From Neoaquamicrobium microcysteis (GTDB lineage: Bacteria > Pseudomonadota > Alphaproteobacteria > Rhizobiales > Rhizobiaceae), in NCBI RefSeq assembly GCF_008180155.1, contig NZ_VSZS01000062.1:186001-250000 (forward strand): a stretch of DNA of 64,000 bases, written 5' to 3'. The notes under the pieces were generated by a model. The model saw only the letters and a list, made by a program, of their open reading frames with translations. It was not told the origin of the DNA and did no database searches. The position numbers and the translations under genes are program-made. This document shows, in pieces, positions 1-64,000 of this stretch; position 1 is the first letter of the stretch; the number at the start of each line of letters is the position of its first letter.

Positions 1-715
1 GGATGAACGCCGCGTTGATGCCGTGGCGGTGGGGCAGGCCGAATGAGATGTTCGACAGGCCGCACGTCGTGTTGACCTTCAGCTCGTTGCGTAGGCGGTA
101 GAGAAGCTGGAACACCTGCCGTCCGGCATCGCCCAGTGCGCCGATGGGCATGACCAGCGGATCGACCACCACGTCTTCCGGCTTGATGCCGTGGTCCATG
201 GCGCGTTCGACGATCTTCTTGGCCACGGCGAAGCGGACATCGGGGTCCATGGAGATGCCGGTCTCGTCGTTGGAGATGGCGACGACCGGCACGTCGTATT
301 TCTTCACCAGCGGCAGGATCGCTTCGAGCTTTTCTTCTTCGCCCGTCACCGAATTGACCAGCGGCCGCCCGCGGGCGACCTTCAGCCCGGCCTCGATGGC
401 GGCTGTGACCGAGGAGTCGATCGACAGCGGCACGTCGACCAGCCCCTGCACGATCTCCAGCGTCTGCACGAGCAGGGCAGGCTCCGTCGCGTTGGGATCC
501 ACCGCCGTGACGCCTGCATTGACGTCCAGCATTGTCGCGCCGGCCTGCACCTGCTCGATGGCGTCCTTCCTGACCGTGTCGAAATTGCCTTCGACCATTT
601 CGGCAGCCAGCTTCTTGCGCCCCGTCGGGTTGATGCGCTCCCCGATGACGCAGAAGGGCTGGTCGAAGCCGATTACGATTTCCCTTGTCGCGGAGGCGAC
701 GATGGTGCGGGTCAT
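1..715 (-). CDS. methyltetrahydrofolate:corrinoid methyltransferase (AcsE/MtrH-like), 3' end beyond window
   Basis: Pterin-binding TIM-barrel methyltransferase expected to move a methyl group between a corrinoid protein and tetrahydrofolate in the cytoplasm. The visible 238 residues begin MTRTIVASATREIVIGF and contain GERINPTGR near residue 27, LDVNAG, SIDSS, NSVTGEEEK and DPLVMPIG, the signature blocks shared by dihydropteroate synthase and the AcsE/MetH pterin domain. The reading frame is open to the left edge, so the C-terminus is missing. It is the last visible gene of a leftward run that contains metF and a metV-like gene, with the corrinoid protein gene further upstream. This fits a role as acceptor step: methyl-corrinoid plus THF to methyl-THF. 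Dihydropteroate synthase itself is less likely, given the C1 neighbours and the GERIN-type opening. Family assignment is firm; direction of transfer is inferred. Confidence 0.88.
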   Translation of the reverse strand, partial: MTRTIVASATREIVIGFDQPFCVIGERINPTGRKKLAAEMVEGNFDTVRKDAIEQVQAGATMLDVNAGVTAVDPNATEPALLVQTLEIVQGLVDVPLSIDSSVTAAIEAGLKVARGRPLVNSVTGEEEKLEAILPLVKKYDVPVVAISNDETGISMDPDVRFAVAKKIVERAMDHGIKPEDVVVDPLVMPIGALGDAGRQVFQLLYRLRNELKVNTTCGLSNISFGLPHRHGINAAFI

Positions 716-776
716 GCAGTGTCTCCGTTCTGTTGTCGGGAATGTCCCGAATAGGGTGTGTCGCGCAAGTGCGAAA

Positions 777-1877
777 TCAGTGGGCGACGTCGCTGACGAT
801 CTGCTGTGGGTTTTCCGTCGGCGTATCGTGCAGAATGTGTTCGAGCCGTTCGGCCACAAGGGCGTCGTCGGCGCGGGGCTCGCGCTTCCACGGCCGGCGG
901 CCCTTGAGCACGCCCGATTCGTGGACGATCTCGGCGACGTATTCCTCCTGGCGGTATGCCATCACGTGGATGCCGGAGACGCCTTCGATCTCCTTCACCT
1001 CGTTGATGATGTCGATGGCAAGCTGCTTGCCTTCCTTCTTCTGGTCGGCGGCACCTTCCAGCCGTGCGATAACCGCATCCGGGATGTGGATGCCCGGCAC
1101 GTTCGACCGTATCCAGCGCGCCGTCTTGGCCGACGCGAGCGGGCCGACGCCGACGAGGATGAAGCACTTGTCGGTGAGGCCGAGGTCGCGCACACGTTTC
1201 ATGTAGTCGCGGAACATTGGCACGTCGAAACAGTACTGGCTCTGCACGAACTGCGCGCCGGCGGCGATCTTCTTTGCCAGCCGCAGCGGCCGGAACTCGA
1301 CCGGCGGCGCGAACGGGTTGATCGCCGCGCCGAGGAAGACGGCTGGCGGCGTGGTGAGCTTGCGGCCCGACAGGAACTTCTGCTCGTCGCGCATGGTGCG
1401 CACGGTTTCCAGCAGCGACATGCAGTCGAGGTCGAAGACCGGCTTCGCGCCGGGCTGGTCGCCTGCCTGCACACCGTCGCCGGTCAGGCACAGCACGTTG
1501 GCGACGCCCATGGCGGCCGCGCCCAGCACGTCGCCCTGTATGGCGATGCGGTTCCGGTCGCGGCACGAAATCTGATAGACGGGCGCATAGCCCATGCGCG
1601 TCAGCAGCGCGCAGATGCCCACCGACGACATGTGGCAGTTGGCCCCTGACGCATCGACCGCGTTGATCGCATCCACCCAGCCGTCGAAGACCTTTGCCCG
1701 CTCGTACACGTCTTCGGGATTGGCGCTGTCGGGCGGGTTCAGCTCGGCGGTGACGGCGAACTCGCCCCGGCGCAGCACGCGCTCCAGGCGGCCGCGCGAG
1801 GAGTGGCCGGGAAGGGGATCGAGCGGCAGGTCGGGGCCGTGCGGGTTCTCGTCCGGCTGTGGCGGGCGCGTCGTCAT
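777..1877 (-). CDS. metF: methylenetetrahydrofolate reductase, MetF family
   Basis: Flavoenzyme interconverting methylene-THF and methyl-THF. The 366-residue product has an ordinary MetF TIM barrel with little extension: FAVTAELNPPD near the N-terminus, LCLTGDGVQAGDQP in the middle, and GAQFVQSQYCFD, which matches the usual substrate-binding block of the family. The ATG at 1877 overlaps the stop of the upstream metV-like gene by four bases (ATGA), which fixes the start and indicates translational coupling. In acetogens a MetF next to a PF12225-type MetV forms a two-subunit reductase, and the same pairing occurs here. In this context it probably oxidises methyl-THF made by the adjacent methyltransferase; a purely biosynthetic methionine role is the alternative. 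Family is clear, direction is inference. Confidence 0.9.
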   Translation of the reverse strand: MTTRPPQPDENPHGPDLPLDPLPGHSSRGRLERVLRRGEFAVTAELNPPDSANPEDVYERAKVFDGWVDAINAVDASGANCHMSSVGICALLTRMGYAPVYQISCRDRNRIAIQGDVLGAAAMGVANVLCLTGDGVQAGDQPGAKPVFDLDCMSLLETVRTMRDEQKFLSGRKLTTPPAVFLGAAINPFAPPVEFRPLRLAKKIAAGAQFVQSQYCFDVPMFRDYMKRVRDLGLTDKCFILVGVGPLASAKTARWIRSNVPGIHIPDAVIARLEGAADQKKEGKQLAIDIINEVKEIEGVSGIHVMAYRQEEYVAEIVHESGVLKGRRPWKREPRADDALVAERLEHILHDTPTENPQQIVSDVAH

Positions 1878-2455
1878 GCGGTTTCCCGCGCCTTGTCGCG
1901 TTCGGCGGCTGCAAGTGCCGTCACGCGCAGCCACGCGGACGTTTCGCGAAGCGACTGATCGACAGGCTTCTGCACGTTGAGGATCGCGTTGCCGTGCACC
2001 ATGTTGCGCGAGCCTTCCCACGCCTTCACCCACACGCACGGCATGTCGGGTTCGACCTCGCAATTGCCGTTGGCGCGCACGCCGCCGCACGGGCCGTTGC
2101 GAAGCTGCTTGGGGCAGTTCATGGGGCAGGACATGCCGGTGGACGACAGCACGCACTGTCCGCACATGCGGCAGTCGAACATCAGGCCCTTCACCCTTCT
2201 CTCGACGAACTTCACCGGGGCTTCGGCGCGGCTGTAGCCGATGGCCTTCCACAGCGGGTGCAGCATGAGGAAGACATCGGCGAAGCGGGCGTAGAACCAT
2301 TCGAGCGCGCGCGAATGGCGCACCGACCACAGGCGCATCGTATAGCGGCGCTGGACGCGCCTTTGCGGCGACACGTCGGCAGGCTTGTAGGCGGTCTTCG
2401 GGGCGGCCTGCTTGACCAGCGTGGCCTGTGTGACGGTGTTGCCGGCTTCAGCCAT
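1874..2455 (-). CDS. MetV-like protein (methylenetetrahydrofolate reductase C-terminal domain, PF12225 type)
   Basis: This is a 193-residue free-standing Cys-rich protein. Residues 95-140 carry eight cysteines (95, 98, 101, 110, 114, 123, 132, 140) in the pattern CxxCxxC...C...C, together with PMNCPKQLRNGPCGG, the hallmark of the domain annotated as methylene-THF reductase C-terminal. In acetogens the equivalent protein MetV binds metal and partners MetF. Here it lies immediately upstream of metF with a 4-base overlap, and it overlaps the preceding small gene by 8 bases, so the three are very probably co-translated. It likely forms the second subunit that feeds electrons to or from MetF. No transmembrane segment or signal peptide is seen. 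Confidence 0.85.
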   Translation of the reverse strand: MAEAGNTVTQATLVKQAAPKTAYKPADVSPQRRVQRRYTMRLWSVRHSRALEWFYARFADVFLMLHPLWKAIGYSRAEAPVKFVERRVKGLMFDCRMCGQCVLSSTGMSCPMNCPKQLRNGPCGGVRANGNCEVEPDMPCVWVKAWEGSRNMVHGNAILNVQKPVDQSLRETSAWLRVTALAAAERDKARETA

Positions 2456-2750
2456 TTTCGAGCCCGCCGGCCTTCACCAGCGCCACCAGTCGCTCACGGG
2501 TGAAAGTCGCGTCGAGGTGGGCGGCGGCCTTGTCGGCCTCTGCCTCCAGATCGTCGGAAACCGGCACGGGGTCGGCCTTTCGCCATTCGGCAAGATAGGC
2601 GTCGGTGTCGCCGGCCCCGGTGCGCATGGCGCACATGTCTATGGCCTCGGTGAAGCGCAGCGGCAGCTCGCGCTTGGCGTTCTGCCTGCCCTTCTTCACG
2701 ATCACCTGCGCGGGGATATCGCGCCAGTAGACGACGATGAGATCCGCCAT
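2448..2750 (-). CDS. small protein resembling the 'virulence factor' family (PF13769)
   Basis: A 100-residue soluble protein beginning MADLIVVYWRDIPAQV and continuing with KRELPLRFTEAIDMCAMRTG. This matches what is usually annotated simply as 'virulence factor', a domain found next to MttB/MetV genes in alphaproteobacteria. Despite the name, nothing here suggests pathogenicity. The start is supported by a strong ribosome-binding site (GAGGAGG) before the ATG at 2750. Its stop overlaps the metV-like gene by 8 bases, so it is expressed as part of the C1 operon and may be an accessory factor for methyl-group oxidation. No catalytic motif is visible; function unknown. Confidence 0.7.
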   Translation of the reverse strand: MADLIVVYWRDIPAQVIVKKGRQNAKRELPLRFTEAIDMCAMRTGAGDTDAYLAEWRKADPVPVSDDLEAEADKAAAHLDATFTRERLVALVKAGGLENG

Positions 2751-2845
2751 GTTCGCCTGCCTCCTCACTCCGTCCCGAGCATTGCCGCAAGCGCGACAGG
2801 CCCGCTTGTTGGCGGACGACGCGCGCGCCTTCAAAAGCGACGCGG

Positions 2846-3415
2846 TCAGCGGCGAAATTCGAGGATGTCCAGTTTCGATTCGTAGTGCGGCGCGGGAAAC
2901 TCGATGTGCCACCGGTTTTCGCCGGTACGGAAGGCGTAGGCTGCCTGGTCGCTCTCAGGCCCCGAGCCGTATTGTGGCGCAGGGTCGTTGTGGATGCTGC
3001 CCGAGCCGAGATAGGTCAGCTGCGTGTCGCTGTCGGTAAAGAAGCGGCCCGTGGTGCGCTGCGATCCGGAGAGCTTCTGCAGCCGCCAGCCCGAGCCGTC
3101 GTCGGTCACCCTGCATTTGAACCACGAATAGACGACGAGATTGGCCAGCCCACCCACCTTCGTGGTGCGGCATTGCCAGTCGCCCGTCATGTCGAAGCCG
3201 TCGAACGACAGGTGCTCGGCATCCAGCGCGCCTTCCATCGTGGCGATGTCTGCGGCGCTGCCGCCCTGCCGCGCTTCGGCGACGGCTTCTTCGCGCGTGG
3301 CTTCGTATGCGTTCAGCCTGGCCTGATCCGCCTCCGTGATGATGCTGAGGATTTCCCCGGTTGCGAATGCGGGCGTGGCGAGGATAAGCGCGAGGGCGCA
3401 GGCTGCATGGCGCAT
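2846..3415 (-). CDS. secreted protein resembling DUF4893
   Basis: A 189-residue product with an N-terminal signal peptide (MRHAACALALILATPAFA, cleavage probably after AFA), hence periplasmic. The body contains GDWQCRTTKVGG, YSWFKCRV and GWRLQKLSGSQRTTG, which recall the DUF4893 family; two cysteines in these blocks could form a disulfide. The ATG at 3415 has a good GGAGA ribosome-binding site. It sits in the same orientation between the DUF1638 gene and the PF13769-like gene, with gaps of 52 and 95 bases, so it may be read through by the C1 operon or have its own promoter. No enzymatic role can be read from the sequence. Confidence 0.68.
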   Translation of the reverse strand: MRHAACALALILATPAFATGEILSIITEADQARLNAYEATREEAVAEARQGGSAADIATMEGALDAEHLSFDGFDMTGDWQCRTTKVGGLANLVVYSWFKCRVTDDGSGWRLQKLSGSQRTTGRFFTDSDTQLTYLGSGSIHNDPAPQYGSGPESDQAAYAFRTGENRWHIEFPAPHYESKLDILEFRR

Positions 3416-3467
3416 GAGGTCTTCTCCGATGATCGCACCGGGATCGGAGCGGCCAAATCCGGCCGTT

Positions 3468-4079
3468 TCAAGATCGGGTTGCCGCGCGCGCCAGTTCGGG
3501 CTCCAGGTCGCCATAGCCGGTACGCCTTTTCTCATAGGCGAGGCCGAGCATGCGGGCGGCATCCTGCGCAACCTTGTCCAACGCCGGATCGTCCGTCTGG
3601 GCGAGGTAGACGACCTTTTCGTAATTGCCGAAGAAATCATTGATGAGTTCGGGGTGCCGGTCCAGCCCCAGCGGCTTGATGAAGAACGCATCGAACTGAC
3701 GGCACAGGAAGTCGGTCATGTAGAATGCCGTCATGTCGCCTTCCTCCACCGCCTCGAAGGCCTGGAGCCCCTGATAGAAGGCGAAGCAGTGCGGCCCTGC
3801 GATGCGCTCCACGCCATGCTTCTCGCACACGCGGTCGAGCAGCCCGCCGGTGCCGCAATCGGCGTAGCCTGCAAAGATGTTTCGGTAGCCTTCCGCGCGC
3901 GCCTTCTCGATCGCGGCATCCATCAGGGCGGGGATGCGGTCGGGGCGGTAATGAAGCTCGGCGGGAAGGCAGGTCAGTTCGAGATGATCGAGCCCCAGCC
4001 GCTCCTTCACCGCAAGCACTTCGCGCGCGATCATTCCGCAGCCGATGACCAGAACCTTTTCAGGTTCCGCGCGTTGCAT
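3468..4079 (-). CDS. DUF1638 domain-containing protein
   Basis: A 203-residue cytoplasmic protein starting MQRAEPEKVLVIGCGMIAREV. Conserved-looking blocks are IGCGMIARE near residue 14, GYADCGTGGLLD, GPHCFAFYQG and DFLCRQFDAFF, giving several Cys/His residues that could bind a metal or corrin. DUF1638 genes recur beside corrinoid methyltransferase genes in archaea and bacteria, and here the next upstream gene on this strand is the corrinoid protein. The ATG at 4079 is preferred over a GTG at 4088 because AGGTGA lies five bases upstream of the ATG. The molecular function is not known; a helper role in corrinoid methyl transfer is a guess from context. Confidence 0.78.
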   Translation of the reverse strand: MQRAEPEKVLVIGCGMIAREVLAVKERLGLDHLELTCLPAELHYRPDRIPALMDAAIEKARAEGYRNIFAGYADCGTGGLLDRVCEKHGVERIAGPHCFAFYQGLQAFEAVEEGDMTAFYMTDFLCRQFDAFFIKPLGLDRHPELINDFFGNYEKVVYLAQTDDPALDKVAQDAARMLGLAYEKRRTGYGDLEPELARAATRS

Positions 4080-4136
4080 AGTCGTCACCTGATCCCGCGC
4101 CGAGCCGGCGCGTTCTTACCGATGCGGAGAGAAGCA

Positions 4137-4295
4137 ATGAATACCTCGATCGTTTCCAAGGCAATCGTCCTCGTCCTGGTGGCCGGTTTTGCAGCCGGCT
4201 GCGCAAACACCATCCGCGGCATGGGGCAGGATACCGCGAACACCGTACAGGCTACGCAGGATGCCGGCCGCACCGTCGAGCGTTCAACCTACTAG
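4137..4295 (+). CDS. entericidin-like small lipoprotein
   Basis: A 52-residue precursor starting MNTSIVSKAIVLVLVAGF and followed by a lipobox ending AAGC, so it should be lipidated and cut before the Cys at about position 20. The mature part (CANTIRGMGQDTANTVQATQ) matches the EcnA/EcnB entericidin family of tiny envelope lipoproteins. A GGAGAG ribosome-binding site lies about seven bases before the ATG. It stands alone on the plus strand inside a leftward operon, which is common for this family. In enterobacteria entericidins are linked to stress and lysis, but in rhizobia the role is unclear. Confidence 0.82.
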   Translation: MNTSIVSKAIVLVLVAGFAAGCANTIRGMGQDTANTVQATQDAGRTVERSTY

Positions 4296-4324
4296 GAATT
4301 CCTGCGACAGGAAACGTTCGCGTC

Positions 4325-5023
<699 letters not shown>

Positions 5024-5289
5024 GCTGGGCTCCTGAAAGGCCATGGCGCGGGCGTGGCCTGCCCGCATCGTTCGCCAATTCATAGTCTGCGCCGCACGCC
5101 TTTGCTTAGCTGATTTGCGACGCGCCGCGATAGGAAAGCGACTGCAAAGGCTTGCGGTCGAGCCTGCATCGTTTTCTGTCTATTTTGCGACACGGGCTGG
5201 CGCTGGCTGGCCGCTTTTGCAAGGGTGCTCGGCTACGATCCCGCAAAATGCCGCGCGAGGCGGTGAAATCAGGGTTCAGGGAAGCGATC

Positions 5290-6864
5290 ATGGAAGACAA
5301 TCTGGCTGTCGAGCAGGAGCCCAGCGGCGGACGCAGGGGGCGCGGCGACAGGGGCGGTGCTGCGGCGCGCCGCGCGGCGCGCACGGGCGGCGGGGCAGGG
5401 CCCCAGCTCACCTACATCAAGCGCCAGATTCCGCTCTACGAGGTGCTGAACGAGGAGGGAATCGCCCTCATCGAGGCCAATGCCGACACGGTGCTGGAGG
5501 AGATCGGCATCGAGTTCCGCGACGACGCGGAGGCGCTGGCGCTGTGGAAGGATGCGGGTGCCGACGTGAAGGGCGAACGGGTGCATTTTCCCAGGGGGCT
5601 GCCGCGCTCGCTGCTGAAGACCGCGCCTTCGGTGTTCACCCAGCATGCGCGCAACCCGGAGCGTTCGGTGCAGATCGGCGGCGACGCGACCGTCTTCGCC
5701 CCGGTCTACGGGCCGCCCTTCGTACGCGATCTGGAAGGCGACCGCCGCTATGCGACGATCGAGGATTTCCGCAATTTCGTGAAGCTCGCCTACATGGCCC
5801 CGTCGATCCACCATTCGGGCGGCACGGTGTGCGAGCCGGTGGACGTGCCGGTCAACAAGCGCCATCTCGACATGGTGCTGGCGCACATGACGCTTTCGGA
5901 CAAGCCGTTCATGGGCTCGGTGACCGCGCCCGAGCGGGCGGAAGACACCGTTGCGATGGCCAGGATCCTGTTCGGCGACGAGTTCGTCGATCAGAACACG
6001 GTCATCATCAACCTCATCAACGCCAACTCGCCGATGGTGTTCGACGAGACGATGCTGGGCGCGGCCAAGGTCTATGCGCGCGCCAACCAGGCGACGATCA
6101 TAACGCCGTTCATCCTTGCCGGCGCCATGAGCCCTGTCACCGTCGCCGGCACGCTCACGCAGGTTCTGGCGGAGGTGCTGGCAGGTGCGGCCTTCACGCA
6201 GCTCGTGCGGCCCGGCGCGCCTGTGCTGTTCGGCACCTTCGCATCCTCCATCTCGATGCAGTCGGGCGCGCCGACATTCGGGACGCCGGAGCCGTCGCTC
6301 GTGTCCTACGGTGCCGCGCAACTCGCCCGCCGTCTCGGCCTGCCTTTCCGCACCGGCGGATCGCTGTGCGCCTCCAAGGTTCCCGACGCGCAGGCTGCCT
6401 ATGAGAGCGCCAACACGCTCAACTCGACGCTGCTTGCCGGCACCAACTTCGTGCTGCATTCGGCCGGCTGGCTCGAGGGCGGCCTCGCTTCCTGCTACGA
6501 GAAGTTCATGATGGACGTCGACCAGCTCGGCATGGCGCAGAAGCTGGCGGCCGGCGTCGACCTCTCCGAGAACGGGCAGGCGATGGACGCGATCCGCGAG
6601 GTCGGGCCCGGCAGCCACTATCTGGGCTGCTCGCACACGCAGGCCAACTTCCAGACGGCGTTCTACCGGTCCTCGATCGCCGACAACAATTCGTTCGAGC
6701 AGTGGCAGGCCGAAGGCGAAAAGACCGCGCCGCAACGCGCCAACGAACTCGCCCGGCGCTGGCTGGACAGCTACGAAGCGCCGCCTCTCGATCCTGGCAT
6801 CCGCGACGGGCTCAACGACTTCGTCTCCCGCAAGAAGGAGTCGATGCCCGACGCCTTCACGTGA
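5290..6864 (+). CDS. MttB-family methyltransferase without pyrrolysine (paralog 1)
   Basis: A 524-residue member of the trimethylamine methyltransferase family. Its frame has no internal TAG, so it belongs to the large non-pyrrolysine group that includes glycine betaine (MtgB), proline betaine and carnitine demethylases. It would move a methyl group from a quaternary amine to the corrinoid protein encoded divergently 266 bases away. Residues 12-38 form an Arg/Gly/Ala-rich, probably disordered tail before the barrel begins (QLTYIKRQIPLYEVLNEEG). Other family blocks include HSGGTVCEP, ILAGAMSPVTVAGTL and AGWLEGGLASCYEKF. The ATG at 5290 follows a GGGAAG site; in-frame starts upstream exist but lack one. 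The substrate cannot be read from sequence. Confidence 0.88.
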   Translation: MEDNLAVEQEPSGGRRGRGDRGGAAARRAARTGGGAGPQLTYIKRQIPLYEVLNEEGIALIEANADTVLEEIGIEFRDDAEALALWKDAGADVKGERVHFPRGLPRSLLKTAPSVFTQHARNPERSVQIGGDATVFAPVYGPPFVRDLEGDRRYATIEDFRNFVKLAYMAPSIHHSGGTVCEPVDVPVNKRHLDMVLAHMTLSDKPFMGSVTAPERAEDTVAMARILFGDEFVDQNTVIINLINANSPMVFDETMLGAAKVYARANQATIITPFILAGAMSPVTVAGTLTQVLAEVLAGAAFTQLVRPGAPVLFGTFASSISMQSGAPTFGTPEPSLVSYGAAQLARRLGLPFRTGGSLCASKVPDAQAAYESANTLNSTLLAGTNFVLHSAGWLEGGLASCYEKFMMDVDQLGMAQKLAAGVDLSENGQAMDAIREVGPGSHYLGCSHTQANFQTAFYRSSIADNNSFEQWQAEGEKTAPQRANELARRWLDSYEAPPLDPGIRDGLNDFVSRKKESMPDAFT

Positions 6865-6956
6865 AAGGAGCCCGTTACAGGCCGGGCTAAAGTGGCCGAT
6901 ATCATCCACAAGGAAGTCTGGCGCAGCGCAATGCGTGGGCCGGACAGGTAAGCCTG

Positions 6957-7628
6957 ATGCTTGAGGAGATCGCAGCGTGCCTTCGGGAAAGCGGTCTCAT
7001 CCTGCGCGGCGGGCTGCATTTCGCGCGCGGCGAGGAGCGGCCATCCGGTCCCGGCGGCGAGCCGGCAGGCTCGGTCGTGCTCGTCGGCAATGCCGGGGCG
7101 GATTACTGGCGCCACTTCAACTGCTGGCGGGCTAGGCAGCCTGCCGATCTTGCCGACCCGCTCGACTGCTGGTCACGAGAGGTGATCGGCGCGGTGGCTC
7201 AAAAAGCCGGCGCGCGGGTGCTGATGCCGAACGACCGGCCGTTTGCGCCTTTCCAGCAATGGGTAATGCGGGCGGAAGGGCTGAAGTCGTCGCCGCTGGG
7301 GCTGCTGATCCATCCGCGCTACGGCCTGTGGCATGCCTTTCGAGGGGCGCTGCTGTTCGACGAGGAAATCGCACTGCCAAATGTTGAGAGATCGAATCAT
7401 CCCTGCGCGCTATGTGACGGAAAACCCTGCCTGAAAGCCTGCCCGGTGGGCGCTCATTCTGAGGCTGGTTTCGCCTATGCCGCCTGCGTCTCGCATGTGC
7501 GCGGGGCGGATGGGCAAACGTGTCGCGAAGGCGGCTGCATCGCGCGCAACGCGTGCCCGGTCGGCGAACGGTATCGCTACCCCGCACCGGTTCAGGCGTT
7601 TCACCAGAAGGCGTTTGCCGGGTTCTGA
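6957..7628 (+). CDS. MMACHC-like cobalamin-processing domain fused to two [4Fe-4S] motifs
   Basis: A 223-residue protein probably co-transcribed with mttB1 (92-base gap). The C-terminal third has two iron-sulfur ligand sets: C150-x2-C153-x4-C158-x3-C162-P and C177...C189-x4-C194-x5-C200-P. The N-terminal part contains DPLD at 67-70 and IHPRYGLWHAFRGALL at 118-133. The latter closely resembles the IHPRFGGWFAIRGVVLL segment of human MMACHC (CblC), the cobalamin dealkylase/reductase; the Pro-rich spacing around it also agrees. Related B12 plus iron-sulfur architecture occurs in QueG and reductive dehalogenases. The likely role is electron delivery to, or reactivation of, the oxidised corrinoid cofactor for the methyltransferases. 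ATG 6957 has an AGGTAAG site. Usually annotated only as ferredoxin; the MMACHC link is from recalled sequence, not a search. Confidence 0.72.
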   Translation: MLEEIAACLRESGLILRGGLHFARGEERPSGPGGEPAGSVVLVGNAGADYWRHFNCWRARQPADLADPLDCWSREVIGAVAQKAGARVLMPNDRPFAPFQQWVMRAEGLKSSPLGLLIHPRYGLWHAFRGALLFDEEIALPNVERSNHPCALCDGKPCLKACPVGAHSEAGFAYAACVSHVRGADGQTCREGGCIARNACPVGERYRYPAPVQAFHQKAFAGF

Positions 7629-7638
7629 TTGCTTCCTG

Positions 7639-8655
7639 TCAGGCGCGCGCGCGGCGACGTTCGCGGCGGCCTTCGCCCTCGGCTGCGCCACTTTGCGCCG
7701 CCTGCTTGTTGCGCAGGGGGCCGATACGGGCAACAACCTCTTCGACGCTGGGGCGTTCCGCGCGCGTATGTGCGTCGAGCGCCTTGCGCATGGCGGCCAG
7801 ATGCTCGAACGACGTGCCGCAGCACCCGCCAACGATGCGTGCGCCGCCGTCCACCGCCAGCCGCACATAGTCGGCCATCAGTTCTGGCGTGCCGGAATAG
7901 TGGATTTCCGTGCCGCGAAATTCCGGGATGCCGCAATTGCCCTTGACGATGATGGTCGCGTCCGGCCTTGCCGCGCTCATGTCGAGCAGCGAAGCCAGGA
8001 TGTCCGACGCGCCGACGCCGCAGTTCGCGCCGACGCCGACCGGCGCTTCCGCCAGCCCGTCGGTCACGCCGTGGATGTCCTTGGGCGCAAGGCCCATCAT
8101 GGTGCGGCCGGCCGTGTCGAACGAGCCGGTATAGGTGTAGGGCAGGCCGACCCTGATGGCCGCTTCCGCGGCTGCGCGGATTTCGTCCACGGCCGACATC
8201 GTCTCGATCCACGCCACCTGCGCGCCGCCGGCCTTGAGGCCCTCGATCTGTTCCACGAAGGCCTCAACGGCCTCCTCGTAGGTCAGCGCGCCCAGCGGTT
8301 GCAGAAGCTCGCCCGTCGGCCCGACGGAGCCCGCGACGACGACCTTGCGGCCGGCCTTGTCTGCGACGGCGACGGCGATCTCGGCGGCAAGGCGGTTCAG
8401 CTCGTGCACCCGGTCCTGCGCGTGGTGCAGCTTGAGCCGGTGGCGCGTGCCGCCGAAGGAATTGGTCAGGATGATGTCGGCGCCGGCATCGACGAAGCCC
8501 TGATGAAGGGCGGCGATCTTTTCCGGCGCGGTCTCGTTCCACAGTTCCGGCGCGTCACCCGACTCGAGCCCCATCGCGAACAGGTTGGTGCCGGTAGCGC
8601 CATCGGCCAGCAGAACGCCCTTTTCGGCCAGCAGCGCCTCGATCGGATTTGTCAT
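7639..8655 (-). CDS. bmt: betaine-homocysteine S-methyltransferase
   Basis: Zinc-dependent methyltransferase transferring a methyl group from glycine betaine (or a similar donor) to homocysteine, giving dimethylglycine and methionine. The 338-residue product has the homocysteine-binding LLADGATGTNLF near the N-terminus and the three zinc cysteines: C212 in GANCGVG, and C278 and C279 in VGGCCGT. The length matches the bacterial Bmt family, and the last 25 residues are a basic tail. It ends 11 bases from the convergent MMACHC-like gene and lies downstream of an XRE regulator on the same strand. An AT-rich palindrome sits in its leader. It offers a B12-independent way to demethylate betaine alongside the MttB route. 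A serine- or methylmethionine-type donor remains possible. Confidence 0.88.
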   Translation of the reverse strand: MTNPIEALLAEKGVLLADGATGTNLFAMGLESGDAPELWNETAPEKIAALHQGFVDAGADIILTNSFGGTRHRLKLHHAQDRVHELNRLAAEIAVAVADKAGRKVVVAGSVGPTGELLQPLGALTYEEAVEAFVEQIEGLKAGGAQVAWIETMSAVDEIRAAAEAAIRVGLPYTYTGSFDTAGRTMMGLAPKDIHGVTDGLAEAPVGVGANCGVGASDILASLLDMSAARPDATIIVKGNCGIPEFRGTEIHYSGTPELMADYVRLAVDGGARIVGGCCGTSFEHLAAMRKALDAHTRAERPSVEEVVARIGPLRNKQAAQSGAAEGEGRRERRRARA

Positions 8656-8694
8656 GTGGATGCCCTTGGGGAAGATCGAAATATTCAGATAACA

Positions 8695-8714
8695 ATATAA
8701 AGAAATCTTTATAT
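8695..8714. promoter_or_regulatory. perfect AT-rich palindrome upstream of bmt, candidate operator
   Basis: Arms ATATAAAGA (8695-8703) and TCTTTATAT (8706-8714) are exact reverse complements around a 2-base centre. The site lies in the 63-base gap between the XRE regulator stop (8719) and the bmt start (8655), in sequence far more AT-rich than its surroundings. It lacks the GC stem and T run of a terminator. The adjacent XRE protein is the obvious candidate ligand; a related half-site (CTTTATGT) lies just upstream of the regulator's own start. Confidence 0.55.
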
Positions 8715-8718
8715 GGCG

Positions 8719-9570
8719 TCAATCGGCTCGGCCGTCCGCGCCTGCCAGCGACCGCGCGAATCCGGCCGCCTCGTGTGCGTTGATCTCGGCCGCGCGGATG
8801 AGATTGTCGAAGTGGCGGGTAAGCGTGCGCACCGGCTCGATGGCGTTCAGCACGACATACATGTCGCCCATGTAGATCGCCGCGCGTATCTGCCCGAAGA
8901 TCGTGTAGGGCACCGAATAGCGCTGGCGGCCGTCATAGAGATACAGTCGGAAGCTCGGATAGAGATCGTCCAGCAGCCGCGCCATGTGTGCAAGCTGGTC
9001 GGCGCGGGCGTCTGCCGGAAAACCCGACCAGACGCCCAGCCCGCGCGCGAAGATTTCAAGCGTGTGACGCGGCATGCAGACCTCCATGTCGGTCTCGGGC
9101 CGCCTGTTGTAGTCGATGCGATACTGCGTTTCGCCGTGCTGGGTCTCCCGGTCCCGCCGCGTGATTCCAGCCTCATAGTCCACCAGCGCCTCGGTGCGCA
9201 GAAGATCGGGTATGCCGGCCGGCACGTAGCGGATCTTGGTGCCGGCGGCCTCCGCATGCCACGTCGCAAGCAGCGTGCGGTCGAAGCCGCCTTCGCCTTC
9301 CTCGATCTCGAGGCTTTGGCGGATTTCGCTCGCCAGTCCCTCGTCTTGGCTGATGCCGAGCAGCCAGTCGAGCGAGACCTTGTGCTCGGCGGCGATGTTG
9401 AGCAGCGTCTCGGCGCGCGGCAGACGGGTGGCCGAGCCTGCCAGAAGCTGCGACATCGCCGAGCGGTCGATGCCGATGCGCGCGGCGAAGGCCGACTGGT
9501 TCTCGCCGGATCGAGCAACCAGCGTGGCCAGTCGCTTGCGAAAGGTGCCTGCAACGTCGCGCTTGTCCAT
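8719..9570 (-). CDS. XRE-family transcriptional regulator
   Basis: The N-terminal 70 residues form a Cro/CI-type helix-turn-helix (NQSAFAARIGIDRSAMSQLL, followed by PRAETLLNIAAEHKVSLDWLL). The remaining 210 residues are an uncharacterised sensor-like region with no membrane segment. The ATG at 9570 gives 283 residues and has AAGGGA nine bases upstream; an in-frame ATG at 9579 abuts that site and is less likely. It is transcribed towards bmt across a 63-base gap holding a perfect palindrome, so it may control bmt and itself. The 150-base region upstream, shared with the divergent desaturase gene, is AT-rich with inverted CAGTAAA (9596) and TTTACTG (9634) words. The inducer is unknown. Confidence 0.8.
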   Translation of the reverse strand: MDKRDVAGTFRKRLATLVARSGENQSAFAARIGIDRSAMSQLLAGSATRLPRAETLLNIAAEHKVSLDWLLGISQDEGLASEIRQSLEIEEGEGGFDRTLLATWHAEAAGTKIRYVPAGIPDLLRTEALVDYEAGITRRDRETQHGETQYRIDYNRRPETDMEVCMPRHTLEIFARGLGVWSGFPADARADQLAHMARLLDDLYPSFRLYLYDGRQRYSVPYTIFGQIRAAIYMGDMYVVLNAIEPVRTLTRHFDNLIRAAEINAHEAAGFARSLAGADGRAD

Positions 9571-9720
9571 CGCGGTCATCCCTTTATGTTAATTTCAGTA
9601 AACAACTGTAGCTTTTGATTTTCAAGATCAACATTTACTGCGCATTATCGCATTGAAGCATCTGCCCTCTGCTGACAACATCCTGTCAGGAATCACGAAA
9701 CGGGGGCGTTTCCGACGAAC

Positions 9721-10728
9721 ATGGGCACAGCGGCAGCAAGAAGTGCGATTTCGGGAAGGGTCGAATGGCCCACCGTTCTCCTGATCGTGGCGTGCTACGG
9801 CACGTGGCTGGCGGCGGGCGCCGTGCTCTGGCACCACTGGCCGCTCGGCGCGCTGGCTCTCTTGTCGCTTGCCATCGCGCTCCAGTCTTCGCTGATGCAC
9901 GAGGCCTCGCACGGGCACCCGACGCGCAGCGGCACGCTTAACGAGCTTCTGGTGGCCCTGCCGATCGGGCTGGCCTATCCCTATCGCAGGTTCAAGACGC
10001 TGCACCTGCGCCACCATGCCGACGAGCGCCTGACGGACCCGTTCGACGATCCCGAGAGCTACTACCGCGCGCTGTGGAAGCACGAGCAGTTGCCCGCATG
10101 GCTGAAACTGCTGCTGAAGCTCAACAACACGATGGTCGGCCGCTTCCTGATCGGTCCGGCAATCGCCAATGTCGGCTTCTTCATCACCGATGCGAAACTG
10201 CTGGCGGCGGGCGACCGGGCGGTGCGGCGTGCATGGCTGCATCATCTCGCAGGTCTGGCGGTCGTCGTGCCGCTCGTGCTTTTCGCCTTCGAGATGCCGT
10301 TCTGGCTTTATCTGGTTCCTGTCTATCTCGGCCAGTCGATGATCGCGATCCGCACCTTTGCCGAGCACCAGTGGTCGGAGCGGCCGGACGGGCGCACCAT
10401 CATCGTCGAGCGCTCGCCGCTGGCCTTCCTGTTCCTCAACAACAACCTGCATCTCGTGCATCACAAGATGCCGACGGTCGCGTGGTACAGGCTGCCGGCG
10501 CTGTTTCGCGAGCGACGGGCGGAGTGGCTGGCGATGAATGACGGCTATTCCTATCCGACCTATTTCGCGCTGCTGAGGGATTTTGCCTTCCGCTCCAAGG
10601 AGCCGGTGGTGCACCCGGCGTTGCGCCGCGCGCCGGAACCGGGCAGGGCGTTCCGCCCCCGTGTCCGGGCACGCAATGTCAGCGGCTTCGGCACCGCGCC
10701 GGTGCCGGCCGAACCGCCCAAGGAGTGA
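9721..10728 (+). CDS. membrane fatty acid desaturase family protein
   Basis: A 335-residue integral membrane di-iron enzyme. All three histidine boxes are present: H60-EAS-H64-GH, H95-LR-HH99 and H244-LV-HH248 (the last preceded by NNN). Hydrophobic stretches at about 18-55, 75-85 and 172-210 would form the membrane anchor. The C-terminal 40 residues are Arg/Pro-rich and likely flexible. Members act on fatty acyl chains, beta-carotene or small alkyl-amines, so the substrate is open. It is divergent from the XRE gene across 150 bases of AT-rich DNA, and the PhnD-like gene follows 45 bases downstream. No clear Shine-Dalgarno precedes the ATG at 9721. Confidence 0.85.
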   Translation: MGTAAARSAISGRVEWPTVLLIVACYGTWLAAGAVLWHHWPLGALALLSLAIALQSSLMHEASHGHPTRSGTLNELLVALPIGLAYPYRRFKTLHLRHHADERLTDPFDDPESYYRALWKHEQLPAWLKLLLKLNNTMVGRFLIGPAIANVGFFITDAKLLAAGDRAVRRAWLHHLAGLAVVVPLVLFAFEMPFWLYLVPVYLGQSMIAIRTFAEHQWSERPDGRTIIVERSPLAFLFLNNNLHLVHHKMPTVAWYRLPALFRERRAEWLAMNDGYSYPTYFALLRDFAFRSKEPVVHPALRRAPEPGRAFRPRVRARNVSGFGTAPVPAEPPKE

Positions 10729-10773
10729 TGCCACGTCACTTGCCTTGCCTTTCTCGATGACCCATCAAGGCGC

Positions 10774-11565
10774 ATGAGCAAGTTTGTCGCTGCCCTTCCC
10801 ATGTACGATTTCCCGAAGCTTCGCGCCGAGGTCGACGCCCAGTGGGCCGCCGTGCGCGACCGGCTGCGTGCTGCCGGCATCGACGCGCCCGAGGCGCTGG
10901 CCCGCCGCAACGCAGACCTGCCCGCCGTGCCGGGCGGCATAAGGGACGCGGCGGGAAGCGTGATCGCGCTCGATCCGGCGACGCTGCCACCCGATGAGTT
11001 CGACCTTTTCACGCTGTGGCGGCATCCGAGGCTCCTGTTTTCGCAGACCTGCTGGGGACCGATGGTCAGCGGCCTGGAAGCGCATGTTGAAGTCGTCGCG
11101 CAGCCCGGCGACTACTCACTTTATGAGGGCGGGGAGAGCGAGTTCTACTCCAGCGCCATCGTCGCGCGGGGCAGTGGGCCGAGCGTGCGCGCGCCGCAAG
11201 GCGGCGATGCGATCATCCCGGTCGACAGGCTTCGCGGCGCACGCTTCGTCTTCAACAGTCACGACTCCATGTCTGGCCTGCTCGGGATAACCCGCGATCT
11301 GGAGGCGATCGGCGAGAGCCTGGAACTGTTTTCGCAACGCACAGAGACCGGCTCGCATCGGCTTTCTGCGAAGGCGGTCGCCGAAGGCACGGCGGACATA
11401 GCGGCCATCGATTGCCGCACGCTCTCGCTCATCAGGCGTTTCGATACCGAAACGGCCCAGGCGCTGCAAATCATTGGCTGGACCGAGCGCCGCAAGGGCT
11501 TGCCGTTCATCCGCGCGCGCGGTTTGCCGGCTGAGATTCTTCAATATTATCCGCAGCTTAATTGA
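10774..11565 (+). CDS. PhnD/SsuA-like phosphate or phosphonate-type binding protein without signal peptide
   Basis: A 263-residue protein with the periplasmic-binding fold of the PhnD/SsuA/transferrin class: SQTCWGPMVSGL, RGARFVFNSHDSMSG, LFSQRTETGSHRLSAKAV and AEGTADIAAIDCRTL follow the usual order of ligand-loop and hinge segments. It starts MSKFVAALPMYDFP with no export signal, so it is probably cytoplasmic. No permease or ATPase gene is adjacent, which argues against ordinary ABC uptake. Such orphan PhnD-like proteins occur next to desaturase-type genes in rhizobia but have no assigned role. AAGG four bases before the ATG is a modest ribosome-binding site. Confidence 0.75.
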   Translation: MSKFVAALPMYDFPKLRAEVDAQWAAVRDRLRAAGIDAPEALARRNADLPAVPGGIRDAAGSVIALDPATLPPDEFDLFTLWRHPRLLFSQTCWGPMVSGLEAHVEVVAQPGDYSLYEGGESEFYSSAIVARGSGPSVRAPQGGDAIIPVDRLRGARFVFNSHDSMSGLLGITRDLEAIGESLELFSQRTETGSHRLSAKAVAEGTADIAAIDCRTLSLIRRFDTETAQALQIIGWTERRKGLPFIRARGLPAEILQYYPQLN

Positions 11566-11619
11566 TGGAACCAACTCGTCGCGAGCGGGTTTACGCGCCG
11601 CACGACGAGGAGAATTGCG

Positions 11620-11862
11620 GTGAAGAAAGTTTCTGTCGCGGCGCTGGCCGAACTGGCGATCGCGAAAGGCGGCAAGCGGATGATTTCCGTTCCCGCCCTG
11701 GTGTCGCAGCTGCGTCAGGCAGCGCCCGGCTGCGAGCATACGGACGAGGAACTGGGCGACCTCGTCGCCATGATCGCCATCAGCAATGGCTGCAATCTGT
11801 CTTTCATCCGCCCGCCGGATTTCGACATGCCGGGTGAGCCGTCCGCGGCGCGTGGCCCCTAG
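11620..11862 (+). CDS. hypothetical protein, 80 residues
   Basis: A small soluble protein starting at a GTG (11620) with a clear GAGGAG site seven bases upstream. The sequence (KKVSVAALAELAIAKGGK, then SVPALVSQLRQAAPGCEHTDEELGDLVAMIAI) predicts a helical bundle with an acidic helix; there is no membrane segment, metal motif or recognisable domain. It lies 54 bases after the PhnD-like gene on the same strand and ends four bases before the convergent dimethylglycine dehydrogenase-like gene. The good start signal and codon use like its neighbours support a real gene. Function unknown. Confidence 0.6.
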   Translation: MKKVSVAALAELAIAKGGKRMISVPALVSQLRQAAPGCEHTDEELGDLVAMIAISNGCNLSFIRPPDFDMPGEPSAARGP

Positions 11863-11866
11863 GCGC

Positions 11867-14440
11867 TCACCCGCGCATCTTCTCGCCTGATGGATCGAAT
11901 GGCGGCTCGACATTGATGCGCGCCGCTCGGCGATGGCCGAGGATTTCGATCTCGAAAAGGCCGTCGCTTTCGTCATCCGCGAGTGCGGCGGGCACGTAGC
12001 CCTGCGCCATCGACTTGCCGACATAGTGGGCGTAACCGCCTGACGTGACCCAGCCCACGACCGACCATTCGCCGTCGTGGATGCCGCGGATCGAAGACGC
12101 GCCGTGGTCTGCCTGCGACTGGCGCGTTTCCTTGCCCTCTGCATCGAAGCGCGGCGCGCCATAGCCGTGCGGCTTCTCGATCGTGCCGTGGTCCGTGCCG
12201 TTCACTTTCGCCCAGATCGGCTCGTCGCCCATGACGTCGGCGTCGGCCGCATCGACGATGAGCGAGACACGGCGCAGCTTCGGGCCGTCGGCATGTTCTT
12301 TCGCGGCGGCCTCGCGCCCGATGAAGTCGTTCTTCTCCAGCTTGATGAAGCGGTCCATTCCGCCTTCGAACGGGCCGTAGATCGGCCGCAGCTCACGGAA
12401 CCATGTCGGGAAGTTCTTTTCCAGACGCATCGCCAGCAGCGCGCGCATGCCGAAATCGACGATGCCGAATTCCTCGCCCGCCTCATTGATCGCGGCATAG
12501 ACAAGGCGCTGGTAGGCCGGCTGCATCCAGATTTCATAGCCGAGGTCGCCCGTATAGGTGATGCGGTTGACCATGCAGGGCGCACCGCCGACCGCCATCT
12601 CGCGGAAATCCATGAAGCGGAAAGCCTTGGAGGACACGTCCACATCCACCAGCTTCTGCAGCAGTGCCTGCGAATTCGGGCCGGCGATGGAGAGGCCCAC
12701 CAGCGTCTGGTCGAACCGATGGATGCGCACGGAGCCGTCGGCGGGCAGGTGCTTCTCGAACCAGCGCATGTGGTATTTCTGCGCGGCAGACGAACCCCAG
12801 ATCATGAAGCGCTCGTCGCCGGTTTTTGCGATGGTGAAGTCGCCGATCAGCTTGCCGAACTCGTTGAGCATCGGCGTTAGCACGATGCGGCCCTTCTTCG
12901 GCATCCGGTTGGTCATCAGGCGGTTGAGGAAGTCCTCCGCGCCCGCGCCCGAGACCTCGTATTTCGCGAAGTTGGCAATCTCGGTGACGCCAACCGACTC
13001 GCGCGTCTTGCGCACCTCGTTGCCGACATGCTCGAAATCGTTGGAGCGGTGGAACGAGACGATGTCCTTCGGCTCGCTGCCCTTGGGCGCGAACCACAGC
13101 GGCGTTTCGAGACCCCATGAATCGCCCATCACCGCATTCTGCGCGACCATGGTGTCGTAGAGCGGCGTGGTCTGTGCGGGGCGGGCTGCCGGCAGCTCCT
13201 CGTTGGGGAAGCGGATGGAGAAGCGGCGCGAGTAATTCTCGCGCACCTTGGCGTTGGTGTAGCGCAGGCTGGCCCATTCGCCGAAACGGGCCACGTCCAT
13301 GCCCCACACGTCGAAGCCCGGATCGCCGTTCACCATCCAGTTGGACAGCGCCAGTCCCACGCCGCCGCCCTGGCTGAAGCCTGCCATGACCGCGCAGGCG
13401 CACCAGAAGTTGGTGAGACCCTGCACCGGCCCGACGAGCGGGTTGCCGTCGGGCGCAAACGTGAAGGGGCCGTTGATGATCTGCTTGATGCCGGCCTTCT
13501 CGATGCCGGGGAAGTGGCGGAAACCCACCTCCAGTGACGGCGCGATGCGGTCGAGGTCGGGCGCCAGCAGTTCATGGCCGAAATCCCAGGGCGTATTGAC
13601 CGGCGACCACGGCTTGCAAGCCTTCTCGTAAGTGCCCAGCAGCACGCCGTTGCGCTCCTGCCGCGTGTAGATTTCACCCTTGAAGTCGAGCACGCCCACC
13701 ATCTCGCGGCCGGTGCGGGCGTTGAACTCCTCCACTTCCGGCATCGGCTCGGTCAGCAGGTACATGTGCTCCATGGCCAGCAGCGGCAGCTCGACGCCGA
13801 CCATGCGGCCGACCTCACGGGCCCACAGCCCGCCGCAGTTCACCACGTGCTCGGCCTTCACCGTGCCCTGTTCGGTGATGACGTTCCACGTGCCGTCGGG
13901 CTCCTGCGTCAGCTCGCGCACCGGGTTGCGCAGCACGATCTCCGCGCCCAGCTTGCGCGCCGCCTTGGCGTAGGCGTGCGTGGTGCCGGAAGGATCGAGA
14001 TGGCCCTCCACGGGGTCCCACATCGCGCCGACGAAGTGGCTTTCGTCCATCAGCGGGAACATGGCCTTCGCCTCGGAAGGCGTGATGAGTTCCGTATCCA
14101 TGCCGAGATAGCGGCCCTTGGCGTGGGCGAGGCGCAGGAAGTCCATACGTTCCGGCGTGTCGGCAAGCATCACGCCGCCGGTAAGGTGCAGCGAACAGGA
14201 CTGGCCCGAAATTTCCTCCAGCTCCTTGTAGAGCTGGACGGTGTATGCCTGCAGCTTCGCGACGTTGGGGTCGCCGTTGAGCGTATGAAAGCCGCCGGCC
14301 GCATGCCAGGACGATCCCGAGGTCAGCTCGGACCGCTCGATCAGCATCACGTCCGTCCAGCCGGCGCGGGCGAGGTGATAAAGCACCGAACAGCCGACGA
14401 CGCCGCCGCCGATCACAACCGCTTTGACATGAGATTTCAT
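11867..14440 (-). CDS. dimethylglycine dehydrogenase-like flavoprotein (FAD oxidoreductase plus GcvT-type folate domain)
   Basis: An 857-residue two-part enzyme. Residues 5-380 are a DAO-type FAD oxidoreductase with the dinucleotide loop VVIGGGVVGC and SSWHAAGG, whose His46 is the covalent FAD site of dimethylglycine and sarcosine dehydrogenases. Residues about 430-840 are an aminomethyltransferase-like THF domain (YEVSGAGAEDFLNRL, TYTGDLGYEIW). The family removes a methyl group from dimethylglycine or sarcosine oxidatively and captures it as methylene-THF. It lies 30 bases downstream of mttB2 and is almost surely co-transcribed. That order suggests MttB2 makes dimethylglycine from betaine and this enzyme takes the next methyl group. 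Sarcosine or another N-methyl amine is an alternative substrate. Confidence 0.87.
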   Translation of the reverse strand: MKSHVKAVVIGGGVVGCSVLYHLARAGWTDVMLIERSELTSGSSWHAAGGFHTLNGDPNVAKLQAYTVQLYKELEEISGQSCSLHLTGGVMLADTPERMDFLRLAHAKGRYLGMDTELITPSEAKAMFPLMDESHFVGAMWDPVEGHLDPSGTTHAYAKAARKLGAEIVLRNPVRELTQEPDGTWNVITEQGTVKAEHVVNCGGLWAREVGRMVGVELPLLAMEHMYLLTEPMPEVEEFNARTGREMVGVLDFKGEIYTRQERNGVLLGTYEKACKPWSPVNTPWDFGHELLAPDLDRIAPSLEVGFRHFPGIEKAGIKQIINGPFTFAPDGNPLVGPVQGLTNFWCACAVMAGFSQGGGVGLALSNWMVNGDPGFDVWGMDVARFGEWASLRYTNAKVRENYSRRFSIRFPNEELPAARPAQTTPLYDTMVAQNAVMGDSWGLETPLWFAPKGSEPKDIVSFHRSNDFEHVGNEVRKTRESVGVTEIANFAKYEVSGAGAEDFLNRLMTNRMPKKGRIVLTPMLNEFGKLIGDFTIAKTGDERFMIWGSSAAQKYHMRWFEKHLPADGSVRIHRFDQTLVGLSIAGPNSQALLQKLVDVDVSSKAFRFMDFREMAVGGAPCMVNRITYTGDLGYEIWMQPAYQRLVYAAINEAGEEFGIVDFGMRALLAMRLEKNFPTWFRELRPIYGPFEGGMDRFIKLEKNDFIGREAAAKEHADGPKLRRVSLIVDAADADVMGDEPIWAKVNGTDHGTIEKPHGYGAPRFDAEGKETRQSQADHGASSIRGIHDGEWSVVGWVTSGGYAHYVGKSMAQGYVPAALADDESDGLFEIEILGHRRAARINVEPPFDPSGEKMRG

Positions 14441-14470
14441 GGGGTTCTGCCTGTCAGTGAATAGATTGAA

Positions 14471-16048
14471 TCAGAAATCCGTCGGCGCGCCGCCTTCGGC
14501 GATGCGGCGGTTGACGAAACCGTCGAGTTCTTCGCGGATGGCGGGGTCCATGGCGGGCGGCTCGTAGCTTGCCAGCCGCTCCTTCCACACGCGGTTGGCC
14601 TTCTCGATCGCGGTGGGGGAGCCAGCCTCCGACCAGCTCTCGAAATTGCGCCAGTCGGACAGGACCGGGGAATAGAACGCCGTCTTGTAGCGGTTCTGGG
14701 TGTGGGGCGTGCCGAAGAAGTGCCCGCCCGGCCCGACATCGCGGATCGCATCGACCGCCAGCGCGTCTTCCGACAGGTCCAGCGGGGTCAGGAACTCCCC
14801 CACCATCTGAAGAAGGTCGATGTCGAGGATGGTTTTTTCGAACGAACACCGCAGCCCGCCTTCCAGCCAGCCGGCGGCGTGCATCATCATGTTGCCGCCG
14901 CCCTGTATCGCGCCCCACAGCGAGAACACGCTTTCATAGGCAGCCTGCGCGTCGACCGTGTTGGCGGCGCAGGTGTTCGAGGTGCGGTAGGGAAGGGCGT
15001 AGCGGCGCGCGAGCTGGCCGCCGACGAGCTGCGCCTTCATGTATTCCGGCGTGCCGAAGGCCGGGGCGCCCGATTTCATGTCGACGTTGGAGGTGAAGCC
15101 GCCATAGGCCACCGGCGCGCCCTTGCGCACCATCTGCGCAAACGCGATGCCCGACAGGGCCTCGGCGTTCTGCTGCACCAGCGCGCCGGCGATGGTGACA
15201 GGCGCCATCGCGCCCGACAGGGTGAACGGCGTGACCACCACCACCTGGCCCGCCGAGGCCATCTGGATGATGCCCTCCATCATCGGAATGTCGAGCTTCA
15301 GCGGCGAGTTGGTGTTGATGATGGTGAAGACGGACGGCTCTGCCAGAAGTTGCTCGCGTGAGATGCCGCGCGCCAGCCGCGCGATCTCGATGCCATCGAC
15401 GTTGCGTTCCATGCCCAGCGAATAGATGTGGAACACCTTGTCGGTCAGCACCGCCAGGTCGCGGACGCATTCCAGATGCCGGATCGAGGGGTGGATGTCG
15501 ATCGGCTCCACCGGGTAGCCGCCGGTGATGTTGATGATGTTGTGCATCTGCGCGAGCTTGAGGAAGCTGCGATAGTCTTCCTGGTTGCCCGGCCTGCGCC
15601 CACGGTCGATATCCGAGCAGTTGGGCGCCGAAGCCATCATCGAGATGATGAGGTTGTCGCCGCCGAAGACGACGTTGTGCGCCGGGTTACGCGCATGCAG
15701 CGTGAACTGCGACGGCGCATGGCCCACCAGTTCCAGGACCATGTCTGGGTCGAAGCGCACGCGTTCGGTGCCTGCCTGCACGTCCGCGCCGTGCTCTTTC
15801 ATGATCCGGCGCGCGCCCTCGTGCAGCACGTCGACGCCGATTTCCTCGAGCACGCGCAGCGACGCCAGATGGATGGATTCCAACTCGTCGTCCGAGACGA
15901 TCTTCGTCGGCGCGAAGGGGATTTTCAGCTGGCGAAAGGCCGGCTGCTCGAACGCGGCGGCGCCACCGGCGCGCTTGCCCGCGCGCCCGCCGCGCCTTGC
16001 CCGTTCGGTGCCTGCGAGCGCTTCGCCCGGCAGCGTCATGTCGGTCAT
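14471..16048 (-). CDS. MttB-family methyltransferase without pyrrolysine (paralog 2)
   Basis: A 525-residue non-pyrrolysine MttB homolog, clearly a paralog of the gene at 5290-6864. Shared blocks include YKTAFYSPVLSDW versus FQTAFYRSSIADN, AGWLEGGLRCSFEK versus AGWLEGGLASCYEK, and DAIRDVGPGGHFFGTPHTQ versus the matching DAIREVGPGSHYLGCSHTQ. It too has an Arg/Gly/Ala-rich N-terminal tail (residues 16-32) before the barrel. It has no in-frame TAG. The first gene of a leftward pair with the dimethylglycine dehydrogenase-like gene, it is the better candidate for a glycine betaine demethylase. It would use the corrinoid protein and methyl-THF system encoded about 10 kb to the left, as no second corrinoid gene is visible. 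Confidence 0.88.
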   Translation of the reverse strand: MTDMTLPGEALAGTERARRGGRAGKRAGGAAAFEQPAFRQLKIPFAPTKIVSDDELESIHLASLRVLEEIGVDVLHEGARRIMKEHGADVQAGTERVRFDPDMVLELVGHAPSQFTLHARNPAHNVVFGGDNLIISMMASAPNCSDIDRGRRPGNQEDYRSFLKLAQMHNIINITGGYPVEPIDIHPSIRHLECVRDLAVLTDKVFHIYSLGMERNVDGIEIARLARGISREQLLAEPSVFTIINTNSPLKLDIPMMEGIIQMASAGQVVVVTPFTLSGAMAPVTIAGALVQQNAEALSGIAFAQMVRKGAPVAYGGFTSNVDMKSGAPAFGTPEYMKAQLVGGQLARRYALPYRTSNTCAANTVDAQAAYESVFSLWGAIQGGGNMMMHAAGWLEGGLRCSFEKTILDIDLLQMVGEFLTPLDLSEDALAVDAIRDVGPGGHFFGTPHTQNRYKTAFYSPVLSDWRNFESWSEAGSPTAIEKANRVWKERLASYEPPAMDPAIREELDGFVNRRIAEGGAPTDF

Positions 16049-16181
16049 TCACTTCCCCGCAAATCGCGTAACTGCGGGCATAGTGGACCGGCTGGAAACG
16101 CCGGATTGCGGAGGCTGCGACAATTACAGCGAGGGAATCGACATTCCAAAAAGGAGACGGCGGCAGGACGCCGCCGCTCCT

Positions 16182-16565
16182 TCATGCGTTCAGCGCCTTG
16201 GCCACGTGCCAGGTGCCGCCCATGCCGTTGCCGGTCATGTCGCCGGCCTTCTTGTCGCCGTGATAGGTATAGAGCGGATGGCCGCTGTGCGCCCACATCG
16301 TGGAGCCATCGGCGCGCTTGACGAGGGTCCACTCGCCTTCGGCCTTGGCGGACGCATCCGCCTTCAGCGGAAGCCACTTGGTCGCGCAATCGGCGTCGCA
16401 GTTGGACTTGCCGGCTGCGTCCTTGTCGTAGGTGTAAAGCGTCATGCCATGGGAGTCGGTGTAGACCTTCTCGTTCTGCATCGTCTTGATCTGTGCCGGC
16501 TCGGCTGCGTGCGCCGCCGCCACGCCCAGGACGAGGGCGGTCAATGCAGTTGCAACGATTTTCAT
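16182..16565 (-). CDS. secreted protein with Yx(F/W/Y)xxD repeats (COG4315 type)
   Basis: A 127-residue precursor with a signal peptide (MKIVATALTALVLGVAAAHA); despite the family's 'predicted lipoprotein' name there is no lipobox cysteine, so it is a soluble periplasmic protein. The family repeat is visible twice, as LYTYDKD near residue 43 and LYTYHGD near 98, plus a CxxxC pair in NCDADCATKW that may form a disulfide. AAGGAGGAG lies just upstream of the ATG. It is a single-gene unit between mttB2 and the divergent aminotransferase. Function of the family is unknown. Confidence 0.8.
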   Translation of the reverse strand: MKIVATALTALVLGVAAAHAAEPAQIKTMQNEKVYTDSHGMTLYTYDKDAAGKSNCDADCATKWLPLKADASAKAEGEWTLVKRADGSTMWAHSGHPLYTYHGDKKAGDMTGNGMGGTWHVAKALNA

Positions 16566-16872
16566 GGAAGTTGCTCCTCCTTTTGGAGCGTGGCCGATGG
16601 TGTTGGTCGGCCGGTCCCAGAAACGCCCCTATGGCAGTGGGTGTTCCGTCGTTCACGAACACTTGTCTGCGTCCTCGCTGTCGCGCTAGAAATGGCGGAT
16701 GAAGCGCACAAGACGCCTGCTCCTCAGACCTTTCGCAGCCATGACGCCGTCGGCTCGGACGCGTCATGCGGAACTGCTGCGGCTGTGCGCGCGCATCGGC
16801 TATTCGCCGCACGCCTCCGCGTGAATCCACGCCGGCCCCTGCCGGTCTGATTCAAACGGAGCCTGCAACCCC
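16566..16872. other. divergent intergenic region
   Basis: 307 bases separating the secreted repeat protein (leftward) and the aminotransferase (rightward), so it must carry both promoters. I see no convincing ORF with a start signal, tRNA or riboswitch. A short GTGTTC...GAACAC inverted repeat near 16640-16660 is the only structure noticed and is weak. Confidence 0.4.
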
Positions 16873-18249
16873 ATGACCTACCAGAATTTTTCTCTGAAGC
16901 AGCTTCAGGACATCGACGCCGCTCACCATCTCCACCCCTTCACCGACCACAAGGATCTTCGCGCAGCCGGAAGCCGCGTCATCACGCGCGCCGAAGGGCC
17001 GTTCATCTACGATTCCGAAGGCAACGAGCTTCTCGACGGCATGGCCGGGCTGTGGTGCGTGAATGTCGGCTACGGGCGGCACGAACTGGCGGAGGCCGCC
17101 TACGCGCAGATGAAGGAACTGCCCTACTACAACTCCTTCTTCCGCTGCACGACGCCGACGCCGGTTCTGCTGTCGAAGAAGCTGGCCGAGATCGCGCCCG
17201 AGGGCGTCAGCCAAGTGTTCTACGGCTCGTCCGGCTCGGAATCAAACGACACCGCGCTGCGGCTCGTGCGCCATTACTGGGCGCTGGAAGGCCGGCCGCA
17301 AAAGAACATCATCATCTCGCGCAAGAACGCCTATCACGGCTCGTCGGTGGCCGGCACGTCTCTGGGCGGCATGGCGGCGATGCACGGGCAGCTCGGCGGT
17401 GCGGTGCCAAACATCGTGCACGTGATGATGCCCTACGCCTTCGAGCTGGCGCTGCCCGGCGAACGCGAGCACGATTTCGGCATCCGCGCGGCAAGAGCGG
17501 TGGAAGACGCCATCCTCGAAGCAGGGCCCGACAACGTCGCGGCCTTCATCGGCGAGCCGATCATGGGGGCTGGCGGCGTCAAGATCCCTCCGCCCAGCTA
17601 CTGGCCGGAAATCCAGCGCATCTGCCGCAAGTACGATATCCTGCTCATGCTGGACGAGGTCATCACCGCTTACGGCCGCACGGGCGCGTGGTTCGCCGCC
17701 CAGTCGATGGGCATCGAGCCGGACACGATCACCACCGCGAAGGCGCTGACCTCCGGCTACCAGCCGCTGTCGGCGCTGCTGGTGGGCGAGCGCATCGCCT
17801 CGACGCTGGTCGACAAGGGCGGCGAATTCTACCACGGCTACACCTATTCCGGTCATCCGGTGGCCTGTGCGGTGGCGCTCGTCAATCTCGAGATCATCGA
17901 GCGGGAAGGGCTGATCGAGCGCGTGCGCGACGATACAGGGCCCTATTTCCGCAAGGCGCTGGCGGAGCGGCTGGCCGGCCACGGCATCGTCGGCGAGGTG
18001 CGCAGCTTCGGCCTCATGGGCGCGATCGAGATCGTCAAGGACCGGGAAACGCGCGAGCGCTTCCCCGGCGACGGTGCGGCGGCCGTGGTGGTTCGCGACC
18101 ATGCCATCGCCAACGGCATGATGCTGAGGGCGACGGGCGACACCATGATCCTGTCGCCGCCGCTTATCTGGACGCGGGAGACGATCGACATGGCCGCCGA
18201 CCGTATCGCGCGGGCGCTCGACCTCGCAGAAGCCGACCTTAGGAGATAG
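16873..18249 (+). CDS. class III PLP-dependent aminotransferase
   Basis: A 458-residue pyridoxal-phosphate enzyme. The PLP-binding aspartate is D261 in LLMLDEVITAYGRTG, and the Schiff-base lysine is K290 in TTAKALTSGYQPLS. YGSSGSESNDTALRL (about 117-131) is the cofactor phosphate loop, and the substrate-side motif GYTYSGHP is present. The length and the PYYNSFFR start resemble omega-amino acid:pyruvate and putrescine/taurine-type transaminases rather than ornithine aminotransferase. The amine substrate cannot be fixed from sequence. GGAG lies upstream of ATG 16873. The AhpD-like gene follows four bases after the stop, so the two form an operon. Confidence 0.86.
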   Translation: MTYQNFSLKQLQDIDAAHHLHPFTDHKDLRAAGSRVITRAEGPFIYDSEGNELLDGMAGLWCVNVGYGRHELAEAAYAQMKELPYYNSFFRCTTPTPVLLSKKLAEIAPEGVSQVFYGSSGSESNDTALRLVRHYWALEGRPQKNIIISRKNAYHGSSVAGTSLGGMAAMHGQLGGAVPNIVHVMMPYAFELALPGEREHDFGIRAARAVEDAILEAGPDNVAAFIGEPIMGAGGVKIPPPSYWPEIQRICRKYDILLMLDEVITAYGRTGAWFAAQSMGIEPDTITTAKALTSGYQPLSALLVGERIASTLVDKGGEFYHGYTYSGHPVACAVALVNLEIIEREGLIERVRDDTGPYFRKALAERLAGHGIVGEVRSFGLMGAIEIVKDRETRERFPGDGAAAVVVRDHAIANGMMLRATGDTMILSPPLIWTRETIDMAADRIARALDLAEADLRR

Positions 18250-18253
18250 AGCC

Positions 18254-18661
18254 ATGGCCGACGAACCCGTCGTTCAACCCATCGAATACGAGGACGCGTC
18301 CGACGAGGTTCGCGCGGTCTATGACGATATCAAGGAATCGCGCGGCATCGACTGGGTCAACAATTTCTGGAAAGTGCTGGCGCACGATCCGGAACTGCTC
18401 AGGCGCACCTGGAGCGACATCAAGCATGTCATGGGGCCGGGTGCGCTCGATCCGCTGGTCAAGGAGATGATCTACATCGCCGTGTCTGCGACCAACGGTT
18501 GCGAGTACTGCACATACTCGCACACCGCGGCGGCGCGCGCGAAGGGCATGACGGATGCGCAGCTGATGGAGGTTCTGGCTGTGGTGGGCATGGCCAACGA
18601 GACGAACAGGCTTTCCAATGGCCTGCGTCCGCCCGTCGACGTTCAGTTCAAGCCGCGCTGA
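18254..18661 (+). CDS. carboxymuconolactone decarboxylase/AhpD-like family protein
   Basis: A 135-residue all-helical protein with the AhpD redox motif C83-x-x-C86-x3-H90 (CEYCTYSH) after EMIYIAVSATNG. AhpD-type members are thiol peroxidase or disulfide-reducing partners; true carboxymuconolactone decarboxylases lack this Cys pair, so the redox role is favoured. Start ATG at 18254 has GGAGATAG directly upstream, at the 3' end of the aminotransferase gene, indicating translational coupling. Its biochemical partner is unknown. Confidence 0.82.
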   Translation: MADEPVVQPIEYEDASDEVRAVYDDIKESRGIDWVNNFWKVLAHDPELLRRTWSDIKHVMGPGALDPLVKEMIYIAVSATNGCEYCTYSHTAAARAKGMTDAQLMEVLAVVGMANETNRLSNGLRPPVDVQFKPR

Positions 18662-18684
18662 AAGCAGAAGCAGACCCGAACAGC

Positions 18685-18719
18685 AAAAACCGCGCTCTCC
18701 GGGCGGGGAGAAACGCGGT
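18685..18719 (-). terminator. Rho-independent terminator on the minus strand
   Basis: Hairpin with outer arms ACCGCG and CGCGGT and an inner CTCC/GGAG pairing. On the minus strand it is followed by TTTT then GCTG. It is suitably placed to end the leftward mmsB transcript; on the plus strand it lacks a T run. Confidence 0.5.
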
Positions 18720-18824
18720 CTTGCCAAATATACGCATGGCGTTTCGCGAACTCGATACCTGCGAAACTAACAGCTCCGGTACGCAGTACCTGATCCGGAG
18801 CGGTGGGCGGCTGCGATGACCGCC
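18685..18824 (-). ncRNA. structured intergenic segment, candidate 3' UTR or small RNA
   Basis: Within the 273-base gap between the convergent AhpD-like and mmsB genes, four inverted repeats follow one another: 18689-18719 (ACCGCG/CGCGGT), 18741-18767 (GTTTCGC/GCGAAAC), 18773-18801 (GCTCCGG/CCGGAGC with a nested GGTAC/GTACC) and 18806-18824 (GGCGG/CCGCC). Read on the minus strand, the last hairpin ends in a run of Ts. This could be the structured 3' end of the mmsB transcript or a separate small RNA. The rest of the gap (18825-18934) holds a T7 run near 18895 but no ORF. No known RNA family was recognised. Confidence 0.35.
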
Positions 18825-18934
18825 TTGCAATGAGTTCTACAGGGACATCGTTACCGCGGAGTTATCGAGACCTTAAGCAAATCTAAATCCGGCGTTTTTT
18901 TGGGCAGCCGTGAGAGATTTCGCTCGGCCGCGAC

Positions 18935-19819
18935 TTACGCTACGTCACCGCGCAGGAATTTGATGATGCCCGAAAAATCGGTGCCGCCGTGGCCCATAGC
19001 ATTGAACAGCGCGTAGAGCTGGGTCGCTTCCGCGCCGAGCGGCGTCACCGCGCCGGCCGACTGCGCGGCCTCCTGCGCCAGCTTCAGATCCTTCAGCATC
19101 AGGGCTGCGGCGAAGCCGGGCTTGTAGTCGCGGTTGGCCGGCGAGGTGGGAACCGGCCCCGGCACCGGGCAGTAGGTCGTCAGCGACCAGCACTGGCCCG
19201 AAGAGGTGGATGCCACGTCGAACAGCGCCTGGTGCGACAGGCCCAGTTTCTCGGCCAGCACGAACGCCTCGCCGACGCCGATCATCGAGATGCCGAGGAT
19301 CATGTTGTTGCAGATCTTGGCTGCCTGGCCTGCGCCCGCGTCGCCGCAATGGACGACCTTGCCGGCCATTGGCTGGAGGATCGGCTCGGCCTTGGCAAAC
19401 GCCTCGCCGCTGCCGCCGGCCATGAAGGTCAGCGTGCCGGCTTCCGCTCCGCCCACGCCGCCCGACACGGGCGCGTCCACCGAGAGCATGCCGGCCGCCG
19501 CCGCGATCTCGTGCGCCTTGCGGGCGGAATCCACGTCGATGGTGGAGGAGTCGATGAACAGCGTGCCCTTTTCGGCGGCCGCCACGATATCCTCGTAGAC
19601 CGCCAGCACATGCTTGCCGGCGGGCAGCATGGTGATGACGACACTCGCGCCCTTCACCGCTGCGGCAGCGCTGTCTGCCACCGCCACGCTGTTGCCCTGC
19701 GCGGCCTTGAGATTGTCAGGCACGAGATCGAAGCCATGGACCTCGTGGCCGGCCTTTACCAGATTGGCGGCCATGGGGTTGCCCATATTGCCGAGACCGA
19801 TGAATGCGATGGTGGTCAT
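18935..19819 (-). CDS. mmsB: 3-hydroxyisobutyrate dehydrogenase
   Basis: NAD-dependent enzyme of valine catabolism oxidising 3-hydroxyisobutyrate to methylmalonate semialdehyde. The 294-residue product shows the N-terminal nucleotide loop GLGNMGNPMA, the family substrate-binding block DAPVSGGVGGAEAGTLTFMAGG (here at about 118-139), and the catalytic lysine region AAKICNNMILG. CGGAGGA lies just before the ATG at 19819. The isobutyryl-CoA dehydrogenase-like gene is 89 bases upstream in the same direction, consistent with a valine-degradation pair, although a repeat hairpin separates them. Glyoxylate/tartronate-semialdehyde reductases share the fold, but the C-terminal CWSLTTYCPVPGPVP block fits mmsB. 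Confidence 0.9.
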   Translation of the reverse strand: MTTIAFIGLGNMGNPMAANLVKAGHEVHGFDLVPDNLKAAQGNSVAVADSAAAAVKGASVVITMLPAGKHVLAVYEDIVAAAEKGTLFIDSSTIDVDSARKAHEIAAAAGMLSVDAPVSGGVGGAEAGTLTFMAGGSGEAFAKAEPILQPMAGKVVHCGDAGAGQAAKICNNMILGISMIGVGEAFVLAEKLGLSHQALFDVASTSSGQCWSLTTYCPVPGPVPTSPANRDYKPGFAAALMLKDLKLAQEAAQSAGAVTPLGAEATQLYALFNAMGHGGTDFSGIIKFLRGDVA

Positions 19820-19854
19820 GTGTTCCTCCGGAAGTGAAAGTCGGCGATGGGCAT

Positions 19855-19903
19855 TCGGCAGTCGGCAATCGGGAGGTGCGCTCTCCCGACTGCCGACTGC
19901 CGA
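19855..19903. repeat. long near-perfect palindromic intergenic element
   Basis: Left arm 19855-19875 and right arm 19883-19903 are 21-base inverted copies with one mismatch and a 7-base loop. Each arm is itself built from repeated CGGCAGT/CGGCAAT-type words. It fills most of the 89-base gap between mmsB and the upstream acyl-CoA dehydrogenase gene. It resembles the REP/RIME-like palindromes scattered between genes in rhizobial genomes and would form a very stable hairpin in the shared mRNA. Confidence 0.65.
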
Positions 19904-19908
19904 TCTGC

Positions 19909-21075
19909 CTACCTGCCGATGAGATGCCGCGCGATAATTACCCGCATGATTTCGTTTGTGCCTTCGAGGATCTGATGCACGCGAAGGTCGCGTAACAGCT
20001 TTTCGACGCCATATTCGTGCAGGTAGCCATAGCCACCGTGGATTTGCAGTGCATCGTTCGCCACGTCGAAGCACGTATCGGTCACGAAGCGCTTGGCCAT
20101 TGCAGACCATTTCGTGGCGTCGTGCGCCTTGCGGTCGAGCTTTGCCGCCGCCGCGTAGAGGAAAATGCGGGACGCGCTGATGGCGGTCTCCATGTCGGCC
20201 AGCTTGAACTGCAACGCCTGGAAGCGGTCGATCGACTGGCCGAAGGCCTGTCTCTCGCCGGCATAGGCCAGTGCCTTGTCGAGCGCGGCCTGCGCGCCGC
20301 CCAGCGAGCATGCGGCGATGTTGAGCCTGCCGCCGTCCAGTCCGGCCATGGCGATCCGGAACCCCGCGCCTTCGCCCGACAGAAGGTTCTCGGCGGGCAC
20401 CCGGCAGTCCTCGAACACCACCTGCCGGGTCGGCTGCATGTGCCAGCCCATCTTGCTCTCGCTCGGCCCGAAGGAAAGCCCCGGCGCATCCTTCGGCACG
20501 ACCAGCGTGGAGATGCCCTTGGGGCCTTCATCGCCGGTGCGCGCCATAACGACATACACGTCCGAATCGCCCGCGCCGGAGATGAACTGCTTTGCACCGT
20601 TGAGAACGTAGTGATCGCCATCCTTCACGGCTTTGGTCCGCAGCGCGGCGGCGTCCGAGCCCGAGCCCGGCTCCGTCAGGCAGTAGCTCGCCAGCCATTC
20701 CAGCGAGGTCAGCTTGGGCAGCAGCCGCTGGCGCTGCTCGTCATTGCCGAACGTGTCGATCATCCATGCCGACATGTTGTGGATCGAGATCATCGAGGAG
20801 AAGCCGGGGCAGGCCGCCGCCAGCGCCTCGAAGATCAGCACCGCATCCAGCCGCCCAAGTCCTGAACCGCCTACATCCTCCCTGATGTAGATGCCGCCGA
20901 AGCCCAGCGGCCCTGTTTCGCGGATCACGCTCAGCGGGAAGAAGCGCTCCTTGTCCCAGTCGAGGGCATAGGGGGCTACCCGCTCGGCGGCGAACGCCGC
21001 CGTCATTTCCTGAATGGCGCGCTGGTCCTCGTTCAGCTCGAACTGGCTCGCCGTCGCGTCGGTCGCCGCGTCCAT
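19909..21075 (-). CDS. acyl-CoA dehydrogenase, probably isobutyryl-CoA dehydrogenase
   Basis: A 388-residue FAD enzyme oxidising an acyl-CoA to its enoyl-CoA. Visible landmarks are SYCLTEPGSGSDAAA (about 126-140, FAD/substrate loop), QAFGQSIDRFQALQF, and the C-terminal catalytic glutamate in HQILEGTNEIMRVI. The overall sequence resembles ACAD8 isobutyryl-CoA dehydrogenases, and the neighbour mmsB supports a valine pathway role; 2-methylbutyryl-CoA dehydrogenase is the closest alternative. The ATG at 21075 has AGGGAGG nearby; an in-frame ATG at 21093 is less well placed. It is divergent from cobQ over 116 bases. Confidence 0.85.
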   Translation of the reverse strand: MDAATDATASQFELNEDQRAIQEMTAAFAAERVAPYALDWDKERFFPLSVIRETGPLGFGGIYIREDVGGSGLGRLDAVLIFEALAAACPGFSSMISIHNMSAWMIDTFGNDEQRQRLLPKLTSLEWLASYCLTEPGSGSDAAALRTKAVKDGDHYVLNGAKQFISGAGDSDVYVVMARTGDEGPKGISTLVVPKDAPGLSFGPSESKMGWHMQPTRQVVFEDCRVPAENLLSGEGAGFRIAMAGLDGGRLNIAACSLGGAQAALDKALAYAGERQAFGQSIDRFQALQFKLADMETAISASRIFLYAAAAKLDRKAHDATKWSAMAKRFVTDTCFDVANDALQIHGGYGYLHEYGVEKLLRDLRVHQILEGTNEIMRVIIARHLIGR

Positions 21076-21191
21076 GACATCCTCCCTGCGCATTCCGTAG
21101 ACTTGACCGGCAATCTAGACCATTGCAGGGGCTGTGCAACGTTCGGGCCCGCAAAGGCGCTGTGCGTGAATACGATAACGGAGCGTGCGAA

Positions 21192-22673
21192 ATGTCGAGC
21201 CCTGCCAAAGCCCGCGCGATCATGCTCCAGGGCACCGGCTCCGACGTGGGCAAGACGGTGCTGGTGGCCGGGCTGTGCCGCGTGGCGCGCAATCGCGGGC
21301 TGTCCGTTCGCCCCTTCAAGCCGCAGAACATGTCGAACAACGCGGCCGTCGCCGACATTCCCGGCGAGGCCATGGGCGGCGAGATCGGCCGCGCGCAATG
21401 GCTGCAGGCGCTTGCCTGCGGCGTGCCACCGACGGTCGATATGAATCCCGTGCTGCTCAAGCCGCAGAGCGATATCGGCGCGCAGGTGGTCGTGCAGGGC
21501 AGGATGCGCGGGCAGGCGGAGGCGCGCGACTACCAGACGCTGAAGGCGACGCTCATGGATGCCGTGATGGAGTCGTGGCAGCGGCTGGGGCAGGGCGCCG
21601 AGCTCGTCATTGTGGAGGGCGCGGGCTCGCCTGCCGAGATCAACCTGCGCTCGCGCGACATCGCCAATATGGGTTTCGCCACGCGCGCCGACGTGCCGGT
21701 GGTGCTGGTCGGCGACATAGATCGCGGAGGGGTGATCGCATCTGTCGCTGGCACGCACCTCATCCTGCCGGAAGAGGACCGGCGGATGATCGTCGGCTAT
21801 CTCATAAACAAGTTTCGGGGCGATGTGAGCCTCTTCGACGAGGGGCTCGATGCCATCACCCTGTTCACGGGCTGGCGATCCTTCGGCGTCGTGCCTTGGC
21901 TGCGGGAGGCCGCTCTGCTGCCTTCCGAAGACTCCGTGGTTCTGGAGCGTGCGGTTAGGGGCGAGGGGCCGGCCTGCAAGGTGGCGGTGCCGATGCTGTC
22001 CCGGATCGCCAATTTCGACGACCTCGACCCGCTCAAGGCCGAATCCGAGGTTGAGGTTACTTTCGTCCCGCCCGGTCGAGCTATTGGGGATGATACCGCA
22101 ATCGTGGTCATTCCGGGCTCGAAAGCCACCATTTCCGACCTCGCGATGCTGCGGGAAAATGGTTGGGACCGCGACATTAAGGCCGTGCGCCGGCGCGGCG
22201 GTCGCGTCGTCGGGCTGTGCGGCGGCTACCAGATGTTGGGGCGCACGGTCTCTGATCCGCATGGGATAGAGGGTGGCGGCACGGTCGAGGGGCTTGGCCT
22301 GCTGGATGTCGAGACCGTGCTCGAACCGGAAAAGACGGTGCGCAACGTGGCCGGGTTCTCCAACATGTATGAAGAAGAACTATCCGGCTACGAAATCCAC
22401 CTCGGACGAACGACCGGTCCGGACACTTTGCGGCCGCCAGTCACCATCGATGGCGTGCCCGACGGCGCCGCCTCTCGCGACGGGCGGGTGTGGGGAACAT
22501 ACCTCCACGGCGTGTTTGCGGCAGACGGCTTTCGCCGCAGGTTCCTCGCCGAGCTGGGCGTTCGGGGGCAGGGCACGAACTACCGCGAAAGCATCGAAAC
22601 CGCGCTGGACGCAATCGCCGCGCATCTGGAAAAGCACATTGATATCAACGCCCTGCTGGCTGCCGCGCGCTGA
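21192..22673 (+). CDS. cobQ: cobyric acid synthase
   Basis: ATP- and glutamine-dependent amidase that amidates four side chains of adenosylcobyrinic acid a,c-diamide in cobalamin synthesis. The 493-residue length is standard. Residues 10-230 form the dethiobiotin-synthetase-like ATPase (MLQGTGSDVGKT, FKPQNMSNNA, EGAGSPAEINL). Residues 290-480 form the triad glutaminase domain, with the active Cys in VVGLCGGYQMLG and the His in GTYLHGVF. It stands alone among non-cobalamin genes, but the window has a corrinoid protein and two corrinoid methyltransferases, so demand for B12 is clear. No cobalamin riboswitch was found in the short upstream region. Confidence 0.93.
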   Translation: MSSPAKARAIMLQGTGSDVGKTVLVAGLCRVARNRGLSVRPFKPQNMSNNAAVADIPGEAMGGEIGRAQWLQALACGVPPTVDMNPVLLKPQSDIGAQVVVQGRMRGQAEARDYQTLKATLMDAVMESWQRLGQGAELVIVEGAGSPAEINLRSRDIANMGFATRADVPVVLVGDIDRGGVIASVAGTHLILPEEDRRMIVGYLINKFRGDVSLFDEGLDAITLFTGWRSFGVVPWLREAALLPSEDSVVLERAVRGEGPACKVAVPMLSRIANFDDLDPLKAESEVEVTFVPPGRAIGDDTAIVVIPGSKATISDLAMLRENGWDRDIKAVRRRGGRVVGLCGGYQMLGRTVSDPHGIEGGGTVEGLGLLDVETVLEPEKTVRNVAGFSNMYEEELSGYEIHLGRTTGPDTLRPPVTIDGVPDGAASRDGRVWGTYLHGVFAADGFRRRFLAELGVRGQGTNYRESIETALDAIAAHLEKHIDINALLAAAR

Positions 22674-22678
22674 GGTTA

Positions 22679-23068
22679 TCAGTTCTTGTCGTACCATTCG
22701 AGGATGGCCGGCATCTGCCTCTCGAAGCCGCCGGGGACGAAAACGTTCAGCAATCCGGCCTCGGCCCCGGTGCGATTGCGGAAATCGTGCATCACGCCGG
22801 CCGGGACGATCACGGTCGTTCCCGCCTGCGCATCGATCCATTGTTCTCCGACGAGCAGCGAAATCGTGCCTGAAAGGATGACGAAAACCTCGTCGTTCTC
22901 CTCGTGGAAATGCGGTCCGGGACCGTCTGCCCCGGCTTCCAGCCACCATTCCGATACGCAATAGGCGTCTGAAGTCTCCGGCCCATCGGCCTTAAAAACC
23001 GCCGTCATGCCCGGCATCGCGTAGCTGCGCCCGGTGCGGATCGGCAGGACGATGGGCGCTCGCTTCAT
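22679..23068 (-). CDS. cupin domain protein
   Basis: A 129-residue single-domain cupin. Motif 1 is GPHFHEENDEVFVILSG (about 51-67), with two His and a Glu placed for a metal site, and motif 2 is PAGVMHDFRN (about 93-102). Its start ATG at 23068 overlaps the stop of the upstream VOC-family gene by four bases (ATGA), so the two are coupled. The substrate is unknown; small cupins of this type act as dioxygenases, isomerases or binding proteins. It is convergent with cobQ across five bases. Confidence 0.8.
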   Translation of the reverse strand: MKRAPIVLPIRTGRSYAMPGMTAVFKADGPETSDAYCVSEWWLEAGADGPGPHFHEENDEVFVILSGTISLLVGEQWIDAQAGTTVIVPAGVMHDFRNRTGAEAGLLNVFVPGGFERQMPAILEWYDKN

Positions 23069-23487
23069 TGCGCGCGGCCGGTCTTTGGCCAGTAGGTGCC
23101 GAAGCACCAGACGTTTCCTTCGGGGTCGCGACAGATAAATTCGCGGCTGCCATAGTCGCGCTCGGTCACGCCCTGTTCGATGGTAGCGCCGGCCTTCTGG
23201 GCGCGGGAAAACAGCGCGTCGACGTCTTCAACGGCGACGTAGAGCGACTTTCCACCCTGCTCGCCAGGCTTGCCGACCATGGCGGAATACTCGGTGTCGC
23301 GCGCTTGCCCGCACATGATGATGGATGAGCCGAAGGCTAGCTCGGCATGGCTGACCTGGCCCTCATCGTCTTCGTAGCGGGCGTGAACGGCGAAGCCGAA
23401 AGCTCCGACGAGCCAGTCGATCATCTTCGAGGCGTCGCGAAACTGGAAGGTCGCGAAAATGCGCGGCGGTTCTGAATGGGCTGGCAT
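23065..23487 (-). CDS. VOC-family (glyoxalase/bleomycin-resistance-like) protein
   Basis: A 140-residue protein of the vicinal-oxygen-chelate fold with a PhnB-like layout: ATFQFRDASKMIDWLVGAFGF at the start, HAELAFGSSIIM in the centre, and REFICRDPEGNVWCFGTYWP at the end, the usual C-terminal signature. It precedes the cupin gene with a 4-base overlap. Members range from glyoxalases to antibiotic-binding proteins, and no substrate can be named here. The AraC-type regulator 66 bases upstream points the same way and may control the pair. Confidence 0.8.
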   Translation of the reverse strand: MPAHSEPPRIFATFQFRDASKMIDWLVGAFGFAVHARYEDDEGQVSHAELAFGSSIIMCGQARDTEYSAMVGKPGEQGGKSLYVAVEDVDALFSRAQKAGATIEQGVTERDYGSREFICRDPEGNVWCFGTYWPKTGRAQ

Positions 23488-23553
23488 TGAAATCTCCTTG
23501 GCTGTCGAAGCACGCAGGATGCGCCGTTTGGATATCGCCGGCTTGAAGAAATG

Positions 23554-24411
23554 TTACCTCTGGGCGGAGGCCAGCCATTGCGAAGGCGTCGCGCCGGAAA
23601 ATTCGCGAAACTCGCGGGTCAGATGCGCCTGATCGGCATAGCCGCAGGCGGCCGCCACGTCGGCCCATCCACTGTCGTCATCCGATGCGGCCATTGATTG
23701 CGCGCGCAAAAAGCGCGCGACACGCGCGACCGCCTTGGGCGGAAGGCCGACCTCGTCGCGGAAGCGGGATGCGAGATGCTTGCGGGTCCATTCGAGATCG
23801 GAAGCCAGCTTTGCCACGGGCACGCGCCCTCCGGTCGCGACGATGCGGTCGTAGGCCCATGCCACTGCTTCGGCAGGGGCCGGCGCGGCGCGCATCCTTT
23901 GGAGCAGGAAGGTCTCCGCGATTTCGAGGCGGCGATCCCAGTTCTCCTCGTTGCCTAGTTGTTGGCGCAGTCCATCGAGCGATCGATCGCCGAGCTGGTC
24001 CAGACGGATCATCCGTTCGCTCAGCTCGCTCATAGGCAGGCCGAAGAAGCGCCGCGCGCCGAGCGGCGTCAGCGTGTATTCAAGGCAAGAGCAGGCGCCG
24101 GCTGAGGCGATGTTGACGGGCGTAAGGCACAGGCCGGACGTGAAGCTGTGATAGCCGTCCTGCGCGGTCGGCGGCCTGCCCAGCGCGATCTCGAACGGGT
24201 CTGAAAAGCCGATCAGCAGCGGGACCACGAGCGAAGCGGTCTCGACCTGCCGTATCGGCCTGCCGGAGCTTTCGCGATAGAGCGCGATGTCGTTCACCAG
24301 CCCCTTCAGTTCGGCCGGCGGCGGCACCTTCAGCAGTGTGAAGGTATCGGTTTCGACGACCGCCGCGTCAGGACGGTTTGAAATGGCGCTGAGGTGCGGC
24401 TCGGCTCTCAT
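23554..24411 (-). CDS. AraC-family transcriptional regulator
   Basis: A 285-residue regulator. The C-terminal 100 residues carry the two helix-turn-helix motifs of AraC: VAKLASDLEWTRKHLASRF around 199-217, and WADVAAACGYADQAHLTREFREFSGATPSQW around 249-279. The N-terminal part is a ligand-type domain of unknown specificity with a CSCLEY segment. No strong Shine-Dalgarno precedes the ATG at 24411. The downstream VOC and cupin genes on the same strand are the likely targets. Confidence 0.85.
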   Translation of the reverse strand: MRAEPHLSAISNRPDAAVVETDTFTLLKVPPPAELKGLVNDIALYRESSGRPIRQVETASLVVPLLIGFSDPFEIALGRPPTAQDGYHSFTSGLCLTPVNIASAGACSCLEYTLTPLGARRFFGLPMSELSERMIRLDQLGDRSLDGLRQQLGNEENWDRRLEIAETFLLQRMRAAPAPAEAVAWAYDRIVATGGRVPVAKLASDLEWTRKHLASRFRDEVGLPPKAVARVARFLRAQSMAASDDDSGWADVAAACGYADQAHLTREFREFSGATPSQWLASAQR

Positions 24412-24450
24412 GGGTGGAACAATAACCCACGCAAAACCACCGCGCGAGGC

Positions 24451-25206
24451 TCAATCGATCAGCAACCTTAGCGCCAGCGCAACGCAGGTGAAGACCAGAA
24501 GTGGCTTGATGAGTTTCGCGCCCTTCTTCATCGCCAGCGATGCTCCCAGCCGCGCGCCAAGAAAGCCGCACACGCCCATTAAGAGCCCGACTTGCCACGA
24601 GACCACGCCGGCAGCCGCGAAGAATGCGAAGCCGCCGAGGTTTGAAGCAAGGTTGAGAAGCTTGGTGTGGGCCGTCGCCTTGAGCACGCCGTAGCCCGCC
24701 AGCGCTACGAAGGCGAGCATGTAGAAGGACCCCGCGCCGGGGCCGAACAGCCCGTCGTAGAAACCGACGAGGGGCGGCACGACGAGACCGAAAAGGGAGG
24801 GTGTGATGCGCCGGGTGCGATCCAGATCGTCCATGTTCGGCTTGAAGGCGAAGTAGAGCGCAATGGCCACCAGCATGACCGGCAGGGCGGCGCGCAGCAT
24901 CTCGGCCGGCAGGATGGTGGCGAGCGCCGCGCCGGCCACCGCGCCGAGAAAGGCGAGTCCGGCCGACGGTAGCTGCGCTCTCAGATCGACATGGCCCTTG
25001 GACGCGTAGGCCATGGTCGCGGACGCCGTTCCGAACAGGCCTTGCAGCTTGTTGGTGCCAAGCGCCTGCACGGGAGAGAAACCTGCTAGCATAAGCGCCG
25101 GGACGGTTATGAGCCCGCCGCCGCCGGCAATCGAATCGACGAAGCCCGCGAAGAATGCGGCGACCGCCAGCAGGAGCACGATTTCGATGGCGAGTTCTGA
25201 AAACAT
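24451..25206 (-). CDS. TauE/SafE-family membrane permease
   Basis: A 251-residue integral membrane protein with about eight hydrophobic segments and the family duplication: FVDSIAGGGGLITVPAL near residue 24 and VGFYDGLFGPGAGSFYML near residue 152, the two conserved loop motifs. TauE/SafE proteins export or import sulfite, sulfonates or organic anions. The SoeABC sulfite dehydrogenase is 8 kb away, so a sulfite link is possible but not shown. The ATG at 25206 is chosen over a GTG at 25242 because the extra residues are hydrophilic and precede the first membrane helix. Confidence 0.85.
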   Translation of the reverse strand: MFSELAIEIVLLLAVAAFFAGFVDSIAGGGGLITVPALMLAGFSPVQALGTNKLQGLFGTASATMAYASKGHVDLRAQLPSAGLAFLGAVAGAALATILPAEMLRAALPVMLVAIALYFAFKPNMDDLDRTRRITPSLFGLVVPPLVGFYDGLFGPGAGSFYMLAFVALAGYGVLKATAHTKLLNLASNLGGFAFFAAAGVVSWQVGLLMGVCGFLGARLGASLAMKKGAKLIKPLLVFTCVALALRLLID

Positions 25207-25310
25207 GGACGGACCGATGCGTGGGAACCGCGCTTCGACCACAGGCGCGTGCTATCCGCAAGCGCCATTTCGCGCTAGCCTTCGGCCAGAGAAGCAGGGA
25301 GTCGAAGTCG

Positions 25311-25742
25311 ATGGCGCTGGAAGTTTTTTCGCGGATCAGGGAACTGTTCGAGGGCGACCCGGCCGTGCGCAAGGTGGCCGACGATCCGGCCCTGTCTGCT
25401 GAAATTCTGCTGTTGTTCCGCATGGTGCTGGCTGACGGCGCGGTGGAGCAGGCCGAGCTCGATACGCTCAAGCGCATCTGCGCGGAAGCGTTCGGCATCG
25501 GCGAGGACAGTTTCGGCGAGGTCATGCGCTACCTGCACGACTACGGCTACGAGACCACCACCTCGCAGGCGCTGGCGATCTTCCGTGGTTATCCGCGCGA
25601 ACGGCGCGTGCAGCTTGCCCGTCATCTCGCTGAAATCGCCAAGGCCGATTCGGGCCTGCACCAGCACGAGGTGCGGCTTCTGGCACGCACGCTCGAGGTG
25701 CTGAAGCTCGACCCGCACGAGGTGTTGACGGGCAACGCCTGA
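25311..25742 (+). CDS. TerB-family (tellurite-resistance-like) cytoplasmic protein
   Basis: A 143-residue acidic helical protein. EILLLFRMVLADGAVEQAELDTLKRICAEAFGI and HLAEIAKADSGLHQHEVRLLARTLEVLKL are the two EF-like acidic helix pairs of the TerB/COG4103 family, which can bind metal. No other ter genes are nearby, so tellurite resistance itself is unlikely. It is divergent from the TauE/SafE gene over 104 bases, and its stop is one base from the convergent ABC ATPase gene. Role unknown. Confidence 0.8.
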   Translation: MALEVFSRIRELFEGDPAVRKVADDPALSAEILLLFRMVLADGAVEQAELDTLKRICAEAFGIGEDSFGEVMRYLHDYGYETTTSQALAIFRGYPRERRVQLARHLAEIAKADSGLHQHEVRLLARTLEVLKLDPHEVLTGNA

Positions 25743-25743
25743 G

Positions 25744-27368
<1,625 letters not shown>

Positions 27369-27372
<4 letters not shown>

Positions 27373-28241
27373 CTCTGCCGCCTCAATCGCGGGTCGAGCA
27401 CATCGCGCAGGCCGTCGCCCAGAAGGTTGAGCCCCAGCACTGTGATAACGATTGCGAGGCCGGGGAAAATCGCCAGATGCGGGGCGACCATCATGCGCGT
27501 TTGGGCGTCGAACAGCATGCGGCCCCATGACGGCATGGGCGGCTGCGCGCCGAGGCCCAGATAGGAAAGGCCCGCTTCGGCGAGAATGCCGAGCGCGAAC
27601 TGGATCGTGCCCTGCACGAGCAGGATCGAGGCGATGTTGGGCAGGATGTGCTCGATGGTGATGAGCGTCTTGCCCTTGCCGGCCGCGCGGGCGGCCAGAA
27701 CGTATTCGCGCGGCCACAGCGACAGCGCGCCAGCGCGTGCCACGCGCGCGAAGACGGGGATGTTGAAGATGCCGATGGCGATTATGGCGTTGACCGCGCC
27801 GGGGCCGAAAATGGCAGTTATCATCACCGCCGAGAGCAGGGCCGGGAAGGCGAACACGACGTCGTTGAAACGCATCAGCGTCTCGTCAACCCAGCCGCCC
27901 CTTGCGGCGGCCCAGCAGCCCAGCGGCACGCCGATGCCCATGCCGACGGCCACGGCGACCACGGCGACAGCGATGGAGTTGCGCGCGCCGACCATGATCA
28001 TGGACAGGATATCGCGGCCGAAATGATCGGTGCCGAACGGATGCTGGGCCGAAAGACCCTTCATACGGTCAGCGACGATCAGATGGGTGACGTCGTAGGG
28101 TGTCCAGACGTAGGAGACGAGCGCCATCGCAGCGACGAGAGCCGTGATGACGAAGCCGATCATGAAGGACCGGTTGGCGAAGGCGAGCCGAAGGGTGGAG
28201 CGCCAGCCCGGCTGTTCGAGGTGCAGAGGCGCGTCGGTCAT
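27369..28241 (-). CDS. peptide/nickel-type ABC transporter permease, DppC-like
   Basis: A 290-residue inner-membrane permease with an N-terminal helix around 27-44 and five further membrane segments. The ATPase-contact EAA loop reads EYVLAARAAGKGKTLITIEHILPN, and HPFGTDHFGRDILSM is the DppC-family periplasmic motif. It overlaps both flanking genes by four bases, so the permease pair and ATPase are translated in tight sequence. Confidence 0.9.
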
Positions 28242-29185
28242 GCGCTGACCCTCAACCGCGGATCGACCACCGCATAGAGGATGTCGACGACGAGGTTGAC
28301 GACGACGACGCTGGCAACCAGCAGCATGATGACGCCTTCGACGACGATGAGATCGCGCTGCGTGATCGCCTGAAACACGAGGCGGCCGAGGCCGGGCAGG
28401 TAGAACACGTTCTCGATGATGATGGTGCCAGCCAGCAGGAAGGCGAACTGCAGCCCCATGATGGTGAGAACCGGGATCATTGCGTTGCGCAGCGCATGGC
28501 GCCACAGCACGTAGCGGCGCGGCATGCCCTTGGCGCGGGCGGTGCGGATATAGTCTTCTCCCAGCACCTCAAGCATCGCCGATCGCGTAACGCGGGCGAG
28601 GATGGCGGCCTGCGGCAGGGCCAGCGCTATGGCGGGAAGGATAAGCGCCTTGAGGCCGGGCCACACGCCCGCGCCCCAGCCGGGGAACCCGCCCGACGGC
28701 AGAAGGCGGAGCCAGACCGCGAAGACATAGACCAGCAGCAGCGCGAACCAGAAATTGGGAATGGCGACGCCGACCTGCGCAACGCCCATCGACACGGTGT
28801 CGCCCATCCGGCCGCGTCGCGCGGCAGCGAAGATGCCGACCGGAATGGCAATGGCGGTGGAGAGGATGAGCGAGATGATGGCCAGCGGCAGGGAGACGAC
28901 GACGCGCTCGGCGATGAGGTCGATGACGGGGGAGGAATAGGTGAAGGAGCGGCCGAAATCGCCCACCAGCATGCCGCCTATCCAGCTGAAGTAGCGCACC
29001 AGCACCGGGTCGTTCAGCCCCATCTGCTCGCGCATGGAGGCCAGCGCCTCAGGCGTCGCGTTCATGCCGAGCATGAGGAGCGCGGGGTCGCCCGGCAGGA
29101 TCTCCAGCACGAAGAACACTACGGCCGAGGCCACGAGCAACGTGACCAGGCCGATACCGAGGCGTTTGGATAGGAATGCGATCAT
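28238..29185 (-). CDS. peptide/nickel-type ABC transporter permease, DppB-like
   Basis: A 315-residue inner-membrane permease starting MIAFLSKRLGIGLVTLLVASAVVF, the typical DppB N-terminal helix. It also has ILPGDPALLMLG and the EAA loop EDYIRTARAKGMPRRYVLWRHALRN. The ATG at 29185 is preferred: an in-frame start at 29224 would lie inside a stable hairpin and add a hydrophilic leader. It follows the binding-protein gene after a 70-base gap that holds that hairpin, and overlaps the DppC-like gene by four bases. Confidence 0.9.
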   Translation of the reverse strand: MIAFLSKRLGIGLVTLLVASAVVFFVLEILPGDPALLMLGMNATPEALASMREQMGLNDPVLVRYFSWIGGMLVGDFGRSFTYSSPVIDLIAERVVVSLPLAIISLILSTAIAIPVGIFAAARRGRMGDTVSMGVAQVGVAIPNFWFALLLVYVFAVWLRLLPSGGFPGWGAGVWPGLKALILPAIALALPQAAILARVTRSAMLEVLGEDYIRTARAKGMPRRYVLWRHALRNAMIPVLTIMGLQFAFLLAGTIIIENVFYLPGLGRLVFQAITQRDLIVVEGVIMLLVASVVVVNLVVDILYAVVDPRLRVSA

Positions 29186-29208
29186 GCGATGGCTGGGCGG
29201 AATGAAAC

Positions 29209-29238
29209 CGCCCCGAAAGCGCAAACGCTTTCGGGGCG
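29209..29238 (-). terminator. intercistronic hairpin between binding-protein and permease genes
   Basis: Arms CGCCCCGAAAGCG (29209-29221) and CGCTTTCGGGGCG (29226-29238) are perfect 13-base complements with a 4-base loop. It sits 17 bases past the binding-protein stop and 23 bases before the DppB-like start. With only a weak T-containing tail it probably stabilises the upstream mRNA or attenuates read-through, so that binding protein exceeds membrane components. Confidence 0.7.
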
Positions 29239-29255
29239 ACGGGTTTCCCTGTCTT

Positions 29256-30737
29256 CTACTCGGTCCAATGGACCTTGGTCAGGTCGGCGACGGAGAGCGG
29301 CCAGTTCTCCCACATGCCTTCAAGCTTGGCATCCCAGACACCGATCTTGGGCAACTGGAAGAGGAAGCCGACGGCGGCGTCCTGAGCGAGGATCGTCTGA
29401 GCCTTGCCATAGAGCTCGTTGCGCTTGGCCTCGTCGGTCGTGACTTCCAGCTCTTCCATCACCGCGTTGAACTCGGGATTTTCGTACTGGAAGTAGTAGT
29501 CGGGCCGGGCGTAGATGCCGATGTCCATCGGCTCGACATGCGAGACGATCGAAAGATCGTAGTTCTTGTCGGTGAAGACCTGGCTCAGCCAGTCGGCCCA
29601 TTCAAGCGGAATGATCTCGAGGTTGATACCGACCTGGCGCAGCTGCGAGGCGATGATCTGGCCGCCATCACGCGCGTAGCTGGGGGGCGGCAGCTTGAGC
29701 GTCGCCGAGAAGCCATCGGGAAGGCCTGCCTGCGCCAGAAGCTCCTTCGCCTTCTCCGGGTCGTACGGATAGGTGCCCGTCAGGTCGATATAGGCGGGGT
29801 GGTGCGGCGCGAAATGCGAGCCGATCGGCACGCCGAGGCCGGGCGGCACACCCTGGATGATCTCTTCGCGGTTGAGCGCGTGGGCGATGGCCTGGCGCAC
29901 CTCGAGCTTGTCGAAGGGCTCCTTCTTGTTGTTGGTCGAAAGAACCGTCTCGCCCTCGGTCGAGCCGATGACCACCTTGAAGCGCGGGTCGCTCTCGATC
30001 TGCGGCAGCGCGTCGCCGACCGGCATGTTTGAGAAGGCGTGCACGTCGCCCGACAGGAGCGCCGGGATGGCGGCCGCGGAGTCGGGAATGATGCGGAACT
30101 CGGCGCGGTCGAGCGCGACTTCCTCGCCCCAGTAGTCCGGGTTCTTCACCAGCGTGATGGACGAGCCCTTCGCCCAGTTGTCGAACTTGAAGGGGCCGGT
30201 GCCGATCGGCCGTTCCTTGTTGCCGTCGGCGGAGGCGGGCGACACGATTGCCGCTTCGCCCCAGCCCATGTTCCACAGGAACGCACCCTGCGGGTGCTTG
30301 AGGTTGACAACGACCGTGGCCGAATCGACGACTTCAACGCTCTGGATGGCCGAATAGAGCCCTTTTTGCGGGTTGACCGAATCCTCGGCCATCGCGCGGT
30401 CGATGGAGAATTTCACGTCTTCGGCGCTGAAATCTGCGCCGTCGTGGAATTTAACGCCGGTGTGCAGCTTGAAGGTGTAGACCTTTCCGTCGTCGGAAAT
30501 TTCCCAGCTCTCGGCCAGGCCCGGCTGCACCGAGCCGTCCGGTCCGATGCGGGTCAGGCCCTCGAAGACGTTGGCGTAGCCGACTTCCTTGATGGCGGCG
30601 GCGGCGCCTGCGGTGGGATCGAGATGCGGCGGTTCGAGCACCATACCGATGACCACGTCGGTGCGCTGAGCCATTGCCGCGGTCGAGGTCGCAAGCGCGA
30701 GCGCCGTCGCCACGAGGACGGATTTCAGAAGTTTCAT
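29256..30737 (-). CDS. periplasmic solute-binding protein, dipeptide/oligopeptide family 5
   Basis: A 493-residue family-5 extracellular binding protein with a signal peptide (MKLLKSVLVATALALATSTAAMA). Family blocks include VFEGLTRIGPDGSVQPGLAESWEISDDGKVYTFKL, FHDGADFSAEDVKFS, IGTGPFKF and NRIEII-like NREEIIQGV. It captures a peptide, acylated amino acid or similar ligand in the periplasm. GGGAGA precedes the ATG. The gene upstream encodes an M20 deacylase, suggesting the imported ligand is an N-acyl amino acid or peptide that is hydrolysed inside the cell. Confidence 0.9.
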   Translation of the reverse strand: MKLLKSVLVATALALATSTAAMAQRTDVVIGMVLEPPHLDPTAGAAAAIKEVGYANVFEGLTRIGPDGSVQPGLAESWEISDDGKVYTFKLHTGVKFHDGADFSAEDVKFSIDRAMAEDSVNPQKGLYSAIQSVEVVDSATVVVNLKHPQGAFLWNMGWGEAAIVSPASADGNKERPIGTGPFKFDNWAKGSSITLVKNPDYWGEEVALDRAEFRIIPDSAAAIPALLSGDVHAFSNMPVGDALPQIESDPRFKVVIGSTEGETVLSTNNKKEPFDKLEVRQAIAHALNREEIIQGVPPGLGVPIGSHFAPHHPAYIDLTGTYPYDPEKAKELLAQAGLPDGFSATLKLPPPSYARDGGQIIASQLRQVGINLEIIPLEWADWLSQVFTDKNYDLSIVSHVEPMDIGIYARPDYYFQYENPEFNAVMEELEVTTDEAKRNELYGKAQTILAQDAAVGFLFQLPKIGVWDAKLEGMWENWPLSVADLTKVHWTE

Positions 30738-30887
30738 GACTATCTCCCGGTACGGAACTGAACCCCAGCGATCAAAGCGCGAAACGGGCGGGGAGTAAAT
30801 CGGCTTTGTTGCGCTGCAGCGCATCAAGAGCGATGGGGTTTTCATGTTTGTTTGCTGCAACAGAAAAATCTGCCGATCCCGTGTGCG

Positions 30888-32168
30888 TCAGCTACGGCCC
30901 GCGCCACGCAGCAACACGTCGAGGCCGATGGCCATCACCTTGGCCGATTCGACCATGTCGTCGATGCCGACCCATTCGTCGGGCCGGTGGGCGAGGTCGA
31001 GTATGCCCGGCCCGTAGGCTATGCAGTCGAACAGGTGGCCGATGCGCGCGACGTGCTTCTGGTCGTAGGTGCCGGGCGAGATGACGTAGTCGGGTTCCTT
31101 GCCGAATATCTCGCGGATTCCTTCGGCAACGGCGGTGACGACCGGCGCGTCGCGGTCGGTCATGTTCGGCTGCACCTCAAAGAGGTCGTTGATGGAGTAG
31201 TCGAATTTCGGCCGCTCGCTCTTGAGCCGATCGAGGATCGAGGTCACCTCGGCCTTCACGTCGTCTATCGACTCTTCGAGCAGGAAGCGGCGGTCGATCA
31301 CGGTGCGGCACGAATCGGGCACGTTCGGAGCGGGCAGGCCGGGCCGGAAATCTTCCGTCTGGCCGCCATGGATCGAATTGATGTTCATGGTCGAACGCCG
31401 CGCGCCTTCCGGCACGACCGGCATCTTCGTCTGCTTGCGGTCGAGCGCCGGGAACAGCTCGTCCTCGAAAGCCGCCAGCACCGCGCTCATGTGGCGGATC
31501 GCCGAATCGCCGAGAAACGGCATCGACCCGTGCGCTATCGAGCCGCGCGTCTCGATCTCGGCCCACCAGACACCGCGATGCCCGAGGCAGATGCGGTCCT
31601 TGTTGAGCGGCTCAGGAATGATCACGTGATCCACGCGCGGCTTGGAGAAATAGCCCTTCTCGGCCAGATAGGCGACGCCACCATAGCCACCCGATTCTTC
31701 GTCCACGGTGCCGGAAATCTCGATGGCGCCCGGAAAGTCCGGGAAGACGGCCATGAACGCCTCTACCGCGATGATCGACGCAGCGAGGCCGCCTTTCATG
31801 TCGCAAGCGCCACGCCCGTAGACCCGGCCGTCTTTTACCGTCCCGGCGAACGGATCGACGGTCCAGCCATCGCCAGCCTCGACAACGTCGATATGCGAAT
31901 TGAAGTGGACCGTCGGGCCGGGGCTGCGTCCGTCGAAGCGGGCTGTCACGTTGGTACGCGGATAGCGGTCGGTGTCGCCGGGCGTGCCCACGCCGCGGAC
32001 ATACTCGACGCCGAAGCCACTCTTCTTGAGCCTGTCGCCGATATATTCCGCGCAGGGCGTGTAGGCCTCGCCCGGCGGGTTGATCGTCGGGAAACGGATG
32101 AGGTCTGCGGTCAGCGCGACGAGGTCGTCGCGGCGGTCGTCGATGGCACGGAACAGTTTTTCTTTCAT
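30888..32168 (-). CDS. M20-family ArgE/DapE-like deacylase
   Basis: A 426-residue zinc amidohydrolase. Metal-site motifs are visible: HFNSHIDVVEAG (first His and Asp), GRGACDMKGG (bridging Asp), TVDEESGG (catalytic and metal Glu pair) and the C-terminal HRPDEWVG-type His/Glu block. ArgE/DapE-like enzymes remove acetyl, succinyl or other acyl groups from amino acids. It is the first gene of a leftward operon with the binding protein, two permeases and double ATPase. The ATG at 32168 is preferred to one at 32189, which lacks a better ribosome-binding site. The exact substrate is unknown. Confidence 0.87.
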   Translation of the reverse strand: MKEKLFRAIDDRRDDLVALTADLIRFPTINPPGEAYTPCAEYIGDRLKKSGFGVEYVRGVGTPGDTDRYPRTNVTARFDGRSPGPTVHFNSHIDVVEAGDGWTVDPFAGTVKDGRVYGRGACDMKGGLAASIIAVEAFMAVFPDFPGAIEISGTVDEESGGYGGVAYLAEKGYFSKPRVDHVIIPEPLNKDRICLGHRGVWWAEIETRGSIAHGSMPFLGDSAIRHMSAVLAAFEDELFPALDRKQTKMPVVPEGARRSTMNINSIHGGQTEDFRPGLPAPNVPDSCRTVIDRRFLLEESIDDVKAEVTSILDRLKSERPKFDYSINDLFEVQPNMTDRDAPVVTAVAEGIREIFGKEPDYVISPGTYDQKHVARIGHLFDCIAYGPGILDLAHRPDEWVGIDDMVESAKVMAIGLDVLLRGAGRS

Positions 32169-32355
32169 GCCGCTATTGAGCAGGCGCAAGCGGGCTCTGG
32201 CAAGCGGCCCGCTTTGGGCCAGCAGAGACCCATCACATGGTCTTGATTGCGCTAGCCGGTCAGCGGCGAAACTTTGTTAGGAAATCCCGGAGAAACTTGT
32301 CGCCGCCACGCATCGGTGTGGCAGTGTTTCGAGTGGGGAAGTCGGGGTCTGCGGA

Positions 32356-32784
32356 ATGAAAAAGCTTGTTTGCTGGTTTGCAGCGGCAGCGATGCTGCTT
32401 ATGGGCGGGGTGAGCGCAAAGGCATCGACCCTGATTGCGCGGGTGGACGTTGCTGCGCAGAAGATGGTCGTGACGCACTACGGCAAGGTGCTGTACGAAT
32501 GGCCGGTATCGACCGCACGCCAAGGGTTCACCACTCCCCGCGGCGAGTTCCGCCCCTATCGCGTACATAAATTGTGGCTGTCCCGCACCTACGACAACGC
32601 GCCCATGCCCTATGCCGTCTTCTATGACCGCGGGTGGGCCGTGCACGGTACCGATGCCGTGAGCCGGTTGGGGTCGCCCGCCTCGCACGGATGCGTCCGG
32701 CTGGCCACGCCCAATGCGCAGACCTTCTACACGCTGGTACGGCAGGTGGGTGCGGGCAACACGCGGATAATCGTCGAAAACTGA
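32356..32784 (+). CDS. L,D-transpeptidase (YkuD domain)
   Basis: A 142-residue exported protein with a signal peptide (MKKLVCWFAAAAMLLMGGVSAKA). The YkuD catalytic motif is complete: H97-G followed by S-R-L-G-S-P-A-S-H111-G-C113-V-R-L, with C113 as nucleophile. It would cross-link peptidoglycan stem peptides or attach lipoproteins in the periplasm. No LysM or other wall-binding domain is present, so it is a minimal form. It is a single gene, divergent from the M20 deacylase and 101 bases before soeA. Confidence 0.88.
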   Translation: MKKLVCWFAAAAMLLMGGVSAKASTLIARVDVAAQKMVVTHYGKVLYEWPVSTARQGFTTPRGEFRPYRVHKLWLSRTYDNAPMPYAVFYDRGWAVHGTDAVSRLGSPASHGCVRLATPNAQTFYTLVRQVGAGNTRIIVEN

Positions 32785-32885
32785 CAGTCGGCTGGCCGCG
32801 AAAATATTCCACGCCATATCGCGTTTGTGGCATTTCAATCCCACGCCGTCTTGCATAGACCTGTCTGCGCAAGGAGCATACAGCG

Positions 32886-35723
32886 ATGGCGCAGCATCGG
32901 GTCGAGCTTTCCCAGCCGGTTTCGGACGAGGTCCGCAAGACGACCTGCTACATGTGCGCGTGCCGTTGCGGCATCGACGTTCATCTCAAGGACGGCAAGA
33001 TCCGCTATATCGAGGGTAACCGCGACCACCCGGTCAATCGCGGCGTGCTCTGCGCCAAGGGCTCGGCCGGCATCATGCAGCATTATGCGCCGGCTCGCCT
33101 TGATTCACCGATGCTGCGCACGGGGCCGCGCGGCTCAGGCGAGTTTCGCAAGATTTCCTGGGACGAGGCGCTGGCGCTTGCCACCGAATGGATGGGCGAG
33201 GTGCGGACGCGCGACCCGAAAAAGCTCGCCTTCTTCACCGGGCGCGACCAGTCGCAATCGCTGACCAGCTTCTGGGCGCAGCAATTCGGCACGCCGAACT
33301 ACGCTGCGCATGGCGGCTTCTGCTCGGTCAACATGGCTGCCGCCGGCATCATGACGATCGGCGGAGCCTTCTGGGAGTTCGGCGCGCCGGACTGGGACCG
33401 CACAAAGCTGTTCGTCATGTTCGGCGTGGCGGAAGACCACGATTCGAACCCGATCAAGATAGGTATCTCGAAGCTGAAGAAGCGCGGTGCGCGGTTCGTC
33501 TCGGTCAATCCGGTTCGCACCGGCTATTCGGCGGTGGCGAACAACTGGATCGGGGTCCGGCCGGGCACGGACGGCCTTCTGATCCTCGCGATCGTGCATG
33601 AACTGCTCAAGGCGCGGCGCATCGATGTCGATTATCTCGTGCGCTATTCGAACGCGCCCTGGCTGGTGATCGATGCGCCCGGCACCGCGGAGCATGGGCT
33701 GTTTGCCCGCGATGCCGACGGCAAGCCATTGATCTTCGAGACGGTGACGGAGCGCGCCGTGCCGGCGCACACGAAAGGCGCGCGGCCCGCGCTGTCCGGG
33801 CGGTTTCGAATGGCGGACGGACGCCCGGTCGTGCCGTCTTTTCAATTGCTTGCCGACGAGTATCTCGACCCGAAACACGCACCGGAGGCGGTGGCCGACG
33901 AGATCGGCATTGATGTTCAGGTCATTCGCGGGCTTGCGGCCGAGATCGGGCGCGTCGCCTTCGATGAGGCGATCGAAATCGACCAACCATGGACGGATGT
34001 GCATGGCGAGCGGCACCAGTCCTTCGTCGGGCGGCCGGTATCGTTCCATGCCATGCGTGGCATCTCCGCCCATTCCAACGGCTTCCAGACGGCCCGCGCG
34101 CTGCACATGCTGCAGGTGCTGATCGGGGCAATCGATTGTCCCGGCGGCTTCCGCTACGAGCCGCCATATCCAAAGCCGCTGCACGCCCATCCGCGCCCGC
34201 ACGGCAAGGCCGAACATTTCGGCTCGAACCAGCCTCTGGCCGGACCGCATTTGGGCTTCCCGCTGGGACCGGAAGACCTGCTGATCGACGGCGAGGGAAG
34301 GCCTGCGCGCATCGATAAGGCGTTTTCCTGGGAAGCGCCGGTCTCCGCGCACGGACTGATGCACATGGTGATCGCCAATGCGCATGCGGGCGATCCTTAT
34401 CCGGTGGATTTGCTGTTCCTCTACATGGCGAACATGGCTTGGAACTCGTCGATGAACACGGCGGGCACCATCCGGATGCTGGAGGCCAAGGACGAGGAAA
34501 CGGGCGATTACCGTATCCCGAAGATCATCTATTCCGACGCCTATTCTTCGGAAATGGTCGCCTATGCTGACCTCGTTCTGCCGGACACGACCTATCTGGA
34601 GCGGCACGACTGTATTTCGTTGCTGGATCGCCCGATATCCGAGCCGGATTCGGTCAACGACGCGATCCGCTGGCCCGTGGTGGAGCCGGACCGCGAGGTG
34701 CGCGGCTTCCAGAGCGTACTGCTCGATCTGGGCGCGAGACTGGGCCTGTCGGGCTTCGTCGACCATCGAGGCAAGCCGCTTTACGCAGACTATGCGGACT
34801 ACATCGTGCGCCACGAGCGCAGGCCGGGCATCGGGCCGCTGGCGGGCTTTCGCGGCGCGGAAGGCGACAAGACGGGCAGGGGGGCCGCCAACCCGGACCA
34901 GTTGCGCCGCTATATCGAAAATGGCTCCTTCTTCTCGGTCCACATCCCCGAGGAAGCGCTGTTCTTCAAGCACGCCAATGCCGCCTATCAGGATTTCGCG
35001 GTGAAGATGGGCTTCTTCGACAAACCACAGCCGGTGACGTTCCAGCTCTACTCCGAGGAGCTGCAGAAGTTCCGCCTGTCGGCCGAAGGGCTGCGCGAGC
35101 CGGCCGCGCTGGACATTCATCGCGAGCGCATACTTGCCGCCTTCACGCCGCTGCCGCTCTGGTATCAGCCTCTGGAGGAGGGGGCAGTGGACGATGGCGA
35201 GTTCCCCTACCACGCGATCACGCAACGGCCGATGGCGATGTACCACTCATGGGGCTCGATGAACGCATGGCTGCGGCAGATCCATACGAAGAACCGGCTC
35301 TACGTGCCGGGCGAGATTTGCGACGAGCATGGGTTGGTCGACGACGACTGGGTGTGGCTGACCTCGCATCACGGCAGGATCAAGGTGCAGATTGCGCGAT
35401 CGGCTACCGCCAATCGCGATACGATCTGGACATGGAATGCGATCGGCAAGCGCGGCGGGGCGTGGGCGCTCGACAAGGATTCGCCCGAGGCCACCAAGGG
35501 ATTCCTGCTCAACCATCTGATCCATGAACTGCTGCCGCCGAAGGGCGACGGCATGCGCTGGTCGAACTCCGACCCCGTGACGGGGCAGGCGGCCTGGTAC
35601 GATCTGCGCGTGCGTATCGAGAAGGCGGAGCCCGGCGAGGTCAGCGAACCGCATTTCGCGGCACAGACGGCCGACAAAGACGTGCCGGCGGAGCTTCGCT
35701 ACGGGCAGGAGTGGGCGAAGTGA
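32886..35723 (+). CDS. soeA: SoeA-type molybdopterin sulfite dehydrogenase, catalytic subunit
   Basis: A 945-residue enzyme of the complex iron-sulfur molybdoenzyme family. The N-terminal [4Fe-4S] ligands are C21, C24, C28 and C56, and C146 in HGGFCSVNM is the likely molybdenum ligand. The last 120 residues form the molydopterin dinucleotide-binding domain (NRLYVPGEICDEHGLVDDDWVWL). It lacks a twin-arginine signal, which places it on the cytoplasmic side as known for SoeABC and unlike DMSO or thiosulfate reductases. SoeABC oxidises sulfite to sulfate and passes electrons to quinone. AGGAG precedes the ATG. Another cytoplasmic-facing molybdoenzyme substrate cannot be excluded. Confidence 0.82.
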   Translation: MAQHRVELSQPVSDEVRKTTCYMCACRCGIDVHLKDGKIRYIEGNRDHPVNRGVLCAKGSAGIMQHYAPARLDSPMLRTGPRGSGEFRKISWDEALALATEWMGEVRTRDPKKLAFFTGRDQSQSLTSFWAQQFGTPNYAAHGGFCSVNMAAAGIMTIGGAFWEFGAPDWDRTKLFVMFGVAEDHDSNPIKIGISKLKKRGARFVSVNPVRTGYSAVANNWIGVRPGTDGLLILAIVHELLKARRIDVDYLVRYSNAPWLVIDAPGTAEHGLFARDADGKPLIFETVTERAVPAHTKGARPALSGRFRMADGRPVVPSFQLLADEYLDPKHAPEAVADEIGIDVQVIRGLAAEIGRVAFDEAIEIDQPWTDVHGERHQSFVGRPVSFHAMRGISAHSNGFQTARALHMLQVLIGAIDCPGGFRYEPPYPKPLHAHPRPHGKAEHFGSNQPLAGPHLGFPLGPEDLLIDGEGRPARIDKAFSWEAPVSAHGLMHMVIANAHAGDPYPVDLLFLYMANMAWNSSMNTAGTIRMLEAKDEETGDYRIPKIIYSDAYSSEMVAYADLVLPDTTYLERHDCISLLDRPISEPDSVNDAIRWPVVEPDREVRGFQSVLLDLGARLGLSGFVDHRGKPLYADYADYIVRHERRPGIGPLAGFRGAEGDKTGRGAANPDQLRRYIENGSFFSVHIPEEALFFKHANAAYQDFAVKMGFFDKPQPVTFQLYSEELQKFRLSAEGLREPAALDIHRERILAAFTPLPLWYQPLEEGAVDDGEFPYHAITQRPMAMYHSWGSMNAWLRQIHTKNRLYVPGEICDEHGLVDDDWVWLTSHHGRIKVQIARSATANRDTIWTWNAIGKRGGAWALDKDSPEATKGFLLNHLIHELLPPKGDGMRWSNSDPVTGQAAWYDLRVRIEKAEPGEVSEPHFAAQTADKDVPAELRYGQEWAK

Positions 35724-36478
35724 CCTGCCTTCCGTCCAACCCGACCCCAAAGAAGCTCGGCCTCGTCATCGACCTCGACGTGTGCGTCGGCTGCCACGCC
35801 TGCGTCGTTTCCTGCAAGGAATGGAACACGGGCGGCTACGGCGCCGCGCTGTCGGACCAGGATCCCTATGGGGCCGACGTGTCAGGCACGTTCCTCAACC
35901 GCATCCATTCGTTCGAGGTGCTGCCCGAAGGCGGCGAAGTGGCCGCAGAGCGGGGCGAGGCGCGGCTGATCCACTTTCCAAAGTCGTGCCTGCACTGCGA
36001 GGATGCGCCTTGCGTGACTGTGTGTCCGACCGGCGCCTCCTACAAGCGTGCCGATGACGGCATCGTGCTGGTGGACGAGGACATGTGCATCGGCTGCGGC
36101 CTGTGCGCCTGGGCGTGCCCCTATGGCGCCCGCGAGATGGACCTTGCGGCCGGCGTGATGAAGAAGTGCACGCTGTGCATCGACCGCATCTATAACGAGA
36201 CTATCGAAGAGGTGGACCGGGTGCCTTCCTGCGTGCGGACCTGCCCGACCAACGCCCGGCACTTCGGCGATCTCGCCGATCCGAACTCGGCGGTGTCGAT
36301 CATGGTCGCGGAGCGGGGTGGCATGGACCTCATGCCGGAGCAGGGCACGAAGCCCGTCAACAAATACCTGCCGCCGAGGCCGCGCCTGCCGCTGGCGGCA
36401 GCGGCCGCCGGAAGGGAAGACACGTCCGGCGCAACCGGGTTCTTCGCCTGGCTCGACGGCATGCTCGACCGGATCTGA
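35720..36478 (+). CDS. soeB: SoeB-type iron-sulfur electron transfer subunit
   Basis: A 252-residue ferredoxin-like subunit with four Cys clusters typical of four [4Fe-4S] centres: CVGCHACVVSC, CLHCEDAPCVTVCPTGA, CIGCGLCAWACPYGA, and CTLCIDRI with a distant CVRTCP. It carries electrons from SoeA to the membrane subunit. The GTG at 35720 is chosen because AGGAG lies eight bases upstream and it overlaps the soeA stop as GTGA; a GTG at 35711 falls on the ribosome-binding site. The C-terminal 45 residues are Pro/Ala-rich and extend beyond the iron-sulfur core. Confidence 0.85.
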   Translation: MTCLPSNPTPKKLGLVIDLDVCVGCHACVVSCKEWNTGGYGAALSDQDPYGADVSGTFLNRIHSFEVLPEGGEVAAERGEARLIHFPKSCLHCEDAPCVTVCPTGASYKRADDGIVLVDEDMCIGCGLCAWACPYGAREMDLAAGVMKKCTLCIDRIYNETIEEVDRVPSCVRTCPTNARHFGDLADPNSAVSIMVAERGGMDLMPEQGTKPVNKYLPPRPRLPLAAAAAGREDTSGATGFFAWLDGMLDRI

Positions 36479-36484
36479 CCTTCC

Positions 36485-37405
36485 ATGCATCCCGCGCTTT
36501 CGATCATCGTGTTTACGACCGCCTCGGGCCTCGGCTACGGGCTGGCGGCCGCTCTCGGGCTGGGGCTCCTGAACCCGGCGCTTGTCTCGACCAAACTGGC
36601 GCACTTCGTGGCGCTGGCGCTGATCGGCGGCGGGCTTCTGTCGTCCACGCTACATCTGGGCAACCCCCAGCGGGCGTGGCGGGCGCTTTCGCAATGGCGT
36701 TCGAGCTGGCTGTCGCGTGAAGGGGTTATGGCCATCGTCACCTTCGTGCCGCTTTGCATCTCGGCCTATGCCGCCATCTTCCATTCCAGATATCTGCTTC
36801 TGCCGGGTCTTCTGGGCGTCGCCGGGGCAGGGGTGACGGTCTATTGCACTTCGATGATCTATGCCTCGCTGAAATCCGTGCAGGCATGGCATACGCCGCT
36901 GACACCGCTCTGCTACCTGCTGTTTGCGGGTGCCGGCGGCAGCCTGCTCGGCCTGCTGTTTGCTGCGGCGGGCGGCGGCGATACACCGATCCTCGCGCTG
37001 CTGTCGATCGCCTTTCTGGGAGCAGCGTGGACGGCGAAGCTTGCCTGGCGGCGCAACATGGAAAATATGGACCCGTTGTCGACGCCTGAGAGCGCTACAG
37101 GCCTCGGAAATCTCGGCCGCGTGCGGTTGTTCGAGCGTCCGCACATCAACGACAACTACCTCACCAGCGAAATGGGGTTTCGCGTCGCCCGCAAGCATGC
37201 CGACAAGCTGGCGAAGATAAGCCTGATCGCGGGCGGGATCGTGCCCGCGGTTCTCGTCCTTGGGGTGCTCGCGTCAGGGGCATCCGGCCTTGGCGTCGCG
37301 CTTGCCGCGCTGGCGGTCCTGTCCCATGCAGTCGGCATGTTGACCGAGCGCTGGCTGTTCTTCGCCGAAGCGCGCCACGCGGTGATGAACTACTACGGCG
37401 GGTAG
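36485..37405 (+). CDS. soeC: SoeC/DmsC-type membrane anchor subunit
   Basis: A 306-residue polytopic membrane protein with about eight hydrophobic helices and the DmsC-family patterns LSSTLHLGNPQRAWRALS (residues 52-69), SWLSREG and the C-terminal ERWLFFAEARHAV. It anchors the SoeAB heterodimer and delivers electrons to the quinone pool. It starts six bases after soeB, completing a three-gene operon. The stop is one base from the convergent lpxXL gene. Confidence 0.85.
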   Translation: MHPALSIIVFTTASGLGYGLAAALGLGLLNPALVSTKLAHFVALALIGGGLLSSTLHLGNPQRAWRALSQWRSSWLSREGVMAIVTFVPLCISAYAAIFHSRYLLLPGLLGVAGAGVTVYCTSMIYASLKSVQAWHTPLTPLCYLLFAGAGGSLLGLLFAAAGGGDTPILALLSIAFLGAAWTAKLAWRRNMENMDPLSTPESATGLGNLGRVRLFERPHINDNYLTSEMGFRVARKHADKLAKISLIAGGIVPAVLVLGVLASGASGLGVALAALAVLSHAVGMLTERWLFFAEARHAVMNYYGG

Positions 37406-37406
37406 C

Positions 37407-38351
37407 TCAGCCCATCTTCCAGCGCTTGTGGAACCACATCCACTGGCCGGGATGCTCGCGCACCCAGCCTTCGACGGTGTCGTTGAGAAGCTGGCTGGTG
37501 GCGGGCACGTCGATTGCGCCCTTTTCTGTGCGCGGCAGCTCAAGCTTTTCCGAAATCTCCAGCCGAAAGCGGTTGCCGGGCAGGCGGATGGCGCGGGCGG
37601 GATAGACGTCGCACTCGTATTGCCGCGCCAGCTTGGCAACAAGCGGGCTGGTGGTGCAGGCCCGGCCGAAGAACCTGGTGGGCACGCCCTTGTGGAATTT
37701 CTGGTCGACCAGAACCCCGATATTGCCGCCGCGCTCGAGAATGCGGGCAAGGCCGAAGGCTGCGCCCGCACGCGACGCGATCAGCTCGCCCATCGCCTCG
37801 GCACGGGTGGAGAAGATGTACTTCGCGATGTACGGATTGTTCGGCGCGCGAAAAAGCGCGGTCACCGGCAGGTCGTAGGAGGCAGCGGCCACCGGCAGAA
37901 GCTCGAAATTGCCGGTGTGGGCGGTGAAGAAGATGTGCGGCTTCCCGCTGGCGCGGACACGCGCGAAGATTTCCTCGCCGTCGACTTCGACGCGGCCGGG
38001 CGTGTCGGAGCCGGGCACGAAATCGAAGAGCTGGTCGAGGAAGATGTATTCACCCGCCAGCCGCGCCATGTTGCCCCACATGTCGGAGGCGATGGCCTGC
38101 AGCTCGGCTTCGCTCTTGTCGGGGTAGGCGTGGCGCAGATTGTCCATCGCGACGCGATGGCGGCCGAACCAGGGGCCGATGCGGCGCGCCGTGCGGTCGG
38201 CAAAGGCCAGCGCGCGATCGGGCGGCAGGCGGCGCAGCAGCCACAGGACAGCCATGGCGAGTTGCGCCACGATCCAGTATTCCGCCTGCTTCAGCAGCCG
38301 AAGGGTTCTGGCAACGAGCGGCCTGAGGATCGGCACGCGGCCTTCGCTCAT
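37407..38351 (-). CDS. lpxXL: lipid A very-long-chain (27-hydroxyoctacosanoate) acyltransferase, LpxXL
   Basis: A 314-residue inner-membrane acyltransferase of the LpxL/HtrB family: N-terminal hydrophobic segment (about 24-42), catalytic H145-TGNF-E150 (the HX4E motif), and C-terminal PGQWMWFHKRW. It is last in an operon headed by acpXL and two ketosynthase genes, the arrangement that in rhizobia makes and attaches the C28 hydroxylated acyl chain to lipid A. The TGATG junction with the upstream adh gene shows a 1-base overlap. The ordinary laurate transferase would be elsewhere. Confidence 0.88.
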   Translation of the reverse strand: MSEGRVPILRPLVARTLRLLKQAEYWIVAQLAMAVLWLLRRLPPDRALAFADRTARRIGPWFGRHRVAMDNLRHAYPDKSEAELQAIASDMWGNMARLAGEYIFLDQLFDFVPGSDTPGRVEVDGEEIFARVRASGKPHIFFTAHTGNFELLPVAAASYDLPVTALFRAPNNPYIAKYIFSTRAEAMGELIASRAGAAFGLARILERGGNIGVLVDQKFHKGVPTRFFGRACTTSPLVAKLARQYECDVYPARAIRLPGNRFRLEISEKLELPRTEKGAIDVPATSQLLNDTVEGWVREHPGQWMWFHKRWKMG

Positions 38352-39379
38352 CAGTCGACCCGCAGGATGATCTTGCCGAAAACGTCGCGGCCTTCCATGC
38401 GCTCCAGCGCGCGGCCGATGTCGTCGAAGCGGACCTCGGTATCGATGACCGGGCGGACGATGCCGGCTGCCATCTTCTGCATGGCGTTTTCCATGTTCTC
38501 CATCCGGCAGCCGAAGGAGCCGAGGATTTTCAGCTGCTGCTGGAAAAGCTGCATCAGGTTCATCGAGGTGGACACGCCGGACGTGGAGCCGCAGGTGACC
38601 AGCCGCGCGCCGCGCTTCATGCACAGCATCGAGCCGGCCCACGTGTCGGCGCCGACATGCTCGAAAACAACGTCCACGCCCTTCTTCTTCGTCAGCTTGC
38701 GCACGACGCCCTCGAAGCGGTCCTCGCGATAGTTGATGACATGGTCCGCGCCGAGCGCCTTGGCCTTCTCGATCTTGTCGTCGGACCCAACGGTGGTGAT
38801 GACCGTGCAACCCATGCGCTTTGCAAGCTGGATCGCGGCGGAACCAATGCCGGAACCGCCAGCATGGACGAGGATCGTCTCGCCCGGCTGGAGCTTCGCG
38901 TTGTCGAACAGCATGTGCTCGACCGTGCCGAAGGTGACGGGAGCGACCGCCGAGCCGATCTCGTCAACGCCGGGAGGGGCGGGGACAAGCAAGCGGGCCG
39001 GCAAGTTCACCAGTTCCTGCGCGAAGCCGTCGAGATGGAAGCCGTGGACGCCGCCGACATGCTCGCAAAGATTATCGCGCTTTTCCTTGCAGGCTTTGCA
39101 AAGACCGCAGGTCCGCGCGCCATAGATGGAGACCAGCTGTCCGGGCAACAGGCCAGATACGCCGTCGCCGACCGTCTCGACGAAGCCCGAGGCTTCCGCG
39201 CCGACCACCAGCGGCATCTTGCGCTTGGCGAACGCCATGCCGCGCCAGCCCCAAACGTCGATGTGGTTCAGTGCGACCGCGCCGATCCGCACCGTGACTT
39301 CGCCGAGGCCGGGAGCGGGAGGAGGGGGCAGATCGACGGTTTCGAGACGCCGATCCTCGACGAGTTGCAGTGCGCGCAT
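38351..39379 (-). CDS. zinc-binding medium-chain dehydrogenase of the lipid A VLCFA cluster
   Basis: A 342-residue MDR-superfamily oxidoreductase. It has the structural-zinc cysteines C91, C94, C97 and C105 (CGLCKACKEKRDNLC) and the NADP-binding loop HAGGSGIGSAAIQLA. The position usually held by the first catalytic-zinc Cys reads NHID, so it is not a classical zinc alcohol dehydrogenase and may act as an enoyl or quinone-type reductase. In rhizobial acpXL operons this gene (adh2XL) is thought to reduce an intermediate of C28 chain synthesis. It lies between fabF1 and lpxXL. Confidence 0.85.
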   Translation of the reverse strand: MRALQLVEDRRLETVDLPPPPAPGLGEVTVRIGAVALNHIDVWGWRGMAFAKRKMPLVVGAEASGFVETVGDGVSGLLPGQLVSIYGARTCGLCKACKEKRDNLCEHVGGVHGFHLDGFAQELVNLPARLLVPAPPGVDEIGSAVAPVTFGTVEHMLFDNAKLQPGETILVHAGGSGIGSAAIQLAKRMGCTVITTVGSDDKIEKAKALGADHVINYREDRFEGVVRKLTKKKGVDVVFEHVGADTWAGSMLCMKRGARLVTCGSTSGVSTSMNLMQLFQQQLKILGSFGCRMENMENAMQKMAAGIVRPVIDTEVRFDDIGRALERMEGRDVFGKIILRVD

Positions 39380-39417
39380 GGGAAAATCCGCTGTTGGCTG
39401 GCGTTTGGGGAAGCGGA

Positions 39418-40692
39418 CTAGACCGGTTCACGCGCCATGACAAGGCAGGTGTTCTGCCCGCCGAAGCCGAAGGAGTTGGAAAGCACCGTCGAAACCTGCG
39501 CATCCCGCTTCACGCCCGGCACCACGTCCAGCTCGATCGCCGGGTCGGGATTGTCGTAGTTGATCGTCGGCGGAATGACGCCCTCGGCCATGGTAAGGAT
39601 CGAGAAGACGGCCTCGACCGCACCGGCGGCCGACAGGGTATGGCCGATCATCGACTTGTTGGAGGAGATCGGGATCGTCTTCATACGCTCTCCGAAGACG
39701 GTAGAGAGCGACAGATGCTCCATCTTGTCGTTTTCGGGGGTCGAGGTGCCGTGGGCGTTGACGTATTCGATCTCGTCCTCGCGCATGCCGGCATCGGCCA
39801 GCGCCGCCTTGACCGCCGCGATGGCGGGCGAGCCGTCGGGTTTGGAGCGGGTGCGGTGGAAATCGTCGGCCTTTTCGCCGCAGCCGCGCACGATGCCCAG
39901 CACGTTGGCGCCGCGGGCAAGGGCGCTTTCGAGCGATTCCAGCACTAGGGCGGCGGACCCTTCGGCCAGCACGAAACCGTCGCGATCCTTGGAGAATGGC
40001 TTGGACGCTTTCTCGGGACGCTCGTTCTGCGTGGAAAGTGCGGACAGAAGCGAGAAACGGATCAGCGCCTCGGCCGTGGCAGAGCCGTCCGCGCCGATGG
40101 AGAGCGCACGGTCGGCCTCGCCGCGCTGGATGGCTTCGACGCCGAGCTGGATCGCGGTCGCACCGGAAGCACACGCGGTGGAAAGCGTGATCGGCAGGCC
40201 GCGGGTTCCGAACCGATCGGCTAATCGGTCTGCGATCGCACCGAACTGCGAGGCCTCAAACGTCTCCTGGCGAAGCTGCTCGCGAGCGGCTGCCAGCAGA
40301 CGCTCGTAGATCGGCAGGTCGAGGTTTGCCGCGTCGTAGAGTGCCAGGCGCTCATGCCAGTCGAGCTCGACCGGCGGGGAGGCGAGGAAGAGCGGGCCCG
40401 CGAAATCGCCGACGCCGAGGCCGGAAGCCGACACCGCCTCAAGTGCGGAGATTTCGGCAAGCTCGTAGGTAAGCGCGCTTGCGCCCTTGTCGCTCGATTC
40501 CAGAAAATCGACGGTTCCCGAGATGGTGGTGTTCAGATGCTCGGTCGGGAAACGGGTGATCGGATGGATGCCCGAACGCCCGGCCGTGAGGGCGGCCCAG
40601 TTGTCGGTAATCCCCTGGCCGAGTGAGGTGACGACGCCGACGCCGGTAACGGCGACGACCGGCCTGCCCAGATGATCGGTGGTCCTGGCCAT
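39418..40692 (-). CDS. fabF1XL: beta-ketoacyl-ACP synthase, catalytic partner (FabF1XL)
   Basis: A 424-residue KAS-II-type condensing enzyme with an intact Cys-His-His active site: C174 in STACASG, H314 in NAHGTSTPE and H351 in SMIGHTLSAAGA, plus K346. It extends acyl chains carried on AcpXL for the very-long-chain lipid A substituent. The ATG at 40692 follows GGGAG; a GTG at 40710 overlaps the stop of fabF2XL. It should act with the neighbouring ketosynthase homolog, which lacks the active Cys. Confidence 0.88.
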   Translation of the reverse strand: MARTTDHLGRPVVAVTGVGVVTSLGQGITDNWAALTAGRSGIHPITRFPTEHLNTTISGTVDFLESSDKGASALTYELAEISALEAVSASGLGVGDFAGPLFLASPPVELDWHERLALYDAANLDLPIYERLLAAAREQLRQETFEASQFGAIADRLADRFGTRGLPITLSTACASGATAIQLGVEAIQRGEADRALSIGADGSATAEALIRFSLLSALSTQNERPEKASKPFSKDRDGFVLAEGSAALVLESLESALARGANVLGIVRGCGEKADDFHRTRSKPDGSPAIAAVKAALADAGMREDEIEYVNAHGTSTPENDKMEHLSLSTVFGERMKTIPISSNKSMIGHTLSAAGAVEAVFSILTMAEGVIPPTINYDNPDPAIELDVVPGVKRDAQVSTVLSNSFGFGGQNTCLVMAREPV

Positions 40693-40706
40693 CTTCACCG
40701 CTCCCT

Positions 40707-41891
40707 TCACGCGGCCACGACGAGGGCAGCACCCTCGAAGCGGCGATAGCCGATGGTGGTTGCAACGACGCTACGGGGAGCGCCTTCGGCTGCGGTCTCG
40801 TTCTCGGCATCGAAGGCGGGATAGTGCGCGCCATGACGGATCGCCAGTGCCGCCAGCGCGATCGCGAACGGGAACTGCGCTTCCTTGAGATGCCCTGTCA
40901 GCGTCGAGAACCCACGAACCGCATAGTCACCCGCCGACGCAAGCGCGGCACGTTCGGCTCCGGTCGCCGAATGAGCGCCGGAAGCGCCCGAGATGGCCAT
41001 GAGGGGCTCATCAGGCGCGCCGAGAACCCGCAGCAGGCCCGAAACGGCCTCTGGCAGATTGCCTTCGTCGCGGCGCGCGCGCCCGGAAGCGACGGCCTTG
41101 ATGGCGGCATATGGCTTGTGGCCGCGCGCTTCGGCATGTTCGCGCGATTCCAGCACGAGGAATGCCGCGCCCGAACCGGAGATGACGCCGCCGCCGTCGT
41201 TTGCCGCGCGCTGCCACACAGGCTTCCAGCGTTTGCGATGCAGGAAGCCGCCGAGTTCGTATCCGAGCAGCATGTCGGGATGTTCGGTCTGGAATGCGCC
41301 GCCGACGAGCACGTGGCTCGACTGGCCCGAACGAATGCGCGCCGCAGCGGTCTCTATGGCCGAAATGCCGGCACCTTCCTCGCCCATGAATGTGCGCGAT
41401 GAACCGGTGACCTTGTGGACGATGGAGATGTTGCCGGCGAGCAGGTTGGAAAGCTGCGCCAGAAACAGCGTCGGGCGCAGTTCGGTCGTCAGCTTCTCGT
41501 TGAGCAGCAGGTCGCGATCGTTGCGGGTGCGGGCGGCGTCGAGGATCGCCTGATCCACGTTGACGTCGCGTTCCCCGCCGCCTGCCGCAACAACCATGTC
41601 CATGGTCGCCAGCAGCGCCTCGTCCTTGGCGCCAGCGTCGTCCAGCGCCACGCCGGCCGCATAGGTGCCCAGCCGCTGCCAGGTTTCCATCTGGCGCTGG
41701 TCGCCGCGCTTGGCGATCTGCAGGCCCCAGTCGATCTCCGGGAGAGGGTGGATCGTATACGGGTCGAACCGCTCTGCGTCGAGCACGGGAGCCGCGCCCG
41801 GTGCGCTGAGCGCCTGCCAGTGCCGCTCGGCCCCTTCGCCAAGCGAGGAGACGAGCCCCAGTCCGGTAATGACGACGTCGCGTGCGCTCAT
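40707..41891 (-). CDS. fabF2XL: beta-ketoacyl-ACP synthase-like subunit lacking the active-site Cys (FabF2XL)
   Basis: A 394-residue thiolase-fold homolog of FabF. Where active enzymes have TACASG, this protein reads TGSSRTFMGEEGAG (about 162-175): the nucleophilic cysteine is missing. A later His in LTGHLKEAQ remains. This recalls the chain-length factor (KS-beta) of type II polyketide systems and agrees with what I recall of rhizobial FabF2XL. It probably forms a heterodimer with FabF1XL and sets chain length. It lies 33 bases after acpXL and its stop abuts the fabF1XL start region. Confidence 0.85.
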   Translation of the reverse strand: MSARDVVITGLGLVSSLGEGAERHWQALSAPGAAPVLDAERFDPYTIHPLPEIDWGLQIAKRGDQRQMETWQRLGTYAAGVALDDAGAKDEALLATMDMVVAAGGGERDVNVDQAILDAARTRNDRDLLLNEKLTTELRPTLFLAQLSNLLAGNISIVHKVTGSSRTFMGEEGAGISAIETAAARIRSGQSSHVLVGGAFQTEHPDMLLGYELGGFLHRKRWKPVWQRAANDGGGVISGSGAAFLVLESREHAEARGHKPYAAIKAVASGRARRDEGNLPEAVSGLLRVLGAPDEPLMAISGASGAHSATGAERAALASAGDYAVRGFSTLTGHLKEAQFPFAIALAALAIRHGAHYPAFDAENETAAEGAPRSVVATTIGYRRFEGAALVVAA

Positions 41892-41924
41892 ATCCGGCCT
41901 ACCTGCAGTGCATGCCTTGCGGCG

Positions 41925-42209
41925 TCAAACGGCGTTCTTCGCCGCGACAAGCGCGTCGATCTTGGCGCAGAGGTTTTCCATGACGAAGTATTCCTCAGCG
42001 GAAACCTTGCCGTCATTGACCTCCTGCGTCCACTTTTCGAGCGGCACCTTGATGCCGAACTCCTTGTCGATCGCAAAGACGATGTCGAGGAAATCGAGGC
42101 TGTCGATGCCGAGATCGTCGATCGTGTGGCTCTTGGGCGTGATCGTCTCACGATCGATCTCGCTGGTCTCCGCGATGATGTCGGCAACCTTGTCAAATGT
42201 CGAAGTCAC
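41925..42209 (-). CDS. acpXL: acyl carrier protein AcpXL
   Basis: A 94-residue specialised acyl carrier protein. The phosphopantetheine site is S37 in [10 protein letters not shown], and the following [23 protein letters not shown] is diagnostic of rhizobial AcpXL, which carries the C28 chain for lipid A. It heads the leftward operon acpXL-fabF2XL-fabF1XL-adh-lpxXL. The fabZXL dehydratase gene usually found next to it in rhizobia is absent here. GAGGGAATCAC just upstream of the ATG at 42209 supplies the ribosome-binding site. Confidence 0.93.
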
Positions 42210-42320
42210 TGTGATTCCCTCTAAATGCAGGGCGATGTCCGTTCAAAGTATCGCGGCTCTCTAATCGCTTTTTGCAGGCAGGAAAAGAGCCAGCCCCAAA
42301 AAGCTGGCCATTGCGTGGCG

Positions 42321-42881
42321 TCAGTTGAAGACGATGCGGCCTATGGTGTGGATGCCGTTTTCATCAGGGGCCACGATAATCGCCTCGCCTTCGCGAGGGG
42401 TTATGCCGACCATGGCGGCAATGTTTTCAGGGTGGGTAACCAGCACGAGGTTACCCCAGCCGGAATAGTCGCGAATCAGCTCCAGCACCGTTTCCTTTGC
42501 TTCTGCTGCCGCTTCTTCATCCTGCAAAACGGAATCCAGGGCGTCGAGCGTCTCCACGATACGGTCACCAAAGGCGAGGCGCGCCGTTTCCAAAGCGCGG
42601 CAATAGCGACTCGAATAGACCTGCTCCACCGTTTCTGCCCTGGCCGCGAAAAGCGCGCCGATACGCCGCGCCTGCTGGCGGCCTCGATCGGACAGATTGC
42701 GCTGCGTCCGGCAGTTCTCGATGTCGAAATTGGCCGGATCGCCGGTTCCGGGCGCGTTGGCATTAACGAGAAACACGATCTGGCCGCCATTGCGCAAAAG
42801 CGCCCATCCGGCTTCGGTTGCGCCCGCCTGCGGCACGACAAAGATCAAAAACAGGGCAAGAACGGTTATGAAACGGCGCAT
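42321..42881 (-). CDS. secreted histidine-phosphatase-fold protein lacking the catalytic RH motif
   Basis: A 186-residue precursor with a signal peptide (MRRFITVLALFLIFVVPQAGA), so periplasmic. The fold is that of SixA/phosphoglycerate-mutase-type phosphatases: NLSDRGRQQARRIGALF, VYSSRYCRALETA and LVLVTHPENI (His150) are intact. The catalytic RH at the first strand, expected as L-R-H-A, reads L-V39-N40-A, so the phosphohistidine-forming residue is gone while the following NAPGTGDPANF is conserved. It is therefore either an inactive binding protein or a decaying gene. AAGGA precedes the ATG at 42881. It lies 111 bases upstream of acpXL on the same strand. Confidence 0.8.
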   Translation of the reverse strand: MRRFITVLALFLIFVVPQAGATEAGWALLRNGGQIVFLVNANAPGTGDPANFDIENCRTQRNLSDRGRQQARRIGALFAARAETVEQVYSSRYCRALETARLAFGDRIVETLDALDSVLQDEEAAAEAKETVLELIRDYSGWGNLVLVTHPENIAAMVGITPREGEAIIVAPDENGIHTIGRIVFN

Positions 42882-43020
42882 CCGGTATCCTTCTTCCTTG
42901 ATCCATATAGGGACGGGATTGAAAGGCGAAAGGCAAGCGCGGCATTCGCGGCGCCACAATCGGCCCGGATAGCGTGCTGAACGCTTGCCGTTGAGAGGCG
43001 ATTGCGCTACCCGCCGGGAA

Positions 43021-43971
43021 ATGTCTGCCGTAGCCGAAACCATCGCCTTCGTCTTCGGGCTGGTCGGGCTCGGCTATGCTGCCGGCTGGACCGGCCTCCT
43101 TCGCCCGCAGGTGGGGGATGCGCTGACGGACTTCGCGATCGTCGTAGCCGTGCCGGCGCTGCTGTTCCGCACCATGATCGGGATCGACTTTTCGGGCACG
43201 GCGCCGTGGGGGCTGTGGGCGGCCTACTTCGCCGGCGTGCCGGTGGTATGGCTGGCGGGCCATCTCGTCGCGACGCGCCGGTTTGGCCGGGATGCGGCCG
43301 CCGGCGTCGTGGCGGGCATCGCCGCGTCGTTCTCCAACCTGCTGTTGTTGGGCATTCCCTTCATCATGGGCGTCTACGGGCAAGCAGGTATCGACATCCT
43401 GTCGCTGCTGCTGGCCGTTCATCTGCCGACCATGATGGCCGCCTCCATAGTGATGTTCGAGTGGGTGCGACGGAGCGAGGGCAAGGTCACGTCCCCGCTC
43501 GACGTTCTGAAGGGCTTCCTGCGAAACCTTTTCACCAATCCGCTCATCATCGGCATCCTGGCCGGGCTGGCATGGCGGCTGAGCGGTATTCCGATGCCGG
43601 GCTTGGGAATGCGTTTCGTCGACGCTTTCGCAGGCATCGCCGGGACGGTTGCCCTGTTTGCAATGGGGCTCGGGCTGCGCAAGTTCGGCATTTCGGGCAA
43701 CGTCAAGCCTGCCATCGCGCTATCTGTGCTGAAGCTGTTGCTGCTGCCCGCCGTGGTCCTGTGTGCCGCCGTGGCGATAGGGCTGCCGCCGCTGGCCGCG
43801 AAGGTGATGGTGGTAGCCTCCTCCCTGCCGACCGGGGTGAACCCCTATCTCATCGCTACCCGCTTCGGCACAGGGCAGGTGCTGGCCTCCAACACGATGA
43901 CCATATCGACTGCGCTGGCTGCGCTGACGATGGGGTTGTGGCTGGGCGTGGCCCAATGGGTTTTCGGCTGA
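43021..43971 (+). CDS. AEC-family (auxin efflux carrier-like) transporter
   Basis: A 316-residue inner-membrane transporter with about ten hydrophobic helices arranged as two five-helix bundles. Family landmarks are FAIVVAVPALLFRTM (about 38-52), the GxxASFSNLLLLGIP block, and ASSLPTGVNPYLIATRFG in the second half. AEC proteins in bacteria export or import organic anions such as malonate or malate. The ATG at 43021 is used; upstream in-frame codons exist but lack a start signal. It is divergent from the phosphatase-like gene over 139 bases. Confidence 0.85.
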   Translation: MSAVAETIAFVFGLVGLGYAAGWTGLLRPQVGDALTDFAIVVAVPALLFRTMIGIDFSGTAPWGLWAAYFAGVPVVWLAGHLVATRRFGRDAAAGVVAGIAASFSNLLLLGIPFIMGVYGQAGIDILSLLLAVHLPTMMAASIVMFEWVRRSEGKVTSPLDVLKGFLRNLFTNPLIIGILAGLAWRLSGIPMPGLGMRFVDAFAGIAGTVALFAMGLGLRKFGISGNVKPAIALSVLKLLLLPAVVLCAAVAIGLPPLAAKVMVVASSLPTGVNPYLIATRFGTGQVLASNTMTISTALAALTMGLWLGVAQWVFG

Positions 43972-44062
43972 CGGGTTGGCTTCTTCCCGATTGCGACTAA
44001 GTGTGTCGGTGACGCATATTGCAGCGGCGCGACCGCGCCGGACGGGACAAGGGAGTAGCACC

Positions 44063-45520
44063 ATGTTGCAGAAAACCAGCCATTTCATGCGCGAGGCCAA
44101 CCTCATCGACGGCGAATGGGTGCAGGCCGATTCCGGCGCTACCATCGATGTGGTGAACCCGGCCACGGGGCTGAAGATCGGCTCTGTGCCGAAGGCGGGG
44201 AAGGCCGAGACGCGTCGGGCCATTGAAGCCGCGGACGCGGCGTTCAAGTCGTTTCGCAAGACATCGGCGCTGGAGCGGTCGAAACTGCTGCGCAAGCTGC
44301 ATGACGCGATCATGGACAATCAGGATGCGCTGGGCGAACTGCTGACGATGGAGCAGGGCAAGTCGCTGGCCGAGGCCAAGGGCGAGGTGGGCGCGTCAGC
44401 CGCCTATGTGCTGTGGTTTGCCGAAGAGGCGCGGCGCACCTATGGCGATGTGGTGCCGAGCCCGTGGGCCGACAGGCGCGTGCTGGTGACCAAGGAGCCC
44501 GTGGGCGTGATCGCCGCGATCACGCCGTGGAACTTCCCTTCCTCCATGCTGGCCCGCAAGATAGGCCCGGCCATCGCCGCGGGCTGCACCAGCGTCGTCA
44601 AGCCTGCTTCGCAGACGCCGTATTCTGGCCTTGCATGGGGCGCGCTTTGCGAGGAGGTCGGGATACCCAAGGGAGTCGTGAACATCGTGACGGGCTCGGC
44701 AGGCGAGATCGGCGACGAAATCTGCGCCAACCCGCTGGTCAGGAAGATCACCTTCACCGGGTCGACCGAGGTGGGCAAGATCCTCATCGAAAAGTCGGCG
44801 TCGACCGTCAAGAAGGTCTCGATGGAACTTGGCGGAAATGCGCCGTTCCTCGTTTTCGACGATGCCGATCTGGACCGTGCGGTCGAAGGCGCGATGATCG
44901 CGAAATATCGCAATTCCGGCCAGACCTGCGTTTGCACAAACCGCTTCTTCGTGCAGGCGGGCATCTACGACAGGTTCGTGGAACGCCTCGCGGAGGCCTC
45001 GAAGAAGCTGAAGGTCGGACCCGGTCTCGAAGACGGCACCCAGCAGGGGCCGCTGATCGACGAAAAGGCCGTCGAGAAGGTCGAGGAGTTCGTGGCCGAT
45101 GCAAAGGCCAAGGGTGGCAAGGTCGTGACCGGCGGCAAGCGCCACGAACTCGGCGGTTCGTTCTTCGAGCCGACGGTGATTTCGGGCGCGACGCCCCAGA
45201 TGAAGTTCATGAAAGAAGAAATCTTCGGCCCCGTCGCGCCCGTGTTCAGGTTTGAGAGCGAAGAGGAGGCCGTCGCGCTTGCCAACGACACGGAGTTCGG
45301 CCTCGCCTGCTATTTCTATACCAGCGATCTGGGGCGCGCCTTCCGCGTCACGGAAGGGCTGAAATACGGTATGGTCGGCGTCAATGAAGGGCTGATAACC
45401 ACGCCAGAAGCGCCGTTCGGCGGCGTGAAGGAATCGGGTCTGGGCCGCGAGGGCGGACATCAGGGCATTGAGGATTATCTCGATACCAAATATGTCTGCA
45501 TCGGCGGCCTCGGCCTGTAG
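44063..45520 (+). CDS. gabD: NAD(P)-dependent succinate-semialdehyde dehydrogenase
   Basis: A 485-residue aldehyde dehydrogenase. The NAD-binding ITPWNFPSSMLARKIGPAIA, the general base Glu in SMELGGNAPF and the nucleophile Cys in NSGQTCVCTNR (two cysteines, as in GabD) are present, and the ending LGREGGHQGIEDYLDTKYVCIGG is typical of GabD. It oxidises succinate semialdehyde to succinate in GABA catabolism; glutarate semialdehyde is a common second substrate. GGGAG lies seven bases before the ATG. The galM gene follows 23 bases downstream and is probably co-transcribed. Confidence 0.9.
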   Translation: MLQKTSHFMREANLIDGEWVQADSGATIDVVNPATGLKIGSVPKAGKAETRRAIEAADAAFKSFRKTSALERSKLLRKLHDAIMDNQDALGELLTMEQGKSLAEAKGEVGASAAYVLWFAEEARRTYGDVVPSPWADRRVLVTKEPVGVIAAITPWNFPSSMLARKIGPAIAAGCTSVVKPASQTPYSGLAWGALCEEVGIPKGVVNIVTGSAGEIGDEICANPLVRKITFTGSTEVGKILIEKSASTVKKVSMELGGNAPFLVFDDADLDRAVEGAMIAKYRNSGQTCVCTNRFFVQAGIYDRFVERLAEASKKLKVGPGLEDGTQQGPLIDEKAVEKVEEFVADAKAKGGKVVTGGKRHELGGSFFEPTVISGATPQMKFMKEEIFGPVAPVFRFESEEEAVALANDTEFGLACYFYTSDLGRAFRVTEGLKYGMVGVNEGLITTPEAPFGGVKESGLGREGGHQGIEDYLDTKYVCIGGLGL

Positions 45521-45543
45521 CCGAGTGCCTGAGGGGGTACACC

Positions 45544-46566
45544 GTGACAGCTTCCGAGCCTTTCGGCGCCACCGGGGATGGCGAGGCCGTAGAGCGGCTC
45601 TCGATCGCGGGCGGCGGGCTTTCAGCCCGCATCCTGACCTATGGCGCGATCATCCAGGAATTGCGGCTTGGAGGGCATGATGCGCCGCTGACGCTCGGCT
45701 TTCCGCGTCTGGACGATTATTTCGATCATTCGCTCTATTTCGGGGCGATCGTCGGCCGTTACGCCAACCGGATCGCCGGCGGAAAATTCGTGCTGGACGG
45801 CGAGCGCTTCGAAACAGACGCCAACGATCGCGGCAACACGCTGCATGGCGGTGCGCAGGGGCTAGACAGGCGCGTCTGGCAGGTGACGGCACAGGGTGCG
45901 GATTTCGTTACGTTGTCCATCCACGATCCGGCAGGCGCGATGGGATTTCCCGGGGCGCTGGACATATCCTGCACCTACCGGCTGAAGCCGCCGGCGACGC
46001 TGGCGGTCGAGATCAAGGCGACGTGCGACCGGCCCACGCTGTGCAATCTGGCGCAGCATTCCTACTTCAATCTCGACGATGGCGGGCGCGGCAGTATCCT
46101 CGACCATCGCATGACCGTTGCGGCGGCCGCCTACACGCCGGTGGACGCGCAATGCATCCCAACGGGCGAGGTGCTGCCCGTGCAAGGAACGGCGTTCGAT
46201 TTCGTGGTGCCGCGAAAGATCCGATACAGGCCCGGCGAGCAGACCGAATACGACCACAATTTCTGCCTGTCTGCGTCGCGCAGGCCGCTCAGCCAGGCGG
46301 CCTGGGTGCAGGGTGCGCGCTCGGGCGTCGAAATGGAGGTCTGGACCACCGAGCCGGGGCTGCAGTTTTACACCGGGCAGTTTCCCGACAGGCAGGTGCC
46401 TGGATTGGATAGCATCACCTACCGTTCTTTCGCTGGGTTCTGCATGGAACCGCAGGTGTGGCCCGATTCGCCCAACCGGCCCTATTTTCCGCACGCCGTG
46501 CTGCGCCCCGGAGAGGAATACAGGCAGGTGAGCGAGTTCCGGTTCCGGCCGCCGAACTACGAGTGA
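45544..46566 (+). CDS. galM: aldose 1-epimerase
   Basis: A 340-residue mutarotase interconverting alpha and beta anomers of aldoses. The family sites are GRYANRI (about 71-77), NTLHGGAQGLD with the first catalytic-site His, NLAQHSYFNLDD with the catalytic His, and EVWTTEPGLQFYTG with the acidic residue near the end. It starts at a GTG (45544) after a G-rich ribosome-binding site. Its stop is immediately adjacent to the convergent kdgK stop, so both transcripts meet with no spacer. With kdgK it points to sugar or sugar-acid use. Confidence 0.88.
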   Translation: MTASEPFGATGDGEAVERLSIAGGGLSARILTYGAIIQELRLGGHDAPLTLGFPRLDDYFDHSLYFGAIVGRYANRIAGGKFVLDGERFETDANDRGNTLHGGAQGLDRRVWQVTAQGADFVTLSIHDPAGAMGFPGALDISCTYRLKPPATLAVEIKATCDRPTLCNLAQHSYFNLDDGGRGSILDHRMTVAAAAYTPVDAQCIPTGEVLPVQGTAFDFVVPRKIRYRPGEQTEYDHNFCLSASRRPLSQAAWVQGARSGVEMEVWTTEPGLQFYTGQFPDRQVPGLDSITYRSFAGFCMEPQVWPDSPNRPYFPHAVLRPGEEYRQVSEFRFRPPNYE

Positions 46567-47484
46567 TTATGCCTCGAAGGCGGCTTTCAGGGCCGGGAAG
46601 GGTGCCAGCGCGCCGCGCACCTGTACCACTGCGGCTGCCACCCGGTGGGCACGCTCGGCAGCCTCGATCGGGTCGTGGCCGAGAAGGCGTGCGGCCAGAT
46701 AGCCGCCATTGAAAGAATCGCCTGCGCCCGTCGTATCGACCGGATGTGCGACGTGGGTCGCCGGAACGCTTTGCGTCCCGCCCTCGGTGAGGACCAGGGC
46801 AGGTTCGGAGCCGTCCTTGACCACGATCTCGCGGACACCCGCGTGCGTGAGCCGTTCAGCGGTCTTCTCCAATGAGGCATCGCCGAAGAGTGCCTGTTCG
46901 TCCGGGTAGGTGGGAAGAGCGATGTCGGCCACCGTAAGCGCTGCCTCGATGGCAGTGCGGGCTGCATCCTGCGACGGCCACAGCCGGGGGCGATAATTGG
47001 GATCGAAGGCGACGAAGCTGCCGGCTGCGCGCGCCGCCACCACCGCGTCGAACAGCGTTTGCCGGGCCTTGCCTTCCAGAATTGCCACGGTGATTCCGGA
47101 AAAGTAGACAAGTGACCGGTTTTCAAGGCTTTTCGCCAGCATGGCCGGGTCGTCGGCCAGTTTGCGCGCGGCGGCATCCGCGCGCCAGTAAGTGAACGAT
47201 CGCTCCGCCCCATCGAGCGTGATCGCGTAAAGGCCCGGCCGTGCGCCTGCGATGCGCGGGCTCGCCGCCGTGCCGATGCCGTTTTCCGCAAAGAACGAAA
47301 GCTGCTGGGCCGAAAAGGCGTCGTCGCCGAACGCGCTAACGTAGTCTGTCGCATCTTGTGAGGCCAGCAGGGCACGCATCGCCCACAGCACGTTGAACGT
47401 GTCGCCGGAATGGGCAAGACGCCAATCGGCATCCTCGCCGGTCAGTTCCAGCATGCATTCCCCGATCGATGCGATGGACCTCAT
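46567..47484 (-). CDS. kdgK: 2-dehydro-3-deoxygluconokinase-type sugar kinase
   Basis: A 305-residue PfkB/ribokinase-family enzyme phosphorylating 2-keto-3-deoxygluconate for the Entner-Doudoroff route. It opens with SIGECMLEL, a KdgK-style start. The anion hole and catalytic Asp are in DTTGAGDSFNGGYLA (about 260-274), and YWRADAAARKL is the KDG-type substrate block. GGAGGG lies upstream of the ATG at 47484. Other sugar-acid kinases of the same family are possible but less likely. Confidence 0.86.
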   Translation of the reverse strand: MRSIASIGECMLELTGEDADWRLAHSGDTFNVLWAMRALLASQDATDYVSAFGDDAFSAQQLSFFAENGIGTAASPRIAGARPGLYAITLDGAERSFTYWRADAAARKLADDPAMLAKSLENRSLVYFSGITVAILEGKARQTLFDAVVAARAAGSFVAFDPNYRPRLWPSQDAARTAIEAALTVADIALPTYPDEQALFGDASLEKTAERLTHAGVREIVVKDGSEPALVLTEGGTQSVPATHVAHPVDTTGAGDSFNGGYLAARLLGHDPIEAAERAHRVAAAVVQVRGALAPFPALKAAFEA

Positions 47485-47612
47485 TCGCGCTATCCCTCCA
47501 GTGGCCGGCACTGTCTAGCGTTCGACGCGACCCCGCGCAACGGCACCGGATTTCAGCTTGACCTTACCGTGAGGGGAAGCCCTAGCTGTCTGCGCGAAAC
47601 CGGAGACCGACG

Positions 47613-48044
47613 ATGAGGAAATGGCTTCTTGCAGGCGTGGTGCTGGCCGCTTTGGCAGTAGTCGTGGTGGTTGCCGTGCGCATGTTGATGCCGCCGCCGG
47701 ACGACCTCGACCTGGCGCGCTCCAAGCCCAGCGACGGCGGCACCTATGTCGTTTCGGTCGAGCCGGAGGCCGAACCGGTCGAGCGGGGTGAGCTTCATGC
47801 CTGGATCGTGACAGTGGCACTTCCCGACGGGTCGGCCGTGGCAGACGCCGAACTGACCGTGGATGGCGGCATGCCGCAGCATGGCCATGGGCTTCCTACG
47901 GCGCCGGCCTCTGCCGGGCATATCGGCGACGGGCGCTATCGCGTGGAGGGGGTGCGTTTCAACATGGGCGGATGGTGGGTGCTGAAATTCGGCATATCGT
48001 CGCCAGCAGGAGACGACACCGCCGAGTTCAACCTCGTCCTATGA
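47613..48044 (+). CDS. FixH-like/YtkA-like membrane-anchored protein
   Basis: A 143-residue protein with one N-terminal membrane helix (about residues 4-25) and a periplasmic immunoglobulin-like domain (DGGTYVVSVEPEAEPVERGELHAW, then GGMPQHGHGLPT and GWWVLKFGI). The His-rich MPQHGHG loop recalls the copper-binding region of FixH/YtkA-type proteins. It overlaps the following diheme cytochrome gene by four bases (ATGA), a conserved pairing in rhizobia, so the two very likely work together in the periplasm. No other fix genes are here, so a cytochrome oxidase role is not implied. Confidence 0.78.
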   Translation: MRKWLLAGVVLAALAVVVVVAVRMLMPPPDDLDLARSKPSDGGTYVVSVEPEAEPVERGELHAWIVTVALPDGSAVADAELTVDGGMPQHGHGLPTAPASAGHIGDGRYRVEGVRFNMGGWWVLKFGISSPAGDDTAEFNLVL

Positions 48045-49246
48045 TCGGCATGCGGCCGTTGCCTCTGCTGATCGTCCTGCTGATGGCGCTCGCATTGCAG
48101 GCCTGTTCGCGCGAGGATTTCAGTGAGGACGAGAAGGCGCTCATCGGCCAGTTGCGGCTGTCGCAACTCGGTCCGCTGAAGCCCGATCCCAGCAATGCCG
48201 TCGCAGACGACCCGCGCGCCGCGGCTTTCGGTGAGGCGCTTTTCTTCGACACCGGATTTTCGGTGGATGGTACGGTTTCCTGTGCGACCTGCCATCTGCC
48301 GGAGCGGCAGTTTCAAGACGATCGACCGCTCGCACGGGGCATCGGCACCACCGACCGCCGCACCATGCCGCTGGCGGGCGCGTCGCACGGGCAGTGGTTC
48401 TTCTGGGACGGGCGCAAGGACAGCCTCTGGGCGCAGGCGCTTGGACCGATGGAGGATGCGCGCGAGCATGCGGGTAACCGGGTTGCCTTTGCGCATCGCG
48501 TGGAGCGGGCCTACCGCGATGAATATGAAGCCGTTTTCGGTCCTCTGCCCGTACTCTCCGGCCTGCCTGACGAAGCTTCTCCGCTCGGGACGGCTGCGCA
48601 GCAGGAGGCGTGGGACCGGATAGGGGATGATAGAAAGACGGAAATCGACATCGTCTTTTCCAACCTCGGAAAGGCGCTTGCCGCCTTCCAGCGCACAATC
48701 GTGCATGAGGAGACCCGCTTCGACCGCTTCGCGGAAGCCGTGATCGCCGGTCGAAGGCCTGAAGGCGATGCCGAGTTCAATTCGCTCGAGGTCGAGGGCC
48801 TCAAGCTGTTCATCGGCAAGGCCAACTGCATCGACTGCCACAACGGACCACGTTTTACCGACGAATTCTTCCACAATACGGGCGTCCCAGCCGTTGCCGG
48901 CCTTGCGGGCGATCGGGGGCGTGCACAGGCGGTCGAGCAGGTGCTTGCCGACCCTTTCAACTGCATGGGGCCGTACAGCGACGCCAAGGAAGAAGAATGC
49001 GAGGAACTGCGTTTCATGGTGCGCGACAGCCCGGAAATGGAGGGCGCTTTCAAGACGCCGTCGCTGCGCGGGGCCGCAAACCGCCTGCCCTATATGCACG
49101 CAGGCCAGATCGCCACGCTGGAAGACGTGATCGACCACTATTCGGCCGCGCCAGCGGCTCCAGGGGGGCAAAGCGAACTGCGGGGGGTGATTTTCACCGA
49201 TCGCGGGCGTGCGGCCCTAGTGGCTTTGCTAAAGACGCTTGACTGA
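48041..49246 (+). CDS. diheme cytochrome c peroxidase/MauG-family lipoprotein
   Basis: A 401-residue precursor with a lipoprotein signal ending LALQAC22, so anchored in a membrane facing the periplasm. Two c-type heme sites are present: C81-AT-CH85 and C263-ID-CH267. The family block FSVDGTVSCATCHLPERQFQDDRPLARG precedes a WDGRKDSLWAQALGPM motif shared by CcpA and MauG. It may reduce peroxide or oxidatively modify a protein partner. The FixH-like gene is fused to it by an ATGA overlap, and a small membrane protein gene follows. Confidence 0.87.
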   Translation: MIGMRPLPLLIVLLMALALQACSREDFSEDEKALIGQLRLSQLGPLKPDPSNAVADDPRAAAFGEALFFDTGFSVDGTVSCATCHLPERQFQDDRPLARGIGTTDRRTMPLAGASHGQWFFWDGRKDSLWAQALGPMEDAREHAGNRVAFAHRVERAYRDEYEAVFGPLPVLSGLPDEASPLGTAAQQEAWDRIGDDRKTEIDIVFSNLGKALAAFQRTIVHEETRFDRFAEAVIAGRRPEGDAEFNSLEVEGLKLFIGKANCIDCHNGPRFTDEFFHNTGVPAVAGLAGDRGRAQAVEQVLADPFNCMGPYSDAKEEECEELRFMVRDSPEMEGAFKTPSLRGAANRLPYMHAGQIATLEDVIDHYSAAPAAPGGQSELRGVIFTDRGRAALVALLKTLD

Positions 49247-49255
49247 TGGCGCCTG

Positions 49256-49294
49256 CTCCCCGAACCTCAGCGGCAACGCAGGGGGCTCGGGGAG
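49256..49294 (+). promoter_or_regulatory. hairpin that sequesters a ribosome-binding site
   Basis: CTCCCCGA (49256-49263) pairs exactly with TCGGGGAG (49287-49294). The 3' arm contains the GGGGAG ribosome-binding site for the 42-residue gene starting at 49301, so folding would hide it. The hairpin also directly follows the diheme cytochrome stop. Confidence 0.45.
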
Positions 49295-49300
49295 AACGTC

Positions 49301-49429
49301 ATGCGCTACGTGCTCGTCATCATGGCGATAACGCTATTCATCCTTTGGGAGTCGATCTACAGCGACTGGACCATCACCCGGTCGTTTGCCGGCGAGGTGT
49401 CGAGGGTGTGGAACCGGCTGGGCTTCTAG
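49301..49429 (+). CDS. small single-helix membrane protein, 42 residues
   Basis: A short gene too small for usual length cut-offs. The product starts MRYVLVIMAITLFILWESIY and so has one membrane helix (about 3-18), then a polar tail ending RVWNRLGF. It begins with ATG seven bases after GGGGAG and lies 54 bases past the diheme cytochrome gene, probably in the same operon. Its last four bases overlap the convergent putR stop. No family is recognised, but tiny helix proteins of this kind often accompany membrane redox units. Confidence 0.6.
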   Translation: MRYVLVIMAITLFILWESIYSDWTITRSFAGEVSRVWNRLGF

Positions 49430-49878
49430 CGATCCTTGACGGTTTCCATCGCCACATAGGTTGAGGTCTGCGCGACGTGCGGCAGTGCCGAGATGCGTTC
49501 GCCCAGCACCCTTCGGTAGGCCGCGATATCCTTCGTGCGAACCTTGAGCAGGTAATCGAAGCTCGACGCGATCATGTGGCACTGTTCGATCTCGGGCACG
49601 GCGAGAGCGGCCTTGTTGAAGGCCTCCAATGCCGCCGAGCGTGTATCCAGCAGCTTGACCTGAACGAAGGCGACGTGGCCTTCGCCCATGCGCTCGCGGT
49701 CGATGATCGCCGCATAACCGCGGATGTAGCCGTCGCGCTCCAACCGCCTGACGCGCGCTTGAACCGGTGTCTTGGAAAGCCCAACCTTCTGACCGAGTTC
49801 GGCCATAGACAGCCTGCCGTCGCGCGCCAGCGCGGCAAGGATGTTGCGATCGATGCGGTCCAATTGATCTTCGGTCAT
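49426..49878 (-). CDS. putR: Lrp/AsnC-family regulator of proline use, PutR-like
   Basis: A 150-residue Lrp/AsnC protein: N-terminal helix-turn-helix (LDRIDRNILAALARDGRLSMAELGQKVGLSKTPV) and a C-terminal RAM ligand-binding domain (VAFVQVKLLDTRS ... SFDYLLKVRTKD). It is divergent from putA over 142 bases, the arrangement known for PutR, which activates putA in response to proline in alphaproteobacteria. The intergenic region is therefore its probable binding site, though no symmetric operator was obvious by eye. Confidence 0.87.
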   Translation of the reverse strand: MTEDQLDRIDRNILAALARDGRLSMAELGQKVGLSKTPVQARVRRLERDGYIRGYAAIIDRERMGEGHVAFVQVKLLDTRSAALEAFNKAALAVPEIEQCHMIASSFDYLLKVRTKDIAAYRRVLGERISALPHVAQTSTYVAMETVKDR

Positions 49879-50020
49879 GGGTTATGCGCGCCAAAAAACG
49901 TGGATGACCGTTAGCAAATAGTTCGTATGGCCTGCCAAGTCGAGATGTTTGGAAAGGCCGCCTGTTTCTGCGCATGATATTCAGACTGATCCGAACAACC
50001 TCCATCGCCGACGGTTCGCA

Positions 50021-53000
50021 ATGGCTTCGCAGCAACTCGAAAAACTCCGTTCCGCTATCCGTGCCAACATGCTGCCGGACGAGGGGGATGCGCTTGCACG
50101 CCTTGTGGCGCTTGCCGATCTCACAAGCGAGCAGCGCATTGCGATCTCGCAACGGGCGGCCGGGCTGGTGCAAGCGGTGCGGAACGCGTCCAACCCGCAG
50201 CTCATGGAGGTTTTCCTCTCCGAATACGGCCTTTCGACTAAGGAGGGCGTGGCGCTGATGTGCCTGGCGGAGGCGCTGCTGCGCGTGCCCGATTCCGAGA
50301 CGATGGACGACCTGATCCGTGACAAGATCGCGCCGCACGACTGGTCGGCCCATTCCGGCGAGTCGAGCTCCATCTTCGTCAACGCGTCGACATGGGCGCT
50401 GATGCTGACCGGCCGTGTGCTCGACGAGGGCGAAGGCGGCATCGAGGGCACGCTGCGCTCCATGGTTCGCAGGCTGGGCGAGCCGGTGATCCGCAAGGCG
50501 GTATCGGCCGCGATGCGCGAAATGGGCGAGCAGTTCGTGCTTGGCCGTACGATCGACGAGGCGATCAAGCGCGGGCGCGACTACACGCGCAAGGGCTATT
50601 ATTATTCGTTCGACATGCTGGGGGAGGCGGCCCGCACGGAGGCCGACGCGCTGCGCTACCATCGCGCCTATGCGGACGCGATATCGTCGCTCAACGCCGG
50701 CGCGACAGACGCTGATATCGCCAGGAACCACGGCATATCCGTCAAGCTTTCCGCCCTCCACCCGCGCTATGAGACGGGGCAGAAGGAGACGATGCTTCCG
50801 GTATTGGCCAAGCGGCTGTTCTCGCTGGCGCTGGCGGCGCGCCACGCACGCATGGGGCTCAACATCGACGCCGAAGAAGCCGACAGGCTCGACCTGTCGC
50901 TCGACGTCATCGAAAAGGTGCTGTCCGAGCCGGAACTGGCGGGATGGGACGGTTTCGGCGTGGTGGTGCAGGCCTACGGTCCGCGCGCGCCCTTCGTCAT
51001 CGACTGGCTCTATGCACTGGCCAAGCGCCTGGACCGGCGCATCATGGTGCGGCTGGTGAAGGGCGCTTACTGGGACACCGAGATCAAGCGCGCGCAGGTG
51101 ATGGGGCTTGCCGGCTATCCGGTCTTCACGCGCAAGCCGAACACCGACGTGTCCTACATCGCCTGCGCCAGGAAGCTGCTGGGGATGACCGACCGCATCT
51201 ACCCGCAGTTCGCGACGCACAACGCGCATACGGTGGCGGCAATTCTCGCCATGGCCAGCGACAGGGAGGCATTCGAGTTCCAGCGCCTCCACGGCATGGG
51301 CGAAGCGCTGCACGAGGCCGTGCGCAAGGCTGAGGGCACGCGCTGCCGCATCTATGCGCCGGTGGGGGCGCATTCCGACCTGCTCGCCTATCTGGTACGC
51401 CGCCTGCTCGAAAACGGCGCCAACTCGTCGTTCGTTCACCAGATCGTCGACAAGTCGGTGGCGCCGGAGGATATCGCGCACGACCCGTTCGACACGGTCG
51501 CCATGCAGGGGCCGGCGTCCAATCCGGCTATTCCGCGCCCCGTCGACATCTTCGGGGTCGAGCGCAGGAACTCGAAGGGCTGGGACATCACCGACCCGGT
51601 GACGCTTGCCGACATCGAAAGCCGCAGGAAAGCGTTCGCCGCGCCGCACCGCTGGCAGGCCGGGGACGCCGGCAAGTCGAGGGGTGTCGTCAATCCCGCC
51701 CGTCCGCAGGAGATGGTGGGCGAGGTTGTCGAAGCCGGTGCTTCGGCGGTGAAGAAGGCGGTCGAGGCGGCCGTCAAGGCGCAGCCGAAATGGGAAAAGA
51801 CCGCCGTGTCTACTCGTTCTGCGGCACTTTTGAAGGCCGCCGACCTTTACGAGGACCATGCGGTCGAGTTCTTTTCGCTGTGCGCACGCGAAGCCGGCAA
51901 GACGCTCGCGGATGGCGTTGCCGAGGTGCGCGAGGCGGCCGACTTCCTGCGCTACTATGCCGGGCAGGCGGAGGAGGTGGAGCGGCACACGACCGCCAGA
52001 GGCGTGATTGCCTGTATCTCGCCGTGGAACTTCCCGCTGGCGATCTTTACCGGCCAGGTGGCGGCGGCACTCGTCACTGGCAATGCGGTTGTCGCCAAGC
52101 CGGCGGAACAGACGCCGTTGATCGCCGCGCGCGCGGTGGACCTGCTGCACCAAGCCGGCATACCGGAGGAGGTGCTGCATCTGCTGCCGGGTGACGGTCC
52201 TTCCGTGGGCGCTCCGCTGACGGCCGACCCGCGCATCGCCGGCGTCTGCTTTACGGGTTCGACAGAGGTTGCACGCCTGATCGAGCGCCAGCTTGCAAAA
52301 ACCGCCGAGGCCGAGGCGATGCTGATTGCCGAAACGGGCGGGCTCAACGCGATGATCGTCGATTCGACCGCGCTGCCGGAACAGGCGGTGCGCGACATTG
52401 TCGCCTCGGCGTTCCAGAGTGCGGGGCAGCGCTGCTCCGCCCTTCGTGTCCTCTACGTGCAGAAGGACGTCGAGGCGAAGGTTCTGGAGATGCTGAAGGG
52501 CGCGATGGAGGCGCTGCGGCTGGGCGATCCGGCGCTTATTTCGACCGATGTGGGACCGGTGATTGACGACGAGGCGCGCGACAACCTGCTGTCCTACTGC
52601 GCCGATATGGAAAGTCAGGGCCGGCTGATCGCGAAGCTCGATGCACCGCGCGACGGGCGTTTCGTGGCCCCGCATATCTTCCGCGTTTCGGGCATCCGCG
52701 AGATGGAGCGAGAGATATTCGGCCCGGTCCTGCATGTTGCAACGTTCGGGGCGGAAGAGATCGACAAGGTCATTTCGGAAATCAATGCAAAGGGTTACGG
52801 CCTGACGTTCGGGTTGCATACGCGCATTGAGGCGCGCGTTCAGCACATAGTGGACGGTATTCACGCAGGCAACATCTACGTCAACCGCAACCAGATCGGC
52901 GCGGTCGTCGGGTCGCAGCCTTTCGGCGGCGAGGGCCTTTCGGGCACCGGCCCGAAAGCAGGCGGGCCGCACTATCTGCGCCGCTTCCGTAAGGGCGAAG

Positions 53001-53623
53001 TGACCTTCATGAAGCCGGCCGTGGGCGACGTGGTTCCGGCGCAAACGCTTGTCGAGCACATGCCCGATGCCGCGCGCGGCGGCTGGGCGACGCGGATCGA
53101 CCGTATCGCGGTACTGCGCAAGCATCTGCGCGGCAAGGGCGCTGCGGCGATCTCCGCCTCTGCTGCGATCGATTTCGGCCCGGTCGACCTGCCGGGACCG
53201 ACGGGCGAGGCGAATACGCTGCTGCTGGTGCCACGCGGGCGGGTTCTTTGCCTGGGCCCCGATCCGGACACGGCGTTCGCGCAGGCCATTCAGGCGCTGG
53301 CAGGCGGCAATGCGGTGCTGGCCGTGGCGCCGGGCGCTCGCGCCGCACTGTCGCCGCTGACAGGCAAGGGAATGCCCGTGGAGGCCATCGACGGGATCAT
53401 CGACCCCGCCGATCTCGCCGGCCTCAATGTGGATGTGGTTGCTTGCTCGGCAGACGCCGATACGCTGCGGGCGATCCGGCGGGTTCTGAGCGAGCGCGAC
53501 GGCCCGATCGTGCGGCTAGTAGCTGCCGTCATCAACCCGACCGCCTATGTGCACGAGCGCGCGGTGTGCGTGGACACGACGGCCGCCGGCGGCAATGCCA
53601 GCCTGCTGGCGGCGTCGGAGTAG
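50021..53623 (+). CDS. putA: bifunctional proline dehydrogenase/L-glutamate gamma-semialdehyde dehydrogenase
   Basis: A 1200-residue trifunctional-length PutA that oxidises proline to glutamate, passing electrons to the quinone pool and NAD. The N-terminal helical region is followed by the FAD proline dehydrogenase barrel (about 190-490: GLNIDAEEADRLDLSLDV-type and VRLVKGAYWDTEIKRAQ). Then comes the P5C dehydrogenase (about 545-1010) with ISPWNFPLAIFTGQ, AETGGLNAMIVD and the nucleophile in SAGQRCSAL. The last 180 residues are the ALDH-like C-terminal domain of long PutAs. No ribbon-helix-helix is seen, consistent with a separate PutR. The ATG at 50021 lacks a strong Shine-Dalgarno; a TTG at 49949 would add 24 residues. 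Confidence 0.92.
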   Translation: MASQQLEKLRSAIRANMLPDEGDALARLVALADLTSEQRIAISQRAAGLVQAVRNASNPQLMEVFLSEYGLSTKEGVALMCLAEALLRVPDSETMDDLIRDKIAPHDWSAHSGESSSIFVNASTWALMLTGRVLDEGEGGIEGTLRSMVRRLGEPVIRKAVSAAMREMGEQFVLGRTIDEAIKRGRDYTRKGYYYSFDMLGEAARTEADALRYHRAYADAISSLNAGATDADIARNHGISVKLSALHPRYETGQKETMLPVLAKRLFSLALAARHARMGLNIDAEEADRLDLSLDVIEKVLSEPELAGWDGFGVVVQAYGPRAPFVIDWLYALAKRLDRRIMVRLVKGAYWDTEIKRAQVMGLAGYPVFTRKPNTDVSYIACARKLLGMTDRIYPQFATHNAHTVAAILAMASDREAFEFQRLHGMGEALHEAVRKAEGTRCRIYAPVGAHSDLLAYLVRRLLENGANSSFVHQIVDKSVAPEDIAHDPFDTVAMQGPASNPAIPRPVDIFGVERRNSKGWDITDPVTLADIESRRKAFAAPHRWQAGDAGKSRGVVNPARPQEMVGEVVEAGASAVKKAVEAAVKAQPKWEKTAVSTRSAALLKAADLYEDHAVEFFSLCAREAGKTLADGVAEVREAADFLRYYAGQAEEVERHTTARGVIACISPWNFPLAIFTGQVAAALVTGNAVVAKPAEQTPLIAARAVDLLHQAGIPEEVLHLLPGDGPSVGAPLTADPRIAGVCFTGSTEVARLIERQLAKTAEAEAMLIAETGGLNAMIVDSTALPEQAVRDIVASAFQSAGQRCSALRVLYVQKDVEAKVLEMLKGAMEALRLGDPALISTDVGPVIDDEARDNLLSYCADMESQGRLIAKLDAPRDGRFVAPHIFRVSGIREMEREIFGPVLHVATFGAEEIDKVISEINAKGYGLTFGLHTRIEARVQHIVDGIHAGNIYVNRNQIGAVVGSQPFGGEGLSGTGPKAGGPHYLRRFRKGEVTFMKPAVGDVVPAQTLVEHMPDAARGGWATRIDRIAVLRKHLRGKGAAAISASAAIDFGPVDLPGPTGEANTLLLVPRGRVLCLGPDPDTAFAQAIQALAGGNAVLAVAPGARAALSPLTGKGMPVEAIDGIIDPADLAGLNVDVVACSADADTLRAIRRVLSERDGPIVRLVAAVINPTAYVHERAVCVDTTAAGGNASLLAASE

Positions 53624-53630
53624 GCCAGGA

Positions 53631-53650
53631 GAGGGGGCCTATGCCCCCTC
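53631..53650. terminator. GC hairpin between convergent putA and heme-monooxygenase genes
   Basis: GAGGGGGC (53631-53638) pairs perfectly with GCCCCCTC (53643-53650) across the loop CTAT. It overlaps the stop of the leftward gene and follows putA by seven bases, so it could end both transcripts. No T run is present on either side, so it is a weak Rho-independent signal. Confidence 0.45.
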
Positions 53651-53953
53651 GACCACGGAAAAGCCCTCGAACTGGGGGTGGCCGAGATAGACCGGCTTGT
53701 GGTCGCCCGCGTTCCTGTGGGCGTCGCGAAAGTTCTGCGACTTCGTCCACGCCACGAAGTCTTCATGGCTTTCCCAAACCGTGTGGGAGGCGAAGAGCGT
53801 ATAGCCTTCCGCCTCGTTGACGGGTCCGCGCAGCAGATGGAACTGGCGAAATCCCTTCATCTCGTGGAGCGTGGAATCGCGCCCCTTCCAGATGTTCTCG
53901 AAATCCTCTTCCGAGCCGATCTTTACCTTGAAGCGGTTCATGGCGATGTACAT
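53639..53953 (-). CDS. hmuQ: IsdG/HmuQ-type heme-degrading monooxygenase (ABM fold)
   Basis: A 104-residue antibiotic-biosynthesis-monooxygenase-fold protein. Asn6, Trp69 and His79 match the Asn-Trp-His triad of IsdG-type heme oxygenases in order and spacing (Trp to His is ten residues, as in IsdG). It would open imported heme to release iron in the cytoplasm. In Bradyrhizobium and Brucella, equivalents are HmuQ and BhuQ. It is the last gene of the leftward operon that begins with the heme receptor. Not all ABM proteins degrade heme, but the operon makes it likely. Confidence 0.8.
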   Translation of the reverse strand: MYIAMNRFKVKIGSEEDFENIWKGRDSTLHEMKGFRQFHLLRGPVNEAEGYTLFASHTVWESHEDFVAWTKSQNFRDAHRNAGDHKPVYLGHPQFEGFSVVEGA

Positions 53954-53975
53954 GACGTCCTTCCTCTTTTCAGGA

Positions 53976-54242
53976 TCATGAAGCTGACGATTTCTTGCGT
54001 GCTACGGCCGGCGCGCGTTGCGCGGCTGCGAACGCGACGACGTTTCCGGGCAGAAACTCCGACGCTTTTGGTGCGGGGGCGGAGCCGGCCTGCGTGAACG
54101 AGCCTTCGCGAAACCGATCGATCTCGACGACGTCCTGCGACGCGGCAATGGCTTCGCGCTGTTCGAGCAGTTCACGCAGCTTCGGATGCAGGCCATCGCC
54201 GCGCGCGGCGGCAAGACGGTGAAGACTGAGAAAGCCAGACAT
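53976..54242 (-). CDS. hypothetical protein, 88 residues, in heme-uptake operon
   Basis: A small soluble protein starting MSGFLSLHRLAAARGDGLHPKLRELLEQREAIAAS. The first half is predicted helical; the second half is Ala/Pro-rich and ends in a basic, Ser-rich tail. No known domain, metal motif or membrane segment was recognised. It lies 11 bases after tonB and 22 bases before hmuQ on the same strand, so it is expressed with the heme system. Its tight spacing supports a real gene, but the function is unknown. Confidence 0.55.
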   Translation of the reverse strand: MSGFLSLHRLAAARGDGLHPKLRELLEQREAIAASQDVVEIDRFREGSFTQAGSAPAPKASEFLPGNVVAFAAAQRAPAVARKKSSAS

Positions 54243-54253
54243 ACAGGTTCCGG

Positions 54254-55354
54254 TCAGCGGGTGAAGGAAACCGGCAGCTGGAAGTCCCAGCTTGCGCGTC
54301 CGGCCTCGGATGGAATGGGAGGGAACGGCGCGGCCCGGCGGATGGCATCGAGCGCGGCCTGATCGAGATTTGCGGAGCCGGAACCACGGCTTATCCGCGC
54401 GCTGGTGACGCCGCCAGACTGGCTTACCGTGAAACTTACCAGCACCTCGCCGCGGTCGCGCCCGCGATATCTGACCGCGCGGGTGAGCTTCCTTCTGACC
54501 TGTCCGGGGTAGTTCGAGACCGCTGCGTTGCCGGCGGCGCTGTTGCGCTGGTTGCCGGCGGTTTCGTTGGCTGCGCGACCTTGGTTGGAGCCCTGCGACG
54601 TGCCCCGGCGTGCATCCGCCTGGTTCTGGCCCTGATTGCCTGCGGCAGGGCGCTGCGCCTGCTGCCGGGGCTGCTCGCGTCGTGGCCGCTCGGTCCTCTG
54701 CGGCTCTGCACGGGGCGCAGGCGGCGTATATTCGGGTCGCGGGGTGGGCAGCGGGACGTTGACGATGGCCGCGACCTCTTCTTCCACCGGCTCAACGGTC
54801 TCGGGTTCTAGCGGCTGCGCGGCCTCTATATCAACGGCGGTTTCAGGCTCGGTCTCGGTCGGCGGCCGGGCCGCGATCTCCACCTCGGAGGCGGCTTCGG
54901 CCAGACGCGGAGAAGGCGAGGGGGCCGTTTCGGAGCGTACAGGCTCCTGCGGTGTGACCTCGACGGGGCGGGCAGGCTCTTCGACAGGCTCGGCCCGCTC
55001 GACACGCGGTGTCTCTACTGCCCGTGCGGTCTCGACCGGCGTCGCTGTTTCCGTCTGGGTCGTTTCGGTCAGGACAGGTTGGGCGGCAGGGCTCTCCACC
55101 GGCTGGGCTGTCTCGGTCGTCTCACCCGCAGACACCTGGTCTGCGGTCGTGAACCCCAATGCGGCCAGATCCACCTCGATCGCGGGCGAGCCCGCCTCCT
55201 GCACCGGGGGCTCCGGCATCTCGCGCAAAACCAGCCAGGCAGCGCCGGCATGGGCCGTCAGCATGAACGCGGCCGCGCCCGCCCAGAGAACCGCCTGAGC
55301 GCGCGAGGTGCCGGCAAGCTGCCGCGACCATGCGATGTCGGGTGTTGCGGTCAT
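54254..55354 (-). CDS. tonB: TonB energy-transducing protein
   Basis: A 366-residue TonB: one N-terminal inner-membrane helix (about 21-41), a long Glu/Pro/Thr-rich periplasmic spacer (about 75-250, many repeated VE, TP and EP words), a Gln/Asn-rich stretch (about 225-270), and the conserved C-terminal domain (NYPGQVRRKLTRAVRYRGRDRGEVLVSF ... AAPFPPIP). It transmits proton-motive force from ExbBD to the outer-membrane heme receptor. Its start overlaps exbD by four bases (ATGA). Confidence 0.92.
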   Translation of the reverse strand: MTATPDIAWSRQLAGTSRAQAVLWAGAAAFMLTAHAGAAWLVLREMPEPPVQEAGSPAIEVDLAALGFTTADQVSAGETTETAQPVESPAAQPVLTETTQTETATPVETARAVETPRVERAEPVEEPARPVEVTPQEPVRSETAPSPSPRLAEAASEVEIAARPPTETEPETAVDIEAAQPLEPETVEPVEEEVAAIVNVPLPTPRPEYTPPAPRAEPQRTERPRREQPRQQAQRPAAGNQGQNQADARRGTSQGSNQGRAANETAGNQRNSAAGNAAVSNYPGQVRRKLTRAVRYRGRDRGEVLVSFTVSQSGGVTSARISRGSGSANLDQAALDAIRRAAPFPPIPSEAGRASWDFQLPVSFTR

Positions 55355-55827
55355 GGCTGCGCGTCGGTTTCCGTTCCCGTGGTTGCAGGTTCAGTCGCGC
55401 CGGCGGGTGCCGCGTCGAGGCCGACGAGCGCGATCTTGGTGTAACCGGCCATGCGCAGCAGGTTCATCACCGTCATAAGGTCGCCATAGGCCACCGCCCT
55501 GTCGGCGCGAAGAAAAACGCGCGCGTCCCGGTCGCCACCGGTGGCGCGTTCGAGCGCGGCTGACAGGTCGGCGTGCGTGATCGCGTCGTCACCCACCGAT
55601 ACCGTGAGGTCTTCCTGCACCGTGACGTAGAGCGGCTCGTCCGGCCGCGGTTGGGCGGCGGCATTGGAGGCCGGCAGGTCGACGTTGACATCGACGGTGG
55701 CGAGCGGGGCCGCCACCATGAAGATGATGAGCAGCACCAACATCACGTCGATGAACGGGGTGACGTTGATCTCGTGGCTCTCGACGAGATCGTCGCTGTC
55801 GGAGCTTGAATTGAGGCTTCCGGCCAT
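55351..55827 (-). CDS. exbD: ExbD biopolymer transport protein
   Basis: A 158-residue inner-membrane protein with one N-terminal helix containing the essential aspartate in NVTPFIDVMLVLLIIFMV (about 21-38). A periplasmic domain with the expected LYVTVQEDLTVSVGD strand and VFLRADRAVAYGDLMTVMNLLR helix follows. It forms the proton channel with ExbB and couples to TonB. It is encoded between exbB and tonB, 14 bases after exbB. The C-terminal 20 residues are Thr/Ala-rich. Confidence 0.92.
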   Translation of the reverse strand: MAGSLNSSSDSDDLVESHEINVTPFIDVMLVLLIIFMVAAPLATVDVNVDLPASNAAAQPRPDEPLYVTVQEDLTVSVGDDAITHADLSAALERATGGDRDARVFLRADRAVAYGDLMTVMNLLRMAGYTKIALVGLDAAPAGATEPATTGTETDAQP

Positions 55828-55841
55828 GGCGCTGCCTTTCC

Positions 55842-56681
55842 CTATTCCGCCGCGCGTGCGGGCAGCACCGGGAGGCCGTGCGCCTGCTTGCGGTCGAGGT
55901 CGCGGCTGACGAGCCGTTCCACCGCCGCCGAAGCGTCGGCCAGAATCAGGCGGTAGCCTGCGATGGACCGCGCGAACGAGTTGTAGATGACGACCGCGGG
56001 AATGGCGGCTACAAGCCCCAGTGCCGTCGCGAGCAACGCTTCGGCGATGCCTGGGGCGACGACGGCGAGGTTGGTGGTCTGCGCCTGCGAAATGCCGATG
56101 AACGAGTTCATGATGCCCCACACCGTGCCGAACAGGCCGACAAAGGGGGCGGTCGAGCCGATGGTGGCGAGAACGCCTGTGCCGCGCGTCATGCGCCGCG
56201 CAGCCTGCGCCTCGATGCGGCCCAGATGCGAGGCAACGCGTTCCTTGAGACCCTTGCCGGTATCGTGGCTCAACCCCAGCTCGCGCGACAGGGCGGCCTC
56301 ATGGCCGGCGGCGCGCACCAGCATGACGGCAGGTCCGCCGCCCACGCCTTCCATCGCGCGCCCGGCGTCCTCCAGGCTCTTGGCCGCAACGATCCGCTCC
56401 AGCGCGCGATTGACGCGCCGCCGGGCCGCGGCAAGCTCGATCGACTTTGCCAGCCACACGGTCCAAGTGACGAGGGACGCGATTGCGAGGCCGATCATGA
56501 CCCCCTTCACCACCCAGTCCGCAGCCATGAACATGCCCCATGGCGAGAGATCGTGAGGCAATGTCGATATTTGCGGGGCTTCAATCGCCTGCGCGAAAGC
56601 GGATGTAGGCGCTGCCGCGACCAAAAGGCAGACGAGAAGCGCAGCAGTGAGCCGGGCGAGGGAGAGAGAGGAAACGGTCAT
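55842..56681 (-). CDS. exbB: ExbB proton channel protein
   Basis: A 279-residue MotA/TolQ/ExbB-family protein with an N-terminal signal-like helix ending in AFA (about 28), then three membrane segments (about 60-80, 175-200, 213-235). The family core is [28 protein letters not shown], with [21 protein letters not shown]-type residues after it. The long N-terminus is usual for alphaproteobacterial ExbB. The ATG at 56681 is taken; a TTG at 56690 is the alternative. It precedes exbD and tonB in the leftward heme operon. Confidence 0.92.
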
Positions 56682-56711
56682 GGCTAACAATACAACAGCC
56701 CGAGGCTGGCC

Positions 56712-57176
56712 CTAGGTTCCAAACGCGACATCAGCGCGGGTTTCAGTCTTCAGGTCGCGGATACAGGCACGCGCGTCGATGCCGGTTCCGGTGCAGTCGG
56801 TTGCGTCGTTGACAAGCACGCGACCGAGATTGGCGCAATCCACGCCGGAGAAGTCGAACTGGCGCACCTTGGTCTTGCCTTGCGGCAAATCCTTGAAATC
56901 GACGATGGTCATCCTGCTGACCATGCCGGCCTTGTCGAACAGGACGAGTTCGAACGCGGCGCTGGCCAACTCGCCACCAAGCCCGTTGCTGACAACGAAG
57001 GTAAACCGGCATCCCGTCTCGGTCGGCTGCAGGCCGTTGAGCTCGACCGATAGAATGGCGGCGGGGGATGTTTCCCCCGCCTCCTGCGCCGCGGCACCGT
57101 GCAGCGGCACCGCGCTTGCCAGCAAGGCCGCGGTCAGAATACGGCCCCAGGCTGCAGCACTTCGCATCGTCACCAT
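56712..57176 (-). CDS. uncharacterised secreted protein in heme-uptake operon
   Basis: A 154-residue precursor with a signal peptide (residues 1-30, ending GAAA) and four cysteines in the mature part (C56, C114, C128, C138) that could form two disulfides. The mature domain (ILSVELNGLQPTETGCRFTFVVSN ... FDKAGMVSRMTIVDFKDLP) looks like a beta-sandwich. It sits between the heme receptor and exbB, and its ATG at 57176 overlaps the receptor's stop by seven bases, indicating translational coupling. An in-frame ATG at 57167 is the alternative. I know of no assigned function; a periplasmic heme or TonB-system helper is a guess. Confidence 0.65.
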   Translation of the reverse strand: MVTMRSAAAWGRILTAALLASAVPLHGAAAQEAGETSPAAILSVELNGLQPTETGCRFTFVVSNGLGGELASAAFELVLFDKAGMVSRMTIVDFKDLPQGKTKVRQFDFSGVDCANLGRVLVNDATDCTGTGIDARACIRDLKTETRADVAFGT

Positions 57177-59344
57177 CCGATCTGCTTCGACAGGGAAACC
57201 TTGAACGTACGGCCCTTGGCGGCGTCGTTCTCCAGGAATTCCTTGTACTGGCGGTTGAAGATATTATCGACGCCAAAGTTGGCCTGCCAGCCGGCAAGCT
57301 GGCCCTCCTCCGGCGTCCAGCTTACGAAGACGTCGTGAACGTCGAAAGCCTTGGCGTAGCGCGTGGAGGTGCCGATGGGCGTATCCGAACGGCGCGTCCT
57401 GTCCTGCGGGTCGGCGACGATGCGCGCGGTCCAGCCAAAGCGCAGGCCGTAATCCGGGAGCTTGCCGCCCAGCGTCAGGGCGAGTTCGTGCGGCGCAATC
57501 GTCTGGAGATAGTCGCCCGTCGCACGGTCCTTGCCGACGACGTAGGAGTATGCCGCGTTGGCGAAGACGTAGTCGCTGTCGTAGGCGCTCTCCAGCTCGA
57601 AGCCATACAGTTCGGCCCGGTTGATGTTGCGGAAGCCGGGACGATTGTTGAAGCCGGGCGTGAAGGGCGAGTCCAGCGCGATCAGGTCGGTCACGTCGTT
57701 GTAGAAGGCAGTTGCCTTGAACTGCACCGCATCGCCGGGCTGGGCGAGGTCGTATCCCGACAGGGCGAAACCGACCTCGAAGTTGTTCGACTTCTCCTTG
57801 CGCAGGTCCAGGCTGGGCAGGAACGTCGAGCTGGAACTGGCGGTCGAGAACACCTCGTCGATGGTCGGGAAGCGCTCGGTATGCGCGATCGAGCCAAACA
57901 GCGCCAGCGTGTCGTTGACGCGGTAGTGGGCGGCAATCTTCGGCGAAATGGCAGTGTCGTCGGTTGTCGCTGCGGTGAGCCCGGTGAACGGATCGATCAC
58001 GTTGGCGTCGGGCGACAGGCGACGCCAGTCCAGACGAACGCCCGGAATGAGGGTCAGGCGCTCGTCCCAGATGAATTCGTTCTGGGCGAACACGCCTGTC
58101 CGCAGGTCCGTGCCTTCCGGATGGAACGTCACGGGGAAGGGCACGCCGGTGTTGAAATAGGAGTCGGCCACGCGGGTCTGGTAGGCGCTCTGGCTGCCGA
58201 AGGTGAAGAAGTTCTCCCAGTTGTCGCCGCGCCATTCCATCGTGTTCTGCGCGTTCAGCTGCCACGTCTGGTAGGCATAGTCGGAATCGCAGACGATCGC
58301 GAAGGAGCCGGGGCTACAGGCGGGGCGCAGATCGGCGTTGCGCTGCTTGTTGGAGGTGTCGGAGTAGGACAGGGAGACCCTCACGTCTGCCATGTCGTTG
58401 TCGGAGAACGGATTTTCGTAGGCGACGATACCGGTCCGGTCGATCACATGGCGGTCAACGAGGCCGAAGAAGGTCGCCGTGCTGGTCTGGGAAAGCTGCT
58501 GGCGGTCGAGATCGGAATCCCAGTGCTGGTAGGAAACGCGCAGCTTGCCTTCGTCGCCCACGTTGAAAGTGGCCTTCGCAAGGCCGGACCATGCCCGGAA
58601 GTTGCTGCCGATCAGCTCCGTGCCGTCGCCCGTCTTGTAGGTATCGGCAAAGCGGTAGTTGCCCGCCAGCAGGAATTCCGCGTCGTCGCCGAAACGCTGT
58701 GCGAGCACGGAGGAGAACAGCCAGCCGTTGCCGTTCGAATCCCAGCCCGACTTGAGGCGCAGCGCGCCCGTATCGCCGTCGGCGATGAAGTCCGACGCAT
58801 CCTTGGTCTCGAAGTTGATGACGCCGCCGAGGGCGCCCGAACCGTAGAGCGTGGATGAGGCGGGACCGCGAAGCACCTCTACGCGGCGGTAGAGCTCAGG
58901 GTCGGAGAAGAACGAGCCCATGCGGTACTGCTCGTAGAATTTGTTCACGCCGTCGACGTTGACGATGATGCGGCCGCCGTCGCCGCTGTTTTCCGGCGCG
59001 CCGATGCCGCGGATGTTGAAGCTCTGTCCCAGCAGGCGATCCGAACCGGTGACGTTCACACCCGGCGTTCCGCGCAGCACGTCGCCGATCGTGTCGGGCT
59101 GCCTCTGGTCGATTTCTTCCTGCTCGATCACGCTGACCGCCTGCGGCGTGTCGATCGCAACCTTTTCCTGGCCCGCGCCGACAACAAGACGCTGCAAAAG
59201 CGTGACACGGTCCCTGCGTTCAGCCTGGTTCGTCACCGCATCGCCGGGAGCCGCGTCCTGCGCAGCTGCCGAAACTATCCCCACCACCATGGCCATCGCC
59301 GCTCCGCCAAGCAGAACAGTCGTCTTGCGTGCCACCAGCCCCAT
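57170..59344 (-). CDS. hmuR: TonB-dependent outer-membrane heme/hemoglobin receptor
   Basis: A 724-residue receptor. After the signal peptide (ending AAA near 28) come the TonB-box-like region, plug (DTIGDVLRGTPGVNVTGSDR, SFNIRGIG, VEVLRGPASSTLYGSGALGGVINF) and 22-strand barrel. The barrel contains the FRAP/NPDL-like region as PTIDEVFSTASSS...PSLDLRKEKSNNFEVGF, and it ends in SLSKQIGW with the terminal aromatic residue needed for outer-membrane assembly. It belongs to the hemoglobin/transferrin/lactoferrin subgroup. GGAGTACGGAG lies upstream of ATG 59344. It is divergent from hemP across a region with a RirA-type box and starts the leftward heme operon. Confidence 0.92.
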   Translation of the reverse strand: MGLVARKTTVLLGGAAMAMVVGIVSAAAQDAAPGDAVTNQAERRDRVTLLQRLVVGAGQEKVAIDTPQAVSVIEQEEIDQRQPDTIGDVLRGTPGVNVTGSDRLLGQSFNIRGIGAPENSGDGGRIIVNVDGVNKFYEQYRMGSFFSDPELYRRVEVLRGPASSTLYGSGALGGVINFETKDASDFIADGDTGALRLKSGWDSNGNGWLFSSVLAQRFGDDAEFLLAGNYRFADTYKTGDGTELIGSNFRAWSGLAKATFNVGDEGKLRVSYQHWDSDLDRQQLSQTSTATFFGLVDRHVIDRTGIVAYENPFSDNDMADVRVSLSYSDTSNKQRNADLRPACSPGSFAIVCDSDYAYQTWQLNAQNTMEWRGDNWENFFTFGSQSAYQTRVADSYFNTGVPFPVTFHPEGTDLRTGVFAQNEFIWDERLTLIPGVRLDWRRLSPDANVIDPFTGLTAATTDDTAISPKIAAHYRVNDTLALFGSIAHTERFPTIDEVFSTASSSSTFLPSLDLRKEKSNNFEVGFALSGYDLAQPGDAVQFKATAFYNDVTDLIALDSPFTPGFNNRPGFRNINRAELYGFELESAYDSDYVFANAAYSYVVGKDRATGDYLQTIAPHELALTLGGKLPDYGLRFGWTARIVADPQDRTRRSDTPIGTSTRYAKAFDVHDVFVSWTPEEGQLAGWQANFGVDNIFNRQYKEFLENDAAKGRTFKVSLSKQIGW

Positions 59345-59448
59345 TCTCCGTACTCCTGATTCTCGAGGTCATGCTGGCTGGCGTCGCGCTTGCTCGCATC
59401 GTGTTCCCGGGCAGAAGCGTCAAATAACTTGACCTTCAAACTCCGGTA

Positions 59449-59482
59449 TTGCACTCCCTATTAAACCTGATAATTAGTGTCA
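59449..59482 (+). promoter_or_regulatory. hemP promoter with overlapping RirA (TGA-N9-TCA) box
   Basis: TGA (59468-59470), nine bases, then TCA (59480-59482) match the iron-responsive TGA-N9-TCA element bound by RirA in rhizobia. TTGCAC at 59449-59454 is a reasonable -35, and TAATTA at 59471-59476, 16 bases later, a -10 inside the box, so bound repressor would block the polymerase. hemP starts 70 bases downstream. The hmuR start is 124 bases away on the other strand, and the palindromic box could serve both. Confidence 0.7.
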
Positions 59483-59552
59483 AGAAATCAATCGCGCTTT
59501 TGCGACACCCCAGCCAGCATCCGCGAGCCCGGACAATGAAAGGAACGGTATC

Positions 59553-59768
59553 GTGAACAGCTACACTCCCTTCAATCATCCCTCCTTCCGCAGATCTTCC
59601 GTCACCGATGGCCGGTCCAAAGCCGTGCAGCAGCCGTTCGACCGCGTCGTGCGCGTCGTGACGAGCGAGTCGCTCTTCCGCGGTACGCACGAGATCGGCA
59701 TCGAGCACGAAGGCTCGATGTACCGCCTCAAGATCACGCGGCAGGGGAAGCTCATCCTCAACAAGTAA
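59553..59768 (+). CDS. hemP: hemin uptake protein HemP
   Basis: A 71-residue protein ending in the HemP signature IGIEHEGSMYRLKITRQGKLILNK. It is known as an accessory, possibly regulatory, factor of heme uptake in proteobacteria. It starts at a GTG (59553) with AAAGGA upstream. First gene of the rightward heme operon, separated from hmuS by 18 bases, or directly adjoining if the alternative hmuS start is used. Confidence 0.9.
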   Translation: MNSYTPFNHPSFRRSSVTDGRSKAVQQPFDRVVRVVTSESLFRGTHEIGIEHEGSMYRLKITRQGKLILNK

Positions 59769-59786
59769 ATGACATCAGGTGACACA

Positions 59787-60842
59787 ATGAGTGCTGAAGC
59801 CAAACCCGCGCCGGAGGCGATCCGCCACGCACGTGCCGACAATCCGAAGATGCGCGAGCGCGATCTGGCCAGCCAGCTGGGCGTTTCCGAGGCCGATCTC
59901 GTAGCCGCCCATGTGGGCGAGGGGGTGCGCCGCATCGAGCCGCGCGTGAACGATCTGCTTCTCGGGCTGGAAGCGGTAGGCGAGGCGATGGCGCTCACGC
60001 GCAACGACAGCGCGGTGCATGAGAAGATCGGCATCTACGACAAGGTGCATACCGGGGATCGTGGGGCGATGGTGCTGGGCGCCGATATCGACCTACGCAT
60101 CTTTCCAGGTGCCTGGGCGTACGGCTTTGCGGTCGAGAAACGCGACGGCGACGAAGTGCGTCACAGCCTGCAGTTCTTCGATCAGGCGGGGGACGCGGTG
60201 CACAAGGTTCACCTTCGGCCGAAGTCGAACCTAGACGCCTACCAGAAGCTCGTCGCCGAACTGCTCTCGCCGGAACAGTCCCAGGTCGTGGATGTCAAAC
60301 CCATCGCCAGATCGACATTCGACGAAACCGAGTCGGGAAGCGCCGACGAGCTGCGCGAGCGCTGGAGCACCATGACCGACGTGCACCAATTCTTCGGCAT
60401 GCTGCGGGCGCTGAAGCTGAACCGCAAGCAGGCAGTCGGCATGGTCGGCGAGGACTATGCGTGGCGGCTGGACGGCGAGGCGCTGACTGCCATGTTCCAT
60501 CATGCGGCGAACGAGCAAATCCCCATCATGTGCTTCGTGGGCAACCACGGCTGCATCCAGATCCACTCGGGCCCGGTGACGACGATCAAGCCTATGGGGC
60601 CGTGGATCAACGTTCTGGACGAGACGTTCCACCTGCACCTGCGGCTCGACCACGTGCGCGAGGTGTGGGCGGTGCGCAAGCCGACCAAGGATGGCCACGT
60701 CACCTCGCTGGAGGCCTACGGAGCCGACAACGAACTGATTATCCAGTTCTTCGGCAAGCGCCACGAAGGCGAGGGCGAGCGTGCGGACTGGCGCATGATC
60801 GCCGAGAACCTGCCGCGCGTATCGCAGCAGACCGCCGCCTGA
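59787..60842 (+). CDS. hmuS: cytoplasmic heme-binding/degrading protein HmuS
   Basis: A 351-residue protein with two tandem HmuS/ChuX-like domains (about 10-165 and 190-345). Landmarks are HEKIGIYDKVHTGD in the first and FVGNHGCIQIHSGPVTTIKPMGPWINVLDETFHLHLR in the second. It traffics or degrades heme after import; whether HmuS proteins are true heme-cleaving enzymes is debated. The ATG at 59787 has AGGTGA five bases upstream and is preferred to an ATG at 59769 directly after hemP. hmuT follows after ten bases. Confidence 0.9.
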   Translation: MSAEAKPAPEAIRHARADNPKMRERDLASQLGVSEADLVAAHVGEGVRRIEPRVNDLLLGLEAVGEAMALTRNDSAVHEKIGIYDKVHTGDRGAMVLGADIDLRIFPGAWAYGFAVEKRDGDEVRHSLQFFDQAGDAVHKVHLRPKSNLDAYQKLVAELLSPEQSQVVDVKPIARSTFDETESGSADELRERWSTMTDVHQFFGMLRALKLNRKQAVGMVGEDYAWRLDGEALTAMFHHAANEQIPIMCFVGNHGCIQIHSGPVTTIKPMGPWINVLDETFHLHLRLDHVREVWAVRKPTKDGHVTSLEAYGADNELIIQFFGKRHEGEGERADWRMIAENLPRVSQQTAA

Positions 60843-60852
60843 GGAGACGACC

Positions 60853-61737
60853 ATGCAAATCCGACTTTTCCTGCGCGCGGCGGCGTTCGGTGTCGCCGCG
60901 CTTGTCGCATTCCCGTTCGCCGGCGCCATGGCGCAGGACGGCCAGTATGATTCGTCCCGCGTCGTCGCCATCGGCGGCTCGGTCACGGAAATCATCTATG
61001 CGCTTGGCGAAGAAGCGCGGCTGATCGCCCGCGATTCGACGAGCACCTTCCCTGAGCAGGCGCTAGAGCTTCCCGACGTAGGCTACATGCGCGCGCTTTC
61101 GCCGGAGGGCGTGTTGTCGGTCGATCCAAGCCTGATTATCGCACTCGAAGGTAGTGGCCCGCCTGAAGCGCTCGAAGTGCTCGAGAAGGCCAGCGTGCCG
61201 ATGGTGACCGTGCCCGACAGGTTCGACGCCGAGGGTATTCTGGAGAAGATACGGATCGTCGGCGATGTGCTCGATGTCGAGGACAAGGCCGAGACGCTGG
61301 CTTCGCAGACCGACGCCGACCTGAAGGCCGCACAGGCTGCGACGGCAGACATAACCGAGCGCAAGACGGTGCTGTTCGTGCTGTCGCTGCAAGGCGGGCG
61401 CGTGCTGGCGTCGGGCACCAATACGGCTGCCGACGGCATCATCGCTATCGCGGGCGGCCTCAACGCCGTCACCGATTACGAGGGCTACAAGCAGCTTACC
61501 GACGAGGCGATCATCGAGGCAGCGCCCGATGTGATCCTCGCGATGGATCGCGGCGGAGACCACGAGACGCAGGTGGACGAGTTGCTGCGGCACCCCGCCA
61601 TCGCCGCCACACCCGCCGCCCAGAGCAAAAGCGTTGTGCGGATGGACGGCGCGTTCCTGCTGGGCTTCGGCCCAAGGACGGCGGCGGCGGCGCGCGAGCT
61701 TTCGTCCGCGCTCTACGGCGACGCCGTGGCCGACTGA
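60853..61737 (+). CDS. hmuT: periplasmic heme-binding protein HmuT
   Basis: A 294-residue class III solute-binding protein with a signal peptide (ending AMA near 27). Family blocks are RVVAIGGSVTEIIYALGEEARLIARDSTS, a tyrosine in VGYMRALSPEGVLSVDP that commonly ligates heme iron, and the C-terminal FGPRTAAAARELSSALY. It delivers heme from the outer-membrane receptor to HmuUV. GAGGAG precedes the ATG, and hmuU starts eight bases downstream. Confidence 0.9.
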   Translation: MQIRLFLRAAAFGVAALVAFPFAGAMAQDGQYDSSRVVAIGGSVTEIIYALGEEARLIARDSTSTFPEQALELPDVGYMRALSPEGVLSVDPSLIIALEGSGPPEALEVLEKASVPMVTVPDRFDAEGILEKIRIVGDVLDVEDKAETLASQTDADLKAAQAATADITERKTVLFVLSLQGGRVLASGTNTAADGIIAIAGGLNAVTDYEGYKQLTDEAIIEAAPDVILAMDRGGDHETQVDELLRHPAIAATPAAQSKSVVRMDGAFLLGFGPRTAAAARELSSALYGDAVAD

Positions 61738-61745
61738 GGGCCGGC

Positions 61746-62849
61746 ATGCAGATGTTGCAGAGAATCCGGGGCGTGGGCTTCCCGTCGGAGACCGTCGAAG
61801 GAGATCGGTCGGCCCGTGCCAGGGCGACGATCGGCGTGCTCGCGCTGTCGCTGGTCGTGGTCTCGCTGTTCAGCCTGACCTCGGGCGCTTCGGACGCCTC
61901 TGCGTGGGATGTGGTGTTCGGCTGGATGGTGGCGGGCGAGGCGGCGGATGCTGCGCTTTCGGCGCGCGACCGGATCATCGTCTATGACATAAGACTGCCT
62001 CGCGTCGTGCTGGGCATTTTGATCGGCGCCGCATTGGCCGTCTCAGGCGCTGTGATGCAGGGGCTGTTCCGCAATCCGTTGGCGGACCCCGGCCTCGTGG
62101 GCGTGTCCTCCGGCGCTGGGCTCGGGGCCATCACGGTCATCGTGCTCGGCTCGACGGTGCTGGGGCCGGTCGTGGCGCTGTTCGGCATCTACGCGTTGCC
62201 GCTTGCGGCATTCGCGGGCGGTCTGGCAACCACGTTGATCCTCTATCGCGTCGCGACCAGACGCGGGCAGACCTCCATAGCCACCATGCTGCTGGCGGGC
62301 ATTGCGCTGGGGGCGATGGCCGGCGCGTTCTCCGGCGTGCTCGTCTATCTCGCCGATGACAGGCAATTGCGCGACCTGACGTTCTGGGGGCTTGGATCAC
62401 TGGCCGGGGCGACGTGGACGAAGATCACGGCTGCCGGGCCAATCATTCTGCTCGCGCTGATCGCTGCGCCGTTCATGGCGCGCTCGCTCAACGCGATGGC
62501 GCTGGGCGAGGCAACAGCGCATCATCTCGGCATTCCGGTGCAGCGGTTCAAGAACGTCGCCATCGTCGGGGTGGCCGCAGCAACCGGGGCGTCGGTTGCC
62601 GTGTCGGGCGGTATCGGTTTCGTCGGCATCGTCGTCCCGCATTTGCTACGCCTGCTGATCGGCCCGGATCATCGATACCTGCTGCCGGCGTCCGCGCTTC
62701 TGGGCGCATCGCTGCTGCTGCTTGCCGATGCGGTCAGCCGCACCATCGTCGCGCCGGCGGAACTGCCTATCGGCATCGTGACCGCCGCGGTGGGTGCGCC
62801 GTTCTTCCTTTGGATATTGCTGCGCAAACGCGGCATTCTGGATTTGTAA
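61746..62849 (+). CDS. hmuU: heme ABC transporter permease HmuU
   Basis: A 367-residue FecCD-family inner-membrane permease with about ten hydrophobic helices. The conserved RLPRVVLGILIGAALAVSGAVMQGLFRNPLADPGLVGVSSGAGLG block (here at about 78-122) and the ATPase-contact region GEATAHHLGIPVQR are intact, as is the later GGIGFVGIVVPHLLRLLIGPDHR. It pairs with HmuV to import heme handed over by HmuT. GAGGG lies before the ATG at 61746. Confidence 0.92.
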   Translation: MQMLQRIRGVGFPSETVEGDRSARARATIGVLALSLVVVSLFSLTSGASDASAWDVVFGWMVAGEAADAALSARDRIIVYDIRLPRVVLGILIGAALAVSGAVMQGLFRNPLADPGLVGVSSGAGLGAITVIVLGSTVLGPVVALFGIYALPLAAFAGGLATTLILYRVATRRGQTSIATMLLAGIALGAMAGAFSGVLVYLADDRQLRDLTFWGLGSLAGATWTKITAAGPIILLALIAAPFMARSLNAMALGEATAHHLGIPVQRFKNVAIVGVAAATGASVAVSGGIGFVGIVVPHLLRLLIGPDHRYLLPASALLGASLLLLADAVSRTIVAPAELPIGIVTAAVGAPFFLWILLRKRGILDL

Positions 62850-62863
62850 GCGAGGGGACTGCG

Positions 62864-63655
62864 ATGATCGAGGCACGCGACGTTTCGGTTTCCTTCGGCC
62901 ACAAGCCAATTCTTCACGGCGTGGAGTTTGTGGCGCGTCCGGGTGAGGTGACGGCCATCGTCGGCCCCAACGGGTCCGGCAAGACGACCTTCCTGAAAGC
63001 GCTCTCCGGCGACCTGAAATCGGAAGGCACCATCCGGCTCAATGGGCGCGACCTGCGCGACATGAAGCCGTGGCAGGCGGCCGGTCTGCGAGCAGTGCTG
63101 CCGCAGGCGACGACGCTGTCATTCCCGTTCACGGTGCGCGAGATCGTGCGGCTGGGCATCGTCAACGGCCGGTCCGGCGCGCTTGCGGGCGAAGACGAGC
63201 GGCTGCCGGAACGTGCCTTGGCGCGTGTGGACCTCGAGGGGTTCGCGGGCCGCTTCTATCAGGAGCTGTCGGGAGGCGAGCAGCAGCGCGTGCAGCTTGC
63301 GCGCGTGTTGTGCCAGGTCTGGGCCCCGGTGCTGGAAGGCGAGCCGCGCTGGCTGTTCCTGGACGAACCGGTGTCGAGCCTGGACATCAAGCATCAGCTC
63401 GTCATCATGAAGATCGCACGCGACTTCGCTGCGCGCGGCGGCGGTGTGGTCGCTATTCTGCACGATCTGAACCTGACATCGATGTTCGCCGACCATGTGA
63501 CGGTGATGAATCGGGGCAGGGTGGCGGCATCGGGCTCGCCGTCGGACGTCTTCACAGACGACCTCATCTACCGAGTCTTCGAATGCAGACTGAAGGTGGG
63601 AGCGCTGCCTGAGGGCAACGCGCCGTTCGTCCTTCCCCAATCCGCGGTGCTGTAA
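62864..63655 (+). CDS. hmuV: heme ABC transporter ATP-binding protein HmuV
   Basis: A 263-residue ABC ATPase: Walker A GPNGSGKTTF, Q-loop in AVLPQAT, signature ELSGGEQQRVQLARVL, Walker B RWLFLDEPVSSLD and the switch His in VVAILHDLNLTS. HmuV-type insertions such as CQVWAPVLEGEPR (room between signature and Walker B) are present. It completes the hemP-hmuSTUV operon. AGGGG precedes the ATG at 62864. The stop is four bases before the convergent rirA stop. Confidence 0.92.
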   Translation: MIEARDVSVSFGHKPILHGVEFVARPGEVTAIVGPNGSGKTTFLKALSGDLKSEGTIRLNGRDLRDMKPWQAAGLRAVLPQATTLSFPFTVREIVRLGIVNGRSGALAGEDERLPERALARVDLEGFAGRFYQELSGGEQQRVQLARVLCQVWAPVLEGEPRWLFLDEPVSSLDIKHQLVIMKIARDFAARGGGVVAILHDLNLTSMFADHVTVMNRGRVAASGSPSDVFTDDLIYRVFECRLKVGALPEGNAPFVLPQSAVL

Positions 63656-63659
63656 CGCG

Positions 63660-64000
63660 TCAGGCGTTGGCGGCCAGCCGCGGCAGGTCGTCGATGCCGA
63701 GCCGGTCTCGCAGCGAGAAGCGCGCGCTGGCGAGATCCTCGATCGTGTAGCTGGAAAGAACGTCGAAGAACGCGCCTAGCGCCTTGCGCAGGGCCTCGTT
63801 CAGCGCGCACGAATCGACGAGCGGGCACTCGGCCGAATCGCTTTCGAAGCATTCGGCCATGGCGAAGTTGTCCTCCGTCACGCGCACGACATCGAACAGG
63901 GTGATCGCGGAAGCGGCCCTTCCGAGCCGCACGCCGCCGTTGCGGCCGCGCACCGTCTCGACCAGCTTGTTTTCCACGAGCGGCTGGAGAATCTTGAACA
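63660..64000 (-). CDS. rirA: iron-responsive Rrf2-family regulator RirA, 5' end beyond window
   Basis: The C-terminal 113 residues of an Rrf2-family regulator. The sequence FKILQPLVENKLVETVRGRNGGVRLG is the end of the winged helix-turn-helix. It is followed by the iron-sulfur cysteines in MAECFESDSAECPLVDSCALN, the three-Cys arrangement of RirA, and by FDVLSSYTIEDL. RirA represses iron-uptake genes in rhizobia when its cluster is intact. The frame is open to the right edge, so about the first 45 residues are missing. It lies next to the heme locus whose divergent promoter holds a RirA-type box. Confidence 0.92.
   Translation of the reverse strand, partial: FKILQPLVENKLVETVRGRNGGVRLGRAASAITLFDVVRVTEDNFAMAECFESDSAECPLVDSCALNEALRKALGAFFDVLSSYTIEDLASARFSLRDRLGIDDLPRLAANA

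What the first reader, a model, noticed from the sequence alone, without database searches (positions are those of the whole stretch)
6957..7628. MMACHC-like cobalamin domain joined to two [4Fe-4S] motifs beside a corrinoid methyltransferase
Seen: IHPRYGLWHAFRGALL at residues 118-133, a DPLD block at 67-70, and eight Cys in two [4Fe-4S]-like sets (150/153/158/162 and 177/189/194/200). Known: human MMACHC (CblC), as I recall it, has IHPRFGGWFAIRGVVLL and DPVD at equivalent places, and it reduces or dealkylates cobalamins. Known corrinoid reductive activators (RamA/DUF4445) look quite different. Inference: this is a bacterial CblC-ferredoxin fusion that reactivates Co(II) corrinoid, or strips alkyl groups from cobalamin, for the MttB system next door. 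It would be a new type of corrinoid activator.
Basis: partly seen in the sequence, partly recalled or inferred. Interest (0 to 1): 0.8.

Follow-up and report, generated by a model that had tools for sequence, protein, structure and literature searches.

The report
Bacterial CblC-like vitamin B12 protein with iron-sulfur
A small, unnamed bacterial protein looks like the human vitamin B12 processing protein CblC joined to an iron-sulfur electron carrier, and sits among genes that use B12 to strip methyl groups from betaines; it probably prepares or repairs B12, but this has not been tested.

Summary
The 223-aa ORF at 6957-7628 belongs to a conserved family with eight ferredoxin-type Cys and an HPRYGLWHAYRG block (81 sequences). 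Its AlphaFold2 model is confident (pLDDT 96); Foldseek's best PDB match is human MMACHC (E 1.7e-6), then QueG, then reductive dehalogenases. No Pfam or NCBIfam model reaches its cut-off.

It lies in the mtg cluster (glycine-betaine demethylation / split methionine synthase). Mtg genes are near in 62 of 80 fetched loci; in 297 genomes of the order it co-occurs with MttB and RamA (odds ratios about 50).

Best reading: an iron-sulfur CblC analogue that reduces cobalamin or strips its upper ligand and hands it over, here serving MtgC; the chemistry is untested. It would link MMACHC, recently called eukaryote-only, with QueG and RdhA. New variant of a known kind.

The parts
6957..7628 (+). CblC-ferredoxin protein (P0001): residues about 1-145 MMACHC/QueG-like fold; about 146-223 dicluster [4Fe-4S] ferredoxin part (inferred)
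7308..7355 (+). residues 118-133, IHPRYGLWHAFRGALL block; R129 and, just before the block, G115 align with human MMACHC R161 and G147
   Evidence: effects of G147D and R161Q in passages
7404..7556 (+). residues 150-200 with the eight conserved Cys (two [4Fe-4S] clusters inferred)
5152..6864 (+). MtgB/MttB-family methyltransferase, directly upstream on the same strand, 92 bases between the ORFs (start codon uncertain)
   Evidence: PF06253 E 2.5e-236; positions
4325..5083 (-). MtgC-like corrinoid (B12-binding) protein, divergent from mtgB
   Evidence: PF02310 and PF02607; best NCBIfam model is MtgC NF047996, 210.8 bits, under its cut-off of 370
3468..4088 (-). DUF1638 protein; in Phaeobacter a DUF1638 gene is needed for methionine synthesis
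   Evidence: PF07796; PMC5764234 passages
2448..2912 (-). PF13769 'virulence factor' protein, regular neighbour in mtg clusters
1874..2455 (-). methylenetetrahydrofolate reductase C-terminal (DUF5981)
   Evidence: PF12225
777..2330 (-). ORF holding a methylenetetrahydrofolate reductase (MetF2-like); the domain begins at ORF residue 182, so the true start lies inside, near 1780-1880
   Evidence: PF02219
1..859 (-). part of the MtgD-like gene (methyltetrahydrofolate:corrinoid methyltransferase); the ORF runs 250 bases out of the window, and the RamA/DUF4445 gene follows outside
   Evidence: ORF map; RamA PF14574 on the same contig; MtgD named by its place and by the same gene order with product names, no family search was run on it
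7639..8655 (-). MtgE-like / betaine--homocysteine S-methyltransferase family protein
   Evidence: PF02574, NF005718 565 bits over cut-off 338

Best explanation
P0001 is a soluble, iron-sulfur version of CblC. Its N-terminal MMACHC/QueG-like domain binds cobalamin base-off (inferred from fold). Its dicluster ferredoxin part passes single electrons from a low-potential donor to the cobalt (inferred from QueG/RdhA). This reduces Co(III)/Co(II) forms and removes an upper ligand such as hydroxo, cyano, glutathionyl or alkyl, and the product is handed to new or damaged MtgC, the corrinoid protein of the neighbouring betaine demethylase / split methionine synthase (inferred). RamA in the same cluster does the routine ATP-driven Co(II) to Co(I) reactivation (from the literature). 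Shown here: ORF, conservation, predicted fold, linkage and co-occurrence. Not shown: clusters, cobalamin binding, any reaction, donor or acceptor.
For: Fold: pLDDT 96.3; Foldseek best E 1.7e-6, prob 1.00, human MMACHC; QueG 8.5e-6; C. elegans CblC 8.4e-4; PceA 5.7e-3. Sequence: MMACHC is a sub-threshold Pfam match in 40 of 55 members and QueG a sub-threshold NCBIfam match in 28 of 55; hhalign with QueG is collinear over residues 36-220, E 1e-6. R129 (81 of 81) and G115 (79 of 81) align with MMACHC R161 and G147; G147D could not bind hydroxo- or cyanocobalamin, R161Q bound cyanocobalamin poorly and had less decyanase activity (passages). Context: mtg genes in 62 of 80 loci, mtgB ending within 300 bases upstream in 53 of 80. 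MttB in 74 of 83 carriers versus 29 of 214 others (p 2e-35), RamA in 76 of 83 versus 39 of 214 (p 7e-33); by genus MttB 38 of 42 versus 14 of 81. Linked copies form one supported clade plus one pair. 36 of 37 chosen carriers have a B12-binding_2 protein. A relative ends a cobalamin-biosynthesis gene run.
Against: No biochemistry. PF16690 cut-off not met (18.2 of 27 bits). A profile search of all PDB sequences gave nothing under E 0.02: best were a hydrogenlyase ferredoxin subunit 0.027, QueG 0.036, MMACHC 0.12. NapG-type ferredoxin models match more members (31 of 55) than QueG does. The N-domain alone has no significant profile match to QueG. Foldseek TM-scores are 0.44-0.57 with rmsd 6.4-9.5 angstrom over the first 30 matches, so it is a match of fold, not of detail. 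25 of 98 MttB+RamA genomes lack the gene. B12-binding_2 is common anyway: 9 of 14 control genomes have it, and one of 37 carriers (G355) does not. The cob-operon relative is out of frame in its 3' part. Many rhizobia make B12 themselves (recalled), where decyanation is not obviously needed. Kinship between genomes is not removed from the co-occurrence tests.
Confidence: 0.5

Rival explanations
1. Direct reductive activator: it passes electrons to Co(II) on MtgC, or feeds electrons to RamA, as part of the reactivation machinery itself.
For: Downstream of ramA on the same strand in the four Aromatoleum/Azoarcus loci (0.2 kb in L052, about 0.9 kb in L051, L053, L054) and directly before ramA in L097; co-occurs with RamA; two [4Fe-4S] clusters suit electron transfer.
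Against: The Phaeobacter RamA-like protein already has a ferredoxin domain (passage); 25 of 98 MttB+RamA genomes lack the gene, and in the 11 such loci I looked at I saw no common replacement gene (by eye). No RamA in 9 of 13 f81 carriers and 3 other carriers; also in 6 order genomes, which were picked because they lack it. A pure electron carrier would not need an MMACHC-type domain.
Confidence: 0.25
2. A class III B12 enzyme in its own right (QueG/RdhA type) that acts on a small molecule rather than on B12 itself.
For: Order of domains as in QueG and RdhA (PMC4646009 passages). Varied genomic settings outside mtg clusters.
Against: Only 223 aa with nothing after the ferredoxin part, so no further substrate-binding domain as in QueG or RdhA; the closest fold is the B12-processing protein.
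Confidence: 0.12
3. Redox or B12 sensor, or cofactor chaperone, without catalysis. Human MMADHC shows that the nitroreductase-type fold can be used for protein contact alone (PMC4705923 passage).
For: Small size; regulator genes in the fetched stretch of some loci (XRE in 13 and LysR in 13 of 80).
Against: No DNA-binding or signalling domain found; HPRYGxWHxxR kept in the main branch.
Confidence: 0.08
4. A QueG paralogue or tRNA-modification accessory.
For: Weak QueG model matches in 28 of 55 members.
Against: The genome has a full QueG elsewhere (E 8.5e-138); 12.5 bits against the QueG cut-off of 200; no HEAT domain; methyl-transfer context.
Confidence: 0.02

Closest known systems
MMACHC / CblC (Pfam PF16690), human and C. 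elegans
   Same: Best structural match; HPR(F/Y)GxW...RG block with G147 and R161 equivalents
   Different: Bacterial; a ferredoxin part follows where the human protein has its four-helix cap (aa 185-234, passage; placement is my inference); below the Pfam cut-off; 14-19% identity in the structural alignments
QueG epoxyqueuosine reductase (TIGR00276)
   Same: Same order of cobalamin domain and dicluster ferredoxin; collinear profile alignment; structural match
   Different: No C-terminal HEAT domain; 12.5 bits against a cut-off of 200; the genome has its own QueG
Reductive dehalogenases (PceA, NpRdhA)
   Same: Weaker structural matches, E 2e-3 to 4e-2 over 169-307 alignment columns; shared redox-chain layout
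   Different: Much smaller; no dehalogenase family among the 12 Pfam families that 55 members match at E <= 1
RamA / RACo corrinoid activators (PF14574, DUF4445)
   Same: Accompanies corrinoid methyltransferases
   Different: No PF14574 match in P0001; a RamA is present in the same cluster
mtgBCDE cluster (PMC12478193) and split methionine synthase of Phaeobacter (PMC5764234)
   Same: The locus has the same kinds of gene: MtgB, MtgC, MtgD, MtgE, MetF2, DUF1638, RamA
   Different: Neither paper names this gene in the parts that I read

Membership tests
MMACHC (PF16690) | Score above the curated family cut-off | tested here: not met
   18.2 bits against 27; 40 of 55 members match at E <= 1, best E 0.00059
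MMACHC (PF16690) | MMACHC/nitroreductase-type fold | tested here: met
   20 of the first 30 Foldseek matches are CblC proteins, the first ten all human MMACHC, prob 1.00; predicted model only
MMACHC (PF16690) | Residues equivalent to G147 and R161 | tested here: met
   G115 in 79 of 81, R129 in 81 of 81; mapping, taking the chain index of 3sby as residue number
MMACHC (PF16690) | Base-off cobalamin binding, decyanation and dealkylation | not testable with these tools
   needs protein
QueG (TIGR00276) | Score above the curated cut-off | tested here: not met
   12.5 bits against 200
QueG (TIGR00276) | Cobalamin domain followed by dicluster ferredoxin | tested here: met
   hhalign collinear over residues 36-220, prob 91, E 1e-6, with 8 of 20 QueG sequences; eight Cys; N-domain alone not significant
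QueG (TIGR00276) | C-terminal HEAT-repeat domain | tested here: not met
   the protein ends at residue 223, 23 residues after the last Cys
Reductive dehalogenase | Dehalogenase family profile match | tested here: not met
   none among the 12 Pfam families matched by 55 members at E <= 1
Reductive dehalogenase | Corrinoid domain plus two [4Fe-4S] fold | tested here: inconclusive
   Foldseek E 2e-3 to 4e-2
RamA / RACo activator | RACo C-terminal ASKHA domain (PF14574) | tested here: not met
   no match in P0001
mtg cluster gene (by neighbourhood) | Always present with the mtg cluster | tested here: not met
   25 of 98 MttB+RamA genomes lack it; 11 of these 25 loci inspected

The most novel reading that the evidence does not exclude
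CblC is not confined to eukaryotes: proteobacteria have an iron-sulfur CblC, a minimal class III B12 module (corrinoid domain plus dicluster ferredoxin, nothing else) that processes cobalamin and delivers it to methyltransferase corrinoid proteins, and it links MMACHC with QueG and the reductive dehalogenases in one superfamily.
Probability: 0.42. Interest if true: 0.8.

Novelty: new variant of a known kind. Interest (0 to 1): 0.63.

Why it matters
How bacteria strip, reduce and hand over cobalamin before use is little known. A 2026 paper still calls MMACHC a eukaryote-only partner of methionine synthase (PMC13376404, passage). A small soluble family with a confident predicted fold, tied to betaine demethylation and split methionine synthase in rhizobia and other proteobacteria, makes the question directly testable, and could show how a B12-processing protein and the B12 iron-sulfur enzymes are related.

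Tried and rejected
Idea that the protein replaces RamA: rejected, RamA is in the same cluster and 76 of 83 carriers in the order sample have RamA. A stand-in gene in mtg clusters without it: 11 of 25 such loci looked at, by eye, none seen in common. QueG identity: rejected. DUF1638 as a CblD (MMADHC)-like loader: its model (pLDDT 88) has no PDB match at E <= 0.001, so left open. In-frame TGA in RamA-like genes of four genomes, first noted as a possible selenoprotein: it falls at the end of the protein, like an ordinary stop. Rfam scan of the window: nothing at gathering score. Foldseek against viral models: no match at E <= 0.001. Promoter/terminator scan of 5000-7800: no promoter-like site, five terminator-like sites, none in the gap before this gene on its strand.

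Rows dropped: genome G143 (weak partial match, 37% over 78 residues, in a 457-aa frame), and four weak or partial second matches (G168, G282, G068, G041). thus counts 83 of 84 matched genomes.

Mistakes mended: one search read 11 of 29 unnamed-genome loci on the wrong strand, so its counts are not used; one search replaces it. One search held wrong-strand QueG rows and is discarded; one search keeps 8 of 20 QueG rows, chosen by a Cys pattern, which may favour the ferredoxin half. One search uses a truncated list of MttB matches, so its 33 of 83 within 10 kb is a lower bound.

Not in print: the searches in the open PMC library listed no paper whose title or abstract start is about a bacterial CblC or CblC-ferredoxin protein; passages of two listed papers with the word CblC showed none either. 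Subscription papers and preprints were not covered. Papers: PMC12478193, parts 1-3 of 6 and a term search; PMC5764234, PMC4646009, PMC2923755, PMC13376404, PMC11439496, PMC4876134 and PMC4705923, passages only; all others, search listings only.

Full report
WHAT IS THERE. The search of its own genome finds one copy. Known-family libraries do not name it: the only Pfam match at E <= 1 is MMACHC, below cut-off (18.2 of 27 bits), and NCBIfam gives five weak matches, ferredoxin types and QueG among them. A phmmer search of PDB sequences returns 7 distinct sequences at E <= 10, the first six all MMACHC at E 0.11-0.16, over the HPRYG block. A profile of 55 members does no better: best E 0.027 for a hydrogenlyase subunit, 0.036 for QueG, 0.12 for MMACHC. 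Public annotations seen are 'ferredoxin' in S. meliloti and 'hypothetical protein' in Paracoccus and Methylibium.

A REAL FAMILY. A scan of named genome contigs found 91 relatives and kept the best 80. In P0001 plus these 80, H119, P120, G123, W125, H126 and R129 are the same in all, and the eight Cys in 79-81 of 81. In a 24-row alignment over all branches, P98, G123, R129, the eight Cys, P163, R197, P201 and H216 are invariant. 59 of 398 genomes sampled from the phylum match at E <= 1e-8, and 17 of 78 in the order of f81 at E <= 1e-10.

FOLD. AlphaFold2 on 55 aligned sequences gave mean pLDDT 96.3 and pTM 0.90. Against 350,542 PDB chains, Foldseek lists human MMACHC in the first ten places (best 3sby, E 1.7e-6, prob 1.00); of the first 30 matches 20 are human or worm CblC and 10 are QueG (best 8.5e-6); dehalogenases follow from 2.3e-3. 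TM-scores over the query are 0.44-0.57 and rmsd 6.4-9.5 angstrom for these 30, so the match is of fold rather than of detail. hhalign against QueG (8 of 20 sequences kept) is collinear over residues 36-220 (prob 91, E 1e-6); the broader alignment matches from residue 66 (prob 96, E 4.8e-9); the N-domain alone is not significant. QueG and RdhA bind base-off cobalamin in a nitroreductase-type module next to two [4Fe-4S] clusters, and the same paper says that the human B12-processing enzyme binds cobalamin alike but lacks the ferredoxin domain (PMC4646009 passages). P0001 has that combination and little else. R129 and G115 fall on MMACHC R161 and G147, where mutations impair or abolish cobalamin handling (PMC2923755 passages). 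In the human protein a four-helix cap (aa 185-234) follows this region (PMC4705923 passage); by the alignment the ferredoxin part of P0001 begins at about the same point (inference).

NEIGHBOURHOOD. On the contig the order is RamA, MtgD, MetF2-like, DUF5981, PF13769, DUF1638, MtgC (all -), then MtgB and P0001 (+), then MtgE (-) (the MtgD name rests on gene order and). This is the kind of gene set known for the aerobic glycine-betaine demethylase and split methionine synthase (PMC12478193, PMC5764234). In 62 of 80 loci at least one of MtgB, C, D, E, RamA or DUF1638 lies in the fetched stretch: MtgB 57, MtgC 59, DUF1638 54, MtgD 45, MtgE 41, RamA 37. Three arrangements recur: mtgB ending within 300 bases upstream (53 of 80, mostly rhizobia, also Paracoccus), downstream of mtgC-mtgD-ramA on one strand (four Aromatoleum/Azoarcus loci, 0.2-0.9 kb after ramA), and between mtgC plus a URO-D-fold methyltransferase and ramA (L097; URO-D; L092 is cut before the ramA side). 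The other 18 loci, three of them under 5 kb and several cut short on one side, show none of these genes; in two (L106, L110) a hydantoinase/oxoprolinase-type gene lies directly before. The 80 loci are the closest relatives, so they lean towards rhizobia. On a quick tree of 74 rows the mtg-linked copies form one clade (41 labelled rows, one unlabelled; SH-aLRT 99) plus the L092/L097 pair; Aromatoleum/Azoarcus and Paracoccus copies lie within that clade beside rhizobial ones, so the gene seems to travel with the cluster.

CO-OCCURRENCE. In 297 genomes of the order 83 carry the gene (84 matched, G143 dropped). MttB is in 74 of 83 carriers and 29 of 214 others; RamA in 76 of 83 and 39 of 214. By genus MttB is in 38 of 42 carrier genera and 14 of 81 others, RamA in 39 of 42 and 21 of 81. 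Kinship is not removed by either test, and some genomes are incomplete. Physical linkage in this sample is lower: 34 of 83 lie within 10 kb of a listed MttB or 15 kb of a RamA gene.

RESULTS AGAINST THE 'ACTIVATOR' READING. 25 of 98 genomes with both MttB and RamA lack the gene. In 11 of these 25 I looked at the mtg locus: it holds MtgB, MtgC, MtgD and DUF1638 in 11 of 11, and a RamA gene in 10 of 11 (in the eleventh, G012). In 37 chosen carrier genomes RamA is present in 13 of 13 f60, 4 of 13 f81, 2 of 2 other class members (G303, G543) and 0 of 9 others; six of these nine had been picked because they lack it. 36 of 37 have a B12-binding_2 protein, but so do 9 of 14 control genomes. The six order genomes without MttB and RamA have it in frames of 1047-1728 aa, the size of MetH (inference). 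In the five f60 loci the gene lies beside what reads as argB and a histidine phosphatase; in the f81 loci near groEL or other genes (names by eye, no search). A relative on a Methylibium petroleiphilum plasmid ends a run of cobO, cbiB, cobQ, cobT and cobS genes, but its 3' part is out of frame. The window's genome also has a MetH-type activation domain in a 1266-aa frame.

MECHANISM. What the branches share is methyl-corrinoid proteins, not MttB or RamA as such. The fold says B12 handling, the clusters say one-electron reduction, and the neighbours say that the client in this clade is MtgC. I therefore favour reduction or ligand removal and delivery of cobalamin (0.5) over direct reactivation (0.25). 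Human CblC works with CblD, which loads methionine synthase through a Co-S bond (PMC13376404 passages). DUF1638, with four Cys (17, 40, 78, 101) invariant in 29 sequences, could be tested as such a loader, but its model has no informative structural match.

NOVELTY. No family model reached its cut-off for P0001 (the 55 members gave only weak best E-values) and no paper listed appears to describe it. It combines two known parts, so I file it as a new variant of a known kind (class III B12 iron-sulfur proteins / CblC).

Noticed in passing
L165:7872-8492 (Methylibium petroleiphilum PM1 plasmid, MPE_RS22065): A divergent relative, out of frame in its 3' part, stands at the end of a cobalamin-biosynthesis gene run (cobO, cbiB, cobQ, cobT, cobS; two other genes between).
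   Followed up: partly
L106:7980-9995 and L110:7971-10001; also L051:2533-4572: Hydantoinase/oxoprolinase-type gene directly before the CblC-ferredoxin gene in two gammaproteobacterial loci, and 5.4 kb away in Aromatoleum.
   Followed up: partly
L092 and L097: MtgC, a URO-D-fold methyltransferase, the CblC-ferredoxin gene and (L097) RamA in a row: possibly a further corrinoid methyltransferase system.
   Followed up: no
L147-L151 (f60 genomes): Recurring place of the family beside an acetylglutamate-kinase-like (argB) gene and a histidine-phosphatase-like gene (names by eye).
   Followed up: no
window 3468-4088: DUF1638 has four invariant Cys over 29 sequences and no confident PDB fold match.
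   Followed up: partly
window 11867-14440 and 14471-16048: A second MttB-like ORF (by similarity) next to an FAD-dependent oxidoreductase/GcvT gene, perhaps a further demethylation step.
   Followed up: no
window 21123-22673: CobB/CobQ-like amidotransferase gene, about 13.5 kb from the CblC-ferredoxin gene.
   Followed up: no
L177-L180: RamA-like matches with an in-frame TGA: the TGA lies at the end of the protein, like an ordinary stop.
   Followed up: yes
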